A stretch of DNA of 64,000 nucleotides from Enterobacter ludwigii (GTDB taxonomy: Bacteria; Pseudomonadota; Gammaproteobacteria; Enterobacterales; Enterobacteriaceae): the NCBI RefSeq assembly GCF_001750725.1, contig NZ_CP017279.1, forward strand, positions 1,612,001-1,676,000, given 5' to 3'. Below are positions 1 through 64,000 of this stretch, piece by piece. The translations under genes and the position numbers were made by a program. Numbering within the stretch: position 1 is the first letter of the stretch; every line of letters begins with the position of its first letter. The notes under the pieces are model-generated. The model did not search any database. It saw nothing but the letters and a program-made list of their open reading frames with translations, and had not been told where the DNA came from.

Positions 1-1366
1 CAGAATCCGTTTTATATTTCAGCAGCAGCGAGACGGTAAACGCCACGCCGAAGGCAATCACCATGCCGATAATATAGTTGAGCAGCGAGCTTGCCTGCAC
101 GATCGCCATGCCCGGGATGGCAGTCAGCCCGACGGCGGTCATATAAACATGTACCGAGACCACCCACGCCCCGCCTGCCGCACCGCCAATCAGCGCGGCG
201 ATAAACGGTTTCACGAAACGCAGGTTGATACCAAATATTGCCGCTTCGGTAATACCCAGCATGGCCGAAAACGCAGACGGTAACGTAATGGCTTTAATTT
301 TCGCGTCTTTGGTTTTAAACCAGACCGCCAGACAGGCTCCCCCCTGCGCCACGTTGGCCATCGCCCAGATAGGCAGCAGGAAGTTAACGCCAATCGACGG
401 ATTCCCCAGCAACCCGGCTTCAATGGCATGGAAACTGTGGTGAATACCGGTGATAACGATAACCGAGTAAAGCCCGCCAAATAACAGCCCGGCCAGCCAG
501 CCCGCATGGGCGATCAGGGTGCTCAGAACAAAGGAGATGCCATCCCCTAACGCACGCCCGGCCGGGCCAATGATCAGCAAGGCAATAAAGCCGGAGAGAA
601 TAACGGTGAGGAACGGCGTCAGGATCAGATCTAACGCATCCGGAATAATACGGCGCAGGTTTTTCTCCACGATACTCATAAACCAGACGGCCAGCAGCAC
701 CGGGAACACCGTTCCCTGATAGCCAATCATGGCGATCTCAAGGCCGAAGAAGTTCATGGTGTGGAAGCCAGACGCCACGCCCCAGGCGTTTGTCAGCGCC
801 GGGTGCGTCAGAATGCCGCCGAGGGTCGCCCCCAGATATGGGTTACCGCCAAATTCACGCGCGGCCGTGAAGCCAATCAGGATCGGCAGAATGATAAACG
901 CCGCTGAGCTGCACATATCCAGCATGATATAGAGCGCGTTATCGGCATTGACCCAGCCGTAGGTTTTGACCATCCCGAGCAGGCCCATCAGTAAACCGGA
1001 GGCCACAATCGCTGGAATGATCGGCACAAAGATGTTTGAGAGCAGTCGGGCAATGCGCTGGAACGGGTTCAGCTTGCGTGCCGCCAGGTCAGCCGCTTCG
1101 GACTTGCTGGATTCGCTAATCCCTGCCGCCTGGATAAACGCAGCGTAGACCTTGTTAACCACCCCCGTACCAAAAATCACCTGCATCTGCCCGGCGTTGC
1201 GAAAACAGCCTTTTACGCCGTCAACCTTGCCGATGGCCTGCTGATCGGCAAGCGTGTCGTCGACCAGCACCAGTCGAAGACGCGTTGCGCAGTGCGCCGC
1301 ACTGGCGATGTTCTCTTTGCCACCGAGCAGCGGAATGAGCGCGCGGGCGATATTATCAAAATCCAT
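1..1366 (-). CDS. scrA: Sucrose-specific PTS EIIBC permease ScrA (3' end cut by window)
   Basis: Phosphoenolpyruvate-dependent sucrose uptake and phosphorylation at the inner membrane. Translation from the ATG at 1366 starts MDFDNIARALIPLLGG and runs open to the window edge for 455 codons, close to the roughly 456 residues I remember for ScrA, so only the last codons and stop are missing. The EIIB domain comes first, with the phospho-cysteine motif SAAHCATRLRL near residue 26, followed by a membrane-spanning EIIC domain containing GITEAAIFGINLRF. A Shine-Dalgarno sequence (AGAGGT) precedes the ATG. It follows scrY on the same strand; scrB and scrR would be expected just beyond the window. Confidence 0.93.
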   Translation of the reverse strand, partial: MDFDNIARALIPLLGGKENIASAAHCATRLRLVLVDDTLADQQAIGKVDGVKGCFRNAGQMQVIFGTGVVNKVYAAFIQAAGISESSKSEAADLAARKLNPFQRIARLLSNIFVPIIPAIVASGLLMGLLGMVKTYGWVNADNALYIMLDMCSSAAFIILPILIGFTAAREFGGNPYLGATLGGILTHPALTNAWGVASGFHTMNFFGLEIAMIGYQGTVFPVLLAVWFMSIVEKNLRRIIPDALDLILTPFLTVILSGFIALLIIGPAGRALGDGISFVLSTLIAHAGWLAGLLFGGLYSVIVITGIHHSFHAIEAGLLGNPSIGVNFLLPIWAMANVAQGGACLAVWFKTKDAKIKAITLPSAFSAMLGITEAAIFGINLRFVKPFIAALIGGAAGGAWVVSVHVYMTAVGLTAIPGMAIVQASSLLNYIIGMVIAFGVAFTVSLLLKYKTDS

Positions 1367-1400
1367 AGATACCTCTGCCTGACTGTATTTTTATGATGTG

Positions 1401-1426
1401 AAAAACGCTCCCGCACTGCGGGAGCG
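1401..1426 (-). terminator. Stem-loop with T-tract between scrY and scrA
   Basis: A perfect 9-bp stem (CGCTCCCGC / GCGGGAGCG, 1406-1414 with 1418-1426, 3-nt loop) is followed on the minus strand by five Ts. It lies inside the short scrY-scrA gap, so it probably acts as a partial terminator or as a stabiliser that lets scrY be expressed above scrA. Confidence 0.65.
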
Positions 1427-1433
1427 TAAAAGG

Positions 1434-2963
<1,530 letters not shown>

Positions 2964-2993
2964 CTAAAAGAAGTCATTGAAAGTGCTAAATTG

Positions 2994-3067
2994 CTAAACC
3001 GGTTTAGGTTGATGATACTAAACCTGCCAATTTTGGATCGGCAATCTTTTTTGCTAAACCGATTTAG
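2994..3067 (-). promoter_or_regulatory. scrY promoter with two ScrR-type operators
   Basis: There is a perfect 14-bp palindrome CTAAACCGGTTTAG at 2994-3007 and a one-mismatch copy CTAAACCGATTTAG at 3054-3067, with a half site near 3017-3024. Between them, on the minus strand, is a plausible promoter: TTGCCG (3039-3044), 18-bp spacer, TAGTAT (3015-3020). The central CCGG of the palindrome is typical of LacI/GalR-family operators, which fits ScrR. A weak CRP-like sequence (TGTGA-N6-CGACA) lies at 3072-3087. The operator assignment is inference from position and symmetry. Confidence 0.7.
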
Positions 3068-3124
3068 TAAGTGTGATCGAGGCGACAATTCAGGCCGCCG
3101 ACAGACGGCCCGTTGCGGGAAGAA

Positions 3125-4030
3125 TTACAGTTGCGGGTGATAAGGCAGCGCGGTCATCGCCCCTTTAGCCGTGGTGGCTAACGCGCCGCAGCGCTGGGCT
3201 AATGCGATCACGCGTGGAAGATCGTGGCTGTCGATACGCCCAGCGGAAGCCAGTCCATAAAGCAGTCCCGCCACGAAGGCATCACCTGCGCCGGTGGTGT
3301 CCACGCATTCAACGGGGGTTGCCGGATAATGCTTCATCGTTCCGTCATGCCAGGCGATGACCCCATCTTTGCCCTGAGTGACCAGCACCAGCCGGGCCGG
3401 ACAGCGGCGCATCAGCGCGGTCAGCCCTTTCGTGACCCCAAGGTCGGCGGTTAAAAAAGCCAGTTCTTCGACGGAGAGTTTGACGACGTCAGCGCATTGC
3501 AACGCCTGTTCGAGGCAGCGGCGCAGGTCGTCCTCATCCGGCCAGAGATCCGGGCGGATATTGGGGTCGAAACTGACATAACCCCCCGCTTCCCTGACTG
3601 CGTTCATAGCCTGAAACGTTGCAGAACGGCTCGGTTCAGCGCTCAGGGCAATGGAACAAACATGCAGCCACTCTCCTGCGCTAAAGGGCGGCAGGTCGGC
3701 TGACGCCAGAAACAGATCGGCGCTCGGGCGAACCATAAAGGTGAAAGAGCGTTCGCCCTGTTCGTCCAGATCCACGACCACGGTTGACGTGCGGTGTGCC
3801 GGGTCGAGGCGCATCCAGTTTACGTCAACCTGCTCGTCAGCCAGCGTTTTATGCATAAAGCGACCGAAAGGATCGTCGCCGACTCTGCCGATAAAGGCGC
3901 TTTTCCCGCCCAGACGGGCAATACCGACCGCCACGTTCGCCGGCGCGCCGCCGGGGCATTGCAGCAACCGGCCTTCTCCCTCCGGTAATAAATCCACTAC
4001 CGCATCGCCAAGTACCCAGATTTTTTGCAT
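3125..4030 (-). CDS. scrK: Fructokinase ScrK (PfkB family)
   Basis: Phosphorylates the fructose released when sucrose-6-phosphate is cleaved by ScrB, giving fructose-6-phosphate in the cytoplasm. 301 aa, a normal length. Family marks are the N-terminal GDAVVDLLPEGEGRLLQCPGG, the PfkB signature 1 region GGAPANVAVGIARLGG, and the C-terminal signature 2 DTTGAGDAFVAGLL with the catalytic Asp. It is the first scr gene, has its own upstream operator, and is separated from scrY by 173 bp holding a second promoter, so the two are probably transcribed partly independently. Confidence 0.93.
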   Translation of the reverse strand: MQKIWVLGDAVVDLLPEGEGRLLQCPGGAPANVAVGIARLGGKSAFIGRVGDDPFGRFMHKTLADEQVDVNWMRLDPAHRTSTVVVDLDEQGERSFTFMVRPSADLFLASADLPPFSAGEWLHVCSIALSAEPSRSATFQAMNAVREAGGYVSFDPNIRPDLWPDEDDLRRCLEQALQCADVVKLSVEELAFLTADLGVTKGLTALMRRCPARLVLVTQGKDGVIAWHDGTMKHYPATPVECVDTTGAGDAFVAGLLYGLASAGRIDSHDLPRVIALAQRCGALATTAKGAMTALPYHPQL

Positions 4031-4053
4031 GTGATCCTCTCAGCTAAACAATG

Positions 4054-4067
4054 TTAAACCGTTTTAG
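4054..4067 (-). promoter_or_regulatory. ScrR-type operator upstream of scrK
   Basis: TTAAACCGTTTTAG, 24 bp upstream of the scrK start, matches 11 of 14 positions of the perfect operator upstream of scrY. A further half site (GCTAAAC) lies at 4043-4049. The same repressor therefore probably controls both scr promoters. Confidence 0.6.
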
Positions 4068-4119
4068 CTATTTAAGCACAGGCAGGACGAAGGGGAAATA
4101 ATACGGAAGGAAAATTGGC

Positions 4120-5367
4120 TTAACGCACCAGGTGTGGCCAGCTAATATCGCCTACGCCATTCAGCGCTGGACGGGCAAACAGAAAGCCCTGAAAACGTCG
4201 GATCCCGGCAGATTCAAGCCAGCACCACTCTTCCAGCTTCTCGATGCCTTCCGCCACCAGGGTGATTTCTAGGTCGGTGCAGCAGCTGACTATCGAGCGC
4301 ACAATCGCCTGTTTTGGCCCACTGAGATGGATATTGCTGACAATTTCGCGGTCAATTTTAATTTTATCCGGCTGGAATCGGGTCAGCAATGAAAGCCCGG
4401 CGTAACCGGAACCGAAATCATCGATCGCCAGGCCAATACCTTCAGCACGCAGGTGTTTAATGGCGCTATTGAACTTGTTGAACCCGGAAATCATCTCGTT
4501 TTCGGTCACTTCAATGACCACCTGCTCCGGCTGAAGCCCATGTTGTTTAATCTGTTCAACCAGAAACTCCACGGCGCCAGGCACTTTCACCAGCGACATC
4601 GGGAGAAGATTCACCGCGATTTTATGGCTCCCGATCCCCAGTTTGTCGGCCAGCGCAAAAGCCCAGGCCTTGGTCTGGAGATCGACTTCATAGATTTTGT
4701 CCTGATCGAGGCGGCTGAAAAAATGCTCCGGGCTTCCGCCGTCATTACCGCGGATAAGGGCTTCAAGTGAACTGATTTTCCCTTCCAGCGGTTCGACGAT
4801 AGGCTGGAGGGCGAACTGACAGGTTTGTTTGTCCAGCAGACCCAGACTCTCGCCAAACGGCGATTTCTCAGGCGAGAGCGTCCATTTCTCCGGGGCAAAA
4901 CGCGCCCCCGACGGGGCCGGTCGTTTGCCGGTAATAAACGTCTGAATAAATTTGAACACCCGATCATCAGATGTCAGATAACTGTCCAGTTTGCTGTAGT
5001 GCAGTACCGACTGCAGAACGTCTTTCGGCGACTGGTTCTGCAGGTCAAACAGCAGCATACCGACATTCTCAAAACGTCTGCGGGGGCCGTAATCCCGCAT
5101 AAGCTCAACCACGCCGCTGTGCCGCTTATCCTCACGGATCTTCTGAAACAGCCTTACCACACTCTCTTCCGAGCCTTCGAGGAGTTGCAGGACATCATCT
5201 CCTTTTGAAAGAAGAACGCCGGTAATATTCAATCCGGCATTGCGCGTCCTGGCCTGTTCAACCAGCGCCTGGAGTTCGGCGGATCGGCAGGATAAATTCA
5301 ACTGGCTGCGGTAGATAAGAGTAGTCAGCACAAAAACGTGTTCCGATAAGAGGTATGCGTTGGACAT
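4120..5367 (-). CDS. BLUF-EAL blue-light-regulated c-di-GMP phosphodiesterase (BlrP1/BluF-like)
   Basis: N-terminal BLUF flavin photosensor (about residues 13-108: Tyr19 in LTTLIYR, Asn47, Gln61 in VLQLLEG, Met90) joined to a C-terminal EAL domain (about 180-410). E. coli BluF has a degenerate EAL domain. Here the metal and catalytic positions all appear intact: EAL (Glu202), NLLP (Asn253), VIEVTE (Glu286), DDFGSG (Asp316/317), KIKID (Lys335), AEGIE (Glu373), QGF. That matches Klebsiella BlrP1, a light-activated c-di-GMP hydrolase, better than the E. coli BluR antagonist. The annotated ATG adds 12 residues; a GTG at 5331 would give the usual VLTTLIYR start. Neither has a strong ribosome-binding site. 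Confidence 0.88.
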   Translation of the reverse strand: MSNAYLLSEHVFVLTTLIYRSQLNLSCRSAELQALVEQARTRNAGLNITGVLLSKGDDVLQLLEGSEESVVRLFQKIREDKRHSGVVELMRDYGPRRRFENVGMLLFDLQNQSPKDVLQSVLHYSKLDSYLTSDDRVFKFIQTFITGKRPAPSGARFAPEKWTLSPEKSPFGESLGLLDKQTCQFALQPIVEPLEGKISSLEALIRGNDGGSPEHFFSRLDQDKIYEVDLQTKAWAFALADKLGIGSHKIAVNLLPMSLVKVPGAVEFLVEQIKQHGLQPEQVVIEVTENEMISGFNKFNSAIKHLRAEGIGLAIDDFGSGYAGLSLLTRFQPDKIKIDREIVSNIHLSGPKQAIVRSIVSCCTDLEITLVAEGIEKLEEWCWLESAGIRRFQGFLFARPALNGVGDISWPHLVR

Positions 5368-5424
5368 TACTGTTTAACATACTTCATCTGCGCGACCTAA
5401 CAGATTAACCCCTTGCGGGAGAGG

Positions 5425-6906
5425 CTACTTTTTCTCATCCCCGATGCGTCTGTCAATCCTCTCCTGCATGTAGGCATAAAACGGGTTCGACGTCACCCGC
5501 ATTAACGCGTCTTTGCCTACGCTCAGCACGGAGGTTTCCCCCCACAGCGCAATCGTGCCGAGGCTAATGCCATAGCGGTTTTTCTCCGCAGGATGCCGGC
5601 CATAGAGATCGTCATCAGGCGGGAACGGCACGGCGACATGCGACAGTGAATAGACCTCCTGCGGCCAGGACATCGCCAGCGGTACCACGGTCTCATCGGT
5701 GCCTCCCGCCGGGGTTATTTTCGCCACCGCGGCGAAACTGTCCGCGCTGGCATTGGTAATAATCGTGACACCGTAACGTCTTTTCGCCACAGGCAGTAAC
5801 TCAGAGGTCGCCGCCCACGACGACGGTTTAAAGAGAGGACGGAAGCTGGCGGCCTGATTGATATCAAATACAACCAGCTCGCTGCCGTTCGCCGGAAGCT
5901 GGTCAAATAACCCGGTGACCACGGCGCGGGTGCTGACCGTTGAATCCATCACCGACTGAAATGCGAGTACCGGTGGCAGCTGGTCCAGTCTGTGCTCCCG
6001 GGCATCCCGCCCCATTTGCTCCTGCAGGGCCTGGGTCAAGAGCCATGACTGGCGCGCCGCATTGACCGGGAAGGAGTTGTATTTATACGGGTTATATTCC
6101 GGCGAGATGTTTAACCATGCCGCTTTGGCAAACGGCGGTAACATCGCCGGCAATCCGGCCAATCCTGCAAACCGGGCGAACGCCGTGACGCCAATCATTG
6201 GCGAGAGCAGAATGAGCTGTTGCGGTTTGTGAAGCGCAGGCGTGTCCAGCGCATCAAGGGCATATTTCATCGCCAGCGCCCCACCGTTGGAGTAACCCAC
6301 CAGATGCAGGGGAACATTGTCTCCCGCCAGCCGCGTGGCTTCGCGCACGGCGAGGCGCGTCGCCGCCAGCCACCTCTCCCAGTCAACGTCCGTCAGCGCG
6401 CCGGGCGCGGTGCCGTGCCCGGGCAGGCGTGGAACCACCGCCACAAAACCGTGCTGCTGATAATCACGGGCAAGATGCCGGACACTGTAAGGCGAATCTG
6501 TTAGCCCGTGCAGCAACACCACCGCGCCGCGTGGCGTTCCGGCAGGCATCAGCACAAAGGAGCGGTTGGCATCGGGTGAAAATTTACCGGGCCAAACCAG
6601 GCTCTGACGGTAGTAGCGGTTTAACGGCGTGCGCTCCTCACCCTGGGTTTTGCGCGTTACCGCGTTATCCAGATCGGCGAAAATGGCGTTTTCCCGGGCG
6701 ACATACTGGGCAAAATTCGCCTTATCGATCTCGCGTACGGACATCTCATCTGCCCGCCAGGTATGCCAGAGATGCAGTTCCGGCCCCTGCTGCGAGAGAT
6801 AAACCCGAACCGCGAGCAGGACGATCAGTACCACTCCTGCGATCATCGCCATTTTCTTTGCGAGCGCCATCAGGCGCACGCTGATACGCCAGGGCAAGTT
6901 CGCCAT
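5425..6906 (-). CDS. Membrane-anchored alpha/beta hydrolase
   Basis: 493 aa. A basic N-terminus is followed by one hydrophobic segment (MAMIAGVVLIVLLAVRVYL), then a large domain probably facing the periplasm. The alpha/beta-hydrolase core is clear: oxyanion-loop motif VVLLHGLTDSPYS, the region PRLPGHG, the nucleophile elbow GYSNG (catalytic Ser), and a late His in SLSHVAVPF that could complete the triad. The fold resembles monoacylglycerol lipase/Serine aminopeptidase S33 enzymes. I do not recognise a named orthologue and assign no substrate. A Shine-Dalgarno sequence (AAGGGA) precedes the ATG. Confidence 0.75.
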   Translation of the reverse strand: MANLPWRISVRLMALAKKMAMIAGVVLIVLLAVRVYLSQQGPELHLWHTWRADEMSVREIDKANFAQYVARENAIFADLDNAVTRKTQGEERTPLNRYYRQSLVWPGKFSPDANRSFVLMPAGTPRGAVVLLHGLTDSPYSVRHLARDYQQHGFVAVVPRLPGHGTAPGALTDVDWERWLAATRLAVREATRLAGDNVPLHLVGYSNGGALAMKYALDALDTPALHKPQQLILLSPMIGVTAFARFAGLAGLPAMLPPFAKAAWLNISPEYNPYKYNSFPVNAARQSWLLTQALQEQMGRDAREHRLDQLPPVLAFQSVMDSTVSTRAVVTGLFDQLPANGSELVVFDINQAASFRPLFKPSSWAATSELLPVAKRRYGVTIITNASADSFAAVAKITPAGGTDETVVPLAMSWPQEVYSLSHVAVPFPPDDDLYGRHPAEKNRYGISLGTIALWGETSVLSVGKDALMRVTSNPFYAYMQERIDRRIGDEKK

Positions 6907-7172
6907 GCCGGGATCCCTTTCATATTTACGTTGTCTCTATCTTATCAAAAATGTGAAGACGCTGACGTATTCACGAAATTCATACCTCCCCGCTCAGCCA
7001 GTGCACCAAAAGTGAACTACGCTGCACAAATGTTGATCATTGGTTAACTAAATATTGCATGAAGTTTACAACACAGCGGCGTCCCGTCGCTCTGTGGACA
7101 TGGCACGCGTCATGCATTGTTAATCAAATAACACAAACCTGATGACTGACAGCCTGTTAACAGCGAGGCGGT

Positions 7173-8027
7173 ATGACGACGAAACCCGAGGTGTTGAGCC
7201 GTATTGAAGCCACGTTCAGCCAGCTGACCCCCAGCGAGAAGCGGGTGGCGAGCTGGTTGCTGGCGCATGCCGCACAGATCCCGTTTGAAACGGCTGAAAG
7301 CGTGGGTCTGGCGACCGGCACCAGCGGCATTACCGTGGGACGCTTTCTGCGAAAACTCGGCTACCGCAATCTGGAAGATGCCAAAAAGAGCCTGCGCGAC
7401 CCGCATCAGCCCTGGGGTATGAACGAGCGGCTGGACTCCTGGCAGCAGCAGTCCCCTCTGCCCAACCGCCTTCAGCACTCTCTGTCGCTGGAGGTGGATG
7501 CCATCACCCAGGTTTATCAACTGGCGCACACCGACGCATTCCGCCAGGTGGTTCATCAGCTTGCCCACGCCGATGCGGTTTTCGTGCTGGGGATCCAGTC
7601 GACACGCGGGATAGCCAACGCCTTCTTCAGTCATCTTGAGTACCTTCGCCCGCGCGTCAGCTACGCCGAAGGCGCGTCCGGCAGCTGGGTTGAATCCCTG
7701 AACTCCGGTTTCGCCCACCCCTACGTGGTGCTGACCGATACCCGCACCTATTCCACCATTGCGCGTCAGTACTGTCGGGTCGCGAGCGAAAAAGGTATTT
7801 CGCTGGCCTTGATCACCGATATCTGGTGCCCGTGGGCGCGGGATTACCCGCTTGATTTACTGCAGGTGAAAACCGAAACCGGCCATTTCTGGGATTCGCT
7901 GGCACCTGTGAGCTGTCTGTTCAACCTGCTGCTGTCAGGTGTCGTGGAAGCGCTGGGTGATGCCCTTCCACAGCGGCTGGCGGTAAACCGGCAATTACAA
8001 CAAGAGTTTGGTCAATTCGAACGCTAA
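7173..8027 (+). CDS. MurR/RpiR-family transcriptional regulator of the ddp operon
   Basis: 284 aa with an N-terminal RpiR-type helix-turn-helix (residues about 5-75, TPSEKRVASWLLAH, GTSGITVGRFLRKLGY) and a C-terminal SIS sugar-phosphate-binding domain (about 110-250, VFVLGIQSTRGIANAFF). Relatives such as MurR sense amino-sugar phosphates from peptidoglycan recycling. It lies 12 bp upstream of ddpX and reads in the same direction, so it is probably the first gene of the operon and its regulator. K-12 has no regulator in this position. The 266-bp upstream gap is AT-rich; no convincing operator was found. Confidence 0.85.
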   Translation: MTTKPEVLSRIEATFSQLTPSEKRVASWLLAHAAQIPFETAESVGLATGTSGITVGRFLRKLGYRNLEDAKKSLRDPHQPWGMNERLDSWQQQSPLPNRLQHSLSLEVDAITQVYQLAHTDAFRQVVHQLAHADAVFVLGIQSTRGIANAFFSHLEYLRPRVSYAEGASGSWVESLNSGFAHPYVVLTDTRTYSTIARQYCRVASEKGISLALITDIWCPWARDYPLDLLQVKTETGHFWDSLAPVSCLFNLLLSGVVEALGDALPQRLAVNRQLQQEFGQFER

Positions 8028-8039
8028 AGGAGCGGAGCT

Positions 8040-8615
8040 ATGCCCCCAGAGAGTGAACTGATTGATGTGGCGAAGACCTTCCCTGCGCTGCATATCGATC
8101 TGAAATACGCCACAGCCGACAACATCACGGGTCGTCCGATTTATCAGGAGGCGCTGTGCCTGCTGCATACCGATGCGGCCACCGCGCTGGCGAAAGCCAT
8201 CAGCATCGCCGCACTGGCCGGGCTGAAGCTGGTGGTCTACGACGCTTATCGCCCGCAGGAGGCGCAGGCTCAGTTGTGGGATGCCTGCCCGAACCCGGAA
8301 TACGTGGTTGATGTGGCGATTGGTTCCAACCACAGCCGCGGGACGGCCATCGACGTTACGCTGATGGACGAACAGAACACCGTGCTGGATATGGGAGCCG
8401 GTTTTGACGAAATGCACGACCGCTCGCACGCCTGGCACCCGTCCGTGCCGCCGCACGCGCAGCGCAATCGCCTGCTGCTTAACGCCATCATGTCCGGTGG
8501 CGGCTTTGTGGGGATCAGCAGCGAATGGTGGCACTTCGAGCTGCCGAACGCGGCCAGCTATCCCCTGCTTGACGATCGTTTTGCCTGTTTCCCGTTGACG
8601 CACACCCCTCTTTAA
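8040..8615 (+). CDS. ddpX: D-alanyl-D-alanine dipeptidase DdpX (VanX family)
   Basis: Zinc peptidase that hydrolyses D-Ala-D-Ala, 191 aa. The VanX active site is complete: His98 and Asp105 in NHSRGTAID, Glu162 and His165 in EWWHFE, with the same spacings (7 and 3) as VanX His116/Asp123 and Glu181/His184. There is no signal peptide, so it acts in the cytoplasm on dipeptide brought in by the adjoining transporter. Strong Shine-Dalgarno AAAGGAGCGG. In E. coli the orthologue is linked to carbon scavenging from peptidoglycan in stationary phase. Confidence 0.94.
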   Translation: MPPESELIDVAKTFPALHIDLKYATADNITGRPIYQEALCLLHTDAATALAKAISIAALAGLKLVVYDAYRPQEAQAQLWDACPNPEYVVDVAIGSNHSRGTAIDVTLMDEQNTVLDMGAGFDEMHDRSHAWHPSVPPHAQRNRLLLNAIMSGGGFVGISSEWWHFELPNAASYPLLDDRFACFPLTHTPL

Positions 8616-8630
8616 AACTGGAGCACTGCC

Positions 8631-10163
8631 ATGAAAACAACGCTTCTTACCACCCTGATCGCCGCCTCGCTGGCACTCAGCGCCCCGGTTGCGCTGGCTG
8701 CCGTCCCGAAAGATATGCTGGTGATCGGAAAAGCGGCCGACCCGCAAACGCTCGACCCGGCGGTGACCATTGATAACAACGACTGGACGGTGACTTACCC
8801 CGCCTATCAGCGTCTGGTGAAGTACAAGCCAGGCTCCACCGAGGTGGAGGGCGACCTGTCAACGGGCTGGAAGGCGTCAGCGGATCAGAAAGAGTGGACC
8901 TTTACCCTTACCGATAACGCAAAATTCGCCGATGGCACGCCGGTTACTGCCGAGGCGGTAAAACTCTCCTTTGAACGTCTGCTGAAGCTTAGCCAGGGGC
9001 CGTCTGAAGCGTTCCCGAAAGATCTCAAAATTGATGCGGTCGATCCGCACACGGTGAAATTCACCCTCAGCCAGCCGTTTGCCCCGTTCCTCTACACCCT
9101 GGCCAACGACGGTGCGTCGATCGTTAACCCGGCGGTGCTAAAAGCGAACGCTGCTGATGATGCTCGCGGCTATTTAGCGCAAAACACCGCCGGGTCCGGG
9201 CCTTTCATGCTGAAAAGCTGGCAGAAAGGTCAGCAGTTGGTGCTCGTTCCGAACCCACACTGGGCGGGTGAGAAGCCGCACTTCAAGCGCGTTTCGGTGA
9301 AAATTATTGGTGAAAGCGCTTCACGCCGCCTGCAGCTTTCCCGTGGCGATCTGGATATCGCCGATTCACTGCCCGTCGATCAGCTTTCAGCCCTTAAGCA
9401 AGAAGGCAAAGTGGCGGTGGCGGAATATCCGTCCCTGCGCGTGACCTATCTTTATCTGAATAACAGCAAAGCCCCGCTCAATCAGGTGGATTTACGTCGG
9501 GCCGTCTCCTGGGCAACGGATTATCAGGGGATGGTGAAAGGCATCCTGAGCGGCAATGGTAAACAGATGCGCGGCCCGATACCGGACGGCATGTGGGGGT
9601 TTGACGCCACGGCAATGCAGTACAGCTTTGACGAGGCCAAAGCCAAAGCCGCGCTGGAGAAAGTCAAAGACAAGCCGACAAGCCTGACATTCCTCTATTC
9701 AGACAACGACCCCAACTGGGAGCCGACCGCCCTGTCCACGCAGGCGAGCCTCGGCAAGATCGGCATCAACGTGAAGCTGGAAAAACTGGCTAACGCCACC
9801 ATGCGCGATCGTGTCGGGAAAGGTGACTATGACATCGCCATTGGCAACTGGAGCCCGGACTTTGCCGACCCGTACATGTTCATGAACTACTGGTTTGAGT
9901 CGGACAAAAAAGGGTTGCCGGGTAACCGCTCGTTTTACGAGAACAAAGAGGTCGACGCCCTGCTGAAGGCGGCCCTGAAAACCACCGATCAGGCGGAGCG
10001 TACCCACGATTACCAGCAGGCGCAGAAGGTGGTGATCGACGAGGCGGCCTACGTGTATCTGTTCCAGAAGAACTACCAGCTGGCGATGAACAAAGAGGTG
10101 AAAGGCTTCACCTTTAATCCAATGCTGGAGCAGGTCTTTAACATTGCCACCATGAGTAAATAA
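8631..10163 (+). CDS. ddpA: D,D-dipeptide ABC transporter substrate-binding protein DdpA
   Basis: Periplasmic family-5 solute-binding protein, 510 aa. A Sec signal peptide (MKTTLLTTLIAASLALSAPVALA, cut before AVPKD) is followed by the SBP_bac_5 opening DMLVIGKAADPQTLDPAVT and the internal FTLTDNAKFADGTPVTAEAV motif shared with OppA/DppA. It lies 15 bp after ddpX and 23 bp before the first permease gene, so it captures the dipeptide that DdpX cleaves after import. Confidence 0.93.
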   Translation: MKTTLLTTLIAASLALSAPVALAAVPKDMLVIGKAADPQTLDPAVTIDNNDWTVTYPAYQRLVKYKPGSTEVEGDLSTGWKASADQKEWTFTLTDNAKFADGTPVTAEAVKLSFERLLKLSQGPSEAFPKDLKIDAVDPHTVKFTLSQPFAPFLYTLANDGASIVNPAVLKANAADDARGYLAQNTAGSGPFMLKSWQKGQQLVLVPNPHWAGEKPHFKRVSVKIIGESASRRLQLSRGDLDIADSLPVDQLSALKQEGKVAVAEYPSLRVTYLYLNNSKAPLNQVDLRRAVSWATDYQGMVKGILSGNGKQMRGPIPDGMWGFDATAMQYSFDEAKAKAALEKVKDKPTSLTFLYSDNDPNWEPTALSTQASLGKIGINVKLEKLANATMRDRVGKGDYDIAIGNWSPDFADPYMFMNYWFESDKKGLPGNRSFYENKEVDALLKAALKTTDQAERTHDYQQAQKVVIDEAAYVYLFQKNYQLAMNKEVKGFTFNPMLEQVFNIATMSK

Positions 10164-10186
10164 CGGTTCTCGCCGGGGGAAAGTGT

Positions 10187-11209
10187 ATGACGTTCTGGAG
10201 CATTGTGCGCCAGCGCTGCTGGGGGTTAATCCTGGTGGTGGCCGGTGTCTGTATCATCACCTTTATTATTTCACACCTGATCCCCGGCGATCCGGCCCGC
10301 CTGTTGGCCGGAGACCGCGCCAGCGACGACATTGTGCAAGGTATCCGCCAGCAGCTGGGGCTGGATCAACCGTTGTATATCCAGTTTGGTCGCTATGTGG
10401 ATGCGCTGGCCCATGGCGATTTAGGCACCTCTATCCGCACCGGGCGACCGGTTGCGGAAGATTTGAAGGCCTTTTTCCCGGCCACCCTGGAGCTGGCTTT
10501 TTGTTCCCTGCTGCTGGCGCTGGTTATCGGCGTGCCGCTGGGGATTTTATCGGCGGTCTACCGTGACCGCTGGCTGGATCATCTGGTGCGCTTAATGGCG
10601 ATGACGGGCATTTCAACGCCCGCATTCTGGCTTGGGTTGGGAGTGATTGTCCTCTTCTACGGGCATCTGCAACTTCTGCCGGGCGGCGGAAGGCTTGACG
10701 ACTGGCTCGATCCACCGACGCACGTCACCGGCTTTTATCTGGTGGATGCGCTGCTGGAAGGCAACGGGGAGGTCTTTTTCAATGCCCTGCAGCATCTGAT
10801 TTTACCTTCGATGACGCTGGCATTTGTTCATCTCGGCATTGTGGCGCGTCAGGTTCGCTCGGCCATGCTGGAGCAGCTCAGTGAAGATTACATACGAACC
10901 GCACGCGCCAGCGGATTGCCCGGCTGGTACATCGTGCTGCGCTATGCCCTGCCCAATGCGATGATCCCGTCGATTACCGTGCTTGGACTGGCGCTGGGCG
11001 ATCTGCTGTATGGCGCAGTCCTCACCGAAACCGTCTTTGCCTGGCCGGGAATGGGCGCCTGGGTCGTCACCTCTATTCAGGCGCTCGATTTCCCTGCCGT
11101 CATGGGCTTCGCGGTAGTAGTCTCACTGGCCTATGTGCTGGTTAATCTGGTGGTCGATCTGCTCTATCTGTGGGTTGACCCGCGAATCGGGCGCGGAGGT
11201 GCCGAATGA
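10187..11209 (+). CDS. ddpB: D,D-dipeptide ABC transporter permease DdpB
   Basis: Inner-membrane permease of the DppB/OppB type, 340 aa. It has a first TM segment (LILVVAGVCIITFIISHLIPGDPA), the binding-protein-dependent transport signature in the last third (EQLSEDYIRTARASGLP with the downstream ALPNAM) and a terminal TM segment. The stop overlaps the ATG of ddpC (ATGA), indicating translational coupling. Confidence 0.93.
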   Translation: MTFWSIVRQRCWGLILVVAGVCIITFIISHLIPGDPARLLAGDRASDDIVQGIRQQLGLDQPLYIQFGRYVDALAHGDLGTSIRTGRPVAEDLKAFFPATLELAFCSLLLALVIGVPLGILSAVYRDRWLDHLVRLMAMTGISTPAFWLGLGVIVLFYGHLQLLPGGGRLDDWLDPPTHVTGFYLVDALLEGNGEVFFNALQHLILPSMTLAFVHLGIVARQVRSAMLEQLSEDYIRTARASGLPGWYIVLRYALPNAMIPSITVLGLALGDLLYGAVLTETVFAWPGMGAWVVTSIQALDFPAVMGFAVVVSLAYVLVNLVVDLLYLWVDPRIGRGGAE

Positions 11210-12102
11210 TGTTGACTCAGGAAACGCCCGTCCCGGTTAAAACAGCGAAAGCAGGCATCAACTGGGCAAAACTGTTCTGGATGCTGCGTAAAAGTCCCCT
11301 CACGCTGATTGGCGCCGCGATCATGATCCTGATGCTCCTGCTGATGGTGACATCACCGTGGATTGTACCGCATGACCCCAATGCGCTGGATTTGACCGCG
11401 CGTCTGCAGGCTCCGTCTGCCGAACACTGGTTTGGCACCGATGAGGTCGGCCGCGATCTGTTCAGCCGGGTGCTCGCCGGCAGCCAGCAGTCGATCAGCG
11501 CGGGGCTGGCCGTCGTGGTGATTGCGGGTGGTATTGGCTCGCTGCTGGGCTGTTTGTCTGGCGTACTGGGCGGGCGCGGCGACGCCATTATTATGCGCAT
11601 TATGGACGTTATGCTCTCCATTCCATCGCTGGTGCTGACCATGGCACTGGCGGCGGCGCTGGGGCCGAGCCTGTTTAACGCAATGCTCGCCATCGCGATT
11701 GTACGTATCCCGTTTTACGTGCGTCTGGCACGCGGGCAAACCCTTGTCGTGCGCCAGTTTACCTATGTTCAGGCGGCCCGCACCTTCGGCGCATCACGCT
11801 GGCATTTAATCAGCTGGCATATTCTGCGCAACGCCCTGCCGCCGCTGATTGTGCAGGCTTCGCTGGATATTGGCAGCGCCATTCTGATGGCCGCCACGCT
11901 GGGCTTTATCGGTCTGGGCGCACAGCAACCCACCGCCGAATGGGGCGCGATGGTTGCCGTAGGGCGCAACTATGTTCTCGACCAGTGGTGGTATTGCGCT
12001 TTTCCTGGTGCGGCCATTTTGATTACCGCCGTGGGCTTTAATCTTTTTGGTGACGGCATCCGCGACCTGCTGGATCCGAAATCAGGAGGGAAACAGTCAT
12101 GA
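11206..12102 (+). CDS. ddpC: D,D-dipeptide ABC transporter permease DdpC
   Basis: Second permease subunit, DppC/OppC type, 298 aa. The N-terminal TM segment (LTLIGAAIMILMLLLMVTSPW), the motif HWFGTDEVGRDLFSRVLAG typical of OppC proteins, and the EAA-like loop (YVQAARTFGAS...LRNALPP) are all visible. It overlaps ddpB by 4 nt at the start and ddpD by 4 nt at the end, so the permease/ATPase genes form one tightly coupled block. Confidence 0.93.
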   Translation: MMLTQETPVPVKTAKAGINWAKLFWMLRKSPLTLIGAAIMILMLLLMVTSPWIVPHDPNALDLTARLQAPSAEHWFGTDEVGRDLFSRVLAGSQQSISAGLAVVVIAGGIGSLLGCLSGVLGGRGDAIIMRIMDVMLSIPSLVLTMALAAALGPSLFNAMLAIAIVRIPFYVRLARGQTLVVRQFTYVQAARTFGASRWHLISWHILRNALPPLIVQASLDIGSAILMAATLGFIGLGAQQPTAEWGAMVAVGRNYVLDQWWYCAFPGAAILITAVGFNLFGDGIRDLLDPKSGGKQS

Positions 12103-13085
12103 CCGACTCTGTTTTAACCATCAAGGATTTACATCTGAGTTTCCCGATATACCGCGGTGAGGTTCATGCGCTGAACCACGTCTCGCTGGAGATTAAACGG
12201 GGCGAAATTGTCGGCGTAGTGGGCGAGTCGGGGTCGGGGAAGTCAGTTACCGCCATGCTCGCCATGCGCCTGTTGCCGGAAGGCAGCTACCGAATTCATC
12301 ACGGTCAGGTGACATTGCTGGGAGAAGATGTTCTGACCGCATCGGAAAAACAGCTTCGCCAGTGGCGCGGGGCAAAAGTGGCGATGATTTTTCAGGAGCC
12401 CATGACCGCCCTGAACCCAACGCGACGGATTGGTAAGCAAATGGTGGAGGTGATCCGCCAGCATCAGCCGCTCGACCGTCGCGCGGCGCAGCAAAAAGCG
12501 ATTGCCCTGCTGGAGGAGATGCAAATCCCGGACGCGAAAGCGGTGATGGCGCGTTATCCGTTTGAACTCTCCGGCGGCATGCGTCAGCGGGTGATGATCG
12601 CCCTTGCCTTCTCCTGCGAGCCTGAACTTATCATCGCCGACGAGCCGACCACGGCGCTGGATGTGACCGTGCAGCTGCAGGTCCTGCGTCTGCTGAAGCA
12701 CAAGGCGCGGGCCAGCGGAACCTCGGTACTGTTTATCAGCCACGATATGGCCGTGGTTTCCCAGCTCTGTGACCGGATGTATGTGATGTACGCGGGAAGC
12801 GTAATTGAGAGCGGTGCCACGCAAACGCTGATCCACCATCCCGTTCATCCCTACTCCATCGGCCTGTTGCAATGTGCACCTGAAAACGGTGCGCCGCGCG
12901 AGCTGCTTCCGGCCATTCCCGGCACGGTGCCTAATCTCAGCCAGCTTCCACAAGGCTGCGCGTTCCGCGAGCGCTGCTTTGCCGCCGGGACGAAATGCGG
13001 TGAGGCACCGCGCTTGCTTCCCAATGGTGCAGAGGGCCAGATGGCTGCCTGCTGGTACCCGCAACGGGAGAAACACCATGTCTGA
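12099..13085 (+). CDS. ddpD: D,D-dipeptide ABC transporter ATP-binding protein DdpD
   Basis: ATPase subunit of the OppD/DppD type, 328 aa. Walker A GESGSGKSVT, Q-loop MIFQEPMTALNPT, signature LSGGMRQRVMIA, Walker B LIIADEPTTALD and H-loop ISHDM are all present. The C-terminal oligopeptide-transporter extension carries cysteines (GCAFRERC..., GTKC, ACW) that in OppD/DppD-type ATPases bind an Fe-S cluster. The last 8 nt overlap the ddpF start. Confidence 0.93.
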   Translation: MTDSVLTIKDLHLSFPIYRGEVHALNHVSLEIKRGEIVGVVGESGSGKSVTAMLAMRLLPEGSYRIHHGQVTLLGEDVLTASEKQLRQWRGAKVAMIFQEPMTALNPTRRIGKQMVEVIRQHQPLDRRAAQQKAIALLEEMQIPDAKAVMARYPFELSGGMRQRVMIALAFSCEPELIIADEPTTALDVTVQLQVLRLLKHKARASGTSVLFISHDMAVVSQLCDRMYVMYAGSVIESGATQTLIHHPVHPYSIGLLQCAPENGAPRELLPAIPGTVPNLSQLPQGCAFRERCFAAGTKCGEAPRLLPNGAEGQMAACWYPQREKHHV

Positions 13086-14007
13086 CATTTTGCTTGAACT
13101 GGATAGCGTGCATGTCAACTTTCCCGCGCGCAAAAACTGGCTGGGCCGCGTCACGGAACAGGTGCATGCCCTCAATGGGCTGGACCTGCAGATCCGTCGC
13201 GGCGAAACGCTGGGCATTGTAGGGGAATCCGGCTGCGGGAAAAGCACGCTGGCACAGCTATTGATGGGCATGCTCAGGCCCAGCACCGGCGACTATCAGC
13301 GGACGCATCACGCGGGCGGCATGCAGATGGTTTTTCAGGACCCGCTCTCGTCCCTCGACCCGCGTTTACCGGTGTGGCGCATCATCACCGAGCCGGTGTG
13401 GGTGCAAAAACGCAGCAGTGAACGCGAACGGCGCCAGCTTGCAGAGACGCTGGCGATGCAGGTGGGTATTCGTGCGGAATATCTTGACCGGTTACCGCAT
13501 GCCTTTTCAGGCGGGCAGCGCCAGCGCATTGCTATCGCCCGGGCGCTGTCGTCCAATCCAGACATCATCGTGCTCGACGAACCCACCAGCGCGCTGGATA
13601 TTTCCGTGCAGGCGCAAATCCTCAACCTGCTGGTAAAACTGCAGCAGGAACGGAACCTCACCTATGTGTTGATCTCACATAACGTCTCGGTGGTCAGACA
13701 CATGAGCGATCGTGTGGCGGTGATGTATCTGGGCCAGATCGTGGAACTGGGAACCACCGATCAGGTGCTTGTCAGGCCGCGCCATCCCTATACCCGGCTG
13801 CTGCTTGATTCCGTCCCCAGAACCGGTGAACCGCTGGATGAAAACCTGGCGCTGCGTAAAACAGAGCTTCCTGGCAATCGTCACCTTCCCACCGGCTGTT
13901 ATTTCCGGGACCGCTGTCCGCAGGCAGCGCAAGGATGCGAGCATTCGCAGTCGCTACAGCCTTCAGTTGAGGGCTGTAGCGTGCGTTGCTGGCGCAATCT
14001 GAGCTAA
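13078..14007 (+). CDS. ddpF: D,D-dipeptide ABC transporter ATP-binding protein DdpF
   Basis: Second ATPase subunit (OppF/DppF type), 309 aa from the ATG at 13078, which lies inside the end of ddpD; longer in-frame starts run back into ddpD coding sequence and are unlikely. Walker A GESGCGKST, Q-loop MVFQDPLSSLDP, signature FSGGQRQRIAIARAL, Walker B IIVLDEPTSALD and H-loop ISHNV are intact. The C-terminal Cys-rich tail (GCYFRDRCPQAAQGC) matches DppF. It is the last gene of the ddp operon. Confidence 0.93.
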   Translation: MSDILLELDSVHVNFPARKNWLGRVTEQVHALNGLDLQIRRGETLGIVGESGCGKSTLAQLLMGMLRPSTGDYQRTHHAGGMQMVFQDPLSSLDPRLPVWRIITEPVWVQKRSSERERRQLAETLAMQVGIRAEYLDRLPHAFSGGQRQRIAIARALSSNPDIIVLDEPTSALDISVQAQILNLLVKLQQERNLTYVLISHNVSVVRHMSDRVAVMYLGQIVELGTTDQVLVRPRHPYTRLLLDSVPRTGEPLDENLALRKTELPGNRHLPTGCYFRDRCPQAAQGCEHSQSLQPSVEGCSVRCWRNLS

Positions 14008-14036
14008 TAGCCACGCAGGGTGGCGCTGTTTCACGT

Positions 14037-14786
14037 TTAAATTTGCGCCATTCCACCGTCGACAAACAGTTCGGTGGCGTTGATAAAGCTTGCTGCATCT
14101 GAGGCCAGAAACGCCACCGCTTTCCCCACTTCCCCCGGCGCGCCTAAGCGTCCCAGCGGCACCTGGGCGGCCAGCGCGTCATACAGCCCCTGACGATGTT
14201 CTTCTGGCACCAGGTCACCCAGCCCTGGGGTTTTGATGGGCCCCGGGCTCACCACGTTGACGCGAATACCGCGCCCCTGCAAATCCAGCGCCCACGAACG
14301 GGCAAAGTTGCGCACGGCGGCTTTACTGGCGCTGTATACGCTAAAGTTTGCGGTTCCTTTAATGGATACCGTGGATCCGGTCAGAATGATCGACGATCCG
14401 GCTGATAACAGCGGTAACGCTTTTTGCACGGTGAACAGTACACCGCGAACGTTGGTTGCAAAGATGCGATCAAACTGCTCTTCAGTGATAGCGCCTAACG
14501 GCAGCATGTCGCCACCCCCCGCATTGGCAAACAGAATATCCAGACGCCCTTCGTCTTTTGCAATCTGCGCATAGACTTTATCGAGGTCGGAAAGTTGAGA
14601 GACGTCCGCACGGATGCCGACCGCCGCGGTGGCAATTTGTGCAACGGCAGCGTCCAGCTCCGCCTGACGACGTCCGGTGATATAAACCTTCGCGCCCTGG
14701 GCCGCCAGTTCCTGTGCGGTGGCGAGACCGATACCTGTGCTACCGCCCGTAACCAGGGCAATTTTACCTGCGAGAGACGTATTCAT
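14037..14786 (-). CDS. SDR-family oxidoreductase
   Basis: Classical short-chain dehydrogenase/reductase, 249 aa. It shows the nucleotide-binding motif TGGSTGIG, the NAG motif (FANAGGG), the catalytic Ser (LTGSTVS) and the YSASK Tyr/Lys pair, ending in FVDGGMAQI. The Arg in ITGRRQAEL after beta-2 suggests NADP(H) preference. The ATG at 14786 has an AAGGTG ribosome-binding site 6 nt upstream; a longer GTG start is less likely. It is divergent from a LysR-type gene (154-bp gap) that may regulate it. Substrate unknown. Confidence 0.88.
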   Translation of the reverse strand: MNTSLAGKIALVTGGSTGIGLATAQELAAQGAKVYITGRRQAELDAAVAQIATAAVGIRADVSQLSDLDKVYAQIAKDEGRLDILFANAGGGDMLPLGAITEEQFDRIFATNVRGVLFTVQKALPLLSAGSSIILTGSTVSIKGTANFSVYSASKAAVRNFARSWALDLQGRGIRVNVVSPGPIKTPGLGDLVPEEHRQGLYDALAAQVPLGRLGAPGEVGKAVAFLASDAASFINATELFVDGGMAQI

Positions 14787-14939
14787 ACTATTCACCTTTA
14801 ATCATGTTTTCAGGATGCCCGCAAAAACGGTTGAAGAGGTTTTCGCTTGCGTTGAATAAACTCTATCGGTTGCAGGATTAATGAAAAACGGGCAAAAATG
14901 AAAATCACTATTCACAGGTGGAAATAATCCGGAGTACGA

Positions 14940-15845
14940 ATGGACCAGCTCATGGCAATGCGCGCATTTACGCGGGTGGTGGAAACCGGAAGTTTTACGC
15001 GTGCGGCTGATTCTCTGAATATGCCTATCGCCACCCTGAGCAAGCTGGTGAAATCGCTCGAAGCGCACCTGGAGATCCGGCTTTTACACCGCACAACACG
15101 ACGGGTAGTCACCACACCGGAGGGTGCCGGGTACTATGAAAAAGCGCTCAGGGTGCTGATTGATATTGAAGATATCGATACGTCGTTTCGCGTTTCTCGC
15201 GCGACGCCGAAAGGCCATCTGCGCGTGGATGTGGGCGGTTCTACCGCGCGCGACGTGCTGATCCCCCTGCTGCCGGATTTTATGCAGCGTTACCCGGAAA
15301 TACGCATCGACCTTGGCGTGGCCGACCGGCCCGTGGATTTGATCAGCGGTAACGTTGACTGCGTGATCCGCGGCGGCCCTCTGGACGACTCCTCCCTTAT
15401 TGCCCGTCATCTGGGCGACGCTGAAATGGTCACCTGCGCGACGTCCGATTATTTAAAACATCATGGCGTACCGGCCTATCCGCGGGAGCTGTGCAATGGG
15501 CATAAGCTGATTAGCTACCTTTCTCCCGTCACCGGTCGGGCGTTCCCGTTTCGCTTCAGGGAAAAGGGAGAAAGGCTGGAGATAAGTATTCCGCACTTCC
15601 TTGGGGTCAATGAAAGCAACGCTCATCTGGCGGCGGCGGTGGCAGGTTTAGGCATTATTCAGACGTTTCAGTATTCGGCAAAAAGGCATTTACAGGCGGG
15701 GACGTTAACTGAAATTCTTAGCAACTGGCGACCTGACGCTTATCCGTTTCATGTGGTTTATCCGCAGAACCGGCATCTGACACATCGACTGAGAGTGTTT
15801 ATCGCCTGGCTGGCAGAGGTGTTTCCTGCCGCGCTGAAGGGATAG
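14940..15845 (+). CDS. LysR-family transcriptional regulator
   Basis: 301 aa. N-terminal winged HTH (residues 1-60, AMRAFTRVVETGSFTRAADSL, ATLSKLVKSLEAHL, LLHRTTRRV) and a C-terminal LysR substrate-binding domain starting at about residue 90 (PKGHLRVDVGGSTARDVLIPLLPDF). It belongs to the CrgA/AaeR-like LysR subgroup by its RATPKGHLRV linker. Divergent from the SDR gene, which is the likely target. SD CGGAG sits 6 nt before the ATG. Confidence 0.88.
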   Translation: MDQLMAMRAFTRVVETGSFTRAADSLNMPIATLSKLVKSLEAHLEIRLLHRTTRRVVTTPEGAGYYEKALRVLIDIEDIDTSFRVSRATPKGHLRVDVGGSTARDVLIPLLPDFMQRYPEIRIDLGVADRPVDLISGNVDCVIRGGPLDDSSLIARHLGDAEMVTCATSDYLKHHGVPAYPRELCNGHKLISYLSPVTGRAFPFRFREKGERLEISIPHFLGVNESNAHLAAAVAGLGIIQTFQYSAKRHLQAGTLTEILSNWRPDAYPFHVVYPQNRHLTHRLRVFIAWLAEVFPAALKG

Positions 15846-15930
15846 CCGGAGCAAAATACGGATAAACTTTATAATCCATGAAAATCCGGTGCTAATGCAT
15901 TTATTTCTATCCTTTAATTCAGCGTTTTTA

Positions 15931-15959
15931 TTGACCTGTTGCGGATAATGATTTGATAT
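15931..15959 (+). promoter_or_regulatory. Candidate promoter of the toxin cassette
   Basis: TTGACC at 15931-15936 and TGATAT at 15954-15959 with a 17-bp spacer, about 33 bp upstream of the toxin ATG. The surrounding gap 15846-15991 is AT-rich and has no other gene. Confidence 0.45.
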
Positions 15960-15991
15960 CTAACCAAAAATCAAACGTTAAGGATGACGTT

Positions 15992-16384
15992 ATGGCTGTA
16001 TTGCCACAAATGCCGAGTGGAGGCACAAGGTTAATTGATAGCAATATGCGTGAAGCTAGCACGCATGGCGCAGGGCGGAATATGGCGCTACCGCAAACCT
16101 ATTACTGGTTCTATCAACAGGTCAAAAATCGTGGCCCGTGGGATTACAAACAGCAACGCCGTGACCTGGCTAATTTTGATAATTTTAATTATGGGGCCGC
16201 CGGGTTTGCAGCAGGGATATCAGAAGCAACCTTGTATATGGGCGCGGGTTTTGCACAAAGCCGGGCGGGAACGTCGAAGCCGCAATGGGGAACATGGTAC
16301 GGTGAGTTACCTTATGGGGATGACCCTCATGACCAGTTTTGGATTAAACAGGGAATAGATTATGCCAAACAGCACGGTTATTAA
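15992..16384 (+). CDS. Polymorphic toxin type 44-like protein
   Basis: 130 aa from the ATG at 15992, chosen because AAGGA lies 7 nt upstream; an upstream in-frame TTG at 15953 has no ribosome-binding site. The body contains a block I recognise from proteins named polymorphic toxin type 44: YYWFYQQVKNRGPWDYKQQ, then FDNFNYGAAGFAAGI, GAGFAQSRAGTSKPQWG, and PYGDDPHDQFWIKQGIDY. No signal peptide, secretion domain or PAAR/VgrG part is attached, so it is a free-standing toxin domain: either a secretion-system cargo effector or an orphan toxin tip. Base composition is visibly more AT-rich than in flanking genes. The next gene overlaps it by 23 nt and is a likely immunity gene. Activity is not known to me. 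Confidence 0.72.
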   Translation: MAVLPQMPSGGTRLIDSNMREASTHGAGRNMALPQTYYWFYQQVKNRGPWDYKQQRRDLANFDNFNYGAAGFAAGISEATLYMGAGFAQSRAGTSKPQWGTWYGELPYGDDPHDQFWIKQGIDYAKQHGY

Positions 16385-16781
16385 GTGGCTGCACAGAGCG
16401 CTAACTGGCGCGCTGCTGGTTTTTGTAGGGTTTCAGTATTTTGCAAACCAGCCACCGGATGATGACCTTTACTCACAACAACAAATTACACCCGAGGTCT
16501 ATTTGTACGTTACAAAGTACAAAGGCGGGGGTGCGACGGTTTCAGATGTTTATCGCTATTACCTGGACACAAAACTGCAGGATAATCTGTTGGAGCACCT
16601 GAAGAAACGCTCACCCTTTATGGTAGCTGACACTGGCGACGCCAAAATCTCTGGCTACGGCTCTCACGTCAATGTAAACCTTACCGGGCGTGTTTATTCG
16701 TTTACGAATTCAGATCTCTTTTACGCAGGTAATGTGGCCATCATGCCCATTATCAGCCTTAACGCAACCGGCACGCGTTAA
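16362..16781 (+). CDS. Membrane-anchored putative immunity protein
   Basis: 139 aa, no family recognised. One hydrophobic segment (residues about 14-27, TGALLVFVGFQYFA) preceded by Lys and Arg and followed by acidic residues predicts an N-in, C-out topology, placing about 110 residues in the periplasm. The 23-nt overlap with the type-44 toxin gene and the shared AT-rich composition are the usual arrangement of a toxin with its immunity gene. The immunity role is inference; if right, the anchoring suggests protection at the periplasmic face. The gene is followed by a terminator-like hairpin. Confidence 0.55.
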   Translation: MPNSTVIKWLHRALTGALLVFVGFQYFANQPPDDDLYSQQQITPEVYLYVTKYKGGGATVSDVYRYYLDTKLQDNLLEHLKKRSPFMVADTGDAKISGYGSHVNVNLTGRVYSFTNSDLFYAGNVAIMPIISLNATGTR

Positions 16782-16812
16782 GATTCCTTTTGCTACCCAC
16801 AAATACACCTAT

Positions 16813-16846
16813 CCTCATGCGCACAGCTGCGCGCATGAGGGCTTTT
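16813..16846 (+). terminator. Terminator-like hairpin between the toxin cassette and osmC
   Basis: A 10-bp perfect stem CCTCATGCGC / GCGCATGAGG (16813-16822 with 16831-16840) is followed by GCTTTT. It sits between two convergent transcription units and probably ends the toxin/immunity transcript. Confidence 0.65.
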
Positions 16847-16859
16847 AATGAGCTTTGGT

Positions 16860-17288
16860 TTAATTGAGCGTGTAATCCAGCGTGATTTCCGCGTTCAGCA
16901 GCTGTGAAACCGGGCAGCCGGCTTTCGCTTTCTGAATAACGCCATCGAACTGCTGAGGGTCAATGCCAGGGACAGTAACCTTGCTCTGCAGTGCGACCTT
17001 CGTAATGGCGAAACCGACCTCTTTTTTATCCAGTGACACGTCGGCGGTGGTATCAATGGAATCGGCGGTGTAGCCTGCTTCACCCAGCATCAGCGACAGT
17101 GCCATCGAAAAACAGGCTGCGTGTGCGGCACCAATCAGTTCTTCCGGGTTGGTCCCTTTTTCGCCTTCAAAACGGGTGTTGAAGCCGTAAGGCTGTTGAT
17201 TGAGAACGCCGCTCTCGGTAGAAACAGTTCCTTTTCCGCGTTTAATATCGCCAGACCAGTGTGCTGAACCGTGCTTATGAATTGTCAT
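16860..17288 (-). CDS. osmC: Organic hydroperoxide peroxidase OsmC
   Basis: Cys-based peroxidase induced by osmotic stress and stationary phase, 142 aa (E. coli 143). The two catalytic cysteines lie in HAACFSMALS and AGCPVSQLL, with the fold's conserved Arg in GFNTRFEGE and the GTNPEELIGAAHA motif. Its position next to bdm/sra/maeA matches K-12. A sigma-S-type -10 element lies just upstream. Confidence 0.95.
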   Translation of the reverse strand: MTIHKHGSAHWSGDIKRGKGTVSTESGVLNQQPYGFNTRFEGEKGTNPEELIGAAHAACFSMALSLMLGEAGYTADSIDTTADVSLDKKEVGFAITKVALQSKVTVPGIDPQQFDGVIQKAKAGCPVSQLLNAEITLDYTLN

Positions 17289-17318
17289 TCTTGCTCTCCT
17301 TTTGGCTTACAAAGGGTT

Positions 17319-17326
17319 AAGTATAG
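17319..17326 (-). promoter_or_regulatory. Sigma-S-type extended -10 of osmC
   Basis: Minus-strand CTATACTT, a full match to the RpoS-preferred extended -10 core, 31 bp upstream of the osmC start. In E. coli the proximal osmC promoter is RpoS-dependent, so this is the likely equivalent. Confidence 0.65.
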
Positions 17327-17415
17327 ACCAGAGATCTGACGCGTCCTGGAACACAGAGTATTCTGGTTGGCGTTGATGCGATACATTACTTCGAACCATC
17401 AAAAGGGAAAGGCCT

Positions 17416-18375
17416 ATGATGCTAAACACCAGGATTGTCGTGGCGCTGACCACGCTCGCCGTGACGTTCCCCCTCTTTGCCAGCACGCCGGAGAATTTTA
17501 TCTATACCAGCTCGGGCGACCTTGATGCCGCCGCCGCGCTTATCGCCCGTCGTGATATCGGTGGCGCGCAGATCGTTTATAACTGGCGTGCACTGGAGCC
17601 TGAGAAAAACAGATATGACTTCTCATCCATAGAGCGAGACCTGGCGCGCCTGAAGGCCAGCAATAAAAAGCTGTTTATTCAAATTCAGGATCGCTTCTTC
17701 GAAAAAGATGCCCGGTATGTCCCTGATTATCTGATGGCAGACACAAAGTACAGCGGCGGTATTTCTCCGCAGTTTGACAACCCTGGTGAAGGGAAACCAA
17801 CAGGTTCAGGCTGGGTAGCCCGGCAGTGGGATCCTGCCGTGCGTGAACGTTATCAGGCCTTACTGGCAGCCCTGGCGAAGCGTTTTGATGGCCAGGTTTA
17901 CGGTGTGAACTTACCGGAAACCGCCATTGACCTTGATGAGAAAAAGCCGCCGACAGGATTTTCGTGCGACAACTATTTTGCCGGAGAAATGGAAAACCTC
18001 GCCTTTGCGCGAAAGGTTTTCACGCAATCCCATGTCGTACAATATGTGAACTTCTGGCCGTGTGAATGGAACAATGACCATAATTACATGGGGCGGCTGT
18101 TTGAATACGCCAGTGCCCATAATATCGGGCTTGGCGGACCGGATATTGTTCCCAACCGCAAGGCGCAAATGAAAAACGCCTATCCGTTCTTTAACCAGTA
18201 TAAAAACAAACTGCCGCTGGTCGCCATGGCCGTTCAGGAGCCCACGCTCACCTACCGAAACCCGGCTACCGGCAAGCCCTTCACCAAAGATGAATTTGTT
18301 CAGTTCGCAGAAGCGTATCTCGGCGCAGATATTATTTTCTGGAGCACGACGTCGCCCTGGCTGACGACGAAATAA
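17416..18375 (+). CDS. Secreted glycoside hydrolase-like protein (TIM-barrel, GH-A type)
   Basis: 319 aa with a signal peptide (TRIVVALTTLAVTFPLFA, cut near STPEN). Sequence features suggest a (beta/alpha)8 glycosidase fold: IGGAQIVYNWRALEPEKNRYDFS is the usual first-third motif of clan GH-A, and two Glu residues sit where the acid/base and nucleophile would be, Glu168 in GVNLPETA and Glu275 in AVQEP. I cannot place it in a numbered GH family, and the substrate is unknown. It is divergent from osmC and convergent with a LysR gene. Not present in the K-12 locus. Confidence 0.6.
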   Translation: MMLNTRIVVALTTLAVTFPLFASTPENFIYTSSGDLDAAAALIARRDIGGAQIVYNWRALEPEKNRYDFSSIERDLARLKASNKKLFIQIQDRFFEKDARYVPDYLMADTKYSGGISPQFDNPGEGKPTGSGWVARQWDPAVRERYQALLAALAKRFDGQVYGVNLPETAIDLDEKKPPTGFSCDNYFAGEMENLAFARKVFTQSHVVQYVNFWPCEWNNDHNYMGRLFEYASAHNIGLGGPDIVPNRKAQMKNAYPFFNQYKNKLPLVAMAVQEPTLTYRNPATGKPFTKDEFVQFAEAYLGADIIFWSTTSPWLTTK

Positions 18376-18398
18376 GCCACAGGCTCACTGCGCGGGCA

Positions 18399-19274
18399 TC
18401 AGTTCAGATGCCCTGCAATTTCATCAAGAAAGACGCGCAGGGCCGCAGGCTGATATTCCCGCGACTGGTAAATCCCGTGAATGGCGAGCGGCTTAGGGAC
18501 TAAGTCTGTTAGCACCGGGACCAGCAGCCCTTGCTCGAGCGCCCCTTGCGCTTCGTGCTCGGGCAGCATTGCAATACCGCAATGTTTAACCGCCGCGTCC
18601 ATCAACAACGACGAGATGCTGGCGCTAAGATTGCCGCTCACCGCGACGCTCACGCTTTCGCCTTCCAGCGTCACAAAATGCCACGACTGACCCGCAAAGA
18701 AGCTGTAATGCAGACAATTGTGCTGCGCCAAATCCTCAGGCGTCACGGGCGTGCCGTGCTGCGCAAGATAGTCCGGCGAGGCGCAAAGCACCGAACGGCA
18801 CTCACCCAGCCTGCGGGCAATCATCCCCGGCTCCGGGTTATCGGTAATACGCACGGCTACGTCAATACGCTCGCCCACCAGACTCACGGGATGGTTATTC
18901 ACATCCAGTTCAATTCTGAGCTGCGGATAACGCGCCAGCAGCCCGGGCAGTACCGGCGCAATCATGTGCATGGCGGTAAAGTGCGCGCAGGCTACCCGTA
19001 AGGTGCCGGAAGGTAAATCTTTCTCCGACTGGCCTTCAATCTCCTGCGACAGTTGCGAAAGGGTACGCGTTTTCTGCAGTACCTTTTCCCCTGCTGCGGT
19101 CAGCGTCAGCTTACGCGTTGAGCGGTTCACCAGCCGGGTCCCCGCCCACTTCTCCATCTGCTCAAGATAACGGCTTACCATGGGCCGGGAAATGCCCAGC
19201 GCACGGGCTGCGGCACTCAAACTTCCCAGCTCGCAAATCCGGTTATAGACCTGTGCGGCAATAACGCGATCCAT
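18399..19274 (-). CDS. LysR-family transcriptional regulator
   Basis: 291 aa from the ATG at 19274, chosen over the ATG at 19286 because GGAG lies 6 nt before it. N-terminal winged HTH (VYNRICELGSLSAAARALGISRPMVSRYLEQME, LVNRSTRKL), then a substrate-binding domain of the DmlR/CrgA type (LPSGTLRVACAHFTAM). It is divergent from the metallo-beta-lactamase-fold gene at 19380, which is the likely target. Confidence 0.87.
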   Translation of the reverse strand: MDRVIAAQVYNRICELGSLSAAARALGISRPMVSRYLEQMEKWAGTRLVNRSTRKLTLTAAGEKVLQKTRTLSQLSQEIEGQSEKDLPSGTLRVACAHFTAMHMIAPVLPGLLARYPQLRIELDVNNHPVSLVGERIDVAVRITDNPEPGMIARRLGECRSVLCASPDYLAQHGTPVTPEDLAQHNCLHYSFFAGQSWHFVTLEGESVSVAVSGNLSASISSLLMDAAVKHCGIAMLPEHEAQGALEQGLLVPVLTDLVPKPLAIHGIYQSREYQPAALRVFLDEIAGHLN

Positions 19275-19379
19275 ATAACGCTCCATTTGCTCGATTTATG
19301 AAACTAAGCATGTCTTGTTTCAGGAATTCTGGCAAATGGAGAGTTCGGTACAATAGGGTCTTTCCTGATAAAAAGAGAC

Positions 19380-20237
19380 ATGATGATGAAGCTCACTCGC
19401 CTTGCACTGCTATGCACCCTCTTCACGCCGGCGGTCTTCGCCGCACCGTTGACCATTGATACCTGGAACCCGCAGGAGAAAGGCATCTTTGCGGTCTCGT
19501 CGACGCTGGTGTCCGGCCCGAAAGAGGCCGTCCTGTTTGACGCGCAGTTCAGCGTGAAAGACGGTGAAGCACTGGTGGAGAAAATTCGCCGCAGCGGTAA
19601 AACCCTGAACAAGATTGTGATCACCTCCGGCGATCCGGACTTCTACTTTGGTCTGCAGCCGCTGGTTAAAGCATTCCCGAATGCGAAAGTCGTGGCGACT
19701 CAGCAGGTGGTTGACCATATCAAGGCCACCAAAGATGCCAAGCTGGCCTTCTGGGGCCCACAGATGAAAGACGGCGCGCCAACAACGCTGATCGTTCCTC
19801 AGGTGCTGACCTCCACCACGTTTATGGTTGATGGTGAGAAAATCGATATTGAACAGCCAGACAGCTACGCGGCCTATGTCTGGATCCCATCAGCGAAGAC
19901 GATTCTTGGCGGCACGGGCGTTTCATGGGGCATCCATCTGTGGACGGCCGATACCCAGACCCGGGCGCGTCGCCAGCAGTGGCAGGACACGCTGGAAAAC
20001 ATGGCGGCGCACAAACCGGAGCGCGTGATCCCGGGTCACTATCTGGGAACGCCACCGTCAGGTACCGGCGCTATCGATTTTACCCGTGAATATCTGCAGC
20101 GGTTCGAGCAGACGCTGGCTAATCACAAAGATTCTGCTGGCGTCATTAGCGCCATGAAAAAAGCGTATCCGGGCCTGGCCGAAGAGAGCTCGCTGGAATT
20201 AAGTGCGAAAGTGAATACCGGCGAAATGAAATGGTAA
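19380..20237 (+). CDS. Secreted metallo-beta-lactamase-fold protein with degenerate metal site
   Basis: 285 aa; signal peptide MKLTRLALLCTLFTPAVFA, then an MBL-fold start (NPQEKGIFAVSSTLVSGPKEAVLFDAQFS). Where the HxHxDH zinc motif should be, the sequence reads TSGDPDFYFG (Ser83, Asp85, Asp87, Phe88), so three of the four expected ligands are replaced and only the Asp remains. A later His (His220, IPGHYLG) is kept. The protein is full length without stops, so it is not an obvious pseudogene. It may bind a ligand or use a different metal or mechanism. Three consecutive ATGs at 19380-19388 leave the exact start open. Divergent from a LysR gene. Confidence 0.75.
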   Translation: MMMKLTRLALLCTLFTPAVFAAPLTIDTWNPQEKGIFAVSSTLVSGPKEAVLFDAQFSVKDGEALVEKIRRSGKTLNKIVITSGDPDFYFGLQPLVKAFPNAKVVATQQVVDHIKATKDAKLAFWGPQMKDGAPTTLIVPQVLTSTTFMVDGEKIDIEQPDSYAAYVWIPSAKTILGGTGVSWGIHLWTADTQTRARRQQWQDTLENMAAHKPERVIPGHYLGTPPSGTGAIDFTREYLQRFEQTLANHKDSAGVISAMKKAYPGLAEESSLELSAKVNTGEMKW

Positions 20238-20365
20238 ATTAATCTCTGCTCCTGCTATTTTCTCGGATAGCAGGAGCAGCATCAAAATATCCCCCCTCGT
20301 CCCCTGTTATTATTCCTCCATTTCTAAAAGTGTCTAAAAGCATGCACTTATGTCATTTTTATTTC

Positions 20366-20379
20366 TAAGATGAATCTTA
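20366..20379 (+). promoter_or_regulatory. RcsB box upstream of bdm
   Basis: TAAGATGAATCTTA, a near-perfect dyad matching the RcsB/RcsAB consensus, about 90 bp upstream of bdm. E. coli bdm is known to be activated by RcsB, which supports the reading. The 231-bp gap 20238-20468 holds nothing else recognised. Confidence 0.65.
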
Positions 20380-20468
20380 GACACAGCAAGGAAAATATTT
20401 GCCATTCTGTTTGTGAATTACATTATTTGCGAGCCGTACCATTACACAGACAACGACACGGAGGCAGC

Positions 20469-20684
20469 ATGTTTACTTATTACCCGGCAAATACTGCAGC
20501 AGCACAACCTGAACTCGTTAACGCGATAGCACAGGGTCTTCACGCCGAACACGGTGCTGTGACTGAAGATGACATTTTGATGGAACTGACCAAATGGGTG
20601 GAATCCACAGACAATGACATCCTCAGTGACATCTACCAACAGACCATTAACTACGTGGTCAGTGGACAGAATGCCTCTTTGTAA
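20469..20684 (+). CDS. bdm: Biofilm-dependent modulation protein Bdm
   Basis: 71 aa, the E. coli length. It starts MFTYYPANTAAAQPELVNAI and keeps the strongly conserved VTEDDILMELTKWVE and SDIYQQTINYVVSG. The ATG at 20469 follows GGAGGCAGC; longer in-frame starts are not homologous. In E. coli Bdm expression is controlled by RcsB and by RNase III cleavage of its mRNA. It is followed by sra, as in K-12. Confidence 0.95.
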   Translation: MFTYYPANTAAAQPELVNAIAQGLHAEHGAVTEDDILMELTKWVESTDNDILSDIYQQTINYVVSGQNASL

Positions 20685-20779
20685 AAACCTGCTAAGCTGG
20701 ATCTGCAACCTAAGGGGTTACATTTCGTTTGCGTAAGCAAACTTGTCCTTAAAACTATCAACAGGATTGAGGAGTAAAG

Positions 20780-20917
20780 ATGAAATCGAACCGTCAGGCA
20801 CGCCATATTCTGGGACTGAACTACAAGCTTTCTAACCAACGTAAAGTGGTGATTGAGGGCGACAGTGAAACGCAAGTCACCCATGCCACCGGCAGAAAAC
20901 GCCACGCTGGCAAGTAA
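20780..20917 (+). CDS. sra: Stationary-phase-induced ribosome-associated protein SRA
   Basis: 45 aa ([20 protein letters not shown]... ending GRKRHAGK), basic, near-identical in length and pattern to E. coli Sra/RpsV, which associates with the 30S subunit in stationary phase. SD TGAGGAG lies 6 nt before the ATG. It lies 95 bp after bdm and before a strong terminator. Confidence 0.95.
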
Positions 20918-20936
20918 GTTCCAGTAAGAGATCCTG

Positions 20937-20967
20937 AACACCATCGGCAAAACCGATGGTGTTTTTG
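20937..20967 (+). terminator. Intrinsic terminator of bdm-sra
   Basis: An 11-bp perfect stem AACACCATCGG / CCGATGGTGTT with a 5-nt loop, followed by a run of Ts (20962-20966). Confidence 0.9.
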
Positions 20968-21093
20968 TTTATGTGTTGCGGTAATTAACATTTAGCTCCT
21001 TTATAATACCGCCTGACCGCACCCCACCGCACAGGCCAGAAAGATGACAAACAGCAGTGTCAGGGACGGATCTTCAAAAAAAGAGTGAGTGAC

Positions 21094-22791
21094 ATGGACA
21101 ACAAACTGAAAAAACATCGTTCCTTATATATCCCTTATGCCGGTCCGGTTTTACTGGAATTCCCCCTGCTCAACAAAGGCAGCGCCTTCAGCATGGAAGA
21201 GCGCAGCAGCTTTAACCTGCTTGGTCTGCTGCCCGAAGTGGTGGAAACCATTGAAGAACAGGCTGAACGTGCGTGGATCCAGTATCAGGGTTTCAAGACT
21301 GAAATCGACAAGCACATCTACCTGCGTAACATTCAGGACACCAATGAAACCCTCTTCTATCGCCTGGTTCAGAACCACCTCGAAGAGATGATGCCGGTGA
21401 TCTACACCCCAACGGTGGGTGCGGCCTGTGAACGTTTCTCTGAGATCTACCGTCGTTCCCGCGGCGTATTCATCTCTTATCAGAACCGCCACAATATGGA
21501 CGATATTCTGCAGAACGTGCCGAACCACAACATCAAGGTCATTGTTGTGACCGACGGGGAACGTATTCTCGGCCTCGGGGATCAGGGCATTGGCGGAATG
21601 GGGATCCCAATCGGTAAGCTCTCCCTGTACACCGCCTGTGGAGGTATCAGCCCGGCGTACACCCTGCCGGTAGTGCTGGATGTGGGTACCAACAATCAGC
21701 AGCTGCTCAACGATCCGCTGTACATGGGCTGGCGTCATCCGCGCATTACCGACGATGAGTATTATCAGTTTGTTGATGATTTTATCCAGGCCGTTAAGGC
21801 ACGCTGGCCGAACGTGCTGCTGCAGTTTGAAGACTTTGCGCAGAAGAACGCCATGCCGCTGCTGAATCGCTACCGCGATGACATCTGCTCATTCAACGAC
21901 GACATTCAGGGCACCGCCGCCGTGACCGTTGGGACGCTGATCGCCGCCAGCCGTGCGGCAGGCAGCCAGTTGAGCTACCAGAAAATCGTCTTCCTGGGCG
22001 CAGGCTCTGCGGGCTGCGGTATTGCCGAGCAGATTATTGCTCAGACGCAGCGCGAGGGCTTGAGTGAAGAACTGGCCCGTTCCCGTGTCTATATGGTTGA
22101 CCGTTTCGGCCTGCTGACCGACGGTATGCCTAACCTCCTGCCGTTCCAGACCCGACTGGTTCAGAAACGTGAGAACCTGAAAAACTGGGATACCGACAAC
22201 GAGGTGCTCTCCCTGCTGGACGTGGTGCGCAACGTGAAGCCGGACATTCTTATCGGCGTTTCCGGGCAAACCGGTCTCTTCACCGAAGAGATTATTCGCG
22301 AAATGCACAAACACTGTGAACGCCCTATCGTGATGCCGCTCTCTAACCCGACTTCCCGTGTAGAAGCAACGCCGCAGGACATCATCGCCTGGACCGAAGG
22401 TAACGCACTGGTGGCAACCGGCAGTCCGTTCGACCCGGTGGTGTGGAAGGATAAAACCTATCCGATCGCGCAGTGCAACAACTCCTACATCTTCCCGGGG
22501 ATTGGTCTGGGGGTTATCGCGTCCGGTGCGTCACGCATTACCGATGAAATGCTGATGTCCGCCAGCGAAACCCTGGCGAAACACTCACCGCTGGTGAATA
22601 ACGGTGAAGGCCTGGTGTTGCCAGAGCTGAAAGACATTCATAAAGTGTCCCGCGCGATCGCTTTCGCAGTAGGAAAAATGGCACAGCAGCAAGGCGTGGC
22701 GGTGAAAACCTCCGCCGATGCGCTGCAGCAGGCCATTGACGACAACTTCTGGATGCCGGAATACCGCAGCTATCGCAGAACGTCTATCTAA
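21094..22791 (+). CDS. maeA: NAD-dependent malic enzyme MaeA
   Basis: Oxidative decarboxylation of malate to pyruvate with NAD+. 565 aa from the ATG at 21094, identical in length to E. coli MaeA; the in-frame GTG at 21085 would add three residues without better support. Diagnostic blocks include [16 protein letters not shown], the malic enzyme signature around [19 protein letters not shown], the Rossmann motif [15 protein letters not shown], and [17 protein letters not shown]. It follows bdm-sra and ends in a large hairpin. Confidence 0.96.
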
Positions 22792-22795
22792 AGAA

Positions 22796-22829
22796 CAGGC
22801 CGGGTCAGGCAATCATGCCTCCCGGCCTG
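22796..22829. repeat. Long hairpin after maeA
   Basis: CAGGCCGG (22796-22803) pairs with CCGGCCTG (22822-22829), and an inner stem AGGCA/TGCCT closes a 4-nt loop. There is no T-tract, so it is more likely a 3'-end stabiliser or REP-like element than an intrinsic terminator. Confidence 0.6.
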
Positions 22830-22915
22830 CCATTCTGCCCGCGCTTGCCGGGCCGTAAAATCCCCGCTACACTGCCTTCATCCATTAACCTACTGAATAT
22901 ATAAGGAGGCCAATT

Positions 22916-22999
22916 ATGCTGTACTGTGAAATTTTCAATGTTTCACATACATTTGGTGATCGCACCAGCTCAAGCGTTATCGGTATCGTGCTGCGATAA
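22916..22999 (+). CDS. Candidate 27-aa leader peptide upstream of the ABC-F gene
   Basis: ATG at 22916 preceded by a near-ideal Shine-Dalgarno (AAGGAGG, 7-nt spacing), giving MLYCEIFNVSHTFGDRTSSS and ending VIGIVLR-stop. No homologue is recognised. The stop codon lies inside the 3' arm of the long hairpin at 22968-23012, so ribosome position on this ORF would decide whether the hairpin can form. The strong ribosome-binding site contrasts with the poor one of the ABC-F gene 116 bp downstream, as expected for translation-dependent attenuation. Confidence 0.6.
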   Translation: MLYCEIFNVSHTFGDRTSSSVIGIVLR

Positions 23000-23065
23000 C
23001 TTCTGCTTGAGCGAAGACACCAACCCCTGAAATCCCTTCTCTCGGGCTTACTGAGTTATCGTCAG
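22968..23065 (+). promoter_or_regulatory. Structured mRNA leader of the ABC-F gene
   Basis: GCTCAAGC-GTTATCG (22968-22982) pairs with CGATAAC (22994-23000) and GCTTGAGC (23005-23012), a 15-bp stem with a 4-nt bulge, overlapping the end of the 27-aa leader ORF. A second copy of GTTATCG (23055-23061) is displayed as the exact 7-nt loop of a CTGA/TCAG hairpin (23051-23065). It could pair with CGATAAC instead, giving two exclusive folds or a pseudoknot. No U-tract terminator was seen, so control of ABC-F translation is more likely than transcription termination. Confidence 0.55.
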
Positions 23066-23087
23066 CGATGTTTGACGAGGCATAAAC

Positions 23088-23108
23088 ATGCCTGTAACTC
23101 TTGGGTAA
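23088..23108 (+). CDS. Six-codon mini-ORF just before the ABC-F start
   Basis: ATG at 23088 (MPVTLG-stop) with GAGG 7 nt upstream, ending 6 nt before the ABC-F ATG. The ABC-F start has no clear Shine-Dalgarno of its own, so reinitiation or coupling from this mini-ORF is plausible. It may also be chance. Confidence 0.35.
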   Translation: MPVTLG

Positions 23109-23114
23109 GCAACA

Positions 23115-24824
23115 ATGAGCACTTTACTCACTGCACAATCTCTACGTGTTGATACGGCGTTTGGTACGCTCTTCGACTCTCTCTCCTTTACGCTGAAAAA
23201 AGGCGATCGCATCGGTCTGCTGGGCGACAACGGCTGCGGTAAAAGTACGCTGCTGAAGGTGCTGGACGGTACGGACACGCCTACCGCCGGAACGGTCGCG
23301 CTGGCCGGGCACTGCATCATGGCGCGCGTAGAACAACATCTGCCGGACGGGATTTACCCCCTGAGCATGCTGGATGCCGTGCTGGCACAACTGCCTGCAG
23401 CTGAACGCGAGAGCCTGCGCTGGAAAGCGGAAACGCTGCTGGCGAGTATGGGCTTTACGCCGCAGGACTGGACATTAACCTCGGCAACATTGAGCGGCGG
23501 GCAACATACGCGTCTGCTGCTGGCGCGGGCTTTGATTAATGCGCCGGACCTGCTGCTGCTGGATGAACCGAGTAACCACCTCGATTTACCCACCATGCTC
23601 TGGCTGGAGCAGTTTTTACAGGCCTGGTCAGGCAGCTTTGTGCTGGTTTCACATGACAGGCAGCTGCTGGATGCCGTGACCAACGGCAGCTGGATCCTGC
23701 GCGATAAGATGCTGCATTACTTTGCCCTTCCCTGCACCGCCGCACGCAAAGCGCTGGATGCGAAAGACGAAAGTGATGCGCAGCGCCACAAGGCAGAACA
23801 AAAGGAGATCGACCGCGTCGCGGCCAGCGCAAAAAGACTGGCGACCTGGGGCAAAGTCTACGACAACGAAGACCTGGCCCGCAAAGCGAAACAGATGGAA
23901 AAGCAGGTTGAACGGCTGAAAGAGAGCCAGACGGAGATCACGGCGGGAAGTCAGTGGACATTAACCCTGCGCGGCGACGCGCTACGGGCCGATCGTCTGC
24001 TGGAGCTGGAAAACCTCGCGGTGCCGCCGGCGCCCGGGCTGCCTGCGCTGTTTAACATTGACATCGCGCGTCTCAAAAGCGGCGATCGCGTGGCCATCGT
24101 TGGACGTAACGGCTGTGGTAAATCATCCCTGATGAAGCTGATCTGGCGGCATTTTCGCGGCGAGCAGGCTGACGATGGGCTGAAACTCCATCCACGCGTA
24201 TCGCCTGGCTATTATGACCAGACGCTGAACCAGCTCCCGGATGATGCATCGCTGTTTGATGCACTGGAGCCGTTTGCACCCGATCCGCAGAATCGCAAGA
24301 TGGCCCTGATCGGTGCCGGCTTTGCGTGGCCACGTCACGGTCAGAAAGTCAGTACGCTCAGCGGTGGAGAACGCTCTCGCCTGCTGTTTGTTGGCCTGAC
24401 GTTAGCGCGCTATAGCCTGCTGATGCTGGATGAACCGACCAACCATCTGGACATGGAAGGCAAAGAGGCGCTGACGGAAACCCTGCAGCAATTTGAAGGT
24501 GGCGTGCTGCTGGTCAGCCATGACCGTCAATTAATCAGCCAAAGCTGCAACCGTTTCTGGCTGATTGAGGACGGCAGGTTGAGTGAATGGCATGACGCCG
24601 AAGCGGTCTTTGAACGGCTGCGTGAAAGTGCAGGCCTGATAACATCGCCGTGTTCACCGAAACAACAGCACGATCGCCCTTCGCAGTTTGACGACCTGCT
24701 TGAACGGCTGATCGCGCTGGATACATTGCTGGAGGAAGACCTGGCCCGCAAACCGAAGCACCAGAAGCCGCAGTTGCAGGCGCAATGGCGCCAGGAGATT
24801 GAGGCGATAGAAGCAAAACTGTAA
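23115..24824 (+). CDS. ABC-F family ATPase (accessory paralogue)
   Basis: 569 aa with two ABC domains and no membrane segments, the ABC-F architecture of ribosome-binding translation factors and antibiotic-resistance proteins. First domain: GDNGCGKST, signature LSGGQ, Walker B LLLLDEPSNHLD. A charged interdomain linker follows (about residues 200-280, with KAEQKEIDRVAASAKRLATWGK, the arm that probes the P-site tRNA in family members). Second domain: GRNGCGKSS, LSGGERSRLL, LMLDEPTNHLD. It differs from E. coli EttA, Uup, YheS and YbiT, so it is an additional member. It is preceded by a structured leader with small ORFs. A role in ribosome protection is inference. Confidence 0.85.
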   Translation: MSTLLTAQSLRVDTAFGTLFDSLSFTLKKGDRIGLLGDNGCGKSTLLKVLDGTDTPTAGTVALAGHCIMARVEQHLPDGIYPLSMLDAVLAQLPAAERESLRWKAETLLASMGFTPQDWTLTSATLSGGQHTRLLLARALINAPDLLLLDEPSNHLDLPTMLWLEQFLQAWSGSFVLVSHDRQLLDAVTNGSWILRDKMLHYFALPCTAARKALDAKDESDAQRHKAEQKEIDRVAASAKRLATWGKVYDNEDLARKAKQMEKQVERLKESQTEITAGSQWTLTLRGDALRADRLLELENLAVPPAPGLPALFNIDIARLKSGDRVAIVGRNGCGKSSLMKLIWRHFRGEQADDGLKLHPRVSPGYYDQTLNQLPDDASLFDALEPFAPDPQNRKMALIGAGFAWPRHGQKVSTLSGGERSRLLFVGLTLARYSLLMLDEPTNHLDMEGKEALTETLQQFEGGVLLVSHDRQLISQSCNRFWLIEDGRLSEWHDAEAVFERLRESAGLITSPCSPKQQHDRPSQFDDLLERLIALDTLLEEDLARKPKHQKPQLQAQWRQEIEAIEAKL

Positions 24825-24830
24825 GTCCGC

Positions 24831-24853
24831 GCCCGGCGAGCGTCTCGCCGGGC
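24831..24853. repeat. GC-rich hairpin after the ABC-F gene
   Basis: A 10-bp perfect stem GCCCGGCGAG / CTCGCCGGGC with a 3-nt loop, 6 bp after the stop codon; no T-tract. REP-like or a 3'-end stabiliser. Confidence 0.55.
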
Positions 24854-25028
24854 CGCTCTACCCCTGAACGCCCCCCTGATTATTAGAGGATCGCTGTATT
24901 CTTAATCCGAAATCGAATCAAATGATGACATTATGTTGCTGCCACCTTGCATTAACGCGCCTAAGTATTAATCCTTAAGAAGTAGTACACCTGCTATGCA
25001 GAATCTCATCATGAACAAGGAGAAACAT

Positions 25029-26039
25029 ATGAAGGCTGCTGTTGTCACTGAGGATCATCAGGTCAATGTCACCGAAAAATCATTACGTCCGCTTAAGCAT
25101 GGAGAAGCCCTGCTGAAGATGGAATGCTGCGGCGTATGTCATACCGATCTTCACGTGAAGAACGGTGATTTCGGCGATAAGACCGGGGTGATCCTGGGTC
25201 ACGAAGGAATAGGGATCGTTAAAGAGATTGGCCCAGGCGTCAACTCGCTGAAAATTGGCGACCGTGCGAGCGTGGCATGGTTTTTTGAAGGCTGTGGACA
25301 CTGCGAATACTGTAATACCGGCAACGAAACCCTGTGCCGGGATGTGAAAAACGCGGGTTATTCCGTTGACGGTGGGATGGCTGAAGAGTGCATCGTGACC
25401 GCCGATTATGCGGTAAAAGTGCCGGACGGTCTGGATTCCGCAGCGGCGAGCAGCATCACCTGCGCGGGGGTCACCACCTACAAAGCGGTAAAAGTGTCCC
25501 ACATTAAGCCGGGCCAGTGGATTGCGATTTACGGTCTTGGTGGTCTGGGTAACCTTGCGCTGCAGTACGCTAAAAACGTATTCAACGCCAAGGTCATCGC
25601 CATTGATGTGAACGATGAACAGCTGAAACTGGCCGCGAACATGGGGGCAGATTTAACCATTAACTCTCGCAGCGAAGATGCAGCGAAAATTGTTCAGGAG
25701 AAAACCGGAGGCGCACATGCCGCGGTGGTAACTGCCGTGGCAAAAGCAGCCTTCAACTCAGCGGTGGATGCCGTGCGTGCCGGTGGCCGCGTGGTCGCCG
25801 TGGGCCTGCCGCCGGAAGCGATGAGCCTGGATATTCCACGCCTGGTTCTGGACGGCATTCAGGTCGTCGGTTCGCTGGTGGGAACCCGTCAGGACCTGAT
25901 GGAGGCATTCCAGTTTGCAGCAGAGGGCAAAGTGGTGCCAAAAGTGACAATGCGTCCGCTGGAAGATATCAATGCCATCTTTAAAGAGATGGAGCAGGGT
26001 CAAATCCGCGGTCGTATGGTGATTGATTTACGCTCTTAA
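25029..26039 (+). CDS. adhP: Zinc-dependent alcohol dehydrogenase AdhP
   Basis: Ethanol-preferring, NAD-dependent medium-chain dehydrogenase, 336 aa from the ATG at 25029 (SD AAGGAG), the E. coli length. Catalytic zinc ligands are in CGVCHTDLH and GHEGIG, and the structural zinc cysteines in [16 protein letters not shown]. The Rossmann motif is [12 protein letters not shown]. Synteny with maeA supports the assignment. The 204-bp upstream gap holds no further gene. Confidence 0.96.
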
Positions 26040-26047
26040 TCGCCGGT

Positions 26048-26077
26048 TGCCGGGGGGCGGTTTTGCCTTACCCGGCA
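26048..26077. repeat. REP-like element between adhP and the Rrf2 gene
   Basis: TGCCGGG (26048-26054) and CCCGGCA (26071-26077) with an inner GGC/GCC pairing around a T-rich loop, the shape of enterobacterial REP/BIME units between convergent genes. Confidence 0.65.
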
Positions 26078-26082
26078 TTTCA

Positions 26083-26589
26083 CTACGACGATCGCCGGTC
26101 AGAAATCCACTCCTGAACCTCAATCTGAAAGGTATCCGGCGCTTTGCGGTACATCTTGCGCGCCAGATCGAGAATGGTATGTCGCGCTAACTCCTCTTCC
26201 ATCCGTTGCTGTGCGCTGTCCATGACCGAACGTACGCCGCACGGGCCATTGCACACCCAGGCAGGAGGCGTTTCATTAAACACCGCCAGCCGCTGACGCA
26301 CCTCGCGACACTCAAACATGTTCTTCTCACCGTCAATGGCGTGCGCCACATCCAGTACGGTGATCAACTCCGCCGGGCGCGCCAGTTTAAACCCGCCGCC
26401 CTTACCTTCCGTGCTGCTCACCAGCCCGGCACGTGACAAACGGGTGAAGATTTTTCCCAGGTAATCATACGGCACCCCCTGCAGGGCGGCCATTTCCCGG
26501 ACGCTCATCTCACGCTCATTGCCTTTTGCATCCACCATGCACATCAGGCTGTGAATGCCGTATTCCACACCGGAACTGTAAAACGCCAT
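26083..26589 (-). CDS. Rrf2-family transcriptional regulator
   Basis: 168 aa with an N-terminal Rrf2 winged helix (VEYGIHSLMCMVDAKG, GVPYDYLGKIFTRLSRAGLVSSTEGKGGGFKLAR). Three cysteines follow the HTH, Cys94 (FECREV), Cys113 and Cys117 (WVCNGPCGV); Rrf2 proteins such as IscR and NsrR bind Fe-S clusters through three such cysteines, though the spacing here (19 and 4) is unlike theirs. It is divergent from the flavoprotein gene at 26789, with a perfect 22-bp palindrome in between. A redox or nitrosative signal is inferred, not shown. Confidence 0.87.
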   Translation of the reverse strand: MAFYSSGVEYGIHSLMCMVDAKGNEREMSVREMAALQGVPYDYLGKIFTRLSRAGLVSSTEGKGGGFKLARPAELITVLDVAHAIDGEKNMFECREVRQRLAVFNETPPAWVCNGPCGVRSVMDSAQQRMEEELARHTILDLARKMYRKAPDTFQIEVQEWISDRRSS

Positions 26590-26714
26590 GGTTAACTCCG
26601 AAGTTATTTATCTGGGTCATTATAACGGCGTTATTGCCCACAATCACAACTACCCTCCCCTTTTTCATTAACACGCTGATTTTACGCAGCATTAAAATTT
26701 AACTCAGAAAGAAG

Positions 26715-26743
26715 TTGTCGCAGTTAACTGCGACAAGTATAGT
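26715..26743 (+). promoter_or_regulatory. Promoter of the flavoprotein gene with a perfect 22-bp operator palindrome
   Basis: The 11-bp half TTGTCGCAGTT is followed directly by its exact inverted copy (26715-26736). The first six bases (TTGTCG) also form a -35, and 17 bp later lies TATAGT (26738-26743) as -10. A repressor on the palindrome would therefore block the -35 and the spacer. The Rrf2 protein encoded next door is the obvious candidate. A further GCAGTT lies at 26745-26750. Confidence 0.75.
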
Positions 26744-26788
26744 TGCAGTTATGTCAGGTATACAGCATGATGATCAAAAGGATCGAAG

Positions 26789-27991
26789 ATGAAGAAGCAG
26801 ATTTTAATTGTGGGCAGTGGTTTTTCCGGCATGTGGGCTGCCGTCAGCGCCGCGCGTTTGAATGCGCTGGAGGGCAATAACAGCCTGAAGATCGCCGTGC
26901 TGGCACCCGCCCCCGAGTTGCGTGTTCGCCCGCGCTTCTATGAAGAGAACGTGACGTCGCTGGTCTCGCCGCTGACCGGACTGTTCGCTGAACTGGGTAT
27001 TGATTTTATCGCCGGTAAAGCAGAATTCATTGATATAAAAGGGAAAAGTGTTTCCTATCGTGATGCGAATGGCGTAACTGCCGCAGTGAGTTACGAGCGG
27101 TTAGTGCTGGCCACCGGCAGTCAGAGCAAGCGTCCACCGATTGCCGGGCTGGCTGAGTACGCCTTTGATATCGATCAGCTTGAATCCGCACAGACCTTTG
27201 AGCAGCATCTTGACTCCCTGGTCTCGCGCCCTTCCACCACTGCGCGCAATACCGTGGTTGTCTGTGGCGGCGGTTTTACCGGCATTGAACTGGCAACCGA
27301 GCTTCCTGCCCGACTGCGCGCTCGCTTCGGTGATGATACAGCGACAAGAGTTATCGTAGTTGAAAGGGGTCATGTCATTGGCGGACGATACAGTGAAGCA
27401 TTGCGTAACACCATTGAAGACGCGAGCCAGGAACTGGGGATTGAGTGGCGTCTGAACAGTGAAATTGAGGCCATCGATGCGAACGGCGTAACGCTGAAAA
27501 ACGGCGAACGTATCCCCGCTGCAACCGTAGTCTGGACGGCAGGCGTTGAAGCAAACCCGCTTGGACAACAGATTAACGGCGAACGCGATAACCAGGGGCG
27601 TCTGAAAGTGACAGAAACGCTGCAGGTTCCGGCTCATCCGGACGTGTACGCGACGGGAGATATGGCCTACGCCAGAACGGACGAGATGGGGAACACGGCG
27701 CTAATGACCTGCCAGCACGCGATCCAGTTGGGTAAATTTGCCGGCCACAACGCGGCAGCCAGCCTGTTGAATCGCACGCCTTATCCTTACCGCCAGGTTA
27801 ACTACGTGACCTGTCTGGACCTGGGTGCCTGGGGTGCCGTTTACACTGAAGGGTGGGACCAGGCCGTCAAATCGGTGCGTGATGACGCAAAGAAAATCAA
27901 AATCGCCATCACCAATGAACTTATCTACCCGCCAGCAGCGGACAAAGCCGTGGCGTTTGCCGCTGCCGATCCGTTGGCGAAATTTGTCTAA
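26789..27991 (+). CDS. NAD(P)/FAD-dependent oxidoreductase (NDH-2-like)
   Basis: 400 aa, two-dinucleotide-binding-domain flavoprotein. The N-terminal FAD motif is ILIVGSGFSGMWAA, the NAD(P) motif VVCGGGFTGIELATEL, and the late FAD segment VYATGDMAY, all in the order seen in type II NADH dehydrogenases. The C-terminal membrane-binding part is modest and no TM helix is obvious. Control by the divergent Rrf2 regulator suggests a redox-stress role. Electron acceptor unknown; not in the K-12 locus. SD AAAAGGA. Confidence 0.82.
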   Translation: MKKQILIVGSGFSGMWAAVSAARLNALEGNNSLKIAVLAPAPELRVRPRFYEENVTSLVSPLTGLFAELGIDFIAGKAEFIDIKGKSVSYRDANGVTAAVSYERLVLATGSQSKRPPIAGLAEYAFDIDQLESAQTFEQHLDSLVSRPSTTARNTVVVCGGGFTGIELATELPARLRARFGDDTATRVIVVERGHVIGGRYSEALRNTIEDASQELGIEWRLNSEIEAIDANGVTLKNGERIPAATVVWTAGVEANPLGQQINGERDNQGRLKVTETLQVPAHPDVYATGDMAYARTDEMGNTALMTCQHAIQLGKFAGHNAAASLLNRTPYPYRQVNYVTCLDLGAWGAVYTEGWDQAVKSVRDDAKKIKIAITNELIYPPAADKAVAFAAADPLAKFV

Positions 27992-28021
27992 TGCCCTTCT
28001 ACCGCGCCTTACCGGCGCGGT

Positions 28022-29200
28022 TCAACGTGCGGAAGCGAGCGAACCGGCGTCTGCCTTTCTGGCCCGAAGGTGCGCGTAGATCAGCAGTGAACTCATGGCT
28101 GAGAAAGAGAGCACAGCCGCTGGCAGCGTGACATAGCTCCAGCTAAAGCCAAGCGTGATCATCATCCCGCCAAAATACGCCCCTATCGCACTGCCGAGGT
28201 TAAATGCCATCTGCCCGCCTGCGGCACCCAGCATCTCACCGCCCTTCGCATTTTGCAGGAGAAGAATTTGCAGCGGCGCAGAGAGTGCAAACAGCCCGGC
28301 ACAGCAGATAAAGCCCATCACCAGCGACGCCGTTTTATGTTCCCCAAAGGCGAATAGCAACAGCAGTGACGCGACAATGACCATGTCGGTGGTGGCGGCA
28401 ATACGCAGCGGACTGAAGCGACCCGATAATTTCCCGCTCAGGAGATTACCTAACACCATACCCAGCCCCATCAGCATCATGATGACCGTCATGACGCCTT
28501 CGGAGAAGCCAGAGACGTTGACCATAAACGGTTTGACGAAGCTGAACCACGCAAACACACCAGCATTGCCAAACATGGTGGCGGCAAAAATCAGCCACGG
28601 CTCCGGTTTTTTCAGAAAGGAAAATTGCGCGGTCAATTTGATTTCGGAGCGATCATGGATGTGCGGCACCCAGACCAGTACCGAGATGATCACCAGAGCA
28701 TCAAACAGGGCAATCAGGAAAAAGGTATAGCGCCAGCTGAATTCATGACCCAGCCAGGTGCCCAGCGGTACGCCCACCAGATTGGCAACCGTCATGCCGG
28801 CTATCATGCCCGCCACGGCGACCGTCACCTTCCCCGGAGGCGCAATTCTCGAGAGAATAATCGCCCCGACGCCAAAAATGGCGCCGTGCGGAAAACCGGA
28901 AATCAGCCGCCCTATAGCCAGCCAGGCATACGACGTTGAAAAGGTAAAAATTGCATTTCCGACGGCACACAACACCACCAGAAACAACAGCGTGGATTTT
29001 AACGAGAACTTGCCTGAGAACAACGCCACAATCGGGGCACCAATCACCACACCAAAGGCGTAAAACGAAATCATATTCCCGGCGGCGGGAATTGAAATTC
29101 CGGTGTCATGGGCCAGTTCAGTTAATACGCCCATAATGCCAAATTCAGCCATTCCCAGGCCAAACGTGCCAAGTGCCAACGAAAAAATTGTCTTTTTCAT
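28022..29200 (-). CDS. araJ: MFS transporter, AraJ-like
   Basis: 12-TM DHA1-family MFS protein, 392 aa from the ATG at 29200 (MKKTIFSLALGTFGLGMAEFG), matching the AraJ start; the upstream 15-codon extension is not homologous. Blocks shared with E. coli AraJ include GIMGVLTELAHDTGISIPAAG, GRLISGFPHGAIFGVGAI, TMFGNAGVFAWFSFVKPF and QNAKGGEMLGAAGGQ. In E. coli araJ is elsewhere on the map and arabinose-induced; here there are no ara genes nearby, so the locus or regulation differs. Substrate unknown. Confidence 0.8.
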   Translation of the reverse strand: MKKTIFSLALGTFGLGMAEFGIMGVLTELAHDTGISIPAAGNMISFYAFGVVIGAPIVALFSGKFSLKSTLLFLVVLCAVGNAIFTFSTSYAWLAIGRLISGFPHGAIFGVGAIILSRIAPPGKVTVAVAGMIAGMTVANLVGVPLGTWLGHEFSWRYTFFLIALFDALVIISVLVWVPHIHDRSEIKLTAQFSFLKKPEPWLIFAATMFGNAGVFAWFSFVKPFMVNVSGFSEGVMTVIMMLMGLGMVLGNLLSGKLSGRFSPLRIAATTDMVIVASLLLLFAFGEHKTASLVMGFICCAGLFALSAPLQILLLQNAKGGEMLGAAGGQMAFNLGSAIGAYFGGMMITLGFSWSYVTLPAAVLSFSAMSSLLIYAHLRARKADAGSLASAR

Positions 29201-29366
29201 ACCACAACCACTGGTTAACAACGCGCGACAGGCATTATTGAACAATCTTGTATGGTGAGCCAGTTCAAATCAGCTGGCTGACACGTTAATCCATTAATTC
29301 AGGTGGATTACACTTCATAGTGCGGCCCCGCTTTTTCCCGCGCCGGACAACCTGAGGATGACAATC

Positions 29367-30185
29367 ATGGGAAGCAAGAAGAAAACCAGTGTCGCAGTTG
29401 ATGTCATAAAGCATGAGCCGTTAAAAACGAAAGAGTATGAAAAAGAGCTTCGTCGCCTCCACGTTGAACTGGTTAAGCTCCAGCAGTGGGTCGTCGCAAA
29501 GGGTTTAAAGGTCTGTATTGTCTTTGAAGGGCGCGACGGTGCCGGTAAAGGCGGAACCATTAAAGCCATCACTGAACGCGTTAGCCCACGCGTCTTCCGG
29601 GTTGTTGCGCTCCCCGCCCCGACGGAAAAAGAGAAGACCCAGCTCTATTTCCAGCGTTATGTCCCCCACCTGCCAGCCGCCGGCGAAATTGTCATTTTTG
29701 ACCGCAGCTGGTACAACCGTGCGGGCGTTGAACGGGTGATGGGATTCTGCACACCGGAGCAGGTCGAGAAGTTTCTTGATGGCACGCCGGTGATGGAAAA
29801 AGCAATGGTGGATGCCGGGATCATCCTGCTCAAATACTGGCTGGAGGTCACGCCGAAAGAACAGGAGCGTCGTCTGCGCGATCGTATTAACGACGGGCGA
29901 AAGACCTGGAAATTATCGCCAATGGACATTAAGTCTTTCAATCTATGGGATGAATATACCGTGGCGCGAGATGCGATGTTTGCTGCCACCGACACCGCCT
30001 GGGCGCCGTGGTTTGTCGCCCGTTCGGAAGATAAAAAACGCGTGCGCCTGAACATTATTTCGCACCTGCTGGCGCAAATCCCGTACAAAGCCATTCACAT
30101 CGAAGCGGTGAGTTTGCCGAAGCGTAAGATTGGTAAAGTGAAGCCGACCCAATACCCGTTCCGGTATGTTGAAGAGCGTTTTTGA
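29367..30185 (+). CDS. ppk2: Polyphosphate kinase 2 (PPK2)
   Basis: Transfers phosphate between polyphosphate and nucleotides, 272 aa from the ATG at 29367 (SD TGAGG); the earlier ATG at 29358 overlaps that site. Walker A GRDGAGKGG (residues 55-63), lid/Walker B DRSWYNRAGVE (113-123), and WKLSPMD typical of single-domain PPK2 are present. E. coli K-12 lacks PPK2. It is flanked by divergent araJ and convergent fdnI, apparently monocistronic. Confidence 0.92.
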   Translation: MGSKKKTSVAVDVIKHEPLKTKEYEKELRRLHVELVKLQQWVVAKGLKVCIVFEGRDGAGKGGTIKAITERVSPRVFRVVALPAPTEKEKTQLYFQRYVPHLPAAGEIVIFDRSWYNRAGVERVMGFCTPEQVEKFLDGTPVMEKAMVDAGIILLKYWLEVTPKEQERRLRDRINDGRKTWKLSPMDIKSFNLWDEYTVARDAMFAATDTAWAPWFVARSEDKKRVRLNIISHLLAQIPYKAIHIEAVSLPKRKIGKVKPTQYPFRYVEERF

Positions 30186-30195
30186 CTGAAGCGTT

Positions 30196-30218
30196 CGCGG
30201 GTCAGAGAATGACCCGCG
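30196..30218. repeat. Hairpin between ppk2 and fdnI
   Basis: CGCGGGTCA / TGACCCGCG, a 9-bp perfect stem with a 5-nt loop between convergent genes, without a clear T-tract on either side. It may end or protect both transcripts. Confidence 0.5.
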
Positions 30219-30228
30219 AGCGCGGGAC

Positions 30229-30881
30229 TTACGGCATTCCTTTCGTACTGTCCTGTTTCGCTTCCAGCCGCTCAACGTCACGGTACCAGCGCGGGTGGTG
30301 TTTCTGCGCCCAGCGGCGGCTCACCTTCCCTTCAATCATGCCTTTAATCGACCCTTTGACCCAGAAGGCCATATACATGTGGATCAGGATGGCGTGGATC
30401 AGAATGATGGCTGACGTCGCGTGAATAAGCAGCGCGTAGCGAATCACCTGAATGGGGAAGTAGTGCGCAAAGTACGGCCGCCAGATAATGACGCCGGTGA
30501 CCAGCAGCACAAAAATCATGCTCATGATGGTCCAGAACATCATCTTCTGCCCGGCGTTGTATTTGCCGACCTTCGCAACCTTATGCTCATTGCCCTTCAG
30601 AACCTCAATAATCCCCTTCAGCCATGGAATGTCATGCTTGTCCGGAATATTGTGATGTACGAAGCGCGCAAACATAAACATCAGCACCACGAAAATCAGC
30701 ACGCCGAAGAACGGATGCAAAATACGCCCCATCTGTGGCGTCCCGAAGGTTTCCGTCAGCCACTGCAGCGTCGGGAAGAAGAAGGAGATCCCGAGACCGC
30801 CACCAGGAAGAAGCAGATCACTACCGTCCAGTGACAGGCACGGTCGACAAACTTCGTGCGCACAATCCATGACTTACTCAT
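30229..30881 (-). pseudogene. fdnI: fdnI, cytochrome b556 subunit of formate dehydrogenase-N, apparent 1-nt frameshift
   Basis: The ATG at 30881 (overlapping the fdnH end) begins [20 protein letters not shown], as in FdnI, but after FFLVAVSG the frame is lost and a stop follows at codon 42. The remaining protein continues in another frame from GISFFFPTLQWLTETFGTPQ to the normal C-terminus. One base inserted between 30789 and 30790 would restore an uninterrupted protein of exactly 217 aa, the E. coli length. FdnI carries two haems b and passes electrons to menaquinone. Either a real mutation that breaks the fdn complex or a sequencing error. Confidence 0.85.
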
Positions 30882-31758
30882 GAGGTTCCTCCTCGTCGTC
30901 ATCCACCTCTTTGTTGGGTCCGATACCGATGTAGTGATAAATCAACCCGGCGAAAGTAGCGATAAAGCCCGCCGCAGAGAGCGGTTTGAGCGCCCCTTTC
31001 CACAGGTTGATCGAGGTATCGATCGCAGGATCTTTCGGCAGATTGTGGTACAGCTCCGGCTGGTCGTTATGGTGCAGAACATACATCACGTGCGTTCCCC
31101 CCACACCCTGCGGGTTATAAATGCCCGCACTGGCGTAACCGCGCGCTTTCAGTTTGTCCACGCGCTGCTGGGCTACCTCCAGCATCTCTCTTTTTGTCCC
31201 GAAGTGGATAGCCCCGGTCGGGCAGGTTTTCACGCAGGCAGGCTCCTGCCCGACGCTCACGCGATCGACACACAGGGTGCATTTGTAGACCCGGTTATCC
31301 TCTTTACTGAGGCGCGGAATATTAAACGGACAGCCCGCAATGCAGTAGCCGCAACCGATGCAGTTATCCTGCTGGAAATCGACAATCCCGTTGGCGTACT
31401 GGACGATGGCCCCGGCTGACGGACAGGCCTTCAGGCATCCCGGATCTTCGCAGTGCATACAACCGTCTTTACGGATCAGCCACTCCAGCTTGCCGTTCTG
31501 ATCGGTTTCGCTAAAACGCATCACCGTCCAGGATTTGGCACTCAGGTCCGCCGGATTATCGTAAACCCCGACGCAGTGTCCCACTTCATCGCGGATATCG
31601 TTCCACTCCGAGCAGGCCACCTGGCAGGCTTTACAGCCCACGCAGGAAGTGACATCGATAAGCTTGGCGACTTCTGCCTTATCATCCCGCGCACGAGGCG
31701 CGGGGGTGATAGAGTTGGTCGCGGAGCGTTTAATAATGTCCTGTGTTTCCATTGCCAT
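30874..31758 (-). CDS. fdnH: Formate dehydrogenase-N iron-sulfur subunit FdnH
   Basis: Four-cluster ferredoxin-like electron-transfer subunit, 294 aa, the E. coli length. Cysteine groups: [72 protein letters not shown]-terminal TM helix ([19 protein letters not shown]) anchors it facing the periplasm. It lies 11 bp after fdnG and overlaps the fdnI start. Confidence 0.96.
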
Positions 31759-31769
31759 GTATTCGCTCC

Positions 31770-34700
31770 TTACGCTTTCTCGATGTTGACCAGAAACGCT
31801 TTGTACTCCGGCGTTTGCGAGTTGGAATCGCCGACGTTTGGCGTCAGGGTATTGGCGAGGTAGCCTTTTTGCGCCACCCCTTCAAAGCCCCAGTGCAGCG
31901 GAATACCGACAGTTTCCACCTGCTGACCATGCACGTTCAGCACCTGCAGACGACGCGTAACCACCGCAACCGCGCGAATAAAGCCACGCTTGCTGCTCAC
32001 CTTCACGCGGTCACCGTTGGCAATACCCTTCGCTTTCGCCAGCGTTTCGCTGATCTCCACAAACTGTTCCGGCTGGGCAATGGCGTTAAGCCGTGCATGC
32101 TTGGTCCAGGTATGGAAATGCTCGGTCAGGCGGTAGGTTGTCCCGACATACGGGAACCTGTCCTTCTTGCCTAAACGCAGGACGTCCTCTTCATAGATAC
32201 GCACCACCGGACTGGATATGACGTTCGGGTGCAGCGGGTTGGTACCGAGCGGCGTTTCCATCGGCTCGTAGTGTTCCGGGAATGGCCCCTCCGCCAGCTT
32301 ATCAAGGGCAAACAGGCGTCCCAGCCCTTCCGGCTGCATGATAAACGGCCCGGTCTCAGTGCCCGGTGCGGCGGTGCTGAAGTCCGGAATATCGTTACCC
32401 GTCCATTTGCTGCCGTTCCATTCGATCAGCATCCGTTTCGGATCCCACGGTTTGCCGTTGATATCCGCAGAAGCACGGTTGTACAGCACGCGACGGTTCA
32501 GTGGCCATGCCCACGCCCAGCCCAGCGTATTGCCCAGCCCTGACGGGTCGGCGTTATCGCGGTTCGCCATCTGGTTACCCTGCTCCGTCCAGCAACCGGT
32601 GTAGATCCAGCATGACGACGCGGTCGTGCCGTCATCCCGCAGCAGCGCGAAGCTGTTGAGCAACTGACCTTTCTTCGCCAGCAGTGTGCCGTTCGCGTCA
32701 TACAGATCCGCCAGCGCAATGCCGTTATTCTCTTTGGCGACCTCTTCGGATTCAGGATGGTCCGGCTGTTTGTAATTCCAGCTCATCCTCAGCAGCGGTT
32801 CAGCGCCTTTCCCCCCTTCGGTGCGATACATTTCACGCAGACGATGGTAAATCCCGGCCAGGATTTCGCCGTCGTTACGCGCTTCACCCGGTGCATCCTG
32901 GCCTTTCCAGTGCCACTGCAGCCAGCGGCCGGAGTTGGCAATCGACCCGTCTTCTTCTGCAAAACAGGTGGACGGCAGGCGGAACACTTCGGTCTGAATC
33001 GATGCAGGATCGACGTCGTTCATTTCGCCGTGGTTCTGCCAGAAGTTGGAGGTCTCGGTCACCAGCGGATCGATAACCACCATGTATTTCAGTTTGCTCA
33101 GGCTGCGAACGACCTTGTTTTTGTCCGGGAAAGACGCCACCGGGTTAAAGCCCTGGCAGATGTAGCCCGTAACGTTGCCCTTATCCATCATGTTGAAATA
33201 CTTAATGACGTCGTAGGCCTGGTCCCATTTCGGCAACCACTCGAAGCCCCAGTCGTTTTCCTTCTGCGCGGCATCGCCATAGAACGACTTCATCAGGCTG
33301 ACGAAGAACTTCGGATAGTTACTCCAGTAGTTCACCTGATCGGCACGCGTCGCTTTTGGCGTGTTGGCCGCCAGATAGCTGTGCAAATCAGTCTGCTTTT
33401 CAGACGGCAGCGTCAGATAGCCTGACAGGCTGGTCGACAGCAGGCCCAGATCGGTCAAGCCCTGAATGTTGGAGTGTCCGCGCAGGGCGTTCACGCCGCC
33501 GCCGGCCATCCCCATGTTTCCAAGCAACAGCTGGATCATTGCCATGGTGCGGATGTTTTGCGCACCGACGGTATGCTGCGTCCAGCCGAGCGCATACAGG
33601 AACGTCGTGGTTCTGTCGGCGGCGCTGGTAGAGGCCAGTACATCACACACCTTGAGGAAATCTGCTTTTGGCGTACCGCAGATATTCTCCACGACGTCCG
33701 GCGTATAGCGGGAAACATGCTGTTTCAGCAAATTCCATACGCAGCGCGGATGGCTCAGGGTCTCATCGCGTCTGGCGTAGCCGTTTTCATCGAACTGGTA
33801 GTTCCAGGACGATTTATCGTACTGCCGTTTTTCCGCGTCATAACCGCTGAACAACCCCTCTTCAAAGGCAAAATCATCCCGTACCAGGAGGCTGGCATTG
33901 GTGTAATGCTTAACGTATTCAGCGTTAATTTTATTGTTTTCAATCAGGTACAGCAGAACGCCTGAGAGGAACGTAATGTCCGTACCGGAGCGAATAGGCG
34001 CATAGATATCCGCCACCGATGCCGTACGCGTAAAGCGCGGATCGACAACGATCAGCGTCGCATCGTTATTGTTTTTCGCTTCCATCGCCCAGCGGAAACC
34101 CACCGGATGGGCTTCAGCGGCATTACCGCCCATCACCATCACGACGTTGGCGTTTTTAATATCAACCCAGTGGTTGGTCATCGCACCGCGACCAAATGTT
34201 GGAGCAAGACTTGCTACCGTTGGTCCGTGTCAGACGCGCGCCTGGTTATCTACCGCCAGCATGCCGAGGGAGCGCACAAATTTTTGCGTCAGCATGCCGG
34301 TTTCATTACTTGCCGCGGACGCGCACAGCATGCCGGTCGACAGCCAGCGGTTCACCGTAACGCCCTGCGCGTTCTTTTCGATAAAGTTGGCGTCGCGGTC
34401 AGCTTTCATCAGTTTTGCGATTCGGGAAAACGCCTCATCCCAGGAGATACGCTGCCATTTGTCAGATCCTGGCGCACGGTATTCCGGATAGCGCAGACGG
34501 TTTTCGCTGTGGACATAATCCAGCAGACCCGCCCCTTTCGGACAAAGTGCGCCACGGCTCACCGGATGATCCGGGTCCCCTTCAATATGATAAATCGCTT
34601 CTTTGGCGTTCTTCGCGCCATCGCCCAGGCTATACATTAAAAGCCCACAACCTACGGAACAGTATGTGCAGGTGTTACGGATCTCTTTCGCGCGCAGCAG

Positions 34701-34817
34701 TTTATAGTTGCGTGCCTGAGCCAGCGCCATTTTGGGTGCAAATCCCAGCATTGCGGCTGTTGTTCCGGCCATACCGCCCGCGCAGATTTTAAAAAATTGT
34801 CTGCGGCTGACGTCCAT
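31770..34817 (-). CDS. fdnG: Formate dehydrogenase-N catalytic selenoprotein FdnG (UGA read as Sec)
   Basis: Periplasmic molybdopterin enzyme oxidising formate during nitrate respiration; 1015 aa from the ATG at 34817 (SD CGAGGACAACA) if the in-frame TGA at 34230-34232 is read as selenocysteine 196. The translation reads [21 protein letters not shown], as in E. coli FdnG. Twin-arginine signal SRRQFFK, [4Fe-4S] motif [14 protein letters not shown], and the molybdopterin domains [18 protein letters not shown] are present. Automatic callers would split it at the TGA into 31770-34181 and 34230-34835. First gene of fdnGHI. Confidence 0.96.
34191..34232 (-). promoter_or_regulatory. Selenocysteine UGA codon with SECIS-like hairpin in fdnG
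   Basis: The TGA (34230-34232) is followed on the minus strand by ACCAA at 34224-34220 pairing with TTGGT at 34195-34191. An inner AGCA/TGCT stem closes a short AGTCT loop, the layout of a bacterial SECIS element that recruits SelB. Confidence 0.75.
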
Positions 34818-34879
34818 TGTTGTCCTCGTTTTCATATAAGACTTCGCGCCGCAAACTAGCAGTAAAGCCCCTGATTTTT

Positions 34880-34893
34880 TTGCGTCAAATCAA
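34880..34893 (-). promoter_or_regulatory. FNR-like site in the fdnG promoter
   Basis: On the minus strand TTGAT-TTGA-CGCAA, one half perfect against TTGAT-N4-ATCAA, centred about 69 bp before the fdnG ATG. A possible -10 (TAGTTT, 34853-34858) lies about 30 bp downstream of its centre, as expected for class II FNR activation. A weak NarL 7-2-7-like sequence occupies 34907-34922. E. coli fdnG is activated by FNR and NarL, which supports both. The 221-bp gap is shared with divergent yddG. Confidence 0.55.
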
Positions 34894-35038
34894 GGTCACT
34901 TGTCTTCACCCCCTTAATAGTCACCCCCACGGAATTTAAATACCTCTTTTTGATTAAAGACTTAAGAGAATAATTCGCGATGGCAGGAGGATTAATGCTA
35001 TAAATTTTTCCTTTGATTTTTATAGCGGTGGCAGGGTT

Positions 35039-35917
35039 ATGGACAGAAAGAGAGCAACGCTCACGGGACTGGCGGCGATACTGTTGTGGAGCACCATGGT
35101 TGGCCTCATTCGTAGCGTCAGTGAGGGGCTGGGACCGGTGGGAGGCGCCGCAATGATATACACCCTCAGCGGATTACTGTGCCTGGTGACGGTAGGATTT
35201 CCTGATATCAGACGGTTTTCACCCCGGTATCTTATTGCCGGCAGCGTGCTGTTTGTCAGCTATGAAATTTGCCTCGCCCTGTCGTTAGGCTATGCCGCAA
35301 CGCGCTCCCAGGCTATCGAAGTGGGAATGGTCAATTATCTCTGGCCAAGCCTGACGATAGTGTTTGCCATTTTATTTAACGGCCAACGGTCCACCCTGTG
35401 GGTGATCCCGGGCTTAGCCGTCTCATTGTTGGGCGTCTGTTGGGTATTAGGCGGAGAACAAGGGCTACATCTTGATGACATCATGCGTAATGTCATCTCA
35501 AGCCCGCTCAGCTACGCGCTGGCGTTCGCCGGGGCTTTTATCTGGGCGGCTTACTGCACCGTCACCAGTAAGTTTGCCAACGGGCAAAACGGGATAACGC
35601 TTTTCGTGCTGCTCACCGCGCTCAGTCTGTGGGTGAAATATGCGTTCAGCGAACAGCCGCAAATGGTGTTTACTCTCCCGGTGGTCGTAAAGCTCATCAT
35701 GTGCAGCGTCGCACTGGGGTTTGGCTATGCGGCATGGAATATCGGTATTCTTCATGGCAACGTCACGGTACTCGCAGCGGTATCCTATTTCACGCCTGTA
35801 CTCTCAGCAGCACTCGCTGCCGTATTGCTGAATTCCCCCCTCTCGTTTTCTTTCTGGCAAGGCGCATTAATGGTTTGTGCCGGGTCATTGTTGTGCTGGT
35901 ACGCCACGCGAAAATAA
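35039..35917 (+). CDS. yddG: Aromatic amino acid/methyl viologen exporter YddG
   Basis: 10-TM DMT-superfamily exporter, 292 aa (E. coli 293). Conserved blocks: LLWSTMVGLIRSVSEGLGPVGGAA, FVSYEICLALSLGYAATRSQAIEVGMVNYLWPSLT, GAFIWAAYCTVTSKFA, GILHGNVTVLAAVSYFTPVLSA. In Salmonella YddG works with the adjacent porin OmpD in methyl viologen efflux, and the same neighbour is present here. A short stem (GCCGGG/CCCGGC, 35932-35953) follows the stop. Confidence 0.95.
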   Translation: MDRKRATLTGLAAILLWSTMVGLIRSVSEGLGPVGGAAMIYTLSGLLCLVTVGFPDIRRFSPRYLIAGSVLFVSYEICLALSLGYAATRSQAIEVGMVNYLWPSLTIVFAILFNGQRSTLWVIPGLAVSLLGVCWVLGGEQGLHLDDIMRNVISSPLSYALAFAGAFIWAAYCTVTSKFANGQNGITLFVLLTALSLWVKYAFSEQPQMVFTLPVVVKLIMCSVALGFGYAAWNIGILHGNVTVLAAVSYFTPVLSAALAAVLLNSPLSFSFWQGALMVCAGSLLCWYATRK

Positions 35918-36547
35918 TATCGCTATCTTCTGCCGGGTCCATAATCGCCCGGCGGGAATTAACATAAATTTAATATGTGATCGCGCGTCAAAATAATGAT
36001 CGGCGCGTTAGAAAAGCCGTTTAGATTCTGTTTATATTACCGCCCTTTCGTAAATCCCCGTCGTCTTTTATTGACATAACTTGACACCGTTACGTTATTA
36101 ATCCCTTGCGAATATTAACAATGTATATAGCACAAAGTGCAATAGTGTGTTTCTGTGTGTTTCATGTCCAACAACGATTATCCCGTACAATGGAATAGTT
36201 AACCCATTGATTTTAAACGGCTGACATTTATATCAAATGCGCAAAAAGACAGAAAATACCGACAATTAACAAAAGAAACTAAAATGGCCGAAAACTATAT
36301 TGCGGCCAATGGTTTTGTTGAATAATTCATCAAAAAATGCACAAATCCCCACCATCTCATTCGTTACAGCCGCAATTTATCCGATCCGGATCACACTAAT
36401 TGAAATTATTGCTAATATTTTGAAACTTATTATTGAAACCCTACTACAAGATTCTTAAAAATAGCATGCCATTGATGATTAGCCTCGTTTAGAAATCATT
36501 CAAAGTGGCTCAGGAAATACTGAAGAAAATTATAAGGAATATTTAAG
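35918..36547. other. 630-bp AT-rich gap upstream of the ompD-type porin
   Basis: No ORF with a ribosome-binding site and no terminator-bounded small RNA was recognised. It contains several AT-rich tracts, a TTGACA followed by AT-rich sequence near 36073, and the proximal porin promoter described separately. The length suits a porin control region with several regulator sites. Confidence 0.6.
36433..36461 (+). promoter_or_regulatory. Candidate promoter of the ompD-type porin
   Basis: TTGAAA (36433-36438), 17-bp spacer, TAAAAA (36456-36461), giving a leader of about 80 nt. That leader, with its AAGGA site before the ATG, is where small-RNA pairing would be expected. Confidence 0.4.
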
Positions 36548-37621
36548 ATGAAACTTAAATTAGTTGCAGTGGCAGTGACTTCCATGTTGGCAGCAGGCGT
36601 TGTAAACGCGGCTGAAGTTTTTAACAAAGACGGTAACAAACTGGATCTGTACGGCAAAGTAACAGGTCTGCACTATTTCTCTGATGACGCTGGCAACGAC
36701 GGCGACAAAACCTATGTTCGTCTGGGCTTCAAAGGTGAAACTCAGATCAACGACCAGATGACCGGTTACGGCCAGTGGGAATACGAGTTCAAAGGCAACC
36801 GCTCTGAATCTCAGGGTTCTGACGGCAACAAAACCCGTCTGGCATTCGCGGGCCTGAAATTCAACGAATTCGGTTCTTTCGACTACGGTCGTAACTACGG
36901 TGTTGCTTACGATATCGGCGCATGGACTGACGTTCTGCCAGAATTCGGTGGTGATACCTGGACTCAGACTGATGGCTTTATGACTGGCCGTACGACTGGC
37001 GTTGCAACTTACCGTAACACCGACTTCTTCGGTCTGGTTGATGGCCTGAACGTGGCTGCTCAGTACCAGGGTAAAAACGACCGTAACGACATCACCGAAG
37101 CGAACGGTGACGGCTGGGGTCTGTCTTCTACTTATGAATTCGAAGGCTTCGGTGTAGGTGCTACCTACGCGAAATCTGACCGTACTGACCGTCAGGTTGC
37201 TGCTGCAAGCAATCTGAATGCAGGCGGCGAAAACGCCGAAGTATGGGCTGCGGGTCTGAAGTACGATGCCAACAACATCTACCTGGCAACCACCTACTCT
37301 GAAACCCGTAACATGACCAACTTCGGTAGCGGTTTCATCGCTAACAAAGCGCAGAACTTCGAAGTGGTTGCTCAGTACCAGTTCGACTTCGGTCTGCGTC
37401 CATCCATTGCTTACCTGAAATCCAAAGGTAAAGACATTGGTACATACGGCGACCAGGATCTGGTTGAATACGTTGACGTTGGCGCGAGCTACTACTTCAA
37501 CAAAAACATGTCTACCTACGTTGATTACAAAATCAACCTGGTTGACGACAGCAGCTTCACTAAAGCAGCTGGCGTTTCTACCGACAACATCGTTGCTGTT
37601 GGTCTGACCTACCAGTTCTAA
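36548..37621 (+). CDS. ompD: Outer-membrane porin OmpD-type (OmpC/NmpC family)
   Basis: Trimeric general porin, 357 aa. Signal peptide [21 protein letters not shown], mature start [17 protein letters not shown], the L3 constriction-loop motif [19 protein letters not shown], and C-terminal Phe (GLTYQF). The sequence is closest to Salmonella OmpD as I remember it, including [16 protein letters not shown] and [14 protein letters not shown]. Location downstream of yddG supports ompD over ompN. Codon usage is that of a highly expressed gene. Confidence 0.9.
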
Positions 37622-37638
37622 GATTTGTTAGTATAAAA

Positions 37639-37668
37639 AAGCCAGCCTTCGTGGCTGGCTTTTTTTAT
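37639..37668 (+). terminator. Intrinsic terminator of the porin gene
   Basis: AAGCCAGCC / GGCTGGCTT stem with a TTCGT loop followed by a run of Ts, 17 bp after the stop codon. Confidence 0.95.
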
Positions 37669-37700
37669 TCGGTTTGACTGGCGTAATAAAGGAGCACGCC

Positions 37701-38159
37701 ATGCATATTTTCAAAGGACGCTGCCTGTGTGGGATGAGCCAATTCAGCGTTTCCCTCAACAACTTCGACGTCTATGCCTGCCACTGTACCCAGTGCCAGA
37801 AATGGTCGGGGGGAATGGCCATGTATCTGGAAGCGCAGGGTCAACCGCTTGTGGAAGAAGAGTCGATAGCCCCCTCTCATTTCACGTCATCTGCGCGCGG
37901 CGAACGCTGGTTTTGTCCCGGATGCGGTTGCCCGCTGTGGTTCACGCTGACCGCACGCTCAACGACGCGCTATTTCATTCCCTGGACGCAGCTTGAGATG
38001 AGCGAAGACGAACGTCGCCGTCTGATACTTGCCGCTGAAATCTATACTGAAACGCAACCCGCATTCTTTGGCCTGACCGGGCAATACGCGCGCTTTAGCG
38101 GCACCGAAATTGAAGCACACGACAAGCGCTGCCTGCTGACTCCCCATGACGCACACTGA
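37701..38159 (+). CDS. GFA-family (glutathione-dependent formaldehyde-activating-like) zinc protein
   Basis: 152 aa from the ATG at 37701 (SD AAAGGAG); an upstream in-frame TTG start has no site. The Gfa zinc ligands are present: CLCG (Cys8, Cys10), CHCTQC (Cys27, 29, 32) and CPGCGCP (Cys72, 75, 77). Named after S-(hydroxymethyl)glutathione synthase, but most members have no proven reaction. It lies between ompD and smvA. Confidence 0.82.
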   Translation: MHIFKGRCLCGMSQFSVSLNNFDVYACHCTQCQKWSGGMAMYLEAQGQPLVEEESIAPSHFTSSARGERWFCPGCGCPLWFTLTARSTTRYFIPWTQLEMSEDERRRLILAAEIYTETQPAFFGLTGQYARFSGTEIEAHDKRCLLTPHDAH

Positions 38160-38164
38160 GGGTT

Positions 38165-38199
38165 GCCCGGTAAGCATCGCGCCACCGGGCCTGTTTTTT
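38165..38199 (+). terminator. Terminator of the GFA-like gene
   Basis: GCCCGGT / ACCGGGC (38165-38171 with 38184-38190) followed by CTGTTTTTT. It overlaps the end of convergent smvA; the core is also REP-like. Confidence 0.75.
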
Positions 38200-39685
38200 A
38201 CTGTTTCGGTACGTTTGCCAGGCTAAACCAAATCCCGACCGCCAGCACCAGTAACATTGCGCCAGCACTGCCTAACGCCACGCTGTGTGACGTGATAAAG
38301 GCCGTTTTTGCCGCCGCAATTAACGACTCCGCCAGCCCTGGAGTCAGGCTCTGCGCCACGTTTACCGCTTCGCCAATCGATGACGAGGCCTTATCGGCCA
38401 GCGTCGCGCTCAGTCCCTGCGGCAGGACAATTGACGCCGAGAAGCTGCGGGTTAGCAGCAGACCAAAAATGGCAATGCCCAACCCTGCGCCCAGCTCATA
38501 GGACATGGTTTCAATCGCCCCTGCGGCAGCCGCTTTCTCTTTTGGCGCAGCCGCCATAATTGCCGAGGTTGAGGCCAGCAGCGCACTGGCGGCACTGAAG
38601 CCCAGCAGCACCATCAGACTCCATGCCTGCCAGTGCTGCGTGCTGAAGTCGAGCAGTGACAGACCGATAAAGCTGACGGCACTCAGCCCCATTCCACCTG
38701 CCGCCACCAGCCGCAGCCCCAGACGACCGACCAGCACACCGGCAATCGGCCCGCTAAACCCGCTGGCAACCATCAGCGGCAGCATAAACATCCCCGCTTC
38801 AAATGGCGTAAAGCCATGCACAAACTGCAGCTCCTGGGCCATCAACAGCTCAAACCCCACCAGCGCGATCATGGCGGTCATCGCCATCACGACACCGCTT
38901 AAAATAATGCGATGACAGAACAGACGCATGTCGATCATCGGCACGCGGGCGCGAAGCTGGATCCGCACAAAGATCATCAGCATCACCGCTCCGGTGAGCA
39001 GCGTCATTGCCACCAGCCACGGAGAAAGCACCCCTTTGAGCGCGGTTTTCGCGCTGTAGACCAGCAGCAATATCGCCACAATCAGCATGATTGCATGGGC
39101 AATATTCAGCGGCTGTTCCGGGCGTCCCTGTTGACGAGGCACCAGACGCGCGGCAAGGGAAACAACGATGACCACGATCGGCACGTTGATCAAAAAGACC
39201 GATCCCCAGTAAAAATGCTCCAGCAACATACCGCCAATCAACGGACCAAACGCCGCACCGCCTGAACCGACGGCGGCCCAGACCCCAAGCGCGATGTTGC
39301 GATCGCGCGCATTAACGAACAACGTGCGGATCCCCGCAAGCGTGGCCGGGATGATCATCGCCGCCCCAATCGCCAGCGAGGCGCGGGCAGCAATCAGCCA
39401 TCCTGCTGAAGGCGCAAATGCAGCTGCCAGCGATGACAAGCCAAACAGCGTACTGCCAATTATCAACAACCGTTTAAAACCAATGCGGTCACCCAGTGCG
39501 CCCATCGGCAGCACCATCCCCGCCATCACCAGCGAGTATATATCGATGATCCACAATAATTCGTTACCGCTGGCACCCAGCGTCATACTCAACGTCGGCG
39601 CCGCTACGTGCAGTACCGTCGCGTCGATCGCCACCGGGATATACACCAGCACGATAATGACTAACGCTAACCACTGACGAAACAT
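38198..39685 (-). CDS. smvA: MFS efflux pump SmvA
   Basis: 14-TM DHA2-family exporter for methyl viologen and cationic biocides, 495 aa, the Salmonella SmvA length. It starts MFRQWLALVIIVLVYIPVAI and has motifs DIYSLVMAGMVLPMGALGDRIG, GVWAAVGSGGAAFGPLIGG and ASTSAIMAAAPKEKAAAAGAIE. It is divergent from a TetR gene (smvR), with an inverted repeat in the gap. Confidence 0.95.
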   Translation of the reverse strand: MFRQWLALVIIVLVYIPVAIDATVLHVAAPTLSMTLGASGNELLWIIDIYSLVMAGMVLPMGALGDRIGFKRLLIIGSTLFGLSSLAAAFAPSAGWLIAARASLAIGAAMIIPATLAGIRTLFVNARDRNIALGVWAAVGSGGAAFGPLIGGMLLEHFYWGSVFLINVPIVVIVVSLAARLVPRQQGRPEQPLNIAHAIMLIVAILLLVYSAKTALKGVLSPWLVAMTLLTGAVMLMIFVRIQLRARVPMIDMRLFCHRIILSGVVMAMTAMIALVGFELLMAQELQFVHGFTPFEAGMFMLPLMVASGFSGPIAGVLVGRLGLRLVAAGGMGLSAVSFIGLSLLDFSTQHWQAWSLMVLLGFSAASALLASTSAIMAAAPKEKAAAAGAIETMSYELGAGLGIAIFGLLLTRSFSASIVLPQGLSATLADKASSSIGEAVNVAQSLTPGLAESLIAAAKTAFITSHSVALGSAGAMLLVLAVGIWFSLANVPKQ

Positions 39686-39708
39686 AAATTTCCTTTTCTT
39701 TTAAATCA

Positions 39709-39722
39709 TGGACACATGTCCA
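39709..39722. promoter_or_regulatory. Candidate SmvR operator
   Basis: TGGACA-CA-TGTCCA inverted repeat 24 bp upstream of smvA in the smvA-smvR gap; a further TGTCCA half site at 39752-39757. TetR-family repressors usually bind such dyads in the shared promoter region. Confidence 0.65.
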
Positions 39723-39801
39723 GCTTGCGATCCTACGTAAAGTTGAACGAGTGTCCAGCTTTTTGTTACACTTGTTTCAGTCCCATTAAGAGTGAGTGAA
39801 A

Positions 39802-40377
39802 ATGCGATATCTGAGCAAGGATGAAAGGCGGGAAGAGATTTTACAGGCCGCTATGCGCGTGGCGCTCTCTGACGGACTTTCCGCAATGACGGTACGGCGA
39901 ATTGCCGCCGAAGCCGGCGTCGCCACCGGACAGGTCCACCACCATTTCACCTCTGGCGGGGAGCTAAAATCGCTGGCTTTTGTGCGGTTGATCCGTGAAC
40001 TGCTGGATGCGGATGTGGTCGGCAAGCAGGCCAGCTGGCGACATCAGCTGCATGCCATGCTCGGCAGCGATGATGGCCGGTTTGAGCCCTATATTCGCCT
40101 GTGGCGTGAGGCGCAGATCCTGGCAAGCCGGGATACGGACATCAGGGGCGCATATGTACTGACCATGGAGATGTGGCACCAGGAGACCGTCGCCCTTATC
40201 AAAGCAGGCACTGACGCGGGAGATTTTACCCCGGGCGATCGGCCAGAAAATATTGCCTGGCGTTTAATTGGTCTGGTGTGTGGCCTGGACGGCATTTATA
40301 TATTAGATATCCCAGAGATGGACGACGATGCCTTTAATAACCATCTTGATAAATTAATCTCTCTGGAATTGTGTTAA
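39802..40377 (+). CDS. smvR: TetR-family repressor SmvR
   Basis: 191 aa from the ATG at 39802. N-terminal TetR HTH (REEILQAAMRVALSDGLSAMTVRRIAAEAGVATGQVHHHFTSGGEL), then a ligand-binding region. In Klebsiella and relatives SmvR represses smvA, and loss of it raises chlorhexidine tolerance. Divergent arrangement and the shared operator fit that role. Confidence 0.9.
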   Translation: MRYLSKDERREEILQAAMRVALSDGLSAMTVRRIAAEAGVATGQVHHHFTSGGELKSLAFVRLIRELLDADVVGKQASWRHQLHAMLGSDDGRFEPYIRLWREAQILASRDTDIRGAYVLTMEMWHQETVALIKAGTDAGDFTPGDRPENIAWRLIGLVCGLDGIYILDIPEMDDDAFNNHLDKLISLELC

Positions 40378-40583
40378 TACTCACTTATGAGTATTAACAG
40401 CCCTCACTTACAATTCGTAACACATTAAGCGAACCCTTATTTCCCCTCCCGGCTCAGGGATTCGCTTTTTTATCTATCCTTTCAGATGTATCCCAAACCA
40501 TCCAATAATTCCAGAAACACACCGTCAGACATCCACCTGTTTTTACTCCATTTTTTCTTTTTATGGTTAAGCAAGAGGGCGAC

Positions 40584-41969
40584 ATGTCACAACAAAGTGA
40601 GAAGAATAATCCTTATCTGCTGAGCAACTGGAAACCCGAAAACGCGCAATTCTGGGAAAATAAAGGAAAGCATATTGCCCGAAGAAATCTTTTAATTTCT
40701 GTGGCTTGCCTGTTATTAGCGTTTTGCGTATGGATGTTATTTAGTGCCATTGCGGTCAATCTGAATAAAGTTGGATTTAATTTTTCCACCGACCAGCTTT
40801 TTATGCTAACAGCCTTACCCTCCCTGTCCGGTGCGATATTGCGCGTCCCCTATTCGTTTATGGTTCCTCTCTTTGGTGGACGCTACTGGACGGTGTTAAG
40901 CACGGTGATCCTGATTGTTCCCTGCGTCTGGTTAGGGATCGCGATTCAGGACACTGCCACTCCCTACTGGATCTTTATCGTCATCGCGCTGCTGTGTGGT
41001 TTTGCCGGCGCTAACTTCGCCTCCAGCATGGGCAATATCAGCTTCTTCTTCCCGAAAACGAAACAGGGTAGCGCCCTGGGGATTAACGGCGGGCTGGGGA
41101 ATCTGGGCGTGAGCGTAATGCAGCTGGTCGCGCCGCTGGTGATCTTCCTGCCCATGTTCACCTTTCTCGGCGTAAACGGCGTGCCGCAGGATGACGGCTC
41201 AACGATGTGGCTGGCCAATGCCGCGTGGATTTGGGCGCCCCTTCTCCTGCTGGCCACGATTGCGGCGTTTTTCGGCATGAATGACATCGCGAGCTCTAAG
41301 GCCACGATTGCCAGCCAGCTACCGGTGTTAAAACGTTTTCACCTGTGGCTCCTGAGCCTCCTCTACCTGGCAACCTTCGGTTCGTTTATCGGTTTTTCAG
41401 CAGGCTTCGCCATGCTGTCGAAAACCCAGTTTCCTGACGTCAATATCCTCCATCTGGCTTTTTTTGGCCCACTGATTGGCGCGCTGGCCCGTTCTGCGGG
41501 CGGGATGATCTCAGACAAACTCGGCGGCGTACGCGTCACCCTGATTAACTTCGTCTTTATGGCGCTTTTCAGCGCCCTGCTTTTCCTGACGCTTCCCGGT
41601 TCCGGGTCGGGCAGTTTTCTCGCCTTCTATCTGGTCTTTATGGGTCTGTTCCTCACCGCCGGACTGGGCAGCGGGTCAACGTTTCAGATGATTGCCATCA
41701 TTTTCCGCCAAATCACCCTCACCCGCGTGAAGCAACAAGGGGGAAGTGACGAGCAGGCGCAGCATGAAGCAGTGACCGAAACCGCGGCAGCGCTGGGCTT
41801 CATATCCGCCATCGGTGCCGTCGGCGGGTTCTTCATTCCGAAAGCCTTCGGCACGTCGCTGGCCATGACCGGCTCGCCTGTGGGTGCCATGAAAGTTTTT
41901 CTCGTGTTTTACATCGTCTGCGTCCTGGTGACCTGGCTGGTTTATGGCCGCAAATCTTCACAACAATAA
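40584..41969 (+). CDS. narU: Nitrate/nitrite transporter NarU
   Basis: 12-TM NarK/NarU-type MFS protein, 461 aa from the ATG at 40584 (SD GAGGG); E. coli NarU is 462. Nitrate signature regions GFAGANFASSMGNISFFFPKTKQGSALGINGGLGNLGVS and TAGLGSGSTFQMIAIIFRQIT include the conserved nitrate-porter glycines. It lies 66 bp before narZ in the same direction, so it may be cotranscribed with the NarZ reductase. Confidence 0.95.
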   Translation: MSQQSEKNNPYLLSNWKPENAQFWENKGKHIARRNLLISVACLLLAFCVWMLFSAIAVNLNKVGFNFSTDQLFMLTALPSLSGAILRVPYSFMVPLFGGRYWTVLSTVILIVPCVWLGIAIQDTATPYWIFIVIALLCGFAGANFASSMGNISFFFPKTKQGSALGINGGLGNLGVSVMQLVAPLVIFLPMFTFLGVNGVPQDDGSTMWLANAAWIWAPLLLLATIAAFFGMNDIASSKATIASQLPVLKRFHLWLLSLLYLATFGSFIGFSAGFAMLSKTQFPDVNILHLAFFGPLIGALARSAGGMISDKLGGVRVTLINFVFMALFSALLFLTLPGSGSGSFLAFYLVFMGLFLTAGLGSGSTFQMIAIIFRQITLTRVKQQGGSDEQAQHEAVTETAAALGFISAIGAVGGFFIPKAFGTSLAMTGSPVGAMKVFLVFYIVCVLVTWLVYGRKSSQQ

Positions 41970-42035
41970 CAATTACACATTCGCCTGAGAGTGGGCAGCC
42001 CTCTCCGAAAAGGCTATCGAAGCAGGAGAAATGTC

Positions 42036-45000
42036 ATGAGTAAACTGTTGGATCGCTTTCGCTATTTCAAACAAAAAGGCGACAGCTTCGCCAGTGGACA
42101 CGGGCAGGTGTACAACACCAACCGTGACTGGGAGGACAGCTACCGACAGCGATGGCAGTTCGACAAGATTGTGCGGTCCACCCATGGCGTGAACTGCACG
42201 GGCTCCTGTAGCTGGAAAATCTACGTCAAAAACGGCCTGGTTACCTGGGAAACCCAGCAGACCGACTACCCGCGTACCCGCCCCGACCTGCCTAACCACG
42301 AGCCGCGCGGCTGCCCGCGCGGTGCAAGTTATTCCTGGTACCTTTACAGCGCCAACCGGCTGAAATACCCGCTGGTGCGCCGCACGCTGATCGAACTGTG
42401 GCGTGACGCGCTGGCGCAACACAGCGATCCGGTGCTGGCCTGGGATGCCATTCAGAACGATCCGCAGAAGAGCCGGAGCTACAAGCAGGCACGCGGACAC
42501 GGCGGATTTATCCGCTCCAGCTGGAAAGAGCTAAACCAGCTGATTGCTGCCGCCAACGTCTGGACCATTAAACACTACGGCCCCGATCGCGTGGCCGGTT
42601 TTTCACCGATTCCGGCGATGTCGATGGTCTCGTATGCCGCCGGGACGCGTTATCTCTCTCTGCTGGGCGGCACCTGTCTCAGCTTTTATGACTGGTATTG
42701 TGATTTGCCGCCCGCCTCGCCCATGACGTGGGGCGAGCAGACCGACGTGCCGGAATCCGCAGACTGGTATAACTCCAGCTACATCATTGCCTGGGGGTCT
42801 AACGTTCCGCAAACGCGTACGCCAGATGCCCACTTCTTTACCGAGGTCCGCTACAAAGGCACCAAAACCGTGGCCATCACCCCGGACTTCTCCGAGGTCG
42901 CCAAACTGAGCGATCAGTGGCTGGCACCCAAGCAAGGCACCGACAGCGCGCTGACGATGGCAATGGGCCACGTGATCCTCAAAGAGTTCCATCTCGACAA
43001 CCCCAGCGAGTACTTCCTCAACTACTGCCGCCGCTACACCGACATGCCGATGCTGGTGCTGCTGGATGAACAGGCCGATGGCCGCGTGGTGCCGGGGCGG
43101 ATGCTTCGGGCTTCTGATCTCACGGACGGGCTGGGAGAAGCCAATAATGCTGAGTGGAAAACCGTCGCCTTTGATATCGCCGGCGATCTGGTGGTGCCGA
43201 ACGGGTCCATTGGTTTCCGCTGGGGCGAAAAAGGCAAATGGAACCTGGCGCCGCTGGCGGCAGATCATGAAACTGAGCTCACCCTCTCGCTGCTGATTAC
43301 CCACGACAGCGTGGCAGAGGTGGCATTCCCCTATTTTGGCGGCAATGAAAATCCACACTTCCGTAGCGTCAAGCAGGATCCGGTCCTGACGCGCCGTGTA
43401 CCGAGTAAAACCCTGATGCTGGCCGATGGCAGCCAGAAACGGGTGGTCAGCGTCTACGATCTGATTCTCGCTAACTACGGTCTCGATCGTGGTCTGGAAG
43501 ACAGCAACGCGGCGGGCAGCTATGACCAGATCAAAGCTTACACTCCCGCCTGGGGCGAACAGATCACCGGCGTCCCGGCTTACCTGATAGAGAAAATTGC
43601 CCGTGAGTTTGCCGACACGGCGCACAAAACGCACGGCCGGTCGATGATTATCCTCGGTGCCGGGGTGAACCACTGGTACCACATGGACATGAACTACCGT
43701 GGGATGATCAACATGCTGGTGTTCTGCGGCTGCGTGGGTCAAAACGGCGGCGGCTGGTCACACTATGTGGGTCAGGAGAAGTTGCGTCCGCAAACCGGCT
43801 GGCTGCCGCTGGCGTTTGCGCTGGACTGGAACCGTCCCCCGCGCCAGATGAACAGTACGTCGTACTTCTACAACCACGCCTGCCAGTGGCGTTATGAGAA
43901 GCTGACCGCGCAGGAGTTACTCTCTCCGCTGGCGGACGCGACAAAATTCACCGGTCACCTGATCGATTTTAACGTCCGGGCAGAGCGTATGGGCTGGCTG
44001 CCCTCGGCACCGCAGTTAAACCTCAATCCGTTGCACATTAAAGCCCGGGCCGACGCCGCCGGCATGACCCCGCAGGAGTACACCGTGCAGGCATTAAAAT
44101 CGGGCGATATACGTTTCGCCTGCGAACAGCCTGACAACGGTAAAAACCACCCGCGCAATCTGTTTGTCTGGCGGTCTAACCTGCTTGGTTCTTCGGGGAA
44201 AGGTCACGAGTACATGCTCAAATACCTGCTCGGTACCGAAAGCGGCATCCAGGGCGAGGATTTAGGGTCGACGGATGACGTTAAGCCCGAAGAGGTGGAG
44301 TGGCAAACTCAGGCCATTGAGGGCAAGCTTGACCTGCTGGTGACGCTCGATTTCCGCATGTCCAGCACCTGCCTGTTCTCCGATATCGTGCTGCCCACTG
44401 CGACATGGTATGAAAAAGACGACATGAATACGTCGGATATGCATCCGTTTATTCATCCGCTTTCAGCTGCCGTCGACCCGGCCTGGGAATCCCGCAGCGA
44501 CTGGGAGATCTACAAAGGTATTGCCAGCGTTTTCTCAGAGGTGTGCATCGGCCATCTTGGCACCGAAACGGACGTGGTACTGCAGCCGCTGCAGCACGAC
44601 TCCCCGGGGGAACTGTCACAGCCGTTTGATATTCAGGACTGGCGCAAAGGCGAATGCGATCTCATTCCGGGTAAAACGGCGCCGACGATTGCGGTGGTCG
44701 AACGGCATTATCCGGAAACCTACGAGCGCTTTACTTCACTCGGCCCGCTGATGGACAAACTCGGCAACGGCGGGAAAGGCATTTCATGGAATACCCAGAG
44801 CGAGGTCGATTTCCTTGGCAAGCTGAACTACGTCAAGCTTGATGGCCCGGCAAAAGGACGCCCGCGTATTGAAACGGCGATTGACGCCTCTGAAGTGATC
44901 CTCGCCCTCGCCCCTGAAACGAATGGCCAGGTGGCAGTGCGAGCCTGGCAAGCGCTGGGCGAACTGACCGGTCGCGATCACACCCATCTGGCGCTGAACA

Positions 45001-45776
45001 AAGAAGATGAGAAAATCCGCTTCCGCGATATTCAGGCCCAGCCGCGGAAAATTATCTCCAGCCCCACCTGGTCGGGCCTTGAGAGCGAGCATGTCTCCTA
45101 TAACGCCGGTTATACCAACGTTCACGAGCTTATTCCCTGGCGCACCCTTTCCGGTCGTCAGCAGCTGTATCAGGACCATCCGTGGATGCGCGCGTTCGGG
45201 GAGAGTCTGGTGGCCTATCGCCCACCGATTGATACCCGAAGCGTTAGCCATATGCGCGAAATCCCGCCGAACGGCTTCCCGGAGAAGGCGCTGAACTTCC
45301 TGACGCCACACCAGAAATGGGGCATTCACTCGACCTACAGTGAAAACCTGCTGATGCAGACGCTGTCACGCGGGGGGCCTATCGTCTGGATCAGCGAAAC
45401 CGATGCCAGAGAGTTAGGCATTGAAGACAACGACTGGATCGAAGCCTTCAACGCCAACGGGGCCCTGACCGCCCGGGCAGTGGTGAGCCAGCGCGTCCCG
45501 CCGGGCATGACCATGATGTACCACGCGCAGGAACGTATCCTGAATATTCCGGGTTCAGAAGTCACCGGTCGTCGCGGCGGGATCCATAACTCGGTGACGC
45601 GCGTCTGTCCCAAACCGACACACATGATTGGCGGCTACGCCCAGCTGGCGTACAGCTTCAACTATTACGGCACCGTCGGCTCTAACCGCGACGAGTTCAT
45701 CATGATCCGCAAAATGAAAAACATTAACTGGCTGGATGGCGAAGGTCGGGATCAGGTACAGGAGGCGAAAAAATGA
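42036..45776 (+). CDS. narZ: Nitrate reductase Z alpha subunit NarZ
   Basis: Membrane-bound, cytoplasm-facing molybdopterin reductase, 1246 aa from the ATG at 42036 (SD AGGAG), exactly the E. coli NarZ length. The FS0 cluster ligands (HGVNCTGSCSWK and later GCPRGASYSWYLYS), AAGTRYLSLLGGTCLSFYDWYCDLPPASP and MIILGAGVNHWYHMDMNYRG mark the family. The stop overlaps the narY ATG. Confidence 0.96.
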   Translation: MSKLLDRFRYFKQKGDSFASGHGQVYNTNRDWEDSYRQRWQFDKIVRSTHGVNCTGSCSWKIYVKNGLVTWETQQTDYPRTRPDLPNHEPRGCPRGASYSWYLYSANRLKYPLVRRTLIELWRDALAQHSDPVLAWDAIQNDPQKSRSYKQARGHGGFIRSSWKELNQLIAAANVWTIKHYGPDRVAGFSPIPAMSMVSYAAGTRYLSLLGGTCLSFYDWYCDLPPASPMTWGEQTDVPESADWYNSSYIIAWGSNVPQTRTPDAHFFTEVRYKGTKTVAITPDFSEVAKLSDQWLAPKQGTDSALTMAMGHVILKEFHLDNPSEYFLNYCRRYTDMPMLVLLDEQADGRVVPGRMLRASDLTDGLGEANNAEWKTVAFDIAGDLVVPNGSIGFRWGEKGKWNLAPLAADHETELTLSLLITHDSVAEVAFPYFGGNENPHFRSVKQDPVLTRRVPSKTLMLADGSQKRVVSVYDLILANYGLDRGLEDSNAAGSYDQIKAYTPAWGEQITGVPAYLIEKIAREFADTAHKTHGRSMIILGAGVNHWYHMDMNYRGMINMLVFCGCVGQNGGGWSHYVGQEKLRPQTGWLPLAFALDWNRPPRQMNSTSYFYNHACQWRYEKLTAQELLSPLADATKFTGHLIDFNVRAERMGWLPSAPQLNLNPLHIKARADAAGMTPQEYTVQALKSGDIRFACEQPDNGKNHPRNLFVWRSNLLGSSGKGHEYMLKYLLGTESGIQGEDLGSTDDVKPEEVEWQTQAIEGKLDLLVTLDFRMSSTCLFSDIVLPTATWYEKDDMNTSDMHPFIHPLSAAVDPAWESRSDWEIYKGIASVFSEVCIGHLGTETDVVLQPLQHDSPGELSQPFDIQDWRKGECDLIPGKTAPTIAVVERHYPETYERFTSLGPLMDKLGNGGKGISWNTQSEVDFLGKLNYVKLDGPAKGRPRIETAIDASEVILALAPETNGQVAVRAWQALGELTGRDHTHLALNKEDEKIRFRDIQAQPRKIISSPTWSGLESEHVSYNAGYTNVHELIPWRTLSGRQQLYQDHPWMRAFGESLVAYRPPIDTRSVSHMREIPPNGFPEKALNFLTPHQKWGIHSTYSENLLMQTLSRGGPIVWISETDARELGIEDNDWIEAFNANGALTARAVVSQRVPPGMTMMYHAQERILNIPGSEVTGRRGGIHNSVTRVCPKPTHMIGGYAQLAYSFNYYGTVGSNRDEFIMIRKMKNINWLDGEGRDQVQEAKK

Positions 45777-47317
45777 AAATACGCTCACAGGTTGGAATGG
45801 TGCTGAATCTCGACAAATGCATTGGCTGTCACACCTGCTCGGTCACCTGTAAAAACGTCTGGACCGGGCGTGAAGGTATGGAATATGCGTGGTTCAACAA
45901 CGTCGAAACCAAACCGGGGATTGGCTACCCGAAAAACTGGGAAGATCAGGAGGAGTGGCAAGGCGGCTGGGTACGCGGGATCACCGGCAAGCTGACACCG
46001 CGTCTCGGCGGGCGCGTGGGCGTGCTGTCAAAAATCTTTGCCAACCCGTCCCTGCCCGGCATTGATGATTACTACGAGCCCTTCACGTTTGATTACCAGG
46101 ATCTGCACCGTGCACCACAAGGCGATCACCTCCCGACGGCCCGCCCGCGCTCGCTGATTAGCGGCAAACGGATGGACAAAATTGTTGGCGGCCCGAACTG
46201 GGAAGAACTGCTTGGCGGCGAGTTCGAAAAACGCGCCCGCGACCGCAACTTCGACAAGATCCAGAAGGAGATGTACGGCCAGTTTGAAAACACCTTCATG
46301 ATGTACCTGCCGCGCCTGTGTGAACACTGCCTGAACCCGAGCTGCGTGGCCACCTGCCCGAGCGGTGCCATCTACAAGCGTGAAGAAGACGGCATTGTGC
46401 TGATTGACCAGGACAAATGCCGTGGCTGGCGCATGTGCATCAGCGGTTGCCCGTACAAGAAAATCTACTTCAACTGGAAAAGCGGAAAGTCGGAGAAATG
46501 CATCTTCTGCTACCCGCGCATTGAGTCTGGCCAGCCAACCGTCTGTTCGGAGACCTGCGTCGGGCGTATTCGCTATCTGGGCGTGCTGCTGTATGACGCG
46601 GATCGCATTGAAGAAGCGGCCAGCACCGAACATGAAACCGACCTCTATGAACGCCAGTGTGACGTATTCCTTGATCCGCATGACCCGGCGGTCATTGAAG
46701 AAGCCTTCAAGCAAGGTATTCCGCAGAACGTGATTGACGCCGCCCAGCGTTCCCCGGTTTACAAGATGGCGATGGACTGGAAGCTGGCCCTGCCGCTGCA
46801 TCCGGAATACCGCACCCTGCCGATGGTCTGGTACGTTCCGCCGTTGTCACCGATCCAGTCTTACGCAGACGCGGGCGGCCTGCCGCTCAACGACGGCGTG
46901 TTACCGGCGGTCGAAAGCCTGCGCATACCGGTGCAGTATCTGGCCAACATGCTCAGCGCGGGCGATCCTGCTCCGGTGCTGCGCGCCCTGAAACGCATGA
47001 TGGCCATGCGTCATTACAAACGCTCTCAGACCGTTGAAGGCGTGACCGATACCCGCGCCATCGAAGAAGTGGGCCTTAGCGTCGAGCAGGTCGAAGAGAT
47101 GTACCGCTATCTGGCGATTGCCAACTACGAAGATCGTTTCGTGATCCCCACCAGCCACCGCGAAATGGCGCGCGACGCCTTCCCGGAACGCAACGGCTGC
47201 GGCTTCTCCTTTGGCGACGGGTGCCACGGTTCCGACACCAAATTCAACCTCTTTAACAGCAGCCGCATAGATGCCATCAACATCACCGAAGTGCGCGACC
47301 ACGGGGAGGGAGAGTGA
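45773..47317 (+). CDS. narY: Nitrate reductase Z beta subunit NarY
   Basis: Iron-sulfur subunit with one [3Fe-4S] and three [4Fe-4S] clusters, 514 aa. Groups CIGCHTCSVTCKNVW, CEHCLNPSCVATCPSG, CRGWRMCISGCPYKK (Trp in place of a Cys for the 3Fe-4S cluster) and CIFCYPRIESGQPTVCSETC are intact. Joined to NarZ and NarV in the complex. Confidence 0.96.
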   Translation: MKIRSQVGMVLNLDKCIGCHTCSVTCKNVWTGREGMEYAWFNNVETKPGIGYPKNWEDQEEWQGGWVRGITGKLTPRLGGRVGVLSKIFANPSLPGIDDYYEPFTFDYQDLHRAPQGDHLPTARPRSLISGKRMDKIVGGPNWEELLGGEFEKRARDRNFDKIQKEMYGQFENTFMMYLPRLCEHCLNPSCVATCPSGAIYKREEDGIVLIDQDKCRGWRMCISGCPYKKIYFNWKSGKSEKCIFCYPRIESGQPTVCSETCVGRIRYLGVLLYDADRIEEAASTEHETDLYERQCDVFLDPHDPAVIEEAFKQGIPQNVIDAAQRSPVYKMAMDWKLALPLHPEYRTLPMVWYVPPLSPIQSYADAGGLPLNDGVLPAVESLRIPVQYLANMLSAGDPAPVLRALKRMMAMRHYKRSQTVEGVTDTRAIEEVGLSVEQVEEMYRYLAIANYEDRFVIPTSHREMARDAFPERNGCGFSFGDGCHGSDTKFNLFNSSRIDAINITEVRDHGEGE

Positions 47318-48012
47318 TGCAGATCCTCAAAATCATCGCCCTGCTGATTGAGTATCCCGATGAAACATTATGGGAAAATCGCGAGGAAGCACTTTCCCTG
47401 ATAGAACAGGATCTCCCTGCGTTACTGCCCTTTGCCCGCCAGCATCTGGATGCCGCGCTGCTGGATAAGCAGGCCGAATGGTGCGAGGTGTTTGAGCGGG
47501 GTCGTGCGACCTCGCTGCTGCTGTTTGAGCACGTTCATGCTGAATCCCGCGATCGCGGCCAGGCGATGGTCGACCTGATGAGCCAGTACGAAAAAGCCGG
47601 CCTGCAGCTGGACTGTCGCGAGCTGCCGGACTATCTGCCGCTCTACCTGGAGTATCTCAGCCTCGTCACCGACGACGAGGCCCGCGAAGGGCTACACAAC
47701 GTTGCGCCGATCCTGGCGCTGATTGGCGGTCGCCTGAAGCAGCGCGGCGTGGCGCATTATCAGCTGTTCGATGCGCTCCTGACGCTCGCAGGCACGCGTC
47801 TGACCAGCGACAGCGTGGCGAAACAGGTTTCCACCGAGAAACGGGATGATACCCGCCAGGCGCTGGACGCCGTCTGGGAAGAGGAACAGGTCAAGTTTAT
47901 CGAGGACAACGCCACATCGTGTGATACCTCACCGATGCAGCAATATCAACGACGCTTTAGCCAGGACGTTGCCCCGCAGTATGTCGACGTCAGTGCGGGA
48001 GGCCCAAAATGA
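47317..48012 (+). CDS. narW: Nitrate reductase Z assembly chaperone NarW
   Basis: NarJ-type chaperone for cofactor insertion into NarZ, 231 aa from the ATG at 47317 (E. coli 231); the GTG at 47314 overlaps the narY stop and is less likely. Typical blocks: [21 protein letters not shown] and [18 protein letters not shown]. Coupled to narV by an ATGA overlap. Confidence 0.95.
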
Positions 48013-48689
48013 TCCAGTTTCTGAACGTCTTTTTCTACGATATTTACCCCTACCTGTGCGGCACGGTTTTTCTGGTGGGAAGCTGGCTTCGTTATGACTA
48101 CGGGCAGTATACCTGGCGCGCCTCCTCCAGCCAGATGCTGGATAAGCGCGGCATGGTGCTGTGGTCGAATCTGTTCCATATCGGGATCCTGGGGATCTTC
48201 TTCGGACATCTTTTCGGGATGCTGACGCCGCACTGGGTTTATTCGTGGTTTCTGCCGATGTCGCAGAAACAGCTGATGGCGATGATTCTGGGTGGCGTTT
48301 GCGGCGTGCTCACGCTGGTGGGCGGTGCGGGATTATTGATTCGCCGGCTGACGAACCCGCGTATCCGGGCGACCTCCTCCACGGCAGATATCCTGATCCT
48401 CTGCATTTTGCTGGTGCAGTGTATTCTTGGGCTCACCACCATTCCGTTTTCCGCGAAATATCCCGACGGCAGCGAGATGCTCAAGCTGGTGGACTGGGCG
48501 CAGTCGGTAGTGACCTTCCGCGGTGGCTCGTCCGAACATCTGGCGGGCGTGGCGTTTATCTTCCGTGTCCATCTGGTGCTGGGCATGACCATTTTCCTGA
48601 TCTTCCCCTTCACCCGACTGGTGCACGTCTGGAGCGCGCCGGTGGAGTATTTAACGCGCAGGTATCAGGTGGTGAGATCGCGCCGCTGA
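48009..48689 (+). CDS. narV: Nitrate reductase Z gamma subunit NarV (cytochrome b)
   Basis: Five-TM dihaem b subunit oxidising quinol, 226 aa. Haem-binding histidines are visible in [18 protein letters not shown] and the C-terminal FRVHLVLGM...[11 protein letters not shown]. Last gene of the nar operon, convergent with nhoA across a REP-like hairpin. Confidence 0.95.
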
Positions 48690-48698
48690 GTGTTGCCG

Positions 48699-48728
48699 GG
48701 TGGCGCTACGCCTGAGCGCAGCGCCACC
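48699..48728. repeat. REP-like hairpin between narV and nhoA
   Basis: GGTGGCGCT / AGCGCCACC, a 9-bp stem around a 12-nt loop, preceded by TGCCGG, the form of enterobacterial REP units in convergent gaps. Confidence 0.6.
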
Positions 48729-48731
48729 GTT

Positions 48732-49577
48732 CTATTTCCCGGCCTGAGGATGTGTATCAAACCCGGCCATCACCGCCGTCAGCGCGTCCAGCGAAAACCC
48801 GTGTTTTGGATCGTCAACGCCCAGTCCAAACCGTGACTGCATCACCTGATACAGCGCGTTCGCGTCGGGAAGATGGACCTGCTCTTCCGCATGCCCCTTC
48901 TGCCAGTGGGTAAAGTTAAAGTTGGTCAGGGTCAGCTTTCCGCCGTCAGGCAGATGGCGACACATCAACAGATGGTGGCGAAAATGGGATTGCGGCCAGT
49001 GCGCAGACCAGAAGTTGCCCATCACGTAATCGCTGAAATACTGTGTTGTCAGATCAAAATGGTACATCGACTGCCAGTGATCGTGGTGGCTGAACTGCAG
49101 GATCCAGTCGTTGCCCTCGCTCAGCAAACGGTACAGCCCGTGGGGTGTCTCCTGCTCCTCGTTGGCGAGCAAACGAATCGGCGCCGTCAGCGTCTGTCCG
49201 CCAAAACCGACGTCGGCAATCCAGCGCTCGCCGTTGAGTTCAACCAGCAGCAGACGATGCGTACGCGGCGGCATCTGTGGCGGACTGGCTAAGACCACGC
49301 GGCCCAGCACGCTGCGAACCGTAAAGCCCACTTCACGCAAAACGCGTTCGAACAGGCCGTTCTGCTCAAAGCAATAGCCTCCACGACGCGCCGTCACCAG
49401 TTTGTCGACCAGGCACTGATCTTCCAGATGGATCTCGCGCGGCATCACGACGTCAATATTCTCGAAGGGGATCGCGCAGTTGTGGTGTAGATGCAGCGCC
49501 CGCAGGGTGTCGATGTCAACCTGAACAGGCTGTTGCCAGCCCGTACGGGCAAAATAAGCACTCAGAAATGGGGACAT
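48732..49577 (-). CDS. nhoA: Arylamine N-acetyltransferase NhoA
   Basis: Transfers acetyl from acetyl-CoA to arylamines and N-hydroxyarylamines, 281 aa. The Cys-His-Asp triad is complete and at the canonical positions: Cys69 (RRGGYCFEQNGLF), His107 (PRTHRLLLV), Asp122 (WIADVGFGG). Synteny next to narV/yddH matches K-12. Confidence 0.95.
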   Translation of the reverse strand: MSPFLSAYFARTGWQQPVQVDIDTLRALHLHHNCAIPFENIDVVMPREIHLEDQCLVDKLVTARRGGYCFEQNGLFERVLREVGFTVRSVLGRVVLASPPQMPPRTHRLLLVELNGERWIADVGFGGQTLTAPIRLLANEEQETPHGLYRLLSEGNDWILQFSHHDHWQSMYHFDLTTQYFSDYVMGNFWSAHWPQSHFRHHLLMCRHLPDGGKLTLTNFNFTHWQKGHAEEQVHLPDANALYQVMQSRFGLGVDDPKHGFSLDALTAVMAGFDTHPQAGK

Positions 49578-49720
49578 GATTCGCTTCCATGATGTGATGT
49601 TCCCTGTTTATAAACTATTTTCCGGCCTCCATATGCGCAAAAGTGCTTTTTGCGGGTGCATCTTGATTTCGGCTCCCCATCAGACGTTTAATGCCAGAAT
49701 ACCTGCTGAGAGGAATGTTC

Positions 49721-50296
49721 ATGAGCGCGTTTCGTCCCGTTGAATTAAAGCATGCCAGCCGTCTGCTGAACCATGGCCCTACGGTGCTGATTACCAGCCG
49801 CGATGAGTCTATCGACCGTCGTAACGTCATGGCCGCGGCCTGGTCGATGCCGGTAGAGTTTGAGCCACCGCGTATCGCAATTGTGGTGGACAAAAGCACC
49901 TGGTCGCGCGAACTGATTGAGCGCAGCGGAAAGTTCGGTATTGTCATCCCCGGCGTGGCAGCGGCTAACTGGGCTTACGCCGTCGGCAGCGTGAGCGGGC
50001 GCGACGAAGACAAGTTCAACTGCTACGGGATCCCGGTTGTGCAAGGTCCGGTACTCGGACTGCCGGTGATTGAAGAGAAATGCCTGGCGTGGATGGAGTG
50101 TCGTTTACTCCCGGTTACCGCAGCCGCAGAAAAATACGACACGCTGTTTGGTGAGGTTGTTTCGGCAGCCGCAGATGAACGCGCGTTTGTCGCCGGACGC
50201 TGGCAGTTTGACGGCGATAAGCTGAATACCCTGCATCATCTGGGGGCCGGGACGTTTGTGACCAGTGGGAAAATGGTAAAGGCGCTGGAAAAATAG
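49721..50296 (+). CDS. yddH: Flavin reductase-like protein YddH
   Basis: 191 aa from the ATG at 49721 (SD GAGAGGA 7 nt upstream). FMN-binding split-barrel of the flavin reductase/DIM6 type, with ASRLLNHGPTVLITS, NVMAAAWSMPVEFEPPRIAIVVDKSTWSRELIE and FGIVIPGVAAANWAYAVGSVSGRDEDKF matching E. coli YddH. Physiological partner unknown. Confidence 0.9.
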   Translation: MSAFRPVELKHASRLLNHGPTVLITSRDESIDRRNVMAAAWSMPVEFEPPRIAIVVDKSTWSRELIERSGKFGIVIPGVAAANWAYAVGSVSGRDEDKFNCYGIPVVQGPVLGLPVIEEKCLAWMECRLLPVTAAAEKYDTLFGEVVSAAADERAFVAGRWQFDGDKLNTLHHLGAGTFVTSGKMVKALEK

Positions 50297-50301
50297 CCTA
50301 T

Positions 50302-50337
50302 AAAAAAAGCCCTCTCCGCGAGGGAAAGGGCTTTTAA
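50302..50337. terminator. Bidirectional terminator between yddH and the second EF-G gene
   Basis: AAAAGCCC (50305-50312) pairs with GGGCTTTT (50328-50335), giving T-tracts on both strands between two convergent genes. Confidence 0.85.
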
Positions 50338-50338
50338 A

Positions 50339-52438
50339 TTACTTCGCGCGCCGTGCAATAATTTCATCCGCAACATTACGCGGTGCTTCCGCGAAATGAT
50401 GGAATTCCATCGTGTAGGTCGCGCGGCCTTGCGACATCGAACGCAGCGTCGTGGCATAGCCAAACATCTCCGCCAGCGGCACATCCGCGCGAATAATCTG
50501 ACTACCGTACTGCTCTTCCATTCCCTGCACCATGCCGCGGCGGGAAGAGAGATCGCCCATGATGTTGCCGGCGTACTCTTCCGGTGTTTCCACCTCGACA
50601 TGCATGACCGGTTCAAGAATCACCGGGTCCGCTTTGCGAGCGCCCTCTTTAAAGCCGAGGATCGCCGCCATGCGGAACGCCATTTCCGAGGAGTCGACCT
50701 CGTGATAGGAGCCAAACGTCAGGGTCGCTTTCACATCGACAACCGGATACCCCGCCAGGACACCGCTGTTCATGGCTTCGCGCAGGCCTTTCTCCACATA
50801 CGGAATATACTCGCGCGGGACAACGCCGCCCTTGGTGGCATCTTCAAACACAAAACCACTGCCGGGCTCTAACGGTGCCAGACTGAGCACCACATGGCCG
50901 TACTGCCCTTTACCGCCGGACTGTCGGACAAATTTCCCTTCGATATCCTTCACCGCTTTACGCAGGGTTTCACGGTACGTGACCTGTGGGCGACCAATGT
51001 TCGCCTCAACGCCGAACTCACGCCGCATGCGGTCAACGATAATCTCAAGATGTAACTCACCCATCCCGGAGATAATTGTCTGGCCGGACTCTTCATCGGT
51101 GTGCAGACGAAACGAAGGGTCTTCCGCTGCCAGGCGCTGCAATGCAATGCCCATTTTCTCCTGATCGCCTTTGGTTTTCGGCTCAATCGCAAGCGAGATA
51201 ACCGGGTCCGGAAACTCCATCCGTTCCAGCGTGATGACGGCATTCGGGTCGGTGAGCGTGTCACCGGTTGTCACATCTTTCAACCCAACGCAGGCCGCGA
51301 TATCGCCCGCGCGCAGCTCATCCACTTCGTGGCGATCGTTAGCATGCATCAGCACGATGCGCCCAATGCGCTCTTTCTTCCCTTTCACCGGGTTGTACAC
51401 CGCGTCGCCTTTGCGCAGCACGCCAGAGTAAACGCGGATAAAGGTCAGCTGTCCGACGTACGGGTCGCTCATCAGTTTAAAGGCCAATGCGGAGAACGGC
51501 TCGTTGTCGTCTGGATGACGCTCGGCATGCTGCCCATTCTCATCCACACCATCAATGGCGGGCACGTCCAGAGGCGACGGCATCAGTTCAATGACCGCAT
51601 CGAGCATGCGTTGCACGCCTTTATTTTTAAACGCGCTGCCGCACAGCATCGGCTGGATTTCACCGGAGATGGTCCGCATACGCAGCCCCCTGATGATTTC
51701 CGCTTCCTCTAAATCACCCGTTTCCAGGTATTTATCCATCAGCTCATCGCTGGCTTCCGCCGCCGCAGAGACCATTTTTTCCCGCCATTCCTGCGCAGTA
51801 CTCACTACGTCATCCGGCACAGGAGCATAGGTAAACACCATGCCCTGGGTAGCATCGTCCCACAAAATGGTACGCATTTTGATGAGATCCACCACGCCGG
51901 TGAAGTGTTCTTCTGCCCCCACCGGAATAACAATCGGGACCGGATTCGCTTTCAGACGCTCCTGCATCATTCGCACGACGCGGAAGAAGTCCGCACCCGG
52001 GCGGTCCATTTTGTTGACGAAGGCCAGCCGCGGGACATGATATTTGTTCGCCTGACGCCAGACGGTTTCCGACTGCGGCTGCACGCCACCGACGGAGTCA
52101 TACACCATGACAGCGCCGTCGAGTACACGCATGGAACGTTCCACCTCAATGGTGAAATCCACGTGGCCCGGGGTGTCGATAATGTTGATCCGGTGCGGTT
52201 CAAAGCCCCGGTCCATACCTGGCCAGAAACAGCTGACTGCCGCAGAGGTAATGGTTATCCCGCGCTCTTGCTCCTGTGCCATCCAGTCGGTAGTTGCCGC
52301 GCCATCGTGTACTTCACCCAGTTTGTGGCTCATACCGGTATAAAACAGGATGCGCTCGGTGGTGGTCGTTTTACCGGCATCGATATGCGCGGAGATACCG
52401 ATGTTGCGATAACGTTCGAGAGGGATGGGTCGGGGCAT
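50339..52438 (-). CDS. Second elongation factor G (EF-G paralogue)
   Basis: 699 aa, full-length five-domain EF-G. GTPase motifs [33 protein letters not shown] and GSAFKNKG are intact; the domain IV tip region keeps GKGQYGHV, so translocase activity is plausible. It clearly differs from enterobacterial FusA (704 aa): for example [22 protein letters not shown] instead of AVMVYCAVGG, and a different domain IV. It stands alone, not in the str operon, divergent from an ArsR-type regulator. Pseudomonads carry a second EF-G, but this role here is unknown; antibiotic tolerance or stress translation are possible. Confidence 0.9.
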
Positions 52439-52504
52439 AATATTTCCTTAGTCATTAAGACTGCGTTGTGACGACCGGGATGGTCGCGTGTTCGTTCGTT
52501 TGCT

Positions 52505-52531
52505 ATAATAGTCCTATTGTACGAGTATTAT
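52505..52531. promoter_or_regulatory. Inverted repeat in the EF-G / ArsR intergenic region
   Basis: ATAATAGTC (52505-52513) and GAGTATTAT (52523-52531) form an 8-of-9 inverted repeat 9 bp apart. It overlaps a TATAAT (52504-52509) on the plus strand and TATTAT on the minus strand. AT-rich dyads of this kind are typical ArsR-family operators over promoters. Confidence 0.5.
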
Positions 52532-52598
52532 CGAACTATTTTTTTACGGTTGACCTATTGTTGATATAGCTCAATCTGACACCAGACGCAGGAAAACG

Positions 52599-52898
52599 AT
52601 GATCCCGAACCACCCTGAAACTGAACAAATACTGCTGGAAAATGTGCTTTTTGCCCTTGGTAACCCGCTACGGCTGTCGATTATCCGCAGGCTGGCCGAT
52701 GGCAGCGAACTGAGCTGTAACGCGCTGCGCCCGGACGAGGTGGTGAAATCGACGATGACCCATCACTGGCGCGTGCTGCGCGACAGCGGCGTGATTTGGC
52801 AGCGCCCGCAGGGACGAGAAAATATGATTTCACTGCGCAGAGACGATCTTGATGCCCGCTTTCCGGGGCTGATGGCAATATTGCTGCAGACGAAGTAA
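52599..52898 (+). CDS. ArsR-family HTH regulator
   Basis: 99 aa winged helix (LENVLFALGNPLRLSIIRRLADGSELSCNALRPDEVVKSTMTHHWRVLRDSGVIWQRPQGREN). The metal-binding ELCVC motif of arsenic sensors is absent: only one Cys occurs, so it probably senses something other than a metal or works by dimer dissociation. Divergent from the EF-G paralogue, which is the likely target. SD CAGGA. Confidence 0.85.
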   Translation: MIPNHPETEQILLENVLFALGNPLRLSIIRRLADGSELSCNALRPDEVVKSTMTHHWRVLRDSGVIWQRPQGRENMISLRRDDLDARFPGLMAILLQTK

Positions 52899-52910
52899 CG
52901 CGTGTGTCGT

Positions 52911-52935
52911 GTCGGGCGACTCCGCGCCGCCCGAC
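52911..52935. repeat. GC-rich hairpin between arsR and pptA
   Basis: GTCGGGCG / CGCCCGAC, an 8-bp stem with a 9-nt loop between convergent genes; REP-like. Confidence 0.5.
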
Positions 52936-52941
52936 CCTCTC

Positions 52942-53172
52942 TCATATTGAATAGCCGGGTTTCTTAATTAAGTGATCCAGGTTGGGTTCAATTTCGGTAT
53001 CCCAGACCTGCGCTTTCCAGTCGGCTTCCTGCACTTCATTCAGGGCGACCGAAATAGAGCGATCTTTACTGTTCAGATGACGGGTAATCACCTCGGCAAT
53101 ATCCGCCGCCAGCGCGGTTTTTTGGTCGTCGTTCAAATCACGGGGAAAACATTTGATATCTACGTGTGGCAT
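52942..53172 (-). CDS. pptA: 4-oxalocrotonate tautomerase-family protein PptA
   Basis: 76 aa from the ATG at 53172, so that Pro follows Met as the catalytic base after Met removal ([13 protein letters not shown]). The C-terminal IKKPGYSI and [11 protein letters not shown] match E. coli PptA (YdcE). The longer frame upstream lacks this N-terminus. Small homo-oligomeric tautomerase; natural substrate not known. Confidence 0.92.
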
Positions 53173-53209
53173 ATGCAGGCTTCCAGTTATGAATGTGAGT
53201 TCCACGTTA

Positions 53210-53827
53210 TCAGATTATCTCGTTTGCCTTTAACACCTTGTGCAGTTCCGCCAGCTGGCACACGGTATCCGCAATCGCCGTTATCTTCGGCGTATTCGCC
53301 GCAAACCATGCATGGCGAGGCCCCCAGGTGCGTGCAACCGTGATGTAGACGTCAAGCAGCGTCAGCCGTTCCCCGAGTGCAAAAGGGGTGGCACTGAGCT
53401 GGCTGTCAAACCACAGATAGAGTGATTTTCGGTATTCAATACAGCTGTTTTTCAACTGCTCCGGCGCATCCGGCACCCAGCGTTCAGGGTAGTCGGCGTA
53501 GGTAAAGGTGGGATAAACGTTCGCAACAAACCAGATGAGCAACCGCTGAAACTGCTGCCGCTCAGCCTGGCCGACGGCAGGCGCAAGATCGGGACATCTG
53601 TCCAGCACCATCAGCGCAATCGCCGCCGTTTCGGTCATGATCGCCCCGTTCTCCAGTTCCAGCGTGGGTACCTGACACAGCGGATTGCGTGCTTTCAGCA
53701 ACTCACGCTGCGGACCGGGCTGGTCAAACCCGTCCACGTTGATAAATTGATAAGGGATGTCTGCCAGCGTCAGCATCACTTCACTGATTGCCGATCCCCA
53801 GCCGGGTACGCCATAGAGTTTAATCAT
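53210..53827 (-). CDS. yncG: Glutathione S-transferase-like protein YncG
   Basis: 205 aa, the E. coli length. N-terminal thioredoxin-like GST domain ([50 protein letters not shown]) and an all-alpha C-terminal domain ([23 protein letters not shown]). Substrate unknown. It ends 37 bp before pptA on the same strand. Confidence 0.92.
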
Positions 53828-53867
53828 GTTGCCCCCTCCGAGATGAAAACCCTAAGTGTAGACATGA

Positions 53868-54755
53868 CTAATAGGTTATCCCAGGCGGGTTCACGTCGGA
53901 TTGCGTCACCGCTTCGCCCTCTTCCCCCCAGCGTGCCAGCACCCGCTGGTACTCTCCACGCGTAATAGCGCCCTCCAGCGCAGCCTGCAAAGCATAAACC
54001 AGCCCATTGCCCTTTTTGGTCGTTGTGGCGACATAGGCTCTCTTCGGCCCGAGACCCACTACGCGCGTTTTGCCGGTCAACGCCGCTTTATAGGCGGATA
54101 CGGATTGAGGCCCGAAGAACACATCCGCCCTGCCGGACTGAATATAGAGGTTGCCGGAAGCATCATCGGTCAGATAGACCGGCAGCGCAGGCTCACGACC
54201 GGCTTTTTTGTTCTCTTCATTCCAGCCCAGCAGAATGCGCTCCTGATTGGTCCCGGAACCGACAATCACCTTTTTGCCTGCCAGATCTTTTGCGCTGTTA
54301 ATCGCCTGGACCGCGCTGGTGGATTTCACGGAAAACGCCAGTGAGTCGACGCGATAGGTCGCAAAATCAAATTTCTCTTTTCGCTGTTCGGTCACCGCAA
54401 TATTCACCAGCGCCACGTCATAGCGTCCGGAGCTGATCCCCAGCGGCCAGTCTTCCCAGGCCGTGGGAACCAGCTTCAGCTTTAACCCCAGACTGCCCAC
54501 CAGCAAGCGGGCAATATCCGGATCGCTGCCAATCCGCGTCCGGTTATCGCTGGCAAGCAGCGCCAGCGGTGGAGAGTTGAGCGCTGAGATCGCTACCGTG
54601 AGCGTGCCCGGCTCAACAAATTTATAGTTCGCGGGGATCTTCGCGACGGCCTGCCGATCTACCGTCACCGGCAGCGGCTGCTCGTTGGCGTGTAAATCGA
54701 TACCCGCATGGCTCGCGGTCGTAAAAGCCAGACCGGCCAGAAAAGCATATTTCAT
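53868..54755 (-). CDS. Amino-acid-type ABC transporter substrate-binding protein (1)
   Basis: 295 aa, family-3 periplasmic binding protein with a signal peptide (MKYAFLAGLAFTTASHA). Motifs: GTLTVAISALNSPPLALLA, ARLLVGSLGLKLKLVPTAWEDWPLGISSGRYDVAL, EKFDFATYR, VIVGSGTNQERI. It is clearly paralogous to the second binding protein at 56977, as shown by the shared WEDWPLG and KFDFATYR blocks. Last gene of the eight-gene operon; SD TAAGGAG. By analogy with B. subtilis YtmJ/YtmK or YxeM it may bind a modified cysteine. Confidence 0.85.
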   Translation of the reverse strand: MKYAFLAGLAFTTASHAGIDLHANEQPLPVTVDRQAVAKIPANYKFVEPGTLTVAISALNSPPLALLASDNRTRIGSDPDIARLLVGSLGLKLKLVPTAWEDWPLGISSGRYDVALVNIAVTEQRKEKFDFATYRVDSLAFSVKSTSAVQAINSAKDLAGKKVIVGSGTNQERILLGWNEENKKAGREPALPVYLTDDASGNLYIQSGRADVFFGPQSVSAYKAALTGKTRVVGLGPKRAYVATTTKKGNGLVYALQAALEGAITRGEYQRVLARWGEEGEAVTQSDVNPPGITY

Positions 54756-54764
54756 CTGCGCTCC

Positions 54765-55538
54765 TTACAGCACTTTTGACAGGAACTGGCGCGTTCGCGG
54801 GTGCGACGGACGGGTTAATACGTCGTCACTGCTGCCCTGCTCCACAATTTTGCCGTCGACCATAAAGACCACCTGATCCGCCACTTCCCGGGCAAAGCCG
54901 ATCTCGTGGGTGACCACCACCAGCGTGGTACCCGAGCGGGCGAGCTTTTTAATCACGTCCAGCACTTCGCCAACCAGTTCCGGGTCGAGCGCTGAAGTGG
55001 GCTCATCAAACAGCATTACCCGGGGACGTAACGCCAGCGCGCGGGCAATGGCAATACGCTGCTGTTGGCCACCGGAGAGATGGCGCGACCAGGCGTCGGC
55101 TTTATCGCGCAGCCCGACCACATCCAGCAGGCTGTATGCCCTTTCAACGGCTTCTTTCTTACTCAGTTTTTTATGGGCGATGGGCGCTTCAATCAGGTTT
55201 TCCAGCACCGTGAGATGCGGAAAGAGATTAAAGTTCTGGAAGACATAGCCCACATTGACGCGCTGCTTGAGGATCTCTTTCTCTTTCAGCTCGTAGAGTT
55301 TGTCACCCTGACGGCGGTAACCGATGTAATCACCGTCAATCTGGATAAACCCTTCGTCGACGCGTTCCAGATGGTTAATGGTGCGCAGAAGCGTCGATTT
55401 ACCCGATCCGGAAGGCCCGAGGATCACCGTTACCGATCCGGGCGGGATCTCCAGCGAGACGTTATCAAGCGCTTTATGGCGGCCAAAAAACTTACTGACG
55501 CCGGTAATCGAAATATGCCCTTCAGGAGAGGTTTGCAT
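54765..55538 (-). CDS. Amino-acid-type ABC transporter ATP-binding protein
   Basis: 257 aa, polar amino acid (GlnQ/HisP) type. Walker A GPSGSGKST, Q-loop VFQNFNLFPHL, signature LSGGQQQRIAIARAL, Walker B VMLFDEPTSALDPE, H-loop VTHEI. It overlaps the end of the permease gene by 17 nt (SD AGGAG) and lies 9 bp before the first binding-protein gene. Resembles B. subtilis YxeO/YtmN. Confidence 0.88.
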   Translation of the reverse strand: MQTSPEGHISITGVSKFFGRHKALDNVSLEIPPGSVTVILGPSGSGKSTLLRTINHLERVDEGFIQIDGDYIGYRRQGDKLYELKEKEILKQRVNVGYVFQNFNLFPHLTVLENLIEAPIAHKKLSKKEAVERAYSLLDVVGLRDKADAWSRHLSGGQQQRIAIARALALRPRVMLFDEPTSALDPELVGEVLDVIKKLARSGTTLVVVTHEIGFAREVADQVVFMVDGKIVEQGSSDDVLTRPSHPRTRQFLSKVL

Positions 55539-56448
55539 GGACGGGCTCCTGTACTGATGCGGTGGATACGGAACGGACGCGACTGGCTACCCGGTTTTGA
55601 TTAACGGCTGAACGACGTTCGCTGCGGGCAAGCCCGCGCTCCACAACATGCTGAATGGCAGACAACACGGTGGTAATCACCAGATACCAGACCGCACCGA
55701 CCATCAGCAGCGGGATAACCTCCTGCGTGCGGTTATAGATCATCTGAATGGTATAGAAGAGTTCCGGCATCGCCAGGACATACACCATGGCCGTACCTTT
55801 CGCGAGACTGATAATTTCATTAAATCCGGACGGCAGAATCGTGCGTAGCGCCTGCGGCAAAATGATACGCACCGTGCGACGCCAGGCTGGCAGACCGAGC
55901 GCCGCCGCCGCTTCATACTGACCATGATCCACCCCCAGAAAACCGCCGCGAATGATCTCGGCGGTATACGCGCTCTGAACCAGCGTCAGTCCCACCACGG
56001 CGGTGGAAAACTGTCCCAGCACGTTGATGGTTTCGAAGCGACCCCAGGTAATGGCGGTGAAGGGTACGCCAAGCGAGAGCGTGTCGTAGAGATAGGAAAA
56101 GTTATAGAGAATGATCAGAACCACAATCAGGGGCAACGAACGAAACAGCCAGATATACCCCCAGGCCAGGCTGCTCAGCAGCCAGGATGAAGAGAGCCTC
56201 GCCAGCGCCAGCAGGCCGCCGATGACCACGCTCAGCGCAGTGCCGATCAGGGTCAACAGCAATGTCTGCCCTACGCCTTCGAGGATAACCGGATCAAAGA
56301 ACCAGCGGGCAAAGACAGACCACTCCCAGCGCGGGTTAAAGGCCACGGACTGAATGACCACCGCAAGCACAAACAGCGCCACCACGGCACCGACAGTCCG
56401 CAGCGGATAACGCGCCGGGACCACCTTAATGGTTTCAACGTTGCTCAT
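55522..56448 (-). CDS. Amino-acid-type ABC transporter permease
   Basis: 308 aa from the ATG at 56448, chosen because GAGG lies 7 nt upstream; an ATG two codons earlier overlaps that site. HisMQ-type permease with VGQTLLLTLIGTALSVVIGGLLALARLS and the transporter loop YEAAAALGLPAWRRTVRIILPQALRTILP. The C-terminal tail is long and polar. It is the only permease in the operon, so it may act as a homodimer. Confidence 0.85.
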   Translation of the reverse strand: MSNVETIKVVPARYPLRTVGAVVALFVLAVVIQSVAFNPRWEWSVFARWFFDPVILEGVGQTLLLTLIGTALSVVIGGLLALARLSSSWLLSSLAWGYIWLFRSLPLIVVLIILYNFSYLYDTLSLGVPFTAITWGRFETINVLGQFSTAVVGLTLVQSAYTAEIIRGGFLGVDHGQYEAAAALGLPAWRRTVRIILPQALRTILPSGFNEIISLAKGTAMVYVLAMPELFYTIQMIYNRTQEVIPLLMVGAVWYLVITTVLSAIQHVVERGLARSERRSAVNQNRVASRVRSVSTASVQEPVHANLS

Positions 56449-56457
56449 CGTCATTCC

Positions 56458-56967
56458 TCATGCTGTTTTACTGAACGCTTCACTGATCAGCGTTTTGGTG
56501 AAACGCAGCCGGCCATCAAACGGCGGCTGGCTGTACTCTTCCGGATCGCGGTTCAGATCGAACTGCGGCTGATAGCCCTGGCTGATATAGAGCCTGACCG
56601 CTTCCGGCTGACGAAAACCAGTGGTGAGGTAGATCTGGCTGTAACCGGCCTGTACCGCCCGACGCTCCAGCTCCTGGACGACGCGGGCCGCCAGCCCCTG
56701 TTGACGCAGCGCCTTGTGCGTCCAGATTCGTTTGATTTCAGCGGTGCGTTCATCAAACGGTTTATACGCGCCGGTGGCGATGATGTCGCCGTCACGCTCA
56801 AGGACAATAAACAGCCCCTGCGGGGCCAGGTACCACTCCGTGAGCTCCACTTCCGCGTCTTTAGAGAAGTAGTCGCCATAGCGGGCGGCATATTCACCGA
56901 ATAATCCGTCGATAATGGGCTGAAGATCGGCGTCTTCCGGTGACACGTCCCGAAATTGCTCGCGCAT
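56458..56967 (-). CDS. GNAT-family N-acetyltransferase
   Basis: 169 aa. The acetyl-CoA motif A is visible as RIWTHKALRQQGLAARVVQELERRAVQAGYSQIYLTTG. It lies inside a transporter/monooxygenase operon, as do B. subtilis YtmI and YxeL, which N-acetylate S-modified cysteines before oxidative cleavage. The substrate here is inferred from that context only. Confidence 0.82.
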   Translation of the reverse strand: MREQFRDVSPEDADLQPIIDGLFGEYAARYGDYFSKDAEVELTEWYLAPQGLFIVLERDGDIIATGAYKPFDERTAEIKRIWTHKALRQQGLAARVVQELERRAVQAGYSQIYLTTGFRQPEAVRLYISQGYQPQFDLNRDPEEYSQPPFDGRLRFTKTLISEAFSKTA

Positions 56968-56976
56968 AGCGCCTCC

Positions 56977-57909
56977 TTAGTCACCCAGTCCTGCCGGGTT
57001 CACTTCTGATTGAGGGATACGTTCTACCCCTTCCCCCCAGCGGTTCAGCACTTTGTCGTAATCGCCGTTTTTGATGACCCCGTTAAGTGCAGTCTGTACC
57101 GGCTCGACCAGGCCGCTGCCTTTTTTCAGCGTCACCGCAATGTGCGCCGCCTTCGGCCAGCCGCCGTCGACAATCCCAACCCGTTTCGTTTTCCCGGTCA
57201 GCGCCGCTTTCCATGCGCCAGTCACGTTCGGGCCAAAGAACGCATCTGCGCGGCCTGACTGGAGAGACAGGGTTTGTGATGCATCGTCTTTGGTGTAGAT
57301 CGGGGTAAACGGCTTCAGGCCTTTCTTCACGTTCTCCGCATTCCACGCCAGCAGGATAGCCTCCTGGTTGGTCCCGGAACCTACGATGATGCGCAGCCCG
57401 GCGATGTCCTCCGCCTTCTGCAGCGAGGTAATCGGACTGGTCGATTTCACATAGAAACCGAGGGAATCTTTACGGTAAGTGGCAAAATCAAACTTCTCTT
57501 TGCGCTCTCTGGTCACGGTGATGTTGCTGATCGCCGCATCGTATTTCCCGGAGACGACGCCGAGAGGCCAGTCCTCCCAGGAGGTTGGCACCACGTTCAG
57601 CTCCAGCCCAAGGCTGTCGGCCACCAGACGGGCAACGTCCACCTCGCTTCCGAGCAGCGTTTTATTGTCGTCGGAAAAAACGGTCAGCGGCGGTGAGTTA
57701 AGCGCGGCAACCGCCACGGTGAATTTGCCCGGCACGGCGAAGCGATAATCTTTCGGCAGTTGCGCGATGGCGTCGCTGTTTTTGGCGGTGTTGACGGGCG
57801 TTTTGTTGGCTTCCAGGCTCACGCCAGTGCCATTAATGTTAACATTCTCTGCCCAGACGGCAGGGGAAAAGGCCAGCGCAAGCGCCAGAATAAGCGATGA
57901 TTTCTGCAT
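56977..57909 (-). CDS. Amino-acid-type ABC transporter substrate-binding protein (2)
   Basis: 310 aa, family-3 periplasmic binding protein; signal peptide MQKSSLILALALAFSPAVWA. Shares with the first binding protein the blocks VAALNSPPL, SWEDWPLGVVSGKYDAAI, EKFDFATYRKDSLGF and VGSGTNQEAILLAWN, so the two arose by duplication. Two binding proteins served by one permease/ATPase suggests a widened substrate range. Confidence 0.85.
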   Translation of the reverse strand: MQKSSLILALALAFSPAVWAENVNINGTGVSLEANKTPVNTAKNSDAIAQLPKDYRFAVPGKFTVAVAALNSPPLTVFSDDNKTLLGSEVDVARLVADSLGLELNVVPTSWEDWPLGVVSGKYDAAISNITVTRERKEKFDFATYRKDSLGFYVKSTSPITSLQKAEDIAGLRIIVGSGTNQEAILLAWNAENVKKGLKPFTPIYTKDDASQTLSLQSGRADAFFGPNVTGAWKAALTGKTKRVGIVDGGWPKAAHIAVTLKKGSGLVEPVQTALNGVIKNGDYDKVLNRWGEGVERIPQSEVNPAGLGD

Positions 57910-57923
57910 AACGAGGTTCTCTA

Positions 57924-59240
57924 TTATTGTTGTGTGAACTGGTTTTGCGGTTCGTCTAAACCCAGACTGTCGCGCAGCGTAGTGCCGGGATAGTCGGTGC
58001 GGAATAACCCGCGGGCCTGTAACACCGGGACAACCTGGTCAACAAAACGCGGGAATGTGTCCGGCGTTCCACCCTGAATAATGAAGCCGTCCGCGGCGAA
58101 TGCCTCAAACCAGCCCTGCAGACCGTCTGCCACCTCCTCCGGCGTACCGGAAAAGCGCGGGCGCGGGGATGCTGCTTCGAGTGCAACCTGACGCAGGGTT
58201 AAGTTGCGTTCGCGAGCATTACGCTTAATTTCATCGGTCGTGCTGCGAAAACTGTTTTTACCCAGTTCACCGATGTCCGGGAACGGCTCGTCGAGCGGGT
58301 ACTGGCTGAAATCGTGATGTTCGAAATAACGGCCGAGGTAATTCAGGGCATCGTTAATCGACACCAGAGCCGCGGTTGTCTGATACTGGTTCTCCACGTC
58401 CTCCGCGTCTTTGCCAACAATCACGCTGACGCCCTGAAAAATATGTAAGTCCGATGCCCTGCGGCCATTCGATTCAAGCTGGTGTTTCACGTCGCGATAA
58501 AACGCTTTGGCTTCCTCTAACGTTTCATGATGGGTAAAAATGGCGTCAGCATGTTTCGCGGCCAGTTTTTTTCCGTCATCCGATGCACCTGCCTGAAAAA
58601 CAATCGGGCGTCCCTGCGGCGTGCGGCCAATATTGAGCGGACCGGCCACCTGGAAGAAATCGCCGTGGTGATCAAGCGTATGCAGTTTTGCCGGGTCAAA
58701 GAACTGCCCGCTCTCTTTGTTGCGCACAAAGGCATCCCCCTCCCAGGAATCCCAGAGTCCTTTCACCACGTCGAGGTATTCATCCGCTATCCGGTAGCGC
58801 AGCGCATGTTCAGGGTGTTTCTCGCGCGAGAAGTTTTTCGCCGACCCTTCCAGCGGTGAGGTCACCACGTTCCAGCCTGCGCGTCCGTTGCTCAAATGAT
58901 CCAGGCTGGCAAACTGGCGCGCCACGGTAAACGGTTCGCTGTAGGAGGTCGATAAGGTACCGACCAGACCGAGGCGCGACGTCAGACTTGCCAGTGCAGA
59001 CAAGACCGTTAACGGCTCAAACCGGTTTAAGAAATGCGGGATGGATTTCTCGTTAATATAGAGGCCGTCGGCGACGAATAAAAAATCAAGCTTCCCCTCT
59101 TCGGCTTTTAACGCCGTGGCTTTTACAAAATCAAAATTAATGCTGGCATCGGCGACCGCCGCCGGATGACGCCAGGCAGACATGTTCCCGGAAGCACCAT
59201 GCAAAATGGTTCCCAGCCGCAATTGTCGGGTTGCAGACAT
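57924..59240 (-). CDS. LLM-class FMN-dependent monooxygenase, NtaA/SnaA/DszA type
   Basis: 438 aa from the ATG at 59240 (SD AGAGGTG); an upstream in-frame start at 59315 overlaps the M20 gene. Starts [22 protein letters not shown]; motifs [21 protein letters not shown] and [27 protein letters not shown] define the nitrilotriacetate/dibenzothiophene-sulfone monooxygenase group. B. subtilis YtnJ and YxeK are of this type and cleave C-S bonds of N-acetylated S-modified cysteines using reduced FMN. The flavin reductase is not in the operon; yddH lies 8 kb away. Confidence 0.85.
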
Positions 59241-59256
59241 ATTCACCTCTTCAGAA

Positions 59257-60378
59257 TTAAACGTGTTGCAGGGCTTTTTCCGCAAGCTGTGCAAAATAGC
59301 GGGCAGCGGGCTCAATTAATGCTTCATCCGGGTTGAAGGCCGGGTGATGTAAACCGAACGGACTGGCGCTGCCGATGCTGACAAACGCCCCGGGGACCTG
59401 CTGCAGATACACCGCGAAATCTTCCCCGCCCATATGCAGCTCGGCGTGCTGCGTTTCATACCCAGATTCTCTGGCGACGGCGGTGGCAAATTCGGCCCAG
59501 TGTGCGTCATTGACCAGCGCGGTAGGCCCGGCGTACCAGGTAATGTCGATCTGCGCGCTAAACGCGCTGGCAAACCCGGCGGCAATTTCGCCGACGCGTG
59601 CTTTCACATTCTGCTGCACTTCCACGCGGTGGGTGCGAAGCGTGCCTTCCAGCTCAACGCTTTCCGGCAGGACGTTCCAGGTATTGCCCCCGGTAATGCG
59701 CGTGACGCTCAGCACCACGGAATCAAGCGTGTTGACGTTGCGGCTGGCAACGCTCTGCAACGCCGTTACCAGCTGGCTCGCCAGCACGATGGCGTCGTTA
59801 CCTTCATGCGGACGTGCAGCATGCGCGCCTTTACCGGTAATTCGGATAACAAACCGGTCGACGTTGGCGTAGAACGGCCCACCGCGGGTGGCAAATTCCC
59901 CGACCGGCAGCCCCGGCTCGTTATGCATCCCGAAGATGGCACTGACATCACGTAAGGCACCGGCCCGCACCATACTTTTCGCGCCGCCAAAGTTCTCTTC
60001 AGCCGGCTGAAAAAGGATCCGCACACGCCCGTTTAAAGACGCTTCACGCTCTTTAAGCTTTAACGCCGCCCCGAGGATCACACTGGTATGAATATCGTGT
60101 CCGCAGGCATGCATCACACCCGCACGCTGTGAACTAAACGGCACGCCGCTGCGCTCTTCAATGGGCAAGGCGTCAATATCGGCCCGCAGCGCAATCAGCT
60201 TTTTCCCCGTGCCAATTTCGGCCACCACGCCGGTCTGAAGCGCATAAGGCAGCGGCGTAATGCCAGCCGTAGTCAGCCACTGACGCAGGCGAGCGGTCGT
60301 TTCGACCTCCTGGCCGGACAGCTCCGGGTTCTGGTGCAGCTCCCGGCGCCAGGCAATCAGTTGTTCGTCAAAACGCAT
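59257..60378 (-). CDS. M20-family amidohydrolase (N-deacetylase)
   Basis: 373 aa, M20D type. Metal-site motifs: [20 protein letters not shown] (His and Asp ligands), [16 protein letters not shown] (catalytic Glu pair), and [33 protein letters not shown] before the ATG; start overlaps the upstream LLM gene by 22 nt. Homologous in kind and context to B. subtilis YtnL/YxeP, which deacetylate N-acetyl-cysteine derivatives; it would release cysteine here. Confidence 0.87.
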
Positions 60379-61376
60379 ACGGCGGCCTCCTTGTTAAGCT
60401 TCGCCTGCGCCAGCAGACGCAGGGACTGTATTCGCGTTACGCCATCCGCAACGGGCGTATCAATAATGAATTCATCAATGCCCCATTTTTCGTGCAGGGC
60501 GTTCAACTGTTCCAGCACCGATTCAGCTGTTCCCGCCAGCAGCGACTGTGCCCGACGGGCAATGCGCACCGGCTCGCTGCCCGCCTGTCGGGCAAAGGCA
60601 TAGGCCTGCTCTTCGCTGGCCACGGTGACGCGCTGCCCATTTGCCAGTTCGACGCCCCAGACTTCAACCTGTTGTGCCAGTGCCTCCGCCTCAGCCTGCG
60701 ACTGGGCGACGATGACCTGCACCGCCACAATCGCATCCCGGGCGCTGTGGTTACGCCAGGTGGTGATGACTTCACGCAGCAGCGCCGGATCCCCATTCAG
60801 GTGAGCAGCAAAGACAAAATGCCAGTCAAGTTTCGCGGCCAGCAGCGCGCTTTCGGTACTGGCCCCCAGCAGGAACCCCTGCGCCGGAACCGGCGGCAGC
60901 GGCGTCGCGCGAACGGCCTCGTCCACCGACTGATTTTCCGGCTGGATCCAGTGATGAAGCTGTGTCAGCTGTTCGGCAAAACTGCCTTTTTGCTGTTGAT
61001 CGAGGCCCTGTTGCAGCGCCCGGGTGGAGAGCGGCAGGCCGCCTGGGGCTTTCCCGACGCCCAGATCCACGCGCCCGGGAGCAAGCGCGGCCAGGAGGTT
61101 GAAATTTTCTGCGACTTTGTAAGGGCTGTAGTGCTGGAGCATGACGCCACCAGAGCCCACGCGGATACGCCGTGTTTGCCCGAGGATCCAGGCGATTAAC
61201 AGTTCGGGTGAAGGGCTGGCCAGCTGGGGCGTGTTGTGGTGTTCGGCAATCCAGAAACGGTGATAGCCCAGATTTTCTGCCTGCTGTGCCAGCGCCAGGG
61301 TTCGCGCCAGTGCATCGGCAGCCGTTTCGTTTTCAGCGATGGGGCTTTTATCCAGAATACTGATTCGCCAGGACAT
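60357..61376 (-). CDS. LLM-class flavin-dependent oxidoreductase, MsnO8-like
   Basis: 339 aa luciferase-like monooxygenase: MSWRISILDKSPIAENETA, YHRFWIAEHHNTPQLASPSPELLI, RIRVGSGGVMLQHYSPYKVAENFNLL, GRVDLGVGKAPGG. Resembles B. subtilis YtmO, also part of a sulfur-salvage operon with a second monooxygenase. First gene of the operon; the 110-bp gap upstream is AT-rich and no regulator site was identified. Confidence 0.83.
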   Translation of the reverse strand: MSWRISILDKSPIAENETAADALARTLALAQQAENLGYHRFWIAEHHNTPQLASPSPELLIAWILGQTRRIRVGSGGVMLQHYSPYKVAENFNLLAALAPGRVDLGVGKAPGGLPLSTRALQQGLDQQQKGSFAEQLTQLHHWIQPENQSVDEAVRATPLPPVPAQGFLLGASTESALLAAKLDWHFVFAAHLNGDPALLREVITTWRNHSARDAIVAVQVIVAQSQAEAEALAQQVEVWGVELANGQRVTVASEEQAYAFARQAGSEPVRIARRAQSLLAGTAESVLEQLNALHEKWGIDEFIIDTPVADGVTRIQSLRLLAQAKLNKEAAVCVLTNN

Positions 61377-61486
61377 GTTGCGTTCTCGTTTGACTTAACA
61401 TGTCGTCATTATTAAAGGCGTATTTCACCTCTGAGAAACAATTAATTTACATTTGGTTTGCCGGAAATCAGATATATAAATCCATG

Positions 61487-62026
61487 CTACGCGTGTGACT
61501 TAAGCGATGAAATGAGGTTTTCCACCTCACTGCGGCGGGTAATGCGGACAAAATGAATATGGGCGTATTGCGGGTCTACCATATCGCGTGCATAACGTGC
61601 GCGGTTGCTGCGCCAGGTTTTGATTGTCCAGATAATAATGGACTCACGGCTCAAGAATGAGCGACGAAAACTCTCACAGTTTCCCGTACCGGGCCACAGT
61701 TCCTGTTTGTGCCAGGCGCGCGTGAACGCTCGGGTGACAGCCTGATACAAAGTTCGGGCGAACCCATAATCCACCCACACCACCCGATCCACGTCTCGCC
61801 ATTTCACAGGGCGCGTACGGTTATAGTTGCCATCAAGCACCCACTCCGCTGACGCCTTTAGCGTCGTCTCCAGTTTTTCCAGCAAGATAGCGTCCGGGGT
61901 GCCCTGCCAGTCCGGACACCAGTAAAGTCGGTCCATTTCGATGTAAGGAATATCCAGTTCTGCGGCGATACGCTTCGCCAGGGTGCTTTTTCCACTCCCG
62001 CTGGTGCCAATCACATTCACTTTCAC
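61487..62026 (-). CDS. P-loop kinase-like protein (DNA topology modulation/FlaR type)
   Basis: 179 aa from a GTG at 62026 (AGGGGG 7 nt upstream), so the protein begins VKVNVIGTSGSGKST, the normal start for this family; an ATG at 62074 lacks a ribosome-binding site. Walker A GTSGSGKST; adenylate-kinase-like features YIEMDRLYW and WVLDGNYNRTRP. Usually named topology modulation protein; the real substrate is not established. Confidence 0.75.
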   Translation of the reverse strand: MKVNVIGTSGSGKSTLAKRIAAELDIPYIEMDRLYWCPDWQGTPDAILLEKLETTLKASAEWVLDGNYNRTRPVKWRDVDRVVWVDYGFARTLYQAVTRAFTRAWHKQELWPGTGNCESFRRSFLSRESIIIWTIKTWRSNRARYARDMVDPQYAHIHFVRITRRSEVENLISSLKSHA

Positions 62027-62259
62027 CCTGTTGCCCCCTGTTGAAGAAAAACCCTTAAAGCATAGCGTTTTCATCTTGTTAACGAAACGCTATTTCGGCG
62101 GGTCAGTTTACGTCGAAGAGTGATCTCCCGCTTTTAATTTGCCTTATGGCGTTTATTTGCAGGGTGCTACAAAAACGCACCGATAAATATTTTCATTTTT
62201 ATTACATCGAATGCATTTTAAAAATAAAAAATACTAAATACAGGGTATTCCGGAACGCA

Positions 62260-62286
62260 TAACTTTCGTAGAGAATATGCCGACAG
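62260..62286 (+). promoter_or_regulatory. Candidate FliA (sigma-28) promoter of the chemoreceptor gene
   Basis: TAACTTTC (62260-62267), 11-bp spacer, GCCGACAG (62279-62286), against the FliA consensus TAAAGTTT-N11-GCCGATAA: exact spacing and 11 of 16 matching bases, including GCCGA. The rest of the 343-bp gap 62027-62369 is AT-rich with no gene seen. Confidence 0.6.
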
Positions 62287-62369
62287 TAAAAATAAAAAAC
62301 CAAACCTTTCAAACTTGCCTGAATGTTTAACGGACTCTTTTTTATTGATATATGACCATGGGGTTACTG

Positions 62370-63905
62370 ATGCGGAATAACACTCCCGTTACACAAAACG
62401 AGTATTTACTTAACGAAGGTTCGACGCTTATGTCGACCACCAATACGCACAGCCATATTACCTATGCGAACTCTGCCTTTATTGACGCCAGCGGCTATAA
62501 AGAAGAGAGTCTTCTCGGTGAGCCGCATAATCTTATTCGCCATCCCGACATGCCTGCCGAGGCGTTTGGCGACATGTGGTTTACCCTGCAACAGGGTGAG
62601 ACCTGGACGGGGCTGGTCAAGAACCGCCGCCTGAACGGCGATCACTACTGGGTGCGCGCAAACGTCACCCCGGTTTATCAGAATGAAACGTTAACCGGCT
62701 ATATTTCTGTGCGAAATATTCCTTCGCGTGAAGAGATTGCTGTCAGTGAAAAACGGTATGAGAAAGTGCGCAATAATGAATTAAAACATCACCGCTTTTA
62801 TAAAGGCCTGTTTGTTCGCCACGGTCTGTTCTCTTTTACGTCGCTGTTTAAACGCCTCAGCACCAGTAAAAGGATCCATCTTGGTATTGCGATAACCGCC
62901 CTGCTCGCTTGTCTGCAGCTGTTTATATTTGCCGATCGTATTGTTGAGACTGTAGGTCTGGCTCTGCTATTTATTGCCCTGGCCGTTTATCTTCATGCGC
63001 AAATTGCGAAGCCGGTTAAATCCATTGTCCAGCAAATGCAGCGGGTGGTTTCAGGACGTAAAGCGGACTATTACCATTTTGACCGCGTCGATGAAATCGG
63101 CCTGATGATGCGCATGGTGAATCAGTCGGGTCTGAACCTCCATTCGCTGGTGGACGATGTCGGTGCGCAAATCAGCGGTATAAGTACAATCAGCCAGCAG
63201 GTGGCGAAAGAAGGTATGGCATTACAAACGCGTACCGAAGAAACCGCAGACTTTCTGCAGCAAACGGCCTCAGCCGTGGAAGAAATTGCCAGCGCAGTTC
63301 AGCAGACGGCTGAAACGGCGAAAGACGCGATCCTGATGGCAGATCGCACCCGCACCAGCGCTCACCGCGGTGAAGCAATGATGAAAGAGACTATCGGCAT
63401 GATGCAGTCCGTGTCGCAGGATAACAGCCAGATCGTCGACATCATCAGCGTCATCGATCGTATCGCCTTCCAGACCAATATTCTGGCGCTGAACGCGGCC
63501 GTTGAAGCGGCGCGTGCGGGTGATGCCGGACGCGGTTTTGCGGTCGTGGCGGCCGAAGTCCGCAACCTTGCCCAGCACTCTGCCACGGCGGCCAAAGAGA
63601 TCAAAACGCTTATAGAGAAAAACGTTTCCAGCGTGAACGCCGGCGTGGAGAAGGTCGAGCAAACTGAATCGCAGCTCACGGTGATGATTGGCAATGTCAT
63701 GGAGATGTCTTCTCTGATTAAGGAGATAGGCCACGCCACGCAGGAGCAAACGCAGGCGCTGACCCTGATTAACGCGTCCATCTCCCGCATCGGTACAATG
63801 ATCCAAAACAATACCGGTATGGTGGATAACGTGACGGACGCCGCACACCATCTGACGCAGCGTACGACCCGCCTGCAACAGGCGATTGCCGTTTTTGGCG
63901 GTTGA
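62370..63905 (+). CDS. Aer-like PAS-domain methyl-accepting chemotaxis receptor
   Basis: 511 aa from the ATG at 62370 (earlier in-frame ATGs at 62352 and 62358 add up to six residues). Aer-type PAS domain (STTNTHSHITYANSAFIDASGYKEESLLGEPHNLIRHPDMP, GLVKNRRLNGDHYWVRANVTPV, likely FAD-binding), two close hydrophobic segments (about 175-210), HAMP-like region, then a cytoplasmic MCP signalling domain with the hairpin tip DRIAFQTNILALNAAVEAARAGDAGRGFAVVAAEVRNLAQ. No C-terminal NWETF tether. Probably an energy/redox taxis sensor, a paralogue of Aer. Confidence 0.88.
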   Translation: MRNNTPVTQNEYLLNEGSTLMSTTNTHSHITYANSAFIDASGYKEESLLGEPHNLIRHPDMPAEAFGDMWFTLQQGETWTGLVKNRRLNGDHYWVRANVTPVYQNETLTGYISVRNIPSREEIAVSEKRYEKVRNNELKHHRFYKGLFVRHGLFSFTSLFKRLSTSKRIHLGIAITALLACLQLFIFADRIVETVGLALLFIALAVYLHAQIAKPVKSIVQQMQRVVSGRKADYYHFDRVDEIGLMMRMVNQSGLNLHSLVDDVGAQISGISTISQQVAKEGMALQTRTEETADFLQQTASAVEEIASAVQQTAETAKDAILMADRTRTSAHRGEAMMKETIGMMQSVSQDNSQIVDIISVIDRIAFQTNILALNAAVEAARAGDAGRGFAVVAAEVRNLAQHSATAAKEIKTLIEKNVSSVNAGVEKVEQTESQLTVMIGNVMEMSSLIKEIGHATQEQTQALTLINASISRIGTMIQNNTGMVDNVTDAAHHLTQRTTRLQQAIAVFGG

Positions 63906-64000
63906 GCAAAGGCGCCGTTATGCGCTGGTTGCTTTGCGCAATCATTAAGCGAAACTGATGATTAAAGCACCACTTCATTAATGGATTTGTCTAAAAACTC
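63906..64000. other. Window end without a recognisable gene
   Basis: 95 bp after the chemoreceptor stop. Short GC-rich inverted fragments near 63911-63943 may form a transcript-end structure; no ORF with a start signal. Confidence 0.4.

Follow-up and report, generated by a model that had tools for sequence, protein, structure and literature searches.

Attenuated control of ABC-F genes has been described for Gram-positive bacteria in two reports (PMC9226507, PMC10314930). The vmlR leader of Bacillus subtilis combines a uORF with ribosome stalling, alternative RNA folds, an intrinsic terminator and an antiterminator in front of the gene for a proven resistance factor (sections of PMC9226507). 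In the msrDL-msrD leader of Streptococcus, a leader peptide upstream of the ABC-F gene undergoes a characterised drug-dependent arrest with a Rho-independent terminator as its output, and the ABC-F protein suppresses its own induction (sections of PMC10314930). An enterobacterial uORF before a hidden ribosome-binding site is known from the topAI-yjhQP operon of E. coli, where the drug-responsive toiL, eight codons long, precedes toxin-antitoxin genes and stalled ribosomes have been proposed to free the site (portions of PMC12121999). The initial annotation of the locus studied here knew of no such case in enterobacteria. This calls for a qualification, in that E. coli toiL is an antibiotic-sensing uORF, though one of topAI and not of an ABC-F gene.

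Here we analysed a 64,000-nucleotide stretch of the Enterobacter ludwigii genome (the window) containing an ABC-F gene that begins 115 nt after the end of a 27-codon ORF. Two features of the vmlR and msrD type were present, namely a uORF with its own Shine-Dalgarno sequence before the ABC-F gene, as judged by conservation, and mutually exclusive folds, as computed. In contrast to vmlR, no terminator was found. In contrast to msrDL, arrest is proposed here and the output was predicted at the ribosome-binding site. Unlike toiL, the leader had 27 codons and an ABC-F gene downstream; its fold was long-range with two states, and opening was computed for ribosomes at codons 14-23. We found no earlier study of this leader in a literature search. 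Our main reading, to which we assign a probability of roughly 0.7, is that the 5' leader acts as a translational attenuator of the ABC-F gene, controlled by ribosomes and opened by their pausing at about codons 14-23.

The ABC-F protein probably belongs to PAF1, a proteobacterial ABCF subfamily predicted in 2019 as a resistance factor (part of PMC6723617). That part mentioned no PAF1 leader or regulation and did not contain the words "leader peptide", and a literature search found no other paper naming PAF1. The protein did not reach the NCBIfam cut-offs for resistance or ribosomal protection (316 of 380 bits for NF000355, with the specific resistance models further below). It had no Arm insertion, and its linker tip was about 13 residues longer than in two ABC-F proteins of the same genome and about 7 longer than in its Uup; an extended linker is not a general property of AREs (same part of PMC6723617). 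A Foldseek search with the AlphaFold model gave VmlR2, human ABCF1, YheS, PoxtA and EttA as top matches, a mixture of resistance and housekeeping proteins. The best 120 of 3173 matches in a protein search were 88-99% identical and had generic names or none.

Table 1. Features of the leader and the ABC-F gene (positions in the window)
Feature	Position	Strand	Remarks
Inferred leader promoter, -10-like hexamer TACACT	22868-22873	+	hexamer recurs in relatives
Shine-Dalgarno AAGGAGG of leader ORF	22903-22909	+	sequence; little or no variation at most positions of alignment A1
Leader ORF, 27 codons, MLYCEIFNVSHTFGDRTSSSVIGIVLR-stop	22916-22999	+	sequence; 26-28 codons in 228/230 loci
Hairpin P1, GUGAAA/UUUCAC, within leader ORF	22926-22946	+	paired in 91.5% of cells; both sides changed at 2 pairs
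Codons 11-16, part of the apparently peptide-constrained stretch	22946-22963	+	[H/R]-x-[F/L/Y]-G-[D/N]-R in most leaders
Segment A, GCUCAAGC, codons 18-20	22968-22975	+	partner D or ABC-F ribosome-binding region
Segment C, GCUGCGAUAAC, contains leader stop codon	22990-23000	+	partner F; paired in 97.2% of cells; both sides changed at 4 pairs
Segment D, GCUUGAGCGAAG	23005-23016	+	partner A (local fold) or E (long-range fold)
Segment E, CUUCUCUCGGGC	23036-23047	+	partner D; 93.7% of cells paired
Hairpin H3, local fold	23041-23055	+	88.1% of cells paired
Segment F, GUUAUCGUCAGC, second GTTATCG copy	23055-23066	+	partner C
Hairpin H4, CGUCA/UGACG	23060-23077	+	incompatible with C:F; 94.0% of cells paired
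Hairpin H5, AGGCAU/AUGCCU	23078-23093	+	fits both folds; five inner pairs kept in 97.7% of cells; both sides changed at 3 pairs
Six-codon ORF, MPVTLG-stop, 6 nt before ABC-F ATG	23088-23108	+	judged not essential
ABC-F ribosome-binding region, CUUGGGUAAG, consensus CUUGAGUAAG	23100-23109	+	A can pair with and sequester it
ABC-F ATPase, 569 aa, probable PAF1 subfamily	23115-24824	+	

Occurrence of the leader

The leader ORF was present in all 230 loci, drawn from overlapping sets, whose ABC-F protein was at least 50% identical. The two loci outside the usual length range, both from one species, had 35 codons through a frameshift. These 230 included the best 80 of 194 loci found in named genomes via the ABC-F protein alone; one chance match in a small genome without an ABC-F gene (L132) and three loci with an ABC-F of 39-42% identity (L232-L234) were excluded. 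Because the 230 included repeat copies of the same genomes, a non-redundant set of 95 loci was used, and alignment A1 had 94 rows since L124 was omitted for its long insertion. In the non-redundant set 94 of 95 leader ORFs had 26-28 codons, with the spacer length free modulo 3 (39, 30, 26). The leader also preceded the ABC-F gene in Vibrio, Photobacterium, Aeromonas, Morganella and Proteus, and in a decayed 'Pseudomonas' copy both leader and ABC-F were broken. Three fetched relatives with an ABC-F 39-42% identical had no leader. A TA[ACT]N[ACT]T hexamer lay 30-70 nt upstream of the leader ATG, mostly at -46 to -48, in 87 of the 95 loci, a count made without a chance control; a two-hexamer sigma-70 scan found no promoter at the leader.

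Among 392 genomes of the family, 113 had exactly one match to the RNA model; 112 of these had the ABC-F gene and one (G087) a frame-broken copy. The other three ABC-F matches in these genomes were 40-43% identical and had no RNA. A class sample of 350 genomes, with few relatives in it, gave a match in the window's own genome only, and the idea that other genes stand under the same RNA was rejected as far as these two sets were searched; searches over more than 40 genomes used stricter filters, so that weak matches may be lost. The ABC-F in question was held by Enterobacter, Klebsiella, Citrobacter and Vibrio. A DNA search of 5,426 E. coli genomes gave no match to the leader DNA, nor did a phage search give any match.

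Two competing folds of the leader RNA

The region folded at -74.8 kcal/mol compared with a shuffled mean of -54.9 (z -4.6; none of 200 shuffles as good). Two mutually exclusive computed folds were conserved, with modest but real covariation for both, as far as measures that relatedness of the sequences can inflate are concerned. Namely, the helices specific to the long-range fold had 95.6% of cells paired compared with 33-46% when slid, and 20 cells changed on both sides compared with a shuffled mean of 3.8; for the local fold the values were 94.6% compared with 20-38%, and 25 cells compared with 6.7. In the full structures most both-side changes came from P1, P2 and H5, common to both folds (78/98 and 78/103 cells). 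The number of pair types was not above shuffles, since 105, 470 and 392 of 500 shuffles reached it in three tests including the local fold.

The pairs of segment A were kept in 98.9% of cells with D and in 96.2% with the ABC-F ribosome-binding region, each helix having two both-side-changed pairs. The D:E helix had a both-side change at one pair only, and one of its pairs was broken in 31 of 94 rows. Segment E is surrounded by a pyrimidine-rich stretch. The ribosome-free ensemble, computed for 90 loci, was mixed (mean pair probability 0.63 for A with the ribosome-binding region and 0.31 for A:D), and H3 seldom formed in the computed ensembles unless a ribosome was placed at codon 27 (0.44).

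What had first been read from the window's sequence was confirmed there: it contains the 27-codon ORF with its ideal Shine-Dalgarno sequence and the GTTATCG repeat (22976-22982 and 23055-23061), and alternative pairing was supported by the conserved folds. The 15-bp hairpin around the stop codon exists in the window (22968-22982 with 22994-23000 and 23005-23012; 7 and 8 bp with a 4-nt bulge), and its outer 8 bp were conserved (98.9% of cells paired), but its inner 7 bp were not. This inner half (B:C) was rejected as a functional stem, its fifth pair being broken in 37/94 rows; P2, a further small hairpin covering codons 13-18, was also rejected (58.1% of cells paired). Of the proposed two-ORF arrangement, the six-codon ORF is present in the window, but a short ORF (ATG, at least 4 codons, its end no more than 20 nt from the ABC-F start) occurred in 64 of the 95 non-redundant loci and was missing in 31, and a second regulatory ORF was therefore rejected. 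A pattern of unconserved leader and hairpin beside a conserved ABC-F gene was looked for and not found, and the general proposal of a ribosome-controlled attenuator with alternative pairing before the ABC-F gene gained support from its conservation over many genera.

Strong RNA conservation with little peptide-level signal would also fit a protein- or metabolite-binding structured RNA in which the ORF is incidental. We consider this very improbable, as the start, strong Shine-Dalgarno sequence, stop and frame were kept while the spacer drifted, and no Rfam family reached its gathering score here. A known Rfam element was likewise rejected at the gathering threshold, the only one applied. Transcription attenuation by an intrinsic terminator is the manner of the vmlR and msrD leaders (parts of PMC9226507, PMC10314930); we give it a very small chance at this locus, where 22700-23200 held no terminator-like site and no U-run followed the conserved hairpins, and an intrinsic terminator was rejected on these grounds.

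Leader peptide and computed ribosome position

Peptide constraint and ribosome masking were assessed on those 91 ORFs whose length was exactly 27 codons. Over the whole leader ORF pN/pS was 0.85 and did not fall below the values of the other frames (0.75, 0.82). It fell to 0.44 at codons 10-12 and 0.28 at codons 13-16, and rose to 2.6-3.4 at codons 18-24; codons 17-24 were free at the peptide level. A motif like [H/R]-x-[F/L/Y]-G recurred in the leaders of Vibrio, Photobacterium and Aeromonas. The last residue was Arg in 91/91 leaders, preceded by Leu in 86/91 and followed by UAA in 90/91, and [V/A]LR-stop also ended the leaders of V. campbellii, Photobacterium and Aeromonas. Judged from these substitution patterns, the conservation of the C-terminus, which the initial annotation had named as a check, appears to be at the RNA level, with peptide-level constraint only at codons 10-16.

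In the masking model the ribosome was a simple block and folding was at equilibrium. The median cost of opening the ABC-F start over 91 loci was 7.4 kcal/mol without a ribosome, 3.9-4.9 with one at codons 14-23, and 8.6 at codon 27. A gain of at least 1.5 kcal/mol at codon 18 was seen in 73/91 real but 9/182 shuffled sequences. The opening window was similar under other footprints and regions (31 loci), with edges shifting by about two codons, and five of the six copies that were distant or on a second replicon also showed the dip, narrower in two; in the Aeromonas copy it was weak. Opening the start still required about 4 kcal/mol when the ribosome sat at codon 18; cotranscriptional folding could shift the balance towards the local fold, which is open. 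At codon 27 the cost exceeded the ribosome-free one in 69/91 loci; the window's own sequence closed no tighter (7.8 compared with 8.3 kcal/mol), and tighter closing was absent also in Proteus and Vibrio THAF64. In silico, these values agree with a toiL-type scheme, in which a ribosome-binding site is hidden and then freed by a paused ribosome.

The codons predicted to give opening departed from what had first been suggested. Stalling on MLYCEIFNVSHT... had been thought to open the hairpin, whereas the predicted codons, 14-23, lie just past that stretch, and in the model a ribosome stalled at the C-terminus, its A site on the stop codon, keeps the start closed (median 8.6 compared with 7.4 kcal/mol ribosome-free). 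This latter result also weighs against a TnaC/SpeFL-like arrest at the stop codon that would control Rho-dependent termination instead of the ribosome-binding site. The conserved Arg-stop, the Leu before it and the UAA, together with [V/A]LR-stop in the distant leaders and the pyrimidine-rich stretch around segment E, are what such an arrest would lead one to expect. The terminal codons, however, sit in segment C and are explicable by C:F pairing (97.2% of cells), and we regard the arrest as unlikely.

Trigger and significance of the proposed attenuator

According to the translational attenuator reading, with the leader empty or ribosomes at its stop codon, segment A would tend to pair with the ABC-F ribosome-binding region, accompanied in the ribosome-free leader by C:F and D:E, and little ABC-F would be translated. 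Ribosomes paused at about codons 14-23 would cover A, making the start site easier to open, so that ABC-F would be made; this translation factor would then act on slowed or drug-blocked ribosomes. The peptide motif at codons 10-16 may help to set the pause. We infer leader translation, pausing, its cause and its relief by the ABC-F protein, and our first guess for the cause is a drug at the peptidyl-transferase centre.

A tentative extension, to which we give about one chance in three, is that the leader is a dedicated sensor. A specific arrest motif, [H/R]-x-[F/L/Y]-G-[D/N]-R with serines after it at codons 18-20, would respond to a class of peptidyl-transferase-centre inhibitors able to enter the Gram-negative cytoplasm. 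PAF1 would be the matching rescue factor and would complete a feedback loop by freeing the leader of its stalled ribosome. The same switch could instead report translation speed in general, responding whenever ribosomes slow down, be it from starvation, cold or assembly defects, and recognising neither a specific drug nor a nascent peptide. The absence of a peptide-level signal over the whole ORF (pN/pS 0.85) and the freedom of codons 17-24 point this way, as do the response of E. coli toiL to at least five drug classes (part of PMC12121999) and the induction of VmlR by ribosome assembly defects (part of PMC9226507). The apparent peptide constraint at codons 10-16 (pN/pS 0.28-0.44) and the recurrence of the [H/R]-x-[F/L/Y]-G-like motif in Vibrio, Photobacterium and Aeromonas speak against it, and we hold it to be quite possible at somewhat below even odds. 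Our confidence in it overlaps with that in the attenuator because the two differ in trigger only.

The conserved leader, which resembles a ribosome-sensing switch and precedes the gene in those intact copies that were examined, provides independent evidence for production of the protein when translation is disturbed, and the question of what PAF1 protects against becomes a simple reporter screen. The attenuator would extend attenuated ABC-F control to Klebsiella, Enterobacter, Citrobacter, Pantoea, Proteus, Vibrio and relatives. If the dedicated sensor were true, it would form together with PAF1 an intrinsic inducible ribosome-protection module of Enterobacterales, Vibrionales and Aeromonadales.

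Leader elements, the ABC-F protein and their distribution

The initial annotation had proposed a two-ORF antibiotic-sensing leader, and on inspection of the window all the elements it named were present. Namely, AAGGAGG was located 6 nt upstream of the ATG of a 27-codon leader ORF, a bulged 15-bp hairpin enclosed the leader stop codon, GTTATCG occurred twice in the leader region, and a six-codon ORF stopped 6 nt upstream of the ABC-F start. The folded leader was more stable than 200 of 200 shuffles (z -4.6), and an Rfam search of this region gave no family at gathering score. Between a -10-like hexamer and the Shine-Dalgarno sequence lay an CCATTAAC-like stretch that recurred in many of the relatives compared. 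Elsewhere in the window, Rfam SECIS_3 (selenocysteine insertion element) matched at 84.3 bits.

The ABC-F protein, probably of the PAF1 subfamily (predicted to be a resistance factor, PMC6723617), was an additional one since the genome encoded three others (E 1e-30). These matched NCBIfam PRK10636, Uup and PRK15064 and were 30-34% identical to it; we take PRK10636 to be YheS and PRK15064 to be YbiT. Its score against the NCBIfam ribosomal-protection-like family was 316 bits versus a cut-off of 380. It lacked an Arm insertion. Its linker tip exceeded those of PRK10636 and PRK15064 by ~13 residues and that of Uup by ~7. The first linker helix spanned 42 residues in the AlphaFold model (mean pLDDT 86.9).

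A search of 60 genomes with the leader DNA matched 34, all among the 36 of the genus (own genome included; G007 and G023 did not match), and none of the 24 genomes that represented the order's other families. Neither 5,426 E. coli genomes nor the phage collection gave a match. Among 392 genomes drawn from the family, 101 matched the leader DNA; a search of these genomes with the ABC-F protein gave 115 hits, three of them at 40-43% identity only. All 13 ABC-F orthologs missed by the DNA search (55-64% identity) carried the leader once fetched. A covariance model of the long-range fold described below found a single copy in each of 113 of these 392 genomes, a recovery partly by construction because its training set included some of them. 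These were the 112 with an ABC-F at >=55% identity plus G087, where the ABC-F frame was shifted in that assembly; in some of the 112 (e.g., G253, G421, G394, G307, G257) the gene was cut by a contig end or had an internal stop.

Lack of conservation of the leader ORF and hairpin beside a conserved ABC-F had been named as a possible refutation, and the comparison did not refute the proposal: the leader ORF was present in 230 of 230 loci with an ABC-F at >=50% identity. These included the best 80 of 194 loci found in named genomes via the ABC-F protein alone, from such genera as Enterobacter, Lelliottia, Leclercia, Kosakonia, Citrobacter, Klebsiella, Raoultella, Cedecea, Buttiauxella, Kluyvera and Trabulsiella. 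The ORF had 27 codons in 220 loci, 28 in 4, 26 in 4 and 35 in 2 (one frameshifted peptide seen twice in Phytobacter massiliensis, L065 and L169), giving 133 distinct peptides. Three fetched ABC-F relatives at 39-42% identity had no leader of this kind.

Leaders of 26-28 codons also preceded the ABC-F (53-59% identical) in five of six distant loci, from Vibrio campbellii, Photobacterium, Aeromonas caviae, Proteus and a Morganella plasmid. In the sixth (L242, CP093281.1, labelled Pseudomonas silvicola plasmid), the ABC-F was in three pieces and the leader ORF was broken; this species label may be wrong, since by eye the leader region resembled Pantoea copies. The leader and ABC-F unit was independent of any single neighbourhood: of 80 loci, 59 had maeA upstream, and in 40 adhP followed downstream at a distance of up to 2.5 kb. 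The unit was also found on large plasmids of Pantoea, Rahnella and Ewingella, with plasmid counts inflated by chromosome-like 4-5 Mb records in the collection (CP125156.1, NZ_OL790812.1, NZ_AP026896.1). On the Ewingella plasmid, another ABC-F gene with its own annotation (L214, 1-480) was situated ~2.7 kb from the one with the leader. Locus L131 (G153 C122, about 11458-11520) contained the leader 5' end twice: an incomplete extra copy was located between the real leader and a maeA-like gene, and an additional open frame separated the two copies.

Predicted competing RNA folds and apparent peptide constraint

Two helix sets, each excluding parts of the other, were kept in an alignment of 94 non-redundant leader sequences.

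Features of the leader region and their place in the two folds (window positions)
Feature	Position	Strand	Fold
Stretch between -10-like hexamer and Shine-Dalgarno	22874-22902
Leader ORF	22916-22999	+
P1	22926-22946		compatible with both
P2	codons 13-18
A	22968-22975 (codons 18-20)		long-range (with ribosome-binding region); local (with D)
C	22990-23000		long-range (with F)
D	23005-23016		long-range (with E); local (with A)
E	23036-23047		long-range (with D)
F	23055-23066		long-range (with C)
H3	23041-23055		local
H4	23060-23077		local
H5	23078-23093		compatible with both
ABC-F ribosome-binding region	23100-23109		long-range (with A)
ABC-F gene	23115-24824	+
SECIS_3 match	34177-34235	-

Helices specific to the long-range fold were paired in 95.6% of cells versus 33-46% when slid, and those specific to the local fold in 94.6% versus 20-38%. 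Both sides had changed in 20 and 25 cells, respectively, versus 3.8 (mean) and 6.7 in shuffles that take no account of relatedness among sequences. With the shared helices added, the long-range fold was 91.1% paired (98 both-side changes versus 40 in shuffles) and the local fold 89.1% (103 versus 43), P1, P2 and H5 supplying 78 of these changes in each. Both-side changes exceeded shuffles in both folds, but the pair-type count did not for either full fold or for the local-specific helices, and D:E had almost no covariation. RNAalifold unaided picked A:D, H5 and part of P1. The key column of segment A changed from A to G jointly with its D partner in 17 sequences and jointly with its ribosome-binding-region partner in 7, with 8 unpaired there. 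P1, conserved with changes on both sides, had no part in the switch model and may slow the ribosome.

The pN/pS values, computed on 91 ORFs of 27 codons, are indications only as sequence pairs were not independent. Over the whole leader, the in-frame value (0.85) was no lower than those of the two alternative frames (0.75 and 0.82), so that no overall peptide signal emerged. Codons 18-20 (2.6) and 21-24 (3.4) were conserved as RNA, since amino acids varied while synonymous sites were fixed. Lower in-frame values were found at codons 10-12 (0.44 versus 0.66 and 1.15) and 13-16, FGDR/FGNR (0.28 versus 0.46 and 0.99). Ser19 and the final Arg were each invariant in 91 of 91, but both are within paired segments. 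The reading frame was preserved (26-28 codons in 94 of 95 ORFs), while the spacer to the ABC-F start varied freely modulo 3.

Predicted effect of ribosome position

For a ribosome placed at every codon of the leader in turn, we masked the 31 nt around it and calculated the energy needed to open the region of the ABC-F start. Over 91 sequences, the median was 7.4 kcal/mol without a ribosome, 6.8-8.0 at codons 1-12, 6.5 at codon 13 and 3.9-4.9 at codons 14-23, climbing to 8.6 at codon 27; for the window's own sequence, it was 8.3 without a ribosome, 5.0-6.7 at codons 14-23 and 7.8 at codon 27. A gain of >=1.5 kcal/mol at codon 18 was seen in 73 of 91 real versus 9 of 182 shuffled sequences. Other footprints and opened regions gave a similar range with edges shifted by about two codons (31 sequences). 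The dip was present in Vibrio THAF64, Photobacterium and Proteus, narrower in Morganella and V. campbellii, and weak in Aeromonas.

According to the pair probabilities, the start would be easier to open at codon 18 because the ribosome covers A, which then cannot pair, and would stay closed at codon 27 because C and D are covered, leaving the ribosome-binding region as the only partner of A (pair probability 0.68). From these we derived a model in which a ribosome completing the leader would keep the ABC-F shut and one detained within codons 14-23 would make its start easier to open. On entry of the ribosome into this range, codons 10-16, which look peptide-constrained, would occupy the exit tunnel or the P site. 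Phenicol-type drugs could plausibly act at the serines of codons 18-20, given their preference for a penultimate Ala and, less strongly, for Ser or Thr (PMC8987054). Cotranscriptional folding could change the default state, and an additional Rho-dependent layer is possible.

Searches of open-licence PubMed Central papers turned up no description of this leader, nor any further paper that mentions PAF1 together with ABCF or ABC-F. Published work describes uORF-controlled ABC-Fs in Gram-positives, namely vmlR (PMC9226507), msrD (PMC10314930) and cplR (PMC10201436), and in E. coli the uORF toiL, which senses drugs and exposes a ribosome-binding site (PMC12121999). The present leader resembles the former three as a putative attenuator on an ABC-F gene; unlike them, it would represent a new case from Gammaproteobacteria, whose predicted output is the ribosome-binding site and whose predicted opening window falls in mid-leader.
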